Source of the DNA: Rickettsiales bacterium
GTDB taxonomy: Bacteria; Pseudomonadota; Alphaproteobacteria; Rs-D84
DNA: 33,526 nucleotides
Direction of reading: 5' to 3'
Assembly (NCBI GenBank): GCA_031265235.1
Contig: JAISCX010000011.1
Coordinates: 1-33,526 of the forward strand
Shown: piece after piece, positions 1-33,526 of the stretch
Layout of the letters: each line of letters opens with the position of its first letter
Position numbering within the stretch: position 1 is the stretch's first letter
The notes under the pieces: generated by a model
Told to the model about the DNA's origin: nothing
Databases searched by the model: none
Seen by the model: only the letters and a program-made list of their open reading frames with translations
Made by a program: the position numbers and the translations under genes

Positions 1-2896
1 CGCCGCCGACAATCCATACGGATTTTTCAACCAACGCGCCAAGCAGCGAAACAGCCTCTGGCGCGCGGGGATGCTTTGATTTGGTCAGAACGGCGCGCAA
101 TTCCGATTCGTTTTTACGCTGCTTTTCAATATCGGTTTCGGATAGTAATTTTTCTATATCGGCGTCTTTTAATTTCGGTTCGTCCTTCGAAACTTCAAAC
201 AACAATCCGCGCAAAGCATTCTGTTTTTGGTTCAGCGCCAACCGCATCCCAAGTCCGTATTCCGCATTGTCTTCGAACAAAGAATTAGACCACGCGGGTC
301 CGCGGCCGGCGGCATCAGCGGTATACGGCGTTGTCGGCAGATTCGCGCCGTAAATGCTGGAACATCCCGTTGCATTCGCGACGATCATGCGGTCGCCGAA
401 TAATTGCGTCACCAGTTTCAGATAAGGCGTTTCGCCGCATCCCGCGCATGCGCCGGAAAATTCAAACAAATGTTCGCACATTTCGATATGTTTTGGAATA
501 TTCAGATTTAATTTATCGCGGGGCATCGGCGGCAATTCACTTGCAGCGTTAAATGCTTCTTGCTGGCCCCCTGCAACCGCTTCATCATAAGGAATCATTT
601 TCAGCGCATTCACAGGACAGTTCTTTGCGCAAATCTGGCAACCTGTGCAATCCGCCAGCGATATAGTCAGACTGAACTGCATATCCGCACCCAATTCAGG
701 CGTTTTCATCGGAACAGAATTTAATTGCTCTTTGCTATTTGCTATTTGCTCTTTGTTATTCGCATTTATGCGAATAACCGCATGCGGACAAAGCATAGAA
801 CATTTTCCGCATTGGATGCATTTGGACAAATCGCACGATGCAACACGGTCGGATATAGCACGTTTTTCAAATTTGGATGTGCCGATGGGATATTGTCCGT
901 ATGCGAAATCATCTTTGCTGAATGCCGATACAGGCAAAGCATCGCCGCGCATTGCCGCGATTTCGCCCAATACGCCTGCAATTTTCGCGGGCGCGTCTGC
1001 CGTCATGGCGGGCGTCCAATCCGGCGCAAAATTGGATGGCGAAGATGGCGGCGTATATTCCGTCAAAAACTCTGCCGCCCTGTCCACTGCGGCCCAGTTG
1101 GCCGCAACGACAGCCTCGCCTTTTTTGCGATAAGTTTTCTCAATCGCGTCTTTGGCATTTTGGGCGGCAATCGCCGGGTCGATAATTTTCGTCAGATTAA
1201 AGAAATTCAACATTATGAATGTATTGATTCGACGCCCCAATCCCAATTCTTCTGCACCGCGATTTGCGTCCAGAAAATATACCTTTGCACGCATGCGGAT
1301 AAGATGTTCCTGGACATCACGCGGCAGGTTTGCGAATGCATCGTCGGGCGCGCGTGATGTATTAATCATGACCGTGCCGCCGGGTTTCAGTGCGCAAAAT
1401 ACATCAAACCTTTGCGCGATCATGAATGATGACACGGAAATAAAATCCGCATATTCCACCAAATATTGCGAACGGATATGCGTCGGCGCAAACCGCAGAT
1501 GCGACGCGGTCAAACCGCCCGATTTTTTAGAATCATATACAGCATAAGATTGCGGATACAGGTCGGAATTTTCGCCAATAATTTTAACAATATTTTTCAC
1601 CGCCCCCACAGTGCCGTCGGATCCGATGCCATAAAGTATCGCGGATTTGTATCCAGCGTCATCGTTTGCAAATGCCGGGTCGGTCGCCAAAGACAACCCG
1701 GTAACATCGTCATCGATGCCGACGGTAAAATTATGACGCAGCGTGCCCAGCATCATGTTTTCAACGATTGCCTTTACATCGCGGGGCTTGAATTCTTTTG
1801 ACCCCAATCCATACCGCCCACCGAAAACGTGAGTTGCAAGTCGTGAATCGTGAATCGTAGATCTGGACAACGCCGCGACGACGTCCTGGTACAATGGTTC
1901 GCCGATTGCGCCCGGTTCTTTCGTGCGGTCAAGAACGGTTATGTTCTTTGCGGTCGCCGGCAATGCATCCAGGAATGCCGCGGTCGGGAACGGCCGGTAT
2001 AAATGCACCGCAATTATGCCAATTCCACCTGGCAGATGCGCCAATGTTTCATGTATCGTTTCCGCGGCCGACCCCATGACGACAATTATATTTTCCGCGT
2101 CTTTGTCCCCGATATAATCCACCAGTCCGTATTTCCGCCCCGTCAATTCTGCGAATTCATCCATCACCCCCGAAACTATTTCCGGAACCGCATCATAAAG
2201 GCTGTTCGCGGCTTCGCGGCCCTGGAAAAACACATCGGGATTTTGCGCGGTTCCGCGAACTGTCGGCGCGTCGGGTGTCATGCCGCGACCACGCGCCACC
2301 AGCATTAATTCGGTCGGAATCAGCGCGCGCAGCACTTCGTCCGGGATATGCTCTATCCGCGATTCTTCATGCGACGTGCGGAATCCGTCAAAAAAGTGCA
2401 AGAACGGCACGCGCGACCTTAACGTCGCCGCATGCGCGATGGCGGCCATATCGTGCGCCGCCTGGACATTGTGCGCGGACAGCATTGCGAACCCTGTTTG
2501 CCGCACAGCCATAACGTCAGAATGATCGCCAAAAATAGATAATGCATGCGTGGCAATTGCGCGCGCCGCGACATGCATGACAAACGGCGTCTGTTCGCCC
2601 GCGATCTTATACATGTTTGGAATCATTAAAAGAAGGCCTTGGCTGGCGGTAAATGTCGTTGCCATCGCGCCCATCTGCAATGCGCCGTGAATCGCGCCGG
2701 CGGCGCCGCCTTCGGATTGCATTTCTATCACGCCCGGAACCTGGCCCCAGATATTTTTCTTATGCTGGTATGCCCATTCGTCGGCAAGTTCCCCCATCGT
2801 TGACGACGGTGTAATTGGGTAAATCGCCGAAAATTCGCTGCACCGGTATGCCACGTCCGCCGCCGCCCAGTTGCCATCTGTTATAATCTTGGTCAT
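1..2896 (-). CDS. nifJ: Pyruvate:ferredoxin (flavodoxin) oxidoreductase, 3' end truncated by window edge
   Basis: Minus-strand frame from ATG at 2896 is open to the window edge (absent from ORF track because no stop). Begins MTKIITDGNWAAADVAYRCSEFSAIYPITPSSTMGELADEWA; contains two ferredoxin motifs (DCTGCQICAKNCPVNAL and CDLSKCIQCGKCSMLCPHAV) and a downstream CAGCGETPYLKLVTQLFGDRM motif. Confidence 0.95.
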   Translation of the reverse strand, partial: MTKIITDGNWAAADVAYRCSEFSAIYPITPSSTMGELADEWAYQHKKNIWGQVPGVIEMQSEGGAAGAIHGALQMGAMATTFTASQGLLLMIPNMYKIAGEQTPFVMHVAARAIATHALSIFGDHSDVMAVRQTGFAMLSAHNVQAAHDMAAIAHAATLRSRVPFLHFFDGFRTSHEESRIEHIPDEVLRALIPTELMLVARGRGMTPDAPTVRGTAQNPDVFFQGREAANSLYDAVPEIVSGVMDEFAELTGRKYGLVDYIGDKDAENIIVVMGSAAETIHETLAHLPGGIGIIAVHLYRPFPTAAFLDALPATAKNITVLDRTKEPGAIGEPLYQDVVAALSRSTIHDSRLATHVFGGRYGLGSKEFKPRDVKAIVENMMLGTLRHNFTVGIDDDVTGLSLATDPAFANDDAGYKSAILYGIGSDGTVGAVKNIVKIIGENSDLYPQSYAVYDSKKSGGLTASHLRFAPTHIRSQYLVEYADFISVSSFMIAQRFDVFCALKPGGTVMINTSRAPDDAFANLPRDVQEHLIRMRAKVYFLDANRGAEELGLGRRINTFIMLNFFNLTKIIDPAIAAQNAKDAIEKTYRKKGEAVVAANWAAVDRAAEFLTEYTPPSSPSNFAPDWTPAMTADAPAKIAGVLGEIAAMRGDALPVSAFSKDDFAYGQYPIGTSKFEKRAISDRVASCDLSKCIQCGKCSMLCPHAVIRINANNKEQIANSKEQLNSVPMKTPELGADMQFSLTISLADCTGCQICAKNCPVNALKMIPYDEAVAGGQQEAFNAASELPPMPRDKLNLNIPKHIEMCEHLFEFSGACAGCGETPYLKLVTQLFGDRMIVANATGCSSIYGANLPTTPYTADAAGRGPAWSNSLFEDNAEYGLGMRLALNQKQNALRGLLFEVSKDEPKLKDADIEKLLSETDIEKQRKNESELRAVLTKSKHPRAPEAVSLLGALVEKSVWIVGG
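726..760. repeat. Five degenerate tandem heptamers inside nifJ
   Basis: TGCTCTT TGCTATT TGCTATT TGCTCTT TGTTATT; encodes the in-frame linker NNKEQIANSKEQLNS between the two ferredoxin motifs. Confidence 0.8.
1828..1862. repeat. Five degenerate tandem heptamers inside nifJ
   Basis: CGTGAGT TGCAAGT CGTGAAT CGTGAAT CGTAGAT; in frame, encodes STIHDSRLATH just before VFGGRYGL. Confidence 0.7.
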
Positions 2897-2969
2897 ATTG
2901 TTTTCCTTGAATATTTGTGCCAACGATTATACATTCATATTCGCCTATTCGCAAGACCGAAATAACACA

Positions 2970-2998
2970 TTGACAAACTTACAATAGGCATATAAAAT
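2970..2998 (+). promoter_or_regulatory. Sigma70-like promoter upstream of the 3057 gene
   Basis: TTGACA (2970-2975), 17-nt spacer, TAAAAT (2993-2998). Confidence 0.6.
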
Positions 2999-3056
2999 GT
3001 CAACTTAGCCACCTTGCACAGCAGGAAAAAAATGATAATATAAAAAGGGTAAAAAA

Positions 3057-3422
3057 ATGAGCAAACCACATAAAACAGTCCAAATGTCAACAGAAGAACA
3101 GACCGTGCAAAAAACCATACTTTATCTTGCCACAGCACAACACTTTGTTGCGAAAACGAATTTGGAAGTATTACGTTTTTTATACAATGTTGTTTTCGAA
3201 CCCCGCAAAATTAAAAATGAAAAATTGGTAAATGAAATCAAAGGCCAAGCCTTTTCTGCCCTGAACTATGTTAGCCAGACATATAAAGCCTATAGCCAAG
3301 CCATGGACAACAACCAAAAGAAAGAAGCGAACCAGATATTAAAGCAATTCGACGAAGGGAAAAAGAATTATGCCTTTCTTACCACCAGCGTCACAGAAAT
3401 AAAAAATAGTATAGCGAAATAA
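3057..3422 (+). CDS. Hypothetical helical protein (121 aa)
   Basis: Open frame downstream of a strong promoter-like sequence; predicted mostly helical and charged composition. Confidence 0.7.
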   Translation: MSKPHKTVQMSTEEQTVQKTILYLATAQHFVAKTNLEVLRFLYNVVFEPRKIKNEKLVNEIKGQAFSALNYVSQTYKAYSQAMDNNQKKEANQILKQFDEGKKNYAFLTTSVTEIKNSIAK

Positions 3423-3442
3423 AAAAACCGGGCATTTGCCCG
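3421..3442 (-). terminator. Rho-independent terminator, minus orientation
   Basis: CGGGCA TT TGCCCG hairpin; on the minus strand it is followed by GTTTTTTT. Confidence 0.6.
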
Positions 3443-3458
3443 AGATATCGTTCCCATC

Positions 3459-3665
3459 ATGTCCAGAATCAATGTTTTTAACGGCAGCTGTCCGATTATA
3501 CTGAACCGTGTAACGGGCGAGATACAGAATAACGAAGTTCTGGAATTCATTAGGCTGAATTGCGCCGGGAACGGGATTGTGGTCCTGCCGGCAATAAAAT
3601 GCAACTGCATTGATAAAACAGCATGCCGCGAAGCATGGATAATATATAAAGAATTTATAAAGTAA
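3459..3665 (+). CDS. Small hypothetical protein (68 aa)
   Basis: ORF MSRINVFNGSCPIILNRVTGEIQNNEVLEFIRLNC...; short, no clear RBS. Confidence 0.35.
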   Translation: MSRINVFNGSCPIILNRVTGEIQNNEVLEFIRLNCAGNGIVVLPAIKCNCIDKTACREAWIIYKEFIK

Positions 3666-3675
3666 CGAAATTCAA

Positions 3676-4089
3676 TCAAAACAATTTCAAATCATAATCA
3701 GGCATATCGAAATTCCAAAGACATTGCAATCCGCGCGCCGGTATGGGTTCATGCAGAACATCTGCCAGCCCCAGTTTCCAAGCATATCTTCCAGGTCGCC
3801 AATCGCCAAAATCAATTTCCGTTTTTGATTGCGCCGCTATAAATTCCGGCGTCATATAAATACAATCCAGCAATTCGCAAACACATATTACTTTGCCGTA
3901 TGTTTCGAATAATTCAAAATTTTGCGAATGCCTTTTTACTAATTCCCAACCAGCGGCATCCATTATCCGCACACTGGCATGAATAGCAATCCATCCGCGA
4001 TGCCGCGTCGGCCATGAACGCGTCTCGTACTTCTTCAAACCCGCGGCAATCGCCCCTGCCCATGGCTGCCACAGTGTCAGAGCTTTCAT
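3676..4089 (-). CDS. ASCH-domain protein
   Basis: MKALTLWQPWAGAIAAGLKKYETRSWPTRHRGWIAIHAS is characteristic of ASCH-like proteins. Confidence 0.8.
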   Translation of the reverse strand: MKALTLWQPWAGAIAAGLKKYETRSWPTRHRGWIAIHASVRIMDAAGWELVKRHSQNFELFETYGKVICVCELLDCIYMTPEFIAAQSKTEIDFGDWRPGRYAWKLGLADVLHEPIPARGLQCLWNFDMPDYDLKLF

Positions 4090-5475
4090 TTATTTTTTAC
4101 CCTTGTCTTCTTTATCTTCCGGGGCCGGCTTTTCCTTGGATTCTATTTTCGCCATGGCGCGCACCATGTCGATCGCGCGCGACAGCTGGTAATCATTCTT
4201 GCCGCCAAATCGGAAATCAAACTCGTCGCCGTCATCCTTGTCGGACTTTTTGTCTTCCTCGCCATCCTTTCCATCTTCCTTTTTCCTTTTTTCCCTATCG
4301 CTTTTATCATCATCATTTTTCAATGCGCCGACAAGCGTTGCTTCGGAAAATATATCGCGCTTTTTTTCCAAAACTTCAACCTTGGACTGTAATACTTCAA
4401 CGTCCGGCGTGATGCCTTTGGCCTGGATGCTTACACCGTTCGGCGTATAATACCGCGCGATGGTCAGATGAATCGCCGTGCCGTCGCCCATGGGCTTTTG
4501 TTGCTGCACACTGCCCTTGCCGAATGTTTGCGCCCCCATGACGATTGCGCGATTGTTGTCCTGCAACGCACCCGCAACGATTTCCGACGCCGATGCGGAC
4601 CCATGGTTAACCAGCACGGCAATCGGCTTGCCATTTGCAAAATCGCCCGGCTTTGCCATTGAAACCTCTATATCGCCCTTGTCGCGTCCGCGGGTCGAAA
4701 CTATGTCGCCGCTATCTAGAAACGCGTCCGCGACATCGATCGCCGCGGTCAGGTATCCACCGGGATTATTGCGTACATCAATAATGTATCCCTTGACCTT
4801 TTTCTTTTCCAGCGCTGCAACCGCATCCTTTAATTCGCGCGAAGTAGTCGCGCCGAAATCAGAAATGCGAATATATCCGACATCGTCATCCTTTACTTCA
4901 TATTTTATGGATTTGACTTTTATAATCGCGCGGCGAAGCGTTATTGTACGCGGATCGCTGCCGGGCTGCATGATGGTAAGCTTTACTTTTGTTCCAGGGC
5001 GTCCCTTCATTTTTTTCACGGCCTGATTCAGGGTCAGCCCGCCCACCTGTTCGCCGTCAATATGGGTGACATAGTCGCCGGCCTTGATGCCTGCGCGCGC
5101 GGCGGGTGTGTCGTCGATCGGGGAAATTACGCGAATTACACCCTTGTCCGCAGTGATTTGAATGCCAAGTCCGCCGAATTCGCCATGCGACTTGTCTGTA
5201 AAATCTTTCATTTCTTCGGCATTAAGGTATGAAGAATGCGGATCCATAGACGCCAGCATGCCGTTCATCGCCGCTTCCAGCAGTTTCTTTTCATCCACTT
5301 CTTCCACATAGTTTTCCCGCGCAGCTTCAAATACCAGCGCGAATTTCTTAAGATGTTCGTAAATCTGTTCGTCCGTCAGGTGTTTGATCGGCTCTTTTTT
5401 TTCGGCATCCGCGGCGATCACGCCGGACACAACCGATATTGATATCAACGCCGACGCTAATATTTTTTTGAACAT
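4090..5475 (-). CDS. ctpA: S41 family C-terminal processing peptidase (CtpA-like)
   Basis: Signal peptide, PDZ segment (GIKAGDYVTHIDGEQV), catalytic region VNHGSASASEIVAGALQDNNRAIVMGAQTFGKGSVQ; charged C-terminal tail. Confidence 0.95.
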   Translation of the reverse strand: MFKKILASALISISVVSGVIAADAEKKEPIKHLTDEQIYEHLKKFALVFEAARENYVEEVDEKKLLEAAMNGMLASMDPHSSYLNAEEMKDFTDKSHGEFGGLGIQITADKGVIRVISPIDDTPAARAGIKAGDYVTHIDGEQVGGLTLNQAVKKMKGRPGTKVKLTIMQPGSDPRTITLRRAIIKVKSIKYEVKDDDVGYIRISDFGATTSRELKDAVAALEKKKVKGYIIDVRNNPGGYLTAAIDVADAFLDSGDIVSTRGRDKGDIEVSMAKPGDFANGKPIAVLVNHGSASASEIVAGALQDNNRAIVMGAQTFGKGSVQQQKPMGDGTAIHLTIARYYTPNGVSIQAKGITPDVEVLQSKVEVLEKKRDIFSEATLVGALKNDDDKSDREKRKKEDGKDGEEDKKSDKDDGDEFDFRFGGKNDYQLSRAIDMVRAMAKIESKEKPAPEDKEDKGKK

Positions 5476-5589
5476 ATCTTCCCTTTAATTTATAACGTTT
5501 GTAGAATTAGCAAAATATTAAACGCAAAGCAATATAATATATATTGACAATCTATATATATAGTATAACATATAAACAAAAGACCCGAC

Positions 5590-6336
5590 ATGCCCAAAGC
5601 AGACCTAAAATTTGAGATAAATGAAAATAACCAGCGCATAAAAGCTTTGCTACGCAAGTACCCGTTGCTGCGCACAGAATTGACCGGCTGGGCAAAGTCC
5701 GAGGTATATATTGAAAACAAGGTACTTATCCCCAAAAATGAAAATATTTCCCTTAATTATACCTATATGCAGAATCAGCAAGGGGCGATGGACTATATCA
5801 CACGAAAAAAATATCAAATAATAAATTTATCCAAAGCATCCACCCAAGAAATATCATCCGCCAGAATAGGAATGGCATCAGAAATCCGCAGTCTGCATCA
5901 GATGTTGTGTAAAAACACAGGTATTATCGGCGGAGCACTAAGAATCGAAGAAAGGATACTGGGGTTATTGAATATTATTGCCCCTGGTCCCGAATTAATT
6001 TATTATAAAATGGATGACGTTTATTATTACATGATAGACGACAAGCTTGACCCGATAAGCAAGGCTTTGCGCGCACATATAGACATAGTGACGATTCAAC
6101 CGTTCCGGGATTATAACAAAAGACTGGCGCGAATGGCAATGAATTGGACGTTGGTCCAGAACGGATATACGCCCATGCTGTTTCATTATAAGCAAGACCG
6201 TGAAAAATACATGCACGCGATAGCAAAAAGGGATGGAAAGTCCACATATTATGACTTTATGCAGAAAATCATGCTGCGCAGTCAAAATGAAATAATCCAA
6301 ATCCTATCCAAAGGCGGAAAGATCACCCGCCAATGA
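5590..6336 (+). CDS. Fic/DOC-fold protein with degenerate Fic motif
   Basis: Segment AHIDIVTIQPFRDYNKRLARMAMNWTLVQNGYTPML aligns by eye with Fic HPFRDGNGRxxRxLxNxxLxxxGYPP. Confidence 0.7.
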   Translation: MPKADLKFEINENNQRIKALLRKYPLLRTELTGWAKSEVYIENKVLIPKNENISLNYTYMQNQQGAMDYITRKKYQIINLSKASTQEISSARIGMASEIRSLHQMLCKNTGIIGGALRIEERILGLLNIIAPGPELIYYKMDDVYYYMIDDKLDPISKALRAHIDIVTIQPFRDYNKRLARMAMNWTLVQNGYTPMLFHYKQDREKYMHAIAKRDGKSTYYDFMQKIMLRSQNEIIQILSKGGKITRQ

Positions 6337-6409
6337 ATTCTTTCCATAATACTATGCACCCCCGGCACAGACATAGAAGATCTGATGAAATATTTTAACT
6401 TTTCTATTC

Positions 6410-7501
6410 CTAGTCCGGTTCGTTGAACAAGCGCGCGGGATTAATCGCTTTGCCGCCGCGACGAATTTCCAAATATAATTCCGGTCTGCCGCCGTTCTTG
6501 TCGCTGTCTGGCATGCGGCCGATGGGTTCGCCCGCCAGAACTTCCTGGCCGACAAGAACATCCGTAGTGCCCAGGCCGGCCATTACCGAATTATATCCAT
6601 TCTTATGAGACAGAATCAAAACGCGCGCATATCCTTTGAAACTGTCCGCAAATTTCACAAAGCCGTCGGCAGGCGCCGCGACAAGCGATTCTCCGCGCGC
6701 GCGAATACGCCAGCCATCGGAAACCAGACCCAAAGCGGACTTTTCCCCAAACACGGCAACCAATCGGCCAGATACCGGCGCGTTTAGCTTTTTCGTGCTG
6801 AACGAAGTATCTGCGGAAAGCGCGCTTGATCCGACCCCCGCCGCCAATTCCGCCAGATTCTTTGCCCGCGCGGACAATTCGCGAAGACGTTTCTGCAATT
6901 CATACTGTTCCGCCCGCAGTTTTTCATTTTGCGCTGTGCGCGTACGCAACAGCTTGTCCAGCGATGCTCTTTCCGCGTTGTATTTTTTGGCCGTCGCGTC
7001 AAATTTCCTCTGCTCTATTTTCTTGTCCGCCTGGGTTTCTTCCAATTCCGCAATTTGCGCGGCGGCAATCTTCATTTCCGAATCAAACTGCTGCGCGACG
7101 CCGACCAGCAGGACGCTGGACAACACATACTCTCTGGCGTCATCTGTTGCAAACACAGGGTGCAAAGACATCGCGAGAACCCCGCCCGCGGCGTCCGCCA
7201 TGCGTCCGCGGTGAACAGAAATAATTGCCTCCAACGCGGCGCGGCGGCGTTCCAATTCGTTGATTTTATCGCGAAGCGATGTACGCTTTGCCTCCAGCTT
7301 GTCCACCCTGCCCGCCGCGCGCACCAAGTCTTTTTTTGTTTTATCAACAGTCCTGTCGGATTCTTTTACTTTTTTTTCCGCGGCCTTGTTTTCCGCTTCG
7401 GTCTTTTTAAGCTGCGCCTGAACCATGGCCAAGTCCACCGATGCCGCCGGCGCCGCAAGCGGCGCCATAATCAACATAACAATTAACAATAACTTCTTCA
7501 T
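6410..7501 (-). CDS. EnvC-like murein hydrolase activator, M23/LytM domain
   Basis: Signal peptide MKKLLLIVMLIMAPLAAPAA, long coiled coil, C-terminal LytM-like region (LGLVSDGWRIRARGESLVAAPADGFVKFADSFKGYARVLILSHKNGYNSVMAGLG). Start moved to ATG 7501. Confidence 0.88.
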   Translation of the reverse strand: MKKLLLIVMLIMAPLAAPAASVDLAMVQAQLKKTEAENKAAEKKVKESDRTVDKTKKDLVRAAGRVDKLEAKRTSLRDKINELERRRAALEAIISVHRGRMADAAGGVLAMSLHPVFATDDAREYVLSSVLLVGVAQQFDSEMKIAAAQIAELEETQADKKIEQRKFDATAKKYNAERASLDKLLRTRTAQNEKLRAEQYELQKRLRELSARAKNLAELAAGVGSSALSADTSFSTKKLNAPVSGRLVAVFGEKSALGLVSDGWRIRARGESLVAAPADGFVKFADSFKGYARVLILSHKNGYNSVMAGLGTTDVLVGQEVLAGEPIGRMPDSDKNGGRPELYLEIRRGGKAINPARLFNEPD

Positions 7502-7586
7502 GCCAACAGCATACCAAAAAACGTCCGTAATTTCCACTTGAATAAATATCGCTTCTGTAATAAATTTTAATAGAGGAATCAATTTT

Positions 7587-9086
7587 TTGAACAAAAGCGC
7601 TGTATTTTATCATTTTTGCCCGGCCTGCTTTTTGCAGGCATTTGTTGCCGCCATTACATTTCTGCATGCGAATTCCGCGCATGCCGCAACCGTTATTATC
7701 ACCAAAACACAGATGGCCTTTTGCTTTCAGTGCACAAGCGTCAATGATTTTAAATCATGCGTTTTTGGAACATCCAGCGCCAGCCAATTCGTGCTGGACG
7801 GGTGCGCCCTGAAAAAGACAGTCGCAAAAAAGCCGGACAATACCCAACCGAACAGTAATGATAATAATACCGGCGCCCAGGATCAGAACAACAATACGAA
7901 CAGCGATAAAGGCGCAAGCGATGAAGGCATATCAGCAAACGATGTCAGCAACACAATTCCATCGGCCCTTGAATGGCGCGGGGCAAGCGCGCTGGACAAG
8001 GAAAAATGCGGCGCGCTCCTCCCCGGCAGTAATTACAAATGCTGTTTTAATTCCAAGAATGTGCCTTTGTATAACGCTTATTTTCATTGGAACGAAACCC
8101 TGAAGAAATGTTTGTGCATTAACGGCGCAGGCATTGCGGAGTTCGGCGTACCTGGTAATGAAAATTGCCAATGCCAGAACAACGCGCGGCTGATTGATGG
8201 AAAATGCCAATGCCCTGCCAGCACAAAAAGATCCGATACTGGTAAAAATGACTGGGAATTCGAATGCGTTTACGACAGCGATGATGCCAGACAATGCGAA
8301 AGCAGGGCGACATCAACTTCTTCTATAACAGGAACTGTATACGACCAATATTCTTTTTGGGATAATGCACAGAAATTATGCCTGTGCAGGAGTGGCGCCG
8401 GCATACCAAAATCGGTGGCAGCCGTCGGTGGTATTTGCGCATGTCAGCATAACGCATCGTTACAGAATGGAAAATGCGCGTGTATGCCCAATGCTACCAA
8501 AACAACAACCGGAACAAATGAATGGGAATTCGAATGCCTTTACAAAGACACCAGTGGAAATTTGACACCTGAAAATCACACCGCCTTGATAAACAATGGC
8601 CAAGGGCCAGCAATGGCAAGCGGCAATTATCTGGAATGGAGGGCATTTTGCAAAGAAGCCGACAGCGGTTCCGGCCGTGACGGAAGCGACGCCTGCGCGA
8701 ACAAACAGTTCAAAAACGCGGTCGGGTTCAAGGGCTGGACTTCATATACTGGGGGAACTCTTACATGGTCGTTCTATAAAACCAAAGAAACCGCCGAAAG
8801 AAAGCTGGCCTCTGCCTATGACTTGGGGGGAAAGATACGGCTGGTATTGCAATCCATAGATAAATTTGCCTATGGCTGGTGGCTTTTGGGATACGACAGC
8901 ACCAGCCCAACCAACATTTGTTATGATTACGATACCATGGCCGGCGTGATGTGCAGACCTTATGGATCCGGCCTGATCTGGTTCGATGGCAAGGAACGCA
9001 AATTCATATTGCAACAACAGCAAATTAATCCGATGGCGATAGACTTTGGCAAAATAATATATTCCGAATATCCAGAAGGCATGTAG
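7587..9086 (+). CDS. Exported Cys-rich protein with duplicated CxC module
   Basis: TTG start with GAGGA upstream; signal peptide; two related units (CLCINGAGI...CQCPASTKRSDTGKNDWEFECVY and CLCRSGAGI...CACMPNATKTTTGTNEWEFECLY). Confidence 0.8.
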   Translation: MNKSAVFYHFCPACFLQAFVAAITFLHANSAHAATVIITKTQMAFCFQCTSVNDFKSCVFGTSSASQFVLDGCALKKTVAKKPDNTQPNSNDNNTGAQDQNNNTNSDKGASDEGISANDVSNTIPSALEWRGASALDKEKCGALLPGSNYKCCFNSKNVPLYNAYFHWNETLKKCLCINGAGIAEFGVPGNENCQCQNNARLIDGKCQCPASTKRSDTGKNDWEFECVYDSDDARQCESRATSTSSITGTVYDQYSFWDNAQKLCLCRSGAGIPKSVAAVGGICACQHNASLQNGKCACMPNATKTTTGTNEWEFECLYKDTSGNLTPENHTALINNGQGPAMASGNYLEWRAFCKEADSGSGRDGSDACANKQFKNAVGFKGWTSYTGGTLTWSFYKTKETAERKLASAYDLGGKIRLVLQSIDKFAYGWWLLGYDSTSPTNICYDYDTMAGVMCRPYGSGLIWFDGKERKFILQQQQINPMAIDFGKIIYSEYPEGM

Positions 9087-9089
9087 GCG

Positions 9090-10307
9090 CTATTTCGCCA
9101 CAACCCTTAGAAACGTCTTTTTTCCTTTTTGCAGCATGATTGATTCGGCGGGCGCAATCGTTGCCTTTTGGTCGGTTATTTTCTCGCCAGCGACGACCAG
9201 ACCGCCCTGCTCTATCGTGCGGCGCGCTTCGGATTTGCTGGGCAGCAGTCCCGCGGCCACGACAAAATCAACAACGTTCATATCGCCGGACATTTTCAAT
9301 TCCACTGTCGGAACTGCGCCGGAATTCGCCCCACCCCCGAACAACACCGCCGCTGCGTCGGCCGCGGATATGGCCGCTGCTTCACCGTGCGCTATTTTCG
9401 TTGCTTCGAACGCCAGTATTTTTTTTGCTTCGTTGATTTCTACATCGCGAAGCTTTGACAGCTTTGCAATTTCATCCATCGGCAGTTCTGTGAATATCTT
9501 TAAAAACTTATCCACATCGTTGTCCATCACATTGCGGAAATATTGATAGTAATCAAACGGACTGGTCCGGTCGGCGCGCACCCATACGGCATTTCCGGCG
9601 GACTTTCCAATCTTCACGCCATTTGCATCCGTTATCAGCGGGCATGACATAACGAATGATTCGGACTGGCGCTTTCTGCGGATCAGACTGGCGCCTGCGA
9701 CTGAATTTCCCCATTGATCTGCCCCGCATAATTGCAAGCGGCAGTCATGATGATCAAATAATTCCAAAAAATCCACAGCCTGGAGAGGCATATAGTTGAA
9801 TTCCAAGAAAGACATCTCGCCGGTTGCGAGACGCTTTTTGACACTCTCCATAGCCAGCATCTTTGGCACAGTAAACGACAGACCGAATTCCCGCAGAAAA
9901 TCCAAATGCGACAACTTTTTATGCCAATCGTAATTATCAACCATTATCGCGTCCGATGCGCTGTTGCCAAACGTCATGAATTGTTCATAACATTTGCGCA
10001 ATCCAGCGCGATTCGCGTCAACCTGGTCGTCTGTCATCATGGGTCGCCCACTGTCGCGACCGCTGGGGTCGCCGATGCGGCCGGTCGCACCGCCGACCAG
10101 CATTATGGGCTTGTGCCCGTATTTCTGAAACCATCGCATAATCATGACCGGCACCAAGTGCCCGACGTGAAATGAATCGGCCGTCGGATCCACGCCCAGA
10201 TACCCGGAACGCGCGCCGCCGTTTAACCATTCGCCCAACCCATCAATATCCGTCGATTGGAATATCAGTCCACGTTGTTCTAATTCGTGTAAAAAATCGT
10301 TCTTCAT
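9090..10307 (-). CDS. tyrS: Tyrosyl-tRNA synthetase
   Basis: GVDPTADSFHVGHLVPVMIMRWFQKYGHKPIMLVGGATGRIGDPSGR, KIGKSAGNAVWV, C-terminal S4-like region. Confidence 0.97.
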   Translation of the reverse strand: MKNDFLHELEQRGLIFQSTDIDGLGEWLNGGARSGYLGVDPTADSFHVGHLVPVMIMRWFQKYGHKPIMLVGGATGRIGDPSGRDSGRPMMTDDQVDANRAGLRKCYEQFMTFGNSASDAIMVDNYDWHKKLSHLDFLREFGLSFTVPKMLAMESVKKRLATGEMSFLEFNYMPLQAVDFLELFDHHDCRLQLCGADQWGNSVAGASLIRRKRQSESFVMSCPLITDANGVKIGKSAGNAVWVRADRTSPFDYYQYFRNVMDNDVDKFLKIFTELPMDEIAKLSKLRDVEINEAKKILAFEATKIAHGEAAAISAADAAAVLFGGGANSGAVPTVELKMSGDMNVVDFVVAAGLLPSKSEARRTIEQGGLVVAGEKITDQKATIAPAESIMLQKGKKTFLRVVAK

Positions 10308-10409
10308 AAGAATTTCCTTTGCTCTAATCATAGCAAAAAATACCGTTTTTGCATAATGATTTTATAATTTATTCGTAAAATTTATTTTGCCCATACGGGC
10401 ACAAAAAGT

Positions 10410-10430
10410 ATTACGCCCGCGGGGCGTAAT
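10410..10430. repeat. Perfect intergenic hairpin
   Basis: ATTACGCCC GCG GGGCGTAAT (9-bp stem, 3-nt loop), preceded by GCCC ATAC GGGC hairpin at about 10389-10400. Confidence 0.6.
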
Positions 10431-10626
10431 TGGAATAATAAAAGAATCCAGATATTCTTATCATGCGCGCATAATATCCGATTTGATTCCGATTGTCAAT
10501 CCCCGGATAGTGCGGACAAAACATCGACCGGTTTGCAATATGGCTTTCCGTTTTTTTATATCCGCCAGGACCACAGATTTTTTTAATCTTTTGACAAAAA
10601 GAATTTTATTGCATATACTATATGGC

Positions 10627-11607
10627 ATGGATTCCCGACTGCAAGACATCACTGAAAAAATTCAAAACCGCGATTTGTTGCGCGCGATTGCCAAAATCGC
10701 GCATATTTTTGCGCCTTTATGCATGCATTTTATAGACTGGATCATTGCCCAAAAACCACATAATCAAGTGCGGTTCATGCTGCGCGACGGCGAGCTGTTC
10801 TTTGAAACCGCCAAAACCATGGCGTCCGTATCACCAAGATATAAAATTTGCGCGGACTGGACGGCGGATTATCTTACCAATAACATGCTGGACCACATTC
10901 CGGACGAATATTTGAAACCGTATCTGGATAAAAATTGGAATCAATCCATGACCATGATAGATGTCGGCTGCGAAGGCGGGCTGGTTAACGCTTTGCGCCG
11001 TTTCTTTCCAGATAATGATTATTTTCCGCTTTTTCTGGGGTCCGACAATCCCGACATTCCAGGCTTTCTTAATGAAAGCGCCGGCATAACGGAATACATG
11101 GATAACTTTAAAAAATCCATTGCCGAGAAAAAGGTTGCAACCTATAAAAGCAGCGCCGCTGCGTTTGCCATATTACTTGAACATTTTCCCAAAAAAGAAT
11201 TCAGTCCCCACACATTGTGTCACAGGCGCGCAGACGGATCATTGTATATAATGAACGACTTTAACCAGTATGTTTTGTGCCCGGACGAATCAAAACCTTA
11301 TTTGTATCTGCAAAATCCTGGTTTGCCGCAAATCAATAATGCCGACGGCGATCTGCATATAAGGCCGGAAAATAAATTCCACCAGGCGGCGCATAAAATA
11401 TTTTTTGACAGCCTGCGCGCGGCAGTTACGGAATATGGCCGCTCTGCCCGGCCGCCGTCAGTCGGCGACGCGGTCGCGCGGATATGCGAAATAGCGCCCG
11501 GTCTGAAAGAAATTGGCAAAACCCTAATTCCACATAATGAAGACGGGATCAGCGCGTTTGAAAGCGTCCACAAAAAAGAAATCGCGCAGATATTAAAGGT
11601 GCGATAA
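10627..11607 (+). CDS. Hypothetical protein
   Basis: Likely start at MDSRLQDITEKIQNRDLLRAIAKIAHIF; ends at 11607 just before a hairpin. Contains FMLRDGELFFE but no confident family call. Confidence 0.7.
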   Translation: MDSRLQDITEKIQNRDLLRAIAKIAHIFAPLCMHFIDWIIAQKPHNQVRFMLRDGELFFETAKTMASVSPRYKICADWTADYLTNNMLDHIPDEYLKPYLDKNWNQSMTMIDVGCEGGLVNALRRFFPDNDYFPLFLGSDNPDIPGFLNESAGITEYMDNFKKSIAEKKVATYKSSAAAFAILLEHFPKKEFSPHTLCHRRADGSLYIMNDFNQYVLCPDESKPYLYLQNPGLPQINNADGDLHIRPENKFHQAAHKIFFDSLRAAVTEYGRSARPPSVGDAVARICEIAPGLKEIGKTLIPHNEDGISAFESVHKKEIAQILKVR

Positions 11608-11608
11608 A

Positions 11609-11629
11609 AATCCCGTAATTACCGGGATT
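11609..11629. terminator. Bidirectional terminator-like hairpin
   Basis: AATCCCG-TAATTAC-CGGGATT between convergent genes, followed by GTTT on + and preceded by an A run. Confidence 0.6.
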
Positions 11630-12071
11630 GTTTAGCATGTTCAGCATAAGCATAAGTCATGTACATACGGGGAACAACATGATTTCTGTGCATAATTTCG
11701 TTCCATGCCAAATTTATTGTCGGGCGAATTCCGCATAACATCAATTCTTTTATAATTCTGAAATCAAGGTGCAGGCGGCCTATAAAGCTTTTCATGGGTT
11801 CAAAGACGCTTTTTTTTCTGATTTTTACGCCCGTGCTGTCCGCGCCCACGTAATAAGGATAAATCCACGGCGAATTCTGTAATTCAAACGATTCTATGAA
11901 TCCATGCCTGTCATAGCGCAGCTTCAATTCGTCATTAACCCGCCAGTTGATTACTTTTTGACTTGGGAGAACTATGCCGATAGATCCCGACGAATGTTTT
12001 TTATCATTCAATGTCACAATCAAGCCGTTACCATATTCCCCAACGATATTCGCAATCGTATAAGTTTTCAT
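11619..12071 (-). CDS. Hypothetical protein (150 aa)
   Basis: Open frame MKTYTIANIVGEYGNGLIVTLNDKKHSSGS..., convergent with the upstream gene. Confidence 0.6.
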   Translation of the reverse strand: MKTYTIANIVGEYGNGLIVTLNDKKHSSGSIGIVLPSQKVINWRVNDELKLRYDRHGFIESFELQNSPWIYPYYVGADSTGVKIRKKSVFEPMKSFIGRLHLDFRIIKELMLCGIRPTINLAWNEIMHRNHVVPRMYMTYAYAEHAKQSR

Positions 12072-12089
12072 AATATATTTCTTTTTCTT

Positions 12090-12968
12090 CTAGCTGCCAA
12101 GCATCTTGTTGACTTCGTCAGCCAGATTGTCTTCGCGTTTTTGAATACCATCGCCCAACAGGAAATATGCGAATCCCGCCAAAGCAGCGCCCGCGCCCGC
12201 CAGCACCTGTTTCACGGTGACATTCGGGTCCATGACAAACGGCTGTTCTTCCAATACCGATTCAGAATAGTATTTCTGGATACGACCGGCAACCATCTTT
12301 TCTATGACCTGTTCCGGCTTGCCCGCGGTCGCGCCGGATTCGATGAATACTTTCCTTTCGCGTTCAACCGCCGCCGGATCAACTTCGGCGATCGTTGCAA
12401 ATTCAGGTTTGTTTGCGGCGATATGCATTGCGATTTTCGGCCCGATTTCAGCAGACGCTGCGATATCGCCATTCAAAGCGACAATCACGCCGATCTGTCC
12501 CATGCCCGGCACCAGCGCGTTGTGGATGTAAGTGTAAACCGCGTCGCCGGACACGCTGGCAATGCGGCGGATATTCATGTTTTCGCCAATTGTCGATATA
12601 AGCGCGGCAACTTCGTCTTTCATCGCATCCGTTGTTTTTGCGAAATCGCCGGAAAGTTCAAGCGCTTTGGCCACGACGTCGCCGACCAGCTTTTGGAATT
12701 TTTCATTCTTTGCGACAAAGTCCGTTTCCGCGTTCAATTCAACAACAACGCCCAGCGTGCCGTCCGGTGATTTTGCCGCCGCGACCAGACCGGACGCCGC
12801 AACGCGATCGGCTTTCTTTGCCGCCTTGACGATTCCTTTCTGGCGCAGCCAGTCCGCGGCCGCATCAATATCGCCGTTGTTTTCGCTCAGCGCCGCTTTG
12901 CAGTCCATCATTCCAGCGGATGTTTTTTCACGCAGTTCTTGAATCAGTGCAGCTGTGATATTTGCCAT
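12090..12968 (-). CDS. tsf: Translation elongation factor Ts
   Basis: MANITAALIQELREKTSAGMMDCKAALSENNGDIDAAADWLRQKG and VVELNAETDFVAKN. Confidence 0.97.
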   Translation of the reverse strand: MANITAALIQELREKTSAGMMDCKAALSENNGDIDAAADWLRQKGIVKAAKKADRVAASGLVAAAKSPDGTLGVVVELNAETDFVAKNEKFQKLVGDVVAKALELSGDFAKTTDAMKDEVAALISTIGENMNIRRIASVSGDAVYTYIHNALVPGMGQIGVIVALNGDIAASAEIGPKIAMHIAANKPEFATIAEVDPAAVERERKVFIESGATAGKPEQVIEKMVAGRIQKYYSESVLEEQPFVMDPNVTVKQVLAGAGAALAGFAYFLLGDGIQKREDNLADEVNKMLGS

Positions 12969-13034
12969 AATTTGCTCCTTAAATACATAGCGGCGAATTG
13001 AATCCGCCGGGGCGCGGGCGCGCCCATACATTAA

Positions 13035-13898
13035 TTATTCCCCGATTTTTTCTTCAATTTTTTCCGCCAGCTTTTCTTTGCGAATTTCGCGCTGTTCAGA
13101 TTTCGCGGATTTGGCCTTGGATTCTTTTTCTTTCGTCTTGTCTTCCAGTTCGTCCGCAGCGGATTCGTTCATGTCAGACACCGCCTTTTTGCCGGCCGCG
13201 CCGCCAAGACGCTTTTCAATGCCGGATAAAATCGCATCGACAAACAAGTCGCAATACAGCTGGATCGCGCGGGACGCGTCGTCGTTGCCCGGAACGGGAT
13301 AATCGATCAGTTCGGGATTGGCATTCGTGTCGCAAATCGCGATTATCGGCATGTCCAGATTTTTCGCTTCGCGGACAGCGTTGTATTCGCGCGGCACGTC
13401 AATGATTACGACAGCCTGGGGCGTTCCGTGCATTTCCAGAATCCCGCCGAACACATCGCGCAGCTTTGCGGCTTCGCGGGTCATGTTCAGTATTTCTTTC
13501 TTGGTCAGTCCCAATTTTTCTGCGTTTTCAATATCCGTCTCCATTTTCTTCAAACGCCGGATAGACTGCGACACGGTTGTCCAGTTGGTCATCATTCCGC
13601 CCAGCCAGCGGTTATTGACATAATGTTGGCCGCACCGTTCAGCGGCGTCTTTTACAATATCCTTTGCCTGATGCTTTGTCGCGACAAACAGGATTTTTCC
13701 GCCTGTGGCGGCGATCGCTTCCAACGCTTCCAGCGCGCGGTGCAGCAAGGATGCCGTTTTATTCAAATTAATGATGTGGATTTTATCTTTGATGCCGTAA
13801 ACATAAGGCGTCATTTGCGGATTCCAGCGGCGGGTATGATGCCCAAAGTGAATGCCGGCCTCCATCAATTGTTTCATAGAAAATTTAGGCAATGCCAT
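13035..13898 (-). CDS. rpsB: 30S ribosomal protein S2
   Basis: MALPKFSMKQLMEAGIHFGHHTRRWNPQMTPYVYGIKDKIHIINL; VNNRWLGGMMTNWTTVSQSI. Confidence 0.98.
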   Translation of the reverse strand: MALPKFSMKQLMEAGIHFGHHTRRWNPQMTPYVYGIKDKIHIINLNKTASLLHRALEALEAIAATGGKILFVATKHQAKDIVKDAAERCGQHYVNNRWLGGMMTNWTTVSQSIRRLKKMETDIENAEKLGLTKKEILNMTREAAKLRDVFGGILEMHGTPQAVVIIDVPREYNAVREAKNLDMPIIAICDTNANPELIDYPVPGNDDASRAIQLYCDLFVDAILSGIEKRLGGAAGKKAVSDMNESAADELEDKTKEKESKAKSAKSEQREIRKEKLAEKIEEKIGE

Positions 13899-13923
13899 GG
13901 TGTGCTCCCTTTTTGGTCGCAAC

Positions 13924-13958
13924 CGAGATACGAGACACGAAATACGTGATACGAAATA
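13924..13958. repeat. Five degenerate tandem heptamers in the rpsB leader
   Basis: CGAGATA CGAGACA CGAAATA CGTGATA CGAAATA. Confidence 0.85.
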
Positions 13959-14090
13959 CGGTGCGTTTATGTTATTATCCTCGCTGTTGCAGATAAACCC
14001 TTTCGGGACATAAACTTTTGCATACAGCTGTGTTATTCGTCCGCTATATCGGCGAACGTGGCGTGATTATAGGGAATAAATTTCATAAAA

Positions 14091-15095
14091 TCAAGTTAAA
14101 ACGACAGTTGAAAAGCATAATTGCCGCATGGCCAGCAATTTGTCCATGCCGATGCTTTTTCGAAAATTATAACTGCACGCGTGTTTCAGCCAGCCCCTGG
14201 CCGACGCGATTTGTCCGCGTGTTTCATCCGTTATTTCGCCAATTTTGCGCATTCGATCACGTATGCGTCGCGCCGTCCGTTTGCGCAACATCACAAAGTC
14301 CTTGAAATGCCTATAACCTACGAAATCAAGCCCGTCAGCGACAGGAAAGATTTCAGATTTGGAAAAACAAAGCCCAAGACGCGCGGTCAAAAATTCGCCG
14401 ATCTTTGCGCGCCATTCGCCCAATTGTTTCTTGTCATCTGAAAAAAGACAGAAATCGTCGCTGTACCGCAGATAATCGCGCACGCCCAATTCGTATTTTG
14501 CAAAATTATCCAGTTCGTTCAGATACAGGTTGCCCATCCATTGGCTGCATAGATTACCGATCGGCATGTTCTTGCCGCCATTGACAGAATAAATGATATC
14601 GCGCAGCAAATCGCGCAATTTCTGGTCCGGCACGTATTTTTTTATAATTTCAAACATTATGTTGTGGTCTATGCTGGGGTAAAATTTGCGCACATCGCAT
14701 TTAAGGACGTATTTGTTCCGGCGGCAGAATTGCATCGCGCGACGCGACGCAGCGTGCAGCCCGCGCCCCGGAATGCACGCGTATGTGTCGCGTATGAATC
14801 GCCGCGTCCAGCGCGACGCCAATATATTCATTATCGCATGGTGAACGATGCGATCCGGCGCGAACGGCAGAATGTATATGGTGCGCGGCTTTGGATCCGT
14901 GATTTCCATCGTGCGGTATTCGGATGTCTTGAATTCACCGCGCATTACTGATTGCCGTATGGATTCCAGATTTTCGGCAGCGTTTTCAAGAAATCTTGCG
15001 ATCGCGGGCTTTGTTTTTTTGCCGCGTATCGCGTTTCGTAAAGCGGCGGCAAAATTTTCTGACGATATAAACGCGTCCCATAAATTTTTACGCAT
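14091..15095 (-). CDS. DGR-type reverse transcriptase
   Basis: RT motifs: KPRTIYILPFAPDRIVHHAIMNIL, YVLKCDVRKFYPSIDH, MPIGNLCSQWMGNLYLNELD (SQ in place of the QG of group II intron RTs), YLRYSDDFCLF, GLCFSKSEIFPVADGLDFVGYR. Adjacent TR/VR pair. Confidence 0.95.
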   Translation of the reverse strand: MRKNLWDAFISSENFAAALRNAIRGKKTKPAIARFLENAAENLESIRQSVMRGEFKTSEYRTMEITDPKPRTIYILPFAPDRIVHHAIMNILASRWTRRFIRDTYACIPGRGLHAASRRAMQFCRRNKYVLKCDVRKFYPSIDHNIMFEIIKKYVPDQKLRDLLRDIIYSVNGGKNMPIGNLCSQWMGNLYLNELDNFAKYELGVRDYLRYSDDFCLFSDDKKQLGEWRAKIGEFLTARLGLCFSKSEIFPVADGLDFVGYRHFKDFVMLRKRTARRIRDRMRKIGEITDETRGQIASARGWLKHACSYNFRKSIGMDKLLAMRQLCFSTVVLT

Positions 15096-15120
15096 CGGGA
15101 ATACCTTTATTTAGTTCGGA

Positions 15121-15147
15121 TAAAAAAAATGCGGGGGACACCCCCGC
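15121..15147 (-). terminator. GC-rich hairpin downstream of the VR; terminator and/or DGR cruciform
   Basis: GCGGGGG-ACA-CCCCCGC (15131-15147); minus strand continues ATTTTTTTTA. Located 19 bp past the target stop. Confidence 0.85.
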
Positions 15148-15165
15148 ACCCCCGACGATTTACGT

Positions 15166-15741
15166 TTATTTCGTATTTTCGACACAGGTCTCGAAAGCCG
15201 CGCGAAACGCCCGACGGGAATCCGTATTCCTGTCCGCGTTGCTCAGACCGTAGTCCCCAGCATCCCGACGCCAATCGTCCAACGATTCGCGCCAGCCCGC
15301 GAACGCGCCCTTTTTTGCAATGATCTTTTTGCCATTTTTTAATTTTTCAGGAACAAGGGCGGCACGCACATTCGTCCAGTTCTCTAAATCCGCACATTTC
15401 GTTATAAGATCAACATCGTCATAATTCTTGTCATGTCGGTGTCCTGTCGGGACAATATATACGCCGGCCAAAGCCTCGATATCTTGCTTTAAAGATTTGT
15501 AATATTCGATGCATGCATTCTGATATTCTATTTCCAGGTCCATAAATTCCGGATTTCCGGTTTTCAGATTGACTACGCCGTTCTCGTTTGCGTACATAAC
15601 ATATTGCGTATCAAATTCCATGCCCGCAAGAATAATCGTGTCGCCGCCGCCCGGCTGCGGCGCCATCGTCCGGTCGGACAAAGTCAAAGCATCCTTTTTG
15701 CTGACAGATATGTCATACCCAAAAATTGAGAACTTTTTCAT
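15166..15741 (-). CDS. DGR target protein with C-terminal variable region
   Basis: Start at MKKFSIFGYDIS (ATG 15741, AAGGAG upstream). C-terminus GAFAGWRESLDDWRRDAGDYGLSNADRNTDSRRAFRAAFETCVENTK is the translated VR. Confidence 0.9.
   Translation of the reverse strand: MKKFSIFGYDISVSKKDALTLSDRTMAPQPGGGDTIILAGMEFDTQYVMYANENGVVNLKTGNPEFMDLEIEYQNACIEYYKSLKQDIEALAGVYIVPTGHRHDKNYDDVDLITKCADLENWTNVRAALVPEKLKNGKKIIAKKGAFAGWRESLDDWRRDAGDYGLSNADRNTDSRRAFRAAFETCVENTK
15191..15310 (-). repeat. DGR variable region (VR)
   Basis: 120-bp near-copy of the TR at 15969-16088; 9 mismatches, 8 at TR adenines (7 A to G, 1 A to T) and 1 C to G. Confidence 0.95.
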
Positions 15742-15765
15742 GTTGAACTCCTTTGTTCGGCATAA

Positions 15766-15793
15766 ACTATATCGCAAATGTTATGTTTGTCAA
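15766..15793 (-). promoter_or_regulatory. Promoter for the DGR target gene
   Basis: Minus strand TTGACA - 16 nt - TATAGT, 25 nt upstream of the ATG. Confidence 0.65.
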
Positions 15794-15823
15794 GAATTAT
15801 GTTGAAATAAAATTCGCGCGGGG

Positions 15824-15857
15824 TTATAATTTGATTACAAAGTTTATCAAATTATAA
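15824..15857. promoter_or_regulatory. Perfect 12-bp inverted repeat overlapping a plus-strand promoter-like sequence
   Basis: TTATAATTTGAT - TACAAAGTTT - ATCAAATTATAA. Overlaps TTGATT (15831-15836) N16 TATAAA (15853-15858). Confidence 0.7.
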
Positions 15858-15968
15858 AATTTTCCCAAAACTATTTATTTGCGTCCAATGGAAAAATTGG
15901 CGTTGCGAATCGGATCCCAGACGCCGATACTTTGCCCGGCTTCATATCTGAATGCTTGCGCTTTGTTT

Positions 15969-16088
15969 GGGCGCGTTCGCGAACTGGCACGAATCGTTGG
16001 ACGATTGGCGTCGGAATGCTGCGAACTACGGACTGAACAACGCGGACAGGAATACGAATTCCCGTCGGGCGTTTCGCGCGGCTTTCGA
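15969..16088 (+). repeat. DGR template repeat (TR)
   Basis: GGGCGCGTTCGCGAACTGGCACGAATCG...CGGCTTTCGA. Rich in AAC/AAT codons at positions that vary in VR; A-free 3' stretch TTCCCGTCGGGCGTTTCGCGCGGCTTTCG identical in TR and VR (IMH-like). Confidence 0.95.
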
Positions 16089-16316
16089 TACTTGTATCAC
16101 GATTCTTGCCAACCCGGGGGACATGCGTTCATCGCATTTTATGCCTTAGGCGGTGTCTACAAATCATATAATAATTTGTTTGTAGAACTACCTAATACGA
16201 CACAAGGCTGGATATGCTGCCATTTTGGGAAACCAGAAAAACACAATAACCGGGGCCGGACGCCGACGCGAAAAAACCTAATTCGCGTCCGCGCCGCAAT
16301 TACAAAAAGATTTCCA

Positions 16317-16613
16317 ATGCAAGAAATACCGTCGTTTTCAGATTTTGCCGACATCAGCCCCGCGCTTTCCGGCACGAAAATGCGAATCGATCAAGTTTTG
16401 AACCAGCCGATCATTATTCGCGGGCATCGCATAATCCCGTCAAAAAAGAACGCAGGCGAACAATGCCTGCACCTGCAATTCGAAATATCCGGCGAATTGT
16501 GCGTGCTGTTCACCGGCAGCGGCGTCCTGATAAACCAATGCGAAAAATACGCCGACAAGATTCCTTTCCGCACGACGATAATAAAACCGGACAAATATTT
16601 CAGCTTTTCATAA
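16317..16613 (+). CDS. Small hypothetical protein immediately downstream of the TR
   Basis: MQEIPSFSDFADISPALSGTKMRIDQVLNQPIIIRGHRIIPSKKNAGEQCLHLQFEISGELCVLFTGSGVLINQCEKYADKIPFRTTIIKPDKYFSFS; terminator follows. The upstream extension in the ORF track runs through the TR out of its frame. Confidence 0.65.
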   Translation: MQEIPSFSDFADISPALSGTKMRIDQVLNQPIIIRGHRIIPSKKNAGEQCLHLQFEISGELCVLFTGSGVLINQCEKYADKIPFRTTIIKPDKYFSFS

Positions 16614-16631
16614 ACACTGGGGCGAAAACTT

Positions 16632-16660
16632 AATCCCCGGCGAATGTGCCGGGGATTTTC
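16632..16660. terminator. Rho-independent terminator
   Basis: AATCCCCGGC-GAATGT-GCCGGGGATT followed by TT. Confidence 0.8.
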
Positions 16661-16665
16661 TGTTC

Positions 16666-17658
16666 TTATTTTTTCTTGATGCAATCAAACGCGCCCGTCT
16701 TTTGATCTTTCTTTTTGTTGACCGTCCAGACTTCACGATGATTGTCTTCATAGAACCCTTCGTTGCACAGGCGTTCTATCATGCAATTGCTCCAAAAACC
16801 ATTTTCGCAAGACTGTTTCGCCCGGCCGTTTGCAAATTCGCAAATCTTTATGGTCGCGCCCGCCTTGCATTCGCCGGACATCACGCCTTTTGGTATGCAG
16901 TGCCAGTATTCCATATCGCTGGCGGACGTTTTCTCGCGCGTTTTAACAAAGTCTTCGTCACAATCTATGCCTTCGCCGCTGCCGCATACGCCCCAATCCT
17001 GGCCGTCCCATGCGCGCGACGCCTCGCCGCCCCAGATATCGCATTTCTTCAAGCATTTCGGCTGGTCGCCTTTGGCATTGTAAAGAAAGTATTCTTCGGA
17101 AATACATTCCGTAATTTTGCAATTCTTGCCCGGATTTTTCCAATCGACGCCCGGATTGTTCTTTTGTTCGCACCGTTCGCACTTTCCGTTCTTTGGGTAT
17201 TCCCCGATATTGCATTCAATATTTACATTACTGACAGGCGTCGCCGTTGCGGTTCCGATGCTGGACGTACGGATGGCCGGCATCAATGCCGCTTTCGCTT
17301 CTTCCGTTGCAACGACGGGCTTTGGCGCGCCAACCAATCCTACGCGCGCTGCCTCGTAAAGGGCCGCCATCGACTGGCGCCCTGTTCCGCGTCCGCCCGT
17401 CTTGTCCGGCGCCGCGTTCGCGCGTCTTTCTGCGGCGTCATTTGTAACTACTATTACTTCGGGTTTTGCGGCCGCCGGTTCCGCGACAACAACCTCTTCC
17501 GCGACGACTTCTTCTTCCAAAGCAGGTTCGGATTCCGCCGCTTCTTCTTCAACAATCACGACTTCTCCTGCTTCGTCTGCAATCTCTTCGGCAAACGAAT
17601 GCCCGAAAGCGAAAACACAGCAAAGCCCCAATATGGCAAAAAATTTTATTTTTATCAT
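16666..17658 (-). CDS. Exported Cys-rich protein with Glu/Val/Ala-rich N-terminal linker
   Basis: Signal peptide MIKIKFFAILGLCCVFAFGHSFAEE, acidic linker, then Cys-rich region (CNIGEYPKNGKCERCEQ...CKITECISEEYFLYN...). Confidence 0.75.
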   Translation of the reverse strand: MIKIKFFAILGLCCVFAFGHSFAEEIADEAGEVVIVEEEAAESEPALEEEVVAEEVVVAEPAAAKPEVIVVTNDAAERRANAAPDKTGGRGTGRQSMAALYEAARVGLVGAPKPVVATEEAKAALMPAIRTSSIGTATATPVSNVNIECNIGEYPKNGKCERCEQKNNPGVDWKNPGKNCKITECISEEYFLYNAKGDQPKCLKKCDIWGGEASRAWDGQDWGVCGSGEGIDCDEDFVKTREKTSASDMEYWHCIPKGVMSGECKAGATIKICEFANGRAKQSCENGFWSNCMIERLCNEGFYEDNHREVWTVNKKKDQKTGAFDCIKKK

Positions 17659-17669
17659 GTTTCTCTCCG

Positions 17670-18353
17670 TTATTTTCTTACCCGCAATATTCCATTTTCT
17701 TCTGAAACTATCCAGCCCAAACTTTTCAGCGCCGATCCGAATGCATTCCTGCTTTCGCTTGCGATCGTGGCCGTCGCACTTCGCCCCCATATGCCGGACA
17801 ATTTCATATCCGCATCATCCGCCAGCCCGGTGACCCGCAAGGATTTATTTAATGAAATCCAGCCTTTTAGACCGCCGGATATATCAAAAAACACCTGCGT
17901 TCTGGATCCGGCGTCATCCGCGGCGGACATATAGTTCGGAACATTGTTGTCCCGCAGCCATTTCGAAACCGCCCCTTCGTCCAAAGTCATCGTGATATCG
18001 GCGGCATAGCCGGTATCCGAAGCCTTTTCATTCGCAATGGACGTTGTGCCTATCAAATTCAATATGGCGGCGTCATCCATATCCGACGACAGACTTTCAA
18101 TAATTTTGGAATCGGAATACCGCGAAATCACATTATTAAAAATCTGGCGGCGCGCACTGTTCATCGCCGCGGATTTTGCCGCAAACGCCGTATCCGCCGT
18201 CTGCTCTATCGCGACCGTATCCGTCAGATTCGGCGCTGCCCAAAGTGAAAAAGTGAAAGAGTGAAAGAGTGAAAGAGTTAGAAACAAAAATCCACAAAAA
18301 CGCCCTATTCTTTTCCGAAAGAAAAATTCACAAAACTTTTTCACTTCTTTCAC
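17670..18353 (-). CDS. Exported hypothetical protein
   Basis: Signal peptide FCGFLFLTLSLFHSFTFSLWAA; GTG start lies in a tandem octamer array. Start is uncertain (another GTG at 18344). Confidence 0.65.
   Translation of the reverse strand: MKEVKKFCEFFFRKRIGRFCGFLFLTLSLFHSFTFSLWAAPNLTDTVAIEQTADTAFAAKSAAMNSARRQIFNNVISRYSDSKIIESLSSDMDDAAILNLIGTTSIANEKASDTGYAADITMTLDEGAVSKWLRDNNVPNYMSAADDAGSRTQVFFDISGGLKGWISLNKSLRVTGLADDADMKLSGIWGRSATATIASESRNAFGSALKSLGWIVSEENGILRVRK
18245..18284. repeat. Tandem octamer array within a signal-peptide coding region
   Basis: GTGAAAAA GTGAAAGA GTGAAAGA GTGAAAGA GTTAGAAA. Confidence 0.85.
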
Positions 18354-18370
18354 TCTTTCACTTTTTTCAC
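18336..18370. repeat. Inverted copy of the octamer array at the start codon
   Basis: CTTTTTCAC TTCTTTCAC TCTTTCAC TTTTTTCAC, reverse complement type of 18245-18276. Confidence 0.8.
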
Positions 18371-18399
18371 CACAATTCTAATTTGCGCATGGCGCAAAA

Positions 18400-19923
18400 T
18401 TAAAACTGTGCGTTTATACCGACTCTGATTCCAATGCTGCGATAGAACGAATCAATTTCGCCTTTGGATTTGCATACCCAGCCGGGGCATGCCCGTTCCA
18501 ATGCCAGGATGCCGTTCATCTCGGTTCCGATCTGCCCGGTGTCCGCCAACGCATCTGCCTCTGAAGCCCCCGGATGCGCGGTTATAAAACTATTCAACAG
18601 GGCGTTGTAATTGTTCAAATAATATCCATTGTTAAGATATGTTTTCGCATCCGCGCCGGATATGGTGTAATAGTCGTATGTCAATCCGATTGCCAATTGC
18701 ACAGAATCAGATAGCGCCGTCATCCAGTTCGCCCCCAATCCCACATGATACGCGGATCCCATGCCCGCGCTGTCTTCTACAGATTTCGGATGGGCCCAGT
18801 CCGGACGATACGGTTGGTTTCCTGTGGCCGTATATGCGGGCAGCCCAAGCTCTACGCGCGCATTCACGGCATTATACGTATTTACAAAATAATCAAGATC
18901 AACCGCCAGATACGGTCCGGACCAATCAACATTGTAATCGTGGCTGGTTCCCGACTGGCTATAAAAATAAGTATTCCCGGTATTAACAGTTCCGCCGGCC
19001 GTGGATTGCCCGTTCCAGACCAATTGCAGATTAGTGCCATTTTGAATCATTATCGCGGGTCCGCATTGAAGTTCATCCGTGTTCGGCGCAGTTACGCAGT
19101 TATCCGAATTTTCCAGAACTTCCAGCGCAAGGCCATTATTATTGTTTGTCTTTAACTTATACGACAGACTGCGCCAACCCAGACTTGGCGTTATTCTCAT
19201 ATTGCCAACCTGGAGTTTGTCGGTCAGTCCCAATCCGAAATTGTATCCCAGCATGCTGCCGCCGTCGGATTTGCCAATGGACAATGCGCGGTCAACCAGC
19301 GTGCCCAGCAGCGTGTCGCCCTGATCATAAGTACCATTGTTGTTCAGGTCGTCATAATAAAAGTTGGATGCGGATCCGCCACTGGAAATATCGTCGTCAA
19401 CCATCGTGCTTTCTGAACTTTGCATGCCAAACTTTACGCCCATGTCAAGCTTCAGCCCGACATCGCTGCCGACGTCAAATCCGTATCCCGCGTTAACATC
19501 CAGAACATTCCACGCAACATTGTCATAATGCAGGGAACTGCCCGCGGATTTCATATCAAATTGCCAAACGGCCGATTCATGGGTAATGCCGGCGGACGCA
19601 TAAAAACCCTTGTGCGATTTGCCGTTATTGTTCTGTGCGGGCCGCGACTGCTGGGGCTGTTGGCCGGGGCGGGCCTGCATATTGTTATTGTATTGGGTGC
19701 CGGTATAATATCCGGACGTCTGCTGGGGGGACACTTGGTACCGCTGGCCGCTTTGGGCATTATATTGCGGGGCTTGCTGGGCATTATAGGGTCTTGCAGC
19801 GGCAGTATTGTATTGATACTGGCCCTGCTGATAGTTTCCGCCGTTGTAATACGTCGCGCCGGACGCCGCACCTGCGGCGCAGAGCATGGGGCATAAAGCA
19901 TAGAGCGCATATTTTATTTTCAT
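18400..19923 (-). CDS. Outer-membrane beta-barrel-like protein with Q/N/Y-rich N-terminal region
   Basis: Signal peptide MKIKYALYALCPMLCAAGAASGA, Gln/Asn/Tyr/Pro-rich segment, alternating amphipathic strands, C-terminal IGIRVGINAQF with terminal Phe. Confidence 0.75.
   Translation of the reverse strand: MKIKYALYALCPMLCAAGAASGATYYNGGNYQQGQYQYNTAAARPYNAQQAPQYNAQSGQRYQVSPQQTSGYYTGTQYNNNMQARPGQQPQQSRPAQNNNGKSHKGFYASAGITHESAVWQFDMKSAGSSLHYDNVAWNVLDVNAGYGFDVGSDVGLKLDMGVKFGMQSSESTMVDDDISSGGSASNFYYDDLNNNGTYDQGDTLLGTLVDRALSIGKSDGGSMLGYNFGLGLTDKLQVGNMRITPSLGWRSLSYKLKTNNNNGLALEVLENSDNCVTAPNTDELQCGPAIMIQNGTNLQLVWNGQSTAGGTVNTGNTYFYSQSGTSHDYNVDWSGPYLAVDLDYFVNTYNAVNARVELGLPAYTATGNQPYRPDWAHPKSVEDSAGMGSAYHVGLGANWMTALSDSVQLAIGLTYDYYTISGADAKTYLNNGYYLNNYNALLNSFITAHPGASEADALADTGQIGTEMNGILALERACPGWVCKSKGEIDSFYRSIGIRVGINAQF
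19877..19911. repeat. Degenerate tandem heptamers within the OMP signal peptide
   Basis: GCGCAGA GCATGGG GCATAAA GCATAGA GCGCATA. Confidence 0.65.
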
Positions 19924-20007
19924 CGCATCTTCCTTTCCTTATACGGTTGATTATATCACAAAAATGGCTTGAAAAAAAATGTTTTGTGTTGTATAAAGTT
20001 CGCGACA

Positions 20008-20092
20008 GGGGACGTGGTGAAATTGGTAGACACGCAGCATTAAGGATGCTGTGGAGAAATCCTTGGGGGTTCAAGTCCCCCCGTCCCCACCA
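20008..20092 (+). tRNA. tRNA-Leu, apparent anticodon AAG
   Basis: Acceptor GGGGACG/CGTCCCC, anticodon stem CAGCA/TGCTG with loop TTAAGGA, variable arm GGAGAAATCC, T arm GGGGG-TTCAAGT-CCCCC, encoded ACCA. Confidence 0.95.
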
Positions 20093-20192
20093 GGCTTAAT
20101 ACATGCCCCATATGTGCGCATATTATCCGCCCATGCGAATGTAAATTTCCCTTGCCCTGCCCTGTTGTTTTTTGCTTTAATTGCCACAAGGA

Positions 20193-23100
20193 ATGAGAAA
20201 ACTATACCTCATCTTTGCCGCCGTGATGTTTGCGGGTGCATTTTTGCACGCGCATGCCGACGACCGCACTTTTGAAAGCATGCTTGACGCCGCGCGCGCC
20301 GCCGTCAGAACATCGCCTATGGCCGCACCTTTTGCATCTGCCGCCGTCCGCGGCAATCAGGCTGCCGCTATGGGCGTGCCGTCCGAAACCTTGGCAAATG
20401 GCGGACCTGCATCCCGAATTGAACGCGCCGCGCCAAAAGTCGCCGATGCGACAGAGCGCAGCGCAGCGCCCGTCGCGCGCGAAGTTTTAAACCGCGCCGC
20501 CGCAACTTTGAAAAGCGCACGAACAGCATCGCCGGCCGCAGAGCCGCGAATAATCGGCAGCCGCGCCAACAGCCGCGAAACGTCCCCCGCAATATCCGAA
20601 GAAAGCGGTCGCAATCGCGCGGCTGCAACCACTCAATCACGCGCAGGAATAATTTCAAAAGCCGCGCCGCAAATCCCAAAAGCGGAAACAAATCAAATCA
20701 AAGGACAGCGAATCGGCGGCAGAATTTCCGCCGCACGGGCGGCAACGACATCCGCCGCGGCAGAAACGGCTGGCGGCGTCGATTACAAGGCATGCCGCGA
20801 AACTTTTTTCCAATGCATGGACGAATTCTGCGCAAATAAAAACGCCCAGCTACAGCGGTGCGCGTGTTCTTCCCGCATGCATGAATTCGACAAGCAAAAC
20901 AAGCAGCTGGATAAATTTTCCGACAAGATGATGGATTTCAGCGAAAACCTGCTTGCGGTGTCCATGGACAAGGAAGACGCCGCCGCAATGATAAAAGCGA
21001 CCGAGGGCGAAGACGCGTTCACCCAGACCAAGGACAAATCCCAATCGCAACAGATGCTGGACGGGATTATGAAAAAGCTAAAGGCCACGACGACCGATGA
21101 ATCGACGAACCGTTCTCTGGCGGCGATAAATCTGTCCATGGACTATGGCGACGCGTTCGATACGGTTGATATGACGCTTGGCTCTGCCGCAACGGCAAAG
21201 GAAGGCGTCGCGCTTTATAATGCCGCTTTGCCGATATGCCGCGATATCGCAAAGGAGGTCTGCGCCCCAGCCGACATCAAAACGGTCACGTCCGCATATC
21301 AGATGACAATAGAACAAGATTGCAATACCGTTGCGAAAACATACGTTGCACTGGCCGACGCGGCGAAAGAAAAAGTCTTTGAAGCAGGCGCGTTGTTGGA
21401 CATGTCACGGCTGAACGATCAACAGACGCGCAATTCCGACGATATTCTGGCATGCAAGAAAAAGATGATAGACATGCTGTCCAATAACACCGTATGCGGA
21501 ACAGATTTGGAAAAATGTTTGGACTGGTCTGGAAAATATATCGATCCGGCAACCGGCGGCGCCATATTGACGCCGGATCTTGCCAATCTTGCGAATACCA
21601 TAACGCCGCCGGCTGATGGCGGGCTTTGGGCCAAGACGCCGGGCAATGAAAGATTCGTGTCTTTTCTGAATGCAAAGAAAAAATACCTGGAACCCGCAAT
21701 GGCAAATTGCGAACAGGTATCCGTAAAAGTCTGGGAATTGTTTTTGGAAGATGCGCTGGCCCAAATCCGGCTGTCGCAAACTAGAAAGCTGGAAGACATG
21801 CGCCAGGGGTGCACTTTGCTTACCGCGGAATGCATTACGGGAACGGCGCAATCTTTTACGGATTTTGACGCGCGCGCATTGTCCGTATTCGGCATTTCCG
21901 CGGACACTGCGGTAAATAAAATGTGCGCGGATATCAAAAATTCATGCACGGCGTTGATGCAGGGCACCGGCGGAGAATACGAATGGACCGAAGCAATGAC
22001 GGATATCGCGGTCAAGAAGACGTATGAACAGATCCTTATAACCTGTGCCGAGGTCGGCAAAAGCTGCATCGTCCAGAACTGCAACAACTATGCCAGCAAG
22101 TTCGGCCTGTGCACCAAAGCAGAAGACACTGTTCGAAAAAATATAATAAATCAAAGATTGTGCTGGAAAGAAGTCGTGGCATGTGTTCAACAGACATCTT
22201 CAGACACGCTAACAAAGATTATAACCTCTACAGGTGATTTTGGAAGGAATATTGAAACTGGCTTTCCTGGAGCCGGTAATAAACCCAGCACCATGGAGAA
22301 TCTGCCTTATTCATACAATGGGCTTGTTGAGTATTACAATGGCACCACTCCGGCAAAGGCAATTTATATTATGACAACCGATGCGCTGTCAGTGGACGAA
22401 TCCAGCGTACCTATAGCTAAAGACTCTGTTTTGATATATCCGCAGTGGCCGCGCCAGCTTATAAACCACAAGACGGCAGCGGCAGCGGCGACAGGCATAT
22501 GGCTCTCATGTCCTTCTGGCTTAATTGACAACAGAGTTTGCCGTATTGCAGAAAAAATATGGGGAAATTGCAACGGAAATCCTATGTCTGACAACACTGC
22601 AGCAACGATATTAGGAACAAAAAACCAATATACCGACACCCTATTGGCATGGCTGAACCAAAATACTAGCAACGATGCATGCCTAGGTTCTGAATGCCCA
22701 CCGGGAATGGATAAACCAAAAAGCCCCCAGGGGATGCCGTGTATGCCAGCCGATCAAACAACCAGCGATGGCGAATATTGCCCGGCTAATATGTATACAA
22801 CATTTTATGTGTTAGACCCTGTCATCGGTGATTCAGACGGATGGAGTAACTGCTGTCAAACAAATAAGCAGGATGCTTTTGGAAACTGCTGTTCTGATGG
22901 CGGATTGGTAACCGTGCCTGTTGACGTTACAAAACAAATCGCATCCGGAACGGGAAGTTTCAGAATGTTGGCACAGACGACATCGCCAACGGGGGAAACT
23001 TCGCAACTATGTATTCCGTCCGGCAGCAGCGTTAAGTATATTGCAAAATACAATTATAATGACAAAGGAACTGAATATTTATTCTGCCTTGGAACAATAT

Positions 23101-23444
23101 CCGGCGGTGAAGGTGGGACACCAGAAAATGCAACATGCAACGGAAAATTCTTTATAGTAAACACAAAGACAGGATTCTATTCTGTCCCACTGCAAGGATA
23201 TGTGGCAGATTCCGGAAAATCAATAACGAATGATGGCCAGAAATTCACGGTATATAATTATGGTGAATTTGACGGCACGAACAAGCGTCTATGCGCGCCG
23301 ACATTCAATTGGACAACGGAGACAAATTCCGGCAAGTGGGATCAAAATTACATAAGCCCAAATATGGAATGTCCGGTCGGGACACCATTTACAAAAACCG
23401 GAACCGGAAATGTTCCGCCCAGATGGTTTGTAAAAAAGGATTAA
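20193..23444 (+). CDS. Large exported Cys-rich protein (about 1083 aa)
   Basis: Signal peptide MRKLYLIFAAVMFAGAFLHAHA; Ala/Arg-rich region; many Cys (VDYKACRETFFQCMDEFCANKNAQLQRCACSSRMHEF...). Start could be TTG 20181 as in the ORF track. Confidence 0.8.
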   Translation: MRKLYLIFAAVMFAGAFLHAHADDRTFESMLDAARAAVRTSPMAAPFASAAVRGNQAAAMGVPSETLANGGPASRIERAAPKVADATERSAAPVAREVLNRAAATLKSARTASPAAEPRIIGSRANSRETSPAISEESGRNRAAATTQSRAGIISKAAPQIPKAETNQIKGQRIGGRISAARAATTSAAAETAGGVDYKACRETFFQCMDEFCANKNAQLQRCACSSRMHEFDKQNKQLDKFSDKMMDFSENLLAVSMDKEDAAAMIKATEGEDAFTQTKDKSQSQQMLDGIMKKLKATTTDESTNRSLAAINLSMDYGDAFDTVDMTLGSAATAKEGVALYNAALPICRDIAKEVCAPADIKTVTSAYQMTIEQDCNTVAKTYVALADAAKEKVFEAGALLDMSRLNDQQTRNSDDILACKKKMIDMLSNNTVCGTDLEKCLDWSGKYIDPATGGAILTPDLANLANTITPPADGGLWAKTPGNERFVSFLNAKKKYLEPAMANCEQVSVKVWELFLEDALAQIRLSQTRKLEDMRQGCTLLTAECITGTAQSFTDFDARALSVFGISADTAVNKMCADIKNSCTALMQGTGGEYEWTEAMTDIAVKKTYEQILITCAEVGKSCIVQNCNNYASKFGLCTKAEDTVRKNIINQRLCWKEVVACVQQTSSDTLTKIITSTGDFGRNIETGFPGAGNKPSTMENLPYSYNGLVEYYNGTTPAKAIYIMTTDALSVDESSVPIAKDSVLIYPQWPRQLINHKTAAAAATGIWLSCPSGLIDNRVCRIAEKIWGNCNGNPMSDNTAATILGTKNQYTDTLLAWLNQNTSNDACLGSECPPGMDKPKSPQGMPCMPADQTTSDGEYCPANMYTTFYVLDPVIGDSDGWSNCCQTNKQDAFGNCCSDGGLVTVPVDVTKQIASGTGSFRMLAQTTSPTGETSQLCIPSGSSVKYIAKYNYNDKGTEYLFCLGTISGGEGGTPENATCNGKFFIVNTKTGFYSVPLQGYVADSGKSITNDGQKFTVYNYGEFDGTNKRLCAPTFNWTTETNSGKWDQNYISPNMECPVGTPFTKTGTGNVPPRWFVKKD

Positions 23445-23467
23445 AAATAGTTCGCGTTAAAAAACCA

Positions 23468-23507
23468 AACCCGCAGGTACAAAGGCTTTGCGGGTTGTTT
23501 TTTATTT
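23468..23507 (+). terminator. Rho-independent terminator
   Basis: AACCCGCA ... TGCGGGTT followed by GTTTTTTATTT. Confidence 0.85.
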
Positions 23508-23662
23508 GCGCGCGATTTGTATGTAGTCAATATGTAGCGTCCCGCCCCGAAACCCATACGATTTCGGCAATGTAAGAAAAATTTACCCCCTTGTGACATT
23601 TCGCCGGACATTCCAAAAGTGTCTGGGCATTGTCAGCATTGTAAAAACCAAAGGAATCCGCC

Positions 23663-23995
23663 ATGTCCGCATCAGCCCGCACGCTCAACGACACCTTCGC
23701 CGTGATATTTTTAACGATGCACTGGGGGTGATTATATTATCGCCGGCGGTGGCGGCATTATCGGACACCGACCAATTCGCCCTGATTACCGAAATACAAT
23801 GTTTTGAAGACTGGGATATCGGATATCCCCTCCCGCAATCATAATTTTGGCACGATAAATTTCCGTGGCACCAAATACATTTTCAATATTCGCGCCCAAA
23901 TCCCAAACTGCCGCGCGATATACATTGCCCGCGATGGCGAAATAAATAACCAAAGGAAAAATCACCCGACTCGGCAGTGCGGGAAAAGGCTATAA
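23663..23995 (+). pseudogene. Degraded DUF3768-like gene
   Basis: AAGGA then ATG; MSASARTLNDTF in one frame, DALGVIILSPAVAALSDTDQFALITEIQCFEDWD in a second, HNFGTINFRGTKYIFNIRA in a third, matching the DUF3768 order LNDxF...GVAAL...F.DfD...HDFG...G....WKI. Confidence 0.6.
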
Positions 23996-24141
23996 ATTGG
24001 GGTATTGCCATAGGCCTGCAAGCAGTGGATAATCTGACCGTATCAGATTATCTTATAGAATTGGCAAAATTAAACATAGAAGGCAAGATTTCCGATAAAG
24101 AAGTTGAAAAACGCATTCGCGAACATTACAAAAAACAATAG
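23978..24141 (+). CDS. Small VbhA-like antitoxin candidate
   Basis: GTG start, (M)REKAINWGIAIGLQAVDNLTVSDYLIELAKLNIEGKISDKEVEKRIREHYKKQ. Resembles VbhA-type antitoxin helices. Confidence 0.45.
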
Positions 24142-24151
24142 CCGCGTATTT

Positions 24152-24757
24152 TTAAATCTTGTCCGGCAAGTTTTTCAACCTTTTGCCATTGAACATAAAG
24201 TGTTCCGCGCCTCGGTATGTGCCGGTCGGTGTCAATTGACCTTTTTGTTCAAAAATTTTATAAACCAGCGGTGATAATTTCCAAACCTGGCCGCCGTATT
24301 CTACCTCGCGTTCGCCTATGACCTTTGCCGTAATGGTTTTGTCGTTTGCAAATACGACTTTGTCGCCGTTTTTAAGGCCTTTTTTATAGAAACTGAATAA
24401 CTCGCCCTGTTTGCGAATCTTTGTGATTTCTTCAAAATCTTTTTCTTTGCTCGTTTTGGCAGGAAATATCACTTTGCCATCAAAAGATAATAAAAGCTGT
24501 TTTACCAAATCCATTTCAAGAGCGAATAATTCGCTTGTTCCGACTTGGTGTTTGCTGAATATCTCATGCAACAATTTTTCTTTGTCCGCATAATCTTCCA
24601 ATTCAATTGCAAATGCCTTTTTAAGGCCAGCGACATTGTAATATCCGTTGGCTTCCAGGTTGCGCATCCGTTCCGGGAAATTAGCCGTACCCGTCTGCCC
24701 GATTTTAATCAGGCCAGAAACCGCCGTAGTCATAATGTAAATAACGCCTTTCGCCAT
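24152..24757 (-). CDS. GIY-YIG (T5orf172-like) protein with DUF4357-like C-terminus
   Basis: GVIYIMTTAVSGLIKIGQTGTANFPERMRNLEA; C-terminal GTYRGAEHFMFNGKRL. Confidence 0.75.
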   Translation of the reverse strand: MAKGVIYIMTTAVSGLIKIGQTGTANFPERMRNLEANGYYNVAGLKKAFAIELEDYADKEKLLHEIFSKHQVGTSELFALEMDLVKQLLLSFDGKVIFPAKTSKEKDFEEITKIRKQGELFSFYKKGLKNGDKVVFANDKTITAKVIGEREVEYGGQVWKLSPLVYKIFEQKGQLTPTGTYRGAEHFMFNGKRLKNLPDKI

Positions 24758-24978
24758 ATAAAATCCTTTGTGTCACCCCATTATATCTAAGATAAGATTA
24801 AATTTCTAGGGTTTATTGCGTTACGCCCGAACTTCCGCAGACATAATTTGAACTATTTTTCCGAAGGAATAAATGGCAACAAACTACATTTTTACGAATG
24901 AATAATTGGATAATGGTTGTTTTTTAGTGTTTTTTATGGTAAAATGGCTAAAACAACCGGAAAAAAGATAGGTGCTAC

Positions 24979-26289
24979 ATGAAACGATTCGCTTTGGACG
25001 ACCTTATTATATGGAAAAATTCCAAAAATCACAAGCCTTTGATTATCCAGGGCGCGCGTCAGGTTGGAAAAACTTGGCTGATGAAGGAATTTGGACGCAC
25101 GCAATACGAAAATGTGGCCTATATTTGGTTTGAAGGCAATCCATTGATGAAAGAATTGTTTTCAAAAGATATGGATGTGCGGCGTATTTTATCAGGGTTG
25201 GAACTGGAAACCGGCGAAAAAATAGAACCGCATAAAACGCTTATTATTTTTGATGAAATTCAAAATTGTCCGAACGCGCTTACATCATTGAAATATTTTA
25301 ATGAAAATGCGCCCGAATATGATATTGTTGCCGCTGGTTCGTTGTTGGGCGTTGCGCTGCATTCTGGCACATCGTTTCCGGTCGGCAAGGTTGATTTTAT
25401 GGATTTGCGTCCAATGTGTTTTGGTGAATTTTTGCTTGCGCTGGGGCAGAACAAACTTTTTGAATTATTGCAAAGCCGCGATTGGGATTTAATAAAAGTG
25501 TTCAAAGATAGATTTATTGAAGCCTTAAAACAATACTTCTATGTCGGTGGAATGCCGGATGTCATCAAAGCATTTGCAGACGGAAACAAAGATTATTCCT
25601 TGGCGCGCCAAGTTCAAATACGAATCTTGAATTCTTATCAAAATGATTTTTCAAAACATATTCCAACGGCACATTTGGAACGCGTGCGTGGTCTTTGGAA
25701 CTCAATCCCGATGCAGCTTGCCAAAGAAAATAAAAAATTCGTTTATTCCGAAGTCCAAAAAGGAACATCTGCATCAACATACGAATTATCTTTGGGTTGG
25801 CTAGAAAATTGCGGACTTATCCATAAAATTTCGCGCGTGTCAAAACCGGCACAACCATTAAAAGGTTATGAAAATACGGGCGCGTTCAAATTATTCCTTT
25901 GCGATATTGGGCTGTTATCCGCAATGTCTATGTTGAACGAAAGAATAATTTTAGATGACAATAAAATGTTCACAGAATTCAAGGGTGCGCTAACGGAACA
26001 GTTCGCTTGCCAAGAAATGCAGTTTTTGCCGGATTCTCATCTATCGTATTGGACAAACAATAATGCGACCGCCGAAATTGATTTTGTTTTGGGGTTGGGC
26101 AGTTCTATTATTCCGGTTGAAGTAAAAGCGGCTACAAATCTAAAAGCAAAAAGTTTAATAATATATCGTGATAAATTTGAGCCGGAAATTATGATTCGCA
26201 CATCGCTTGCCGATTATAGACAGGCCGGAAATCTGTATGATATTCCGCTTTATGCCCTGGCAATGACAAAAGAGATAGTGGAGGGATAA
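24979..26289 (+). CDS. AAA ATPase with DUF4143-like C-terminus
   Basis: Walker A IIQGARQVGKTWLMKEFG, Walker B LIIFDEIQNCP, C-terminal YWTNNNATAEIDFVLGLGSSIIPVEVKAATNLKAKSL. Confidence 0.9.
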   Translation: MKRFALDDLIIWKNSKNHKPLIIQGARQVGKTWLMKEFGRTQYENVAYIWFEGNPLMKELFSKDMDVRRILSGLELETGEKIEPHKTLIIFDEIQNCPNALTSLKYFNENAPEYDIVAAGSLLGVALHSGTSFPVGKVDFMDLRPMCFGEFLLALGQNKLFELLQSRDWDLIKVFKDRFIEALKQYFYVGGMPDVIKAFADGNKDYSLARQVQIRILNSYQNDFSKHIPTAHLERVRGLWNSIPMQLAKENKKFVYSEVQKGTSASTYELSLGWLENCGLIHKISRVSKPAQPLKGYENTGAFKLFLCDIGLLSAMSMLNERIILDDNKMFTEFKGALTEQFACQEMQFLPDSHLSYWTNNNATAEIDFVLGLGSSIIPVEVKAATNLKAKSLIIYRDKFEPEIMIRTSLADYRQAGNLYDIPLYALAMTKEIVEG

Positions 26290-26291
26290 AA

Positions 26292-28217
26292 ATGGCAAAA
26301 TCAAAAAACGAAAAAATTACAGACGGAATGGTTCATGATTTATTGACGGAATCAAAAATTGATTTTATGCCGAATGACAGCGGTATAAAGGAAGTTTCCG
26401 ATGCCCTTAAATCCGCCAGCAAGCGCGGAACCGGAAAACACGGAATGCCAGAATTTACGGCCAAGGTCGGCGATTTTCTGATAATTATTGAAGACAAATT
26501 TGAATTATCCGAACATATAAAATATACGGATGACGAAGAAACATTGGACGAAACAACCGGCGCAAATATCAAATACGCTGTAAATGGCACCGTATCATAT
26601 GCAAAGCACGTGTTGGCCAAAACATCGTATGATAAAATCTTTGCCTTTGGTTGTTCGGGCGATAAAAAACGCCACAAAATTACGCCAGTATTCATAGGTA
26701 AAAACGGCAAGGTTGATTTTAAGATTTTGCAAAATGTTGATAATTTCCAAAACTTTACGCCTGCAAATATAGAACGCTATTATCGCGAGCAGGTTTTGGG
26801 TGAAAAACCGCAGGAACAGATTGAACTGGAAGATATTCTTAAAAAAGCGTCGGAACTACACGAATCTTTGCGTAATTATGGCGCGCTGGGCGAAACTGAA
26901 AAACCGCTGGTCGTGTCTGCCATTTTGCTGGCCTTGTCGGATGAAAAGAATTTCAAGATTGCCGATTTGACCGGTGACGCAACGCGCACGGACGGCGATA
27001 AGATTTACAGCGCGGTTGAAGCGTATTTGGAAAAAGTAAAGGTAAGCCCGCGCGTTAAAAAAGATAAGGTTCTGGCGCAGTTTATTATCGTTAAAACAAA
27101 TACAAAATTGAACGAGATAGATAAACGTCTGGGGGAAACGCCGCTTAAATACTTCACGAAATACATAAATGATAACGTCCTGCATCAAGTGGTAAAAAAC
27201 AGCCCAGAAGATGTTTTGGGGCGCTTTTATGGGGAATTTATAAAATACAGCGGCGGCGACGGCAAGGGGCTTGGCGTTGTTCTGACGCCGCGCCATATAA
27301 CAGAGTTATTCTGTGATTTGGCGGATGTAAAACCGGACGATATTGTATTTGACCCGTGTTGTGGTACGGGTGGCTTTTTAATCGCCGCGATGCACAGAAT
27401 GTTGAGTGCTGTAAAATCTGATAAAGATAAATTGCATATTAAACAGGAACAAATATTCGGTGTAGAAATCCGGCCGGACATGTTTGCAATCGCAACAACA
27501 AATATGATTCTGCGCGGCGACGGAAAAAGCAATCTGGAAGCGGCAGACTTTCTGGAAATTCGCACATCTGAATTAAAAGAAAACCATTTCACCGTTGGGT
27601 TTATGAATCCGCCGTATTCACAGGCGAAAACAAAAGATACCGCGCATTTGTCGGAAATAAATTTTATAGAGCATTTGTTGGATTCAATGCAAAAAAACGC
27701 GCGCGTGGTCGTAATTGTGCCGCAATCAACTATGGTTGGAAAGACCAAGGAAGACAAGGCGATAAAAGAATCCATTTTGAATCATCATACCTTGGAAGGT
27801 GTTATAACCTTGAACAAGGAAACATTTTATCGTGTTGGTACGAATCCCTGTATCGCGGTATTTACCGCTGGTGTTCCGCATAATCCGAATAAATTTGTAA
27901 AGTTTATAAACTATGAAGATGACGGATATGCCGTAAATAAACATATTGGGCTTGTTCGGACGGAACGGGCAACCGAACGCCATCAAAAACTGATGGATGT
28001 GTGGCGTAATGGCGGCGATGACGAAACCAAGTTTATGGTAAAGGCAAAAAACATTACAGCCGATGATGAATGGTTGCATTCTTTCTATTATTTCAACGAC
28101 GAAATCCCAACGGCAGCAGACTTTGAAAAAACGATGGCAGATTATTTAACATTTGAATTTAATATGATAACCCACGGCCGTGGATACCTGTTTGGCATGG
28201 AGGATAAAGATGAATAA
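26292..28217 (+). CDS. BcgI-like fused restriction endonuclease / N6-adenine DNA methyltransferase
   Basis: N-terminal PD-(D/E)xK-like PEFTAKVGDFLIIIEDKFE; HsdM-like motifs FDPCCGTGGFLIAAMHRM and MNPPYSQ. Confidence 0.85.
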   Translation: MAKSKNEKITDGMVHDLLTESKIDFMPNDSGIKEVSDALKSASKRGTGKHGMPEFTAKVGDFLIIIEDKFELSEHIKYTDDEETLDETTGANIKYAVNGTVSYAKHVLAKTSYDKIFAFGCSGDKKRHKITPVFIGKNGKVDFKILQNVDNFQNFTPANIERYYREQVLGEKPQEQIELEDILKKASELHESLRNYGALGETEKPLVVSAILLALSDEKNFKIADLTGDATRTDGDKIYSAVEAYLEKVKVSPRVKKDKVLAQFIIVKTNTKLNEIDKRLGETPLKYFTKYINDNVLHQVVKNSPEDVLGRFYGEFIKYSGGDGKGLGVVLTPRHITELFCDLADVKPDDIVFDPCCGTGGFLIAAMHRMLSAVKSDKDKLHIKQEQIFGVEIRPDMFAIATTNMILRGDGKSNLEAADFLEIRTSELKENHFTVGFMNPPYSQAKTKDTAHLSEINFIEHLLDSMQKNARVVVIVPQSTMVGKTKEDKAIKESILNHHTLEGVITLNKETFYRVGTNPCIAVFTAGVPHNPNKFVKFINYEDDGYAVNKHIGLVRTERATERHQKLMDVWRNGGDDETKFMVKAKNITADDEWLHSFYYFNDEIPTAADFEKTMADYLTFEFNMITHGRGYLFGMEDKDE

Positions 28218-29270
28218 CTTAAAGAATTGGAAAGAATTTACTTTATCAGATTTATTTTCTATTAAAGCCACATCCAGCGGAATAGATAGGTCAAAACTTG
28301 CGCCGAAAATCGGCAATATTCCATATATTACTAGAATGGATAAAAATAATGGGTGGGATGGATTTGTTGGCAAACAACATAAAGGCATAATGGATAAGGG
28401 AAATATTATAAGCATAGGGCTTGATACCCAAACAGCCTTTTATCAGCCGGTGGATTTTTTTACTGGTCAAAATATCCAAGTTCTTTCTAATAAACACCTA
28501 AACAGATATACTGCGATGTTTATAAATCCATTATTAAAAGATCTTATGACGAAATTTAATTGGGGCGGCAATGGCGCCACCCTGACAAGATTAAAACGCA
28601 GTAAAATTATTTTACCAACCGATGCGCTGGAGAATCCTGATTGGGTGGGCATGGAAGAATATATGAAAAATATAGAGCAAAAATTGCTCCGACGGTATAA
28701 AAACTATCTTGGGAACCTTGAAAGCCGCAGAAATGTAGAGAGAGAGAGAGTTCCCAACCTATATGGCAAGAATTCAGAATAGAAGATGTTTTTACGGATA
28801 TACAGCGCGGAAAAAGATTAAAGACCGCCGACCACAAACGCGGTCGTACCCCGTATGCTTCCGCAACGGCCCGCAACAATGGAATTGATGGATTCATAAG
28901 CAATAATGCAGGCGTGCGCATATTTGACAAGTGTCTTTCTCTTGCCAATAGTGGCAGCGTGGGCGCGTGCTTTTATGAGCCATTTGAATTTGTCGCCAGC
29001 GACCATATAACAAAATTATACAACGATCAAATCAATAAATATTCCGGCTTGTTTATTGCCAATGTAATTTCTCGTCTGAGTGAAAAGTATAGTTTCAATC
29101 GCGAAATAAACGATAAACGCATACGAAACGAAACAATAATATTACCGGCCACTAAAAGCGGCGCGCCGGACTATGATTATATGGAAGATACTATGCGCGG
29201 TATTGAGATTAAACAATTACGCAAATATATGCGTTATTGCGATAGTCGCCTTATGCCCGCCAGCACATAA
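28210..29270 (+). CDS. Specificity (S) subunit, interrupted by a frameshift at an (AG)7 tract; current ORF stops at 28782
   Basis: First half NWKEFTLSDLFSIKATSSGIDRSKLAPKIGNIPYITR...; second half WQEFRIEDVFTDIQRGKRLKTADHKRGRTPYASATARNNGIDGFI... in frame +2 nt relative. Two target recognition domain-like halves. Overlaps the methyltransferase stop by 8 bp. Confidence 0.85.
28737..28750 (+). repeat. (AG)7 simple sequence repeat
   Basis: GT-AGAGAGAGAGAGAG-TT at the frame break. Confidence 0.9.
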
Positions 29271-29275
29271 ATGTA

Positions 29276-29869
29276 TTATACCACACGCAACAGAATAGCC
29301 ACCAATATTCCGACTATTGTTGCGCCCAGCGTCCATGTGGCAATCAGCATATTTTTATTTAATTTGCTGTCTTGCTGGTCGCGATAACAGCCGTCAAACG
29401 ACTTTCCTCCCTTACCGGCCAGTGGGTAATAAAACTGGCATTTGTGAATGTGTCTTGTTTTTAACAGGCCGGGGTCGTTTTTAGAATTCCATTGTTCGTG
29501 CCAACAGCACAAAAATACGGATTCCGGCGCAATCGGTCGTTCGGGCATATCAAGTATGCTGCATAATTCCCTCGCGGGCATATGGTAATACTCTATCCGT
29601 GGACCGCGTGGATTTTGCATCAATATATTAAACCGGCGCCGCAGTTCGTTATCCCACTTCGTCAATTCTTGTTTTTCAGCGTCTAAAAACGAAAGGTCAT
29701 TCTTTTCTGCTGATTTAACTTCTGCGCTGGTAAGGTTTGCTTCGGTGTATTTCAAGTGTTGTGGTGCTTCTGGAACCTGTGACGGCGTTATAACGCTGCT
29801 TATTGGGCATGGCGTCCAATAATCTTTACATTTCACACAAAACGCGCAATTCGCACAACATTTTTTCAT
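29276..29869 (-). CDS. Cys-rich, putative tail-anchored membrane protein
   Basis: N-terminal MKKCCANCAFCVKCKDYWTPCP; C-terminal hydrophobic helix MLIATWTLGATIVGILVAILLRVV. Confidence 0.65.
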   Translation of the reverse strand: MKKCCANCAFCVKCKDYWTPCPISSVITPSQVPEAPQHLKYTEANLTSAEVKSAEKNDLSFLDAEKQELTKWDNELRRRFNILMQNPRGPRIEYYHMPARELCSILDMPERPIAPESVFLCCWHEQWNSKNDPGLLKTRHIHKCQFYYPLAGKGGKSFDGCYRDQQDSKLNKNMLIATWTLGATIVGILVAILLRVV

Positions 29870-30087
29870 TCTGGTATCCTTATAATCTTATTTCCCCATA
29901 TATAGCGTATAAATGCAGAAAATCAATACGGAATGCCGCCGTGGAGTGTTTGATTTCGGTGACTGGCCGGATGTTTTGGACGCAGCCGGCGTATGATTAT
30001 TTCTAGTCATAATAACCGGAAATAGGAATAATTGCGGGTTGCTTTTAGGAATTTGTGCTGTATGCTGAGCTAAAACAAGGAGTAAAC

Positions 30088-30294
30088 ATGTACAGACTTC
30101 CAGTACAATCAAGCAATATCAAAAGCGTCGGATTTGATTCAAACATTTTAGAAATTGAATTTCATAGTGGTGGCATATATCAATATTTTGACGTTCCGAC
30201 GGACGTTTATCACTTATTTATGAATACACCATCCAAGGGCAAGTTTTTTGACCAATTTATCAAGAAGATTTATCGTTATCAAAAGGTTGGCTAA
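30088..30294 (+). CDS. KTSC-domain protein
   Basis: AAGGAG RBS; SSNIKSVGFDSNILEIEFHSGGIYQYFDVPTDVYHLFMNTPSKGKFFDQFIKKIYRY. Confidence 0.85.
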   Translation: MYRLPVQSSNIKSVGFDSNILEIEFHSGGIYQYFDVPTDVYHLFMNTPSKGKFFDQFIKKIYRYQKVG

Positions 30295-32105
30295 ACCGTA
30301 ATATTGAAAATCCCTTGAATAATGGTTCTCCATGCTGCCGGCATATCGTCATAGCGCACCCATTCCAATGTTTTTTTATATGCCGCGAACGGTTTTTCCG
30401 TGGTTGCCACATATCCCAACACGCCTTCAATTGCATTCGGTAAGACAATCAGATTTGCATCATTCGCCAAAGCATCTTTTATAGGTTGATTAAATTTTAC
30501 CGCTCCCGGTTTGTCCGCATCTTCATCATGCATTACCGTGATATCATTAAAGCCCATTGCTTTCAAGTATTTGATTATTGAAATAATAACCGGCTTTCCA
30601 CGAGCTTTTAGTATTGTCCAATCAGCCATGATTTTATTACGTTGCTCTTCGCTGTTTAAAAGTCCAATGGATTGCTTAAACACAATATCTTCAGTGTCGC
30701 CTTCAATTATGAGAATCTTTTTACTGAAAAATATTTTTGCCACTTCGTCATCAATTTTCAACAGCATTTTTAAGTACGCTTTTTCATCATCTATCAAATC
30801 CGTGTAAGATTTGGTTATGTTAAACGGTTGAGCGGACACACTTTCAATATTCTGGTCGTCTTGGGTCAGTGATAATTTATTCAGCACCTGTGGTTTTTGT
30901 TTTGACAAATCTATCATATATGGAGAATGGGTCGGGCAGACAATCTGTCTTCCTTTGGATTCCGATAATCCGTATATCACTTCTTTCATAAGGTATGCCG
31001 CATGCGGATGCAGATACAGTTCTGGCTCTTCAAATGCTATTATCAAATCCTTACGAACTTTGTCAAGTTGCCTATCTCGCTCTTCTTTGTATTTTAATAA
31101 TGCAAAAACCGCAGAGCGGATTTGTCCCGTGCCCTGATACGGGGATTTTGTTTTTATGTTACTGGCAAGTTCAATATTATATTGTGGATTTAATACGTCG
31201 TCGCACGACAGGTTGGCTGTTGCGGTTATACTTGCGCCAGGAAACACCCCACTGATGGTTTCATTCAGTTCATGAATCATAGTCCGCATTTGCGATGTCG
31301 GGTTGTCGGGATTGAACTCTTTTTCAAGTTCCTTTAATGCATCTACCGCATTTTTATAATTTTGCGAATTGCTACGGGCATCTTGAAACAACTCGCTAAG
31401 TATTTCTACCAACGTTCCCCTTTTGTCTCCACATTCTTCAACATTATCATATGGTGGAATGAATAAAAATTTCGGAAGTTTGGACACCACGTTTGCAGGT
31501 ATGCCACCAGGGTTTTCATACCAATCGTAAGTCGCTGAGCCTAAATCCCACAATTCATCCAAATCCTCTGCGATTTCGCCAAATTTTTTTGCCGTGAATT
31601 TGGATGACAATTCTTCTTCTGGAATTGCCGCCAACCGTTCTCGTGGGATACCGGCATCTATCAATTCCTGCCAAGTTTTGGCTGTGCTGAATTGTGCTTT
31701 TTGCATTGCCCGCAATCCCCACATATAAAACTCGCCTTTGCCATCACGGTTAAAAATACGGCGATATGTAAATTTGTAATCTTCCACACCGTTTTCATCA
31801 GTATATTTCACAACACGGCGTGCGTTGAACCCGCGCCAATCTGGGTCTATGATAACACTGGGGTCTACTCCGCGAAATTCGCCGATAAGTTCTACAACAT
31901 CGCACGGTAGCGCTTCGTCGGATGTTTTATAAAAGTTTTCTGTTTCTAATTTGTCTTTTGCCGACAAAAGCAATTCTATCGCCCGCAGTACGCTTGTTTT
32001 TCCGGCATTATTGGAACCTATAAGGAATGTTGTGTTTGGCGAAAACACAATTTTTACATCTGCAAGTTTTCTGAACCCTTTGATTTTTAGTGAGTGCAAA
32101 TACAT
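30291..32105 (-). CDS. OLD-family ATPase/TOPRIM nuclease
   Basis: Walker A FLIGSNNAGKTSVLRAIE, ABC-like DLIIAFEEPELYLHPHA, TOPRIM KKILIIEGDTEDIVFKQS and ITVMHDEDAD. Confidence 0.9.
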   Translation of the reverse strand: MYLHSLKIKGFRKLADVKIVFSPNTTFLIGSNNAGKTSVLRAIELLLSAKDKLETENFYKTSDEALPCDVVELIGEFRGVDPSVIIDPDWRGFNARRVVKYTDENGVEDYKFTYRRIFNRDGKGEFYMWGLRAMQKAQFSTAKTWQELIDAGIPRERLAAIPEEELSSKFTAKKFGEIAEDLDELWDLGSATYDWYENPGGIPANVVSKLPKFLFIPPYDNVEECGDKRGTLVEILSELFQDARSNSQNYKNAVDALKELEKEFNPDNPTSQMRTMIHELNETISGVFPGASITATANLSCDDVLNPQYNIELASNIKTKSPYQGTGQIRSAVFALLKYKEERDRQLDKVRKDLIIAFEEPELYLHPHAAYLMKEVIYGLSESKGRQIVCPTHSPYMIDLSKQKPQVLNKLSLTQDDQNIESVSAQPFNITKSYTDLIDDEKAYLKMLLKIDDEVAKIFFSKKILIIEGDTEDIVFKQSIGLLNSEEQRNKIMADWTILKARGKPVIISIIKYLKAMGFNDITVMHDEDADKPGAVKFNQPIKDALANDANLIVLPNAIEGVLGYVATTEKPFAAYKKTLEWVRYDDMPAAWRTIIQGIFNITV

Positions 32106-32108
32106 TAT

Positions 32109-33332
32109 TTATTCCTCATCTTTCTTAACATCGGCGAATGCCTGTGCCATGGTCGGATTATTTTTGGTCAGGCGTTTGATGGACAAATCCTCGGCCCTTT
32201 GATTCGCCAAACGCAAATTATTTTCTGAGCCCAATAATGCATCCTTGGTTTTTTGCAGATGGTCAATTGTTTTATCAATCTCTTCAATCGCGGTTTTGAA
32301 CTTTTTGCTCGCCAAACCGTAATTATATGAAAACTTATCCTTAAAATCATTCATCGCTGTTTCAAAATTGGCCACATCAATGTTGCTTTGTTTATATTCC
32401 GCAATTTGCTGTTTATATTGAACAGAATTGAGCGCTGCGTTACGCAACAGTGTTATTATCGGAATAAAACATTGTGGCCGGACAACATACATTTTTGGAT
32501 ACCGGTATGACACATCAACGATACCTGCGTTATAAAGTTCATTGTCAGGTTCCAGTAACGATACCAGAACGGCATATTCACATCCTTTTTCCTGCCGGTC
32601 TTTATCCAATTCTTTGAAAAAGTCTTCGTTTTTATGCTTCGTGGCGGTCGTATCCATTTCATTTTTCATTTCAAACATAATAGATATAAATTCTGTACCA
32701 TCCGCCGAATCACGGAATATAAAATCACCCTTGCTACCGGTTTTGGCATCATTATCTTTTTCAAAATATGCGCTGGGGAATGCTGTGGGACGAATTTTAT
32801 TAAATTCAATTTCGCAATGCTGTTCCAGGGTTTCGCCAACCATCTTGGTTGACATTTTTGCTTTCATATCTTTATAAAGTGCAATTTCCGCATCCTTGGC
32901 CTTGACCTGGACTTCGTAAGTATTCTTTACCTCATTAACCGCAAGCGTTTTATCTCTTTCATTGCCTTCAACCTGTGATTTTAACTGGTCTATTTTACGC
33001 TGATATTCTGCAACGGTTGAATCTTTATCCATTTTTGCGTTGGCTTCTACCAATTTAATCTCGGCAGACTTTTCATTTTGGCTTGCAGCAATTTGCGATT
33101 TTAACAATTCAATTTTACGTTGATAATCCGATACAGATTTTTCTTTGTCGGCCTCGGCCTTGGTTTCAACCAGTTTAATTTCGCTCTCTTTGGTCTTTTC
33201 AAATTGTTCCAAGCGTTCTTTCAGGGCTTTATCAAATTCGGAATCCCGAACCTGGGCCAATATAGCGGCATACCCTGATTCATCAACCGTAAAAACTTCC
33301 CCACATTTCGGACATTTTATTGTTTCTGACAT
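32109..33332 (-). CDS. DUF2130-like protein: zinc ribbon, coiled coil, PD-(D/E)xK-like core
   Basis: IKCPKCGEVFTVDE; coiled coil with about 40-aa repeat; GSKGDFIFRDSADGTEFISIMFEMKNEMDTTATKHKNEDFFKELDKDRQEKGCEYAVLVSLLE. Confidence 0.85.
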   Translation of the reverse strand: MSETIKCPKCGEVFTVDESGYAAILAQVRDSEFDKALKERLEQFEKTKESEIKLVETKAEADKEKSVSDYQRKIELLKSQIAASQNEKSAEIKLVEANAKMDKDSTVAEYQRKIDQLKSQVEGNERDKTLAVNEVKNTYEVQVKAKDAEIALYKDMKAKMSTKMVGETLEQHCEIEFNKIRPTAFPSAYFEKDNDAKTGSKGDFIFRDSADGTEFISIMFEMKNEMDTTATKHKNEDFFKELDKDRQEKGCEYAVLVSLLEPDNELYNAGIVDVSYRYPKMYVVRPQCFIPIITLLRNAALNSVQYKQQIAEYKQSNIDVANFETAMNDFKDKFSYNYGLASKKFKTAIEEIDKTIDHLQKTKDALLGSENNLRLANQRAEDLSIKRLTKNNPTMAQAFADVKKDEE

Positions 33333-33526
33333 TTCTAAATCCTCTTTTATCTTATTTTATCTAGTATTAGCACAATGGCACCGCGTTTTCAACCGAATTG
33401 CAAACATCATAAACGAAGAAGTCAATAGAATGCTGAAAGAATACGCAGATATTGCAGAACAACAAATATACGAACAATTCCAAGCAGTCTTGGGCGAGGA
33501 TAATCCGGCAGGATAATTTATTGTTT

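Follow-up and report, generated by a model that had tools for sequence, protein, structure and literature searches.

Organization of the locus

The window, i.e. the whole 33,526-nt stretch of DNA analysed here, carries a cassette in which the genes for a reverse transcriptase (RT) and an adjacent target protein lie on the minus strand, and a template repeat (TR), a conserved structured RNA and a small accessory gene lie on the plus strand. The features are as follows:

14091-15095, minus strand: DGR reverse transcriptase, 334 aa, intact, with motifs CDVRKF, IGNLCSQ and YSDD (open reading frame, motifs, searches, tree)
15134-15153, minus strand: stem-loop followed by a T-run just past the target stop, terminator-like, located where the DGR stem-loop behind the variable repeat would be
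15166-15741, minus strand: target gene, 191 aa, with the variable repeat at its C-terminus (intact open reading frame, most likely start ATG at 15741)
15191-15310, minus strand: variable repeat (VR; TR/VR alignment)
15766-15793, minus strand: sigma-70-like promoter for target and RT, TTGACA-16-TATAGT (consensus match, 11/12)
15802-15830, plus strand: sigma-70-like promoter for TR, RNA and accessory, TTGAAA-17-TATAAT (consensus match, 11/12)
15969-16088, plus strand: template repeat (TR/VR alignment)
16089-16098, plus strand: ragged 3′ end of the repeat, where non-A TR/VR differences begin; IMH*-like in position and presumably in function
16100-16264, plus strand: conserved structured RNA, with a closing helix (16113-16117 with 16250-16254) and hairpins at 16123-16137 and 16223-16238 (covariation)
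16317-16613, plus strand: 98-aa accessory protein, predicted to form a small, OB-like β-barrel (conservation, profile searches, model)
16632-16657, plus strand: intrinsic-terminator-like stem behind the accessory gene

The two promoter-like sites diverge, back to back, between the target and the TR, and the cassette would accordingly consist of two units, TR-RNA-accessory on one strand and target-RT on the other; a scan for such consensus sites returned 7 against 5.4 expected in shuffled sequences. In 28 of 46 loci the VR is followed by a perfect stem of 7 or more bp; the corresponding figures are 2% for shuffled sequences and 8.5% for random stretches of genome. A longer plus-strand reading frame (15879-16613, with a TTG start) that spans the TR was considered as a gene and rejected, conservation being confined to its last 98 codons (16317-16613).

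Adenine-specific differences between the repeats

TR (15969-16088, plus strand) and VR (15310-15191, minus strand, like the target and the RT) are mutually inverted and align over 120 bp with no gap, the match running raggedly out to 130 bp. Eight of the nine differences fall on TR adenines (7 A>G and 1 A>T), the ninth being a C>G at 16022; that is, 8/25 adenines but only 1/95 other bases are altered (hypergeometric p = 1.0e-5). Our re-alignment thus agrees with all the counts of the earlier note. The residue changes from TR to VR (N>G, H>R, N>D, A>G, N>D, a silent Gly, N>S, N>D) include every one that it had listed, with A>G, caused by the C>G, as an addition. A GC-rich identical stretch precedes the non-A differences that begin at 16089, where IMH/IMH* would be expected. 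The VR ends 22 bases short of the target stop codon (15168-15166), at the very C-terminus of the RT-adjacent gene as had been described, and the whole-genome repeat search for further VR copies that the earlier note had proposed returned one TR and one VR.

The same bias holds across the host family. TR/VR pairs in relatives were sought as repeats with adenine-biased mismatches and found in most of the 60 fetched loci; in the 43 that were scored, 579/1115 TR adenines (52%) differ as against 44/4553 other bases (1%), which excludes chance and extends the adenine enrichment to related loci. Substitutions at these adenines comprise 239 A>G, 234 A>T and 106 A>C. With 8/25 adenines changed, the window locus lies below the 52% family average.

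The reverse transcriptase

The RT is encoded by an intact open reading frame with catalytic YSDD and the IGNLCSQ motif, consistent with the DGR-type SQ motif noticed earlier. Its best PHROG match is phrog_1423, reverse transcriptase (2e-104), and its best PDB match is 8ub7, "Reverse transcriptase" (phmmer, 1e-42), which we take to be the Bordetella DGR enzyme. Placed in a phylogeny, as the earlier note had suggested, it groups with the sampled DGR RTs: in a tree of 65 RTs it nests among them, with the sole non-DGR outgroup at the tip of a very long branch. The family's main DGR accounts for 32 rows of this tree, whose RTs make up a single clade (support 100/99) amid DGR RTs from Bacteroidota, Omnitrophota and other groups. 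The source genome has one RT of this type. Among viral contigs no close relative of this RT was detected (best match 45%), and a phage origin was thus not found. Taken together, the adenine-specific differences, the intact DGR-type RT, the PHROG and PDB matches and the tree position bear out the identification of the locus as a DGR.

A structured RNA downstream of the template repeat

A 165-nt stretch immediately 3′ of the TR (16100-16264) is kept across the host family. RNAalifold applied to eight close sequences yields 23 pairs, 13 of which have changed on both sides; the covariation score was matched by 0 of 500 shuffles and the signal is abolished by sliding the partners, a control that is somewhat inflated by the structure having been derived from the same sequences. 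The closing helix consists of five pairs whose partners are separated by roughly 130 nt in the window, with 99.2% of cells paired over 26 sequences and compensated changes at 4 of the 5 pairs. A covariance model (R1) built on this RNA detects it right after the TR in loci outside the training set and has one match in the source genome; it found no match in 288 other genomes drawn from the class, under strict filters that lose weak matches, nor in DGRs of other phyla, and Rfam returned nothing above threshold. The window RNA by itself shows no significant thermodynamic folding (z -1.33); the case for a structure rests on covariation. In BPP-1 the corresponding spacer adopts a fold, recruits RT-Avd and serves to prime cDNA synthesis (PMC12875486); by analogy, we infer that the RNA at 16100-16264 plays this role.

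A predicted β-barrel accessory protein that accompanies the RT

The accessory reading frame is conserved at 40-76% identity and occurs in 53 genomes of the host family, 51 of which have an RT match: it is present in 51 of the 60 RT-bearing genomes and in 2 of the 124 others (Fisher p 2e-33). Its profile also recognizes proteins in 106 of 138 DGR loci from other phyla and viruses (42/58 cellular, 64/80 viral), loci that were picked by RT similarity, so that this proportion is no census. In these 106 loci the gene lies without exception on the RT strand, mostly abutting the end of the RT gene and sometimes preceding the TR.

Searches of Pfam and NCBIfam, with single sequence and with profile, gave no match for the accessory, PHROG gave a weak match only and the profile had no hit in PDB. 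The AlphaFold2 model is confident (pLDDT 91.7) and shows strands and a helix in the arrangement of a small β-barrel, and Foldseek returned weak matches leaning to OB folds (RPA, HIN domains), none at E<=0.001. The protein is thus distinct from the four-helix Avd. No PF05635 (Avd-like) protein is encoded in the window cassette, and such proteins are absent from 37 of the 51 accessory-carrying RT genomes. Three are encoded on other contigs of the source genome (G000; C9, C20 and C33). In several genomes Avd/23S IVP-like PF05635 proteins are scattered away from the DGR (e.g. L134 near 2268-2576), and in G091 one lies between TR and accessory.

The description of the locus as a complete DGR holds for the DGR itself but not for its list of parts, from which the structured RNA and the accessory were missing; no Avd lies alongside, and the TR is on the strand opposite RT and target.

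Host genomes and variation in cassette layout

The source genome, that of an alphaproteobacterium, comprises 947 kb in 40 contigs (99% complete), and rpsB and then tsf follow the RT, indicating that the element is chromosomal. An RT match is found in 60 of 184 host-family genomes, about a third. These genomes are of about 0.5-1.1 Mb each, and the nearest records that bear a name are alphaproteobacterial or 'Rickettsiales' MAGs. Isolate codes and genome size suggest that they stem from termite guts and belong to GTDB order Rs-D84 (such reduced genomes have been described in PMC12306168); these gut hosts retain a DGR within less than 1.1 Mb.

Cassette layout varies within the family. In 30 loci the order is VR-TR-accessory-RT, all on one strand; in the window and in L150, TR-accessory diverges from target-RT; in others the TR lies behind the RT or the target is on the opposite strand. 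In G032 the RT (L121) and the TR, VR and accessory (L169) are on separate contigs, both well inside the contig, and the RT can thus apparently act in trans. With template RNA, accessory and RT as modules, the family offers a natural set-up in which to ask which parts work in trans. A second DGR type of the same host family (L154, L155, L156) lacks the 98-aa accessory and has its TR ahead of the RT; the VR sequence of L154 and L155 is different and lectin-like.

In two loci the RT is shortened or missing. In G001, of the same genus (L098, 2355-2750), the start of the accessory runs on into the last third of the RT, with TR and VR remaining; the RT is shortened by an apparent in-frame deletion, which suggests that DGR loss occurs in the genus, an assembly artefact being possible. 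In G169 (L168, 6108-7681) TR, VR, structured RNA and accessory are present, with no RT nearby and none found elsewhere in that genome.

Other features of the window include a likely defence island at 24152-33332, encoding a T5orf172 protein (PADLOC PDC-S57), an AAA_14/DUF4143 protein (PDC-S01), a type IIG restriction-methylase with an S subunit, an OLD/GajA-like protein and DUF2130, as well as a Fic/DOC-family protein (5590-6336) and a perfect 21-nt inverted repeat with arms 77 nt apart (18248-18366). Elsewhere in the source genome a VirB4-like ATPase (PF03135; L164, C17:571-1080) is encoded, so that the bacterium may possess a type IV secretion system.

The target protein and its fold

The window target gave no family match in Pfam, PHROG and NCBIfam (single-sequence searches), found only itself in the 184 family genomes and has no signal peptide evident by eye. 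Translated TRs of the family share a pattern such as WVFNN.NSSASNCANNCANNCANNVRNN..FR. A relative's target, modelled with 20 sequences, is confident over residues 41-150 (block means 92-98), and its VR is placed on one strand and two helices. This model has no structural match in PDB, nor did profiles of the relatives' targets hit PDB; the helical VR without PDB match makes a lectin-type VR unlikely for these relatives.

The TR DNA of the window lineage is related to that of L101, L114, L118 and L123 (z 8.7 to 13.1 against codon-shuffled controls), with z about zero for L154 and L156; hhalign of the VR peptides of the window lineage against those of the relatives gave a probability of 0.2%. 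Through this relatedness at the DNA level the window target may be helical as well, which we regard as a lead rather than a result.

Proposed mechanism and alternatives

Judged from its sequence, the locus is a genuine chromosomal DGR, of a variant kind with a structured RNA and a non-Avd accessory. We estimate a probability of about 0.85 that it operates by mutagenic retrohoming, with two units transcribed divergently. One promoter would give rise to an RNA carrying the TR, the structured 3′ spacer and the accessory message, and the second, back to back with it, to the message for target and RT. The enzyme, probably joined by the β-barrel accessory as a counterpart of the Avd of Bordetella phage, would attach to the structured spacer and begin copying the TR into cDNA from its 3′ end, misincorporating opposite template adenines. 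This cDNA would take the place of the VR, aided by the stem-loop past the target stop, and the target would thereby gain a C-terminal surface that varies from clone to clone and is probably helical in this lineage.

The nine differences at the window locus are few enough that a duplicated gene end, diverged through ordinary mutation with no DGR involved, might be proposed; however, eight of them are at adenines (p 1e-5) beside a DGR-type RT, and the mutation spectrum across the family, with the same bias in 43 loci (579/1115 vs 44/4553), refutes this explanation. A DGR that is present yet inactive, its parts left over from past retrohoming, is unlikely, although of the rivals it deserves the most weight: fewer adenines are changed here than in the average relative, G001 has lost most of its RT while keeping TR and VR, and in G169, where no RT was found, TR, VR, RNA and accessory remain. 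Against this stand the RT, accessory, RNA and promoter-like sites of the window, all intact, and the near-identity of the non-adenine positions (1/95 differs), which suggests recent copying.

Slightly less probable again is that the accessory is a passenger neighbour and that the RT works through an Avd encoded elsewhere, for which the three PF05635 proteins on other contigs of the source genome would be candidates. A passenger would hardly be expected on the RT strand in 106/138 DGRs across phyla, nor to track the RT within the host family (Fisher p 2e-33), and 37/51 carriers have no PF05635 protein. An active DGR in which the accessory has a part in retrohoming remains the reading that we prefer.

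Comparison with known systems

With the BPP-1 DGR (mtd, avd, TR, brt) the window element shares RT homology (1e-42 to 8ub7), adenine-specific transfer from the TR to a C-terminal VR, a structured spacer 3′ of the TR (PMC12875486) and a stem-loop after the target. It differs in that its TR lies on the strand opposite RT and target, in that the cassette has an unrelated β-barrel accessory instead of Avd, and in that it resides on a bacterial chromosome whereas the BPP-1 element belongs to a phage. DGR VRs have been described as systematically adopting C-type lectin folds (PMC8144416). That the present lineage instead diversifies a helical surface, with a β-barrel replacing Avd and a structured template RNA that is peculiar to the lineage and transcribed separately from the RT, is a tentative proposal to which we give somewhat less than even odds; if true, nature would have a second solution beside the C-type lectin, a helical scaffold that accepts random residues.

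RT and template are likewise on different strands in the "inverted" DGRs of DiGReF group 4 (PMC3521204; Shewanella, Vibrio, Photobacterium), implying that the RT mRNA and the template RNA are separate transcripts. In group 4, however, TR, VR and target share one strand and the RT is alone, whereas in the window RT and target are together, with TR and accessory opposite. Varied cassette patterns have been catalogued in 122 groups of DGRs (PMC6642488), and the layout itself may therefore not be new.

According to PMC10053308, Wu et al. 2018 distinguished, besides Avd, HRDC and MSL, a further accessory gene that is un-named, and one suggested DGR accessory is without a Pfam or CDD entry. These accessories are likewise small genes beside the RT in many DGRs; unlike the Avd/HRDC/MSL set, the protein at 16317-16613 has no Pfam, NCBIfam or PDB relation, and its family may be the one left without a name in Wu et al. 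2018. An accessory that has no name yet occurs in most of the sampled DGRs would constitute a missing piece of the retrohoming machinery.
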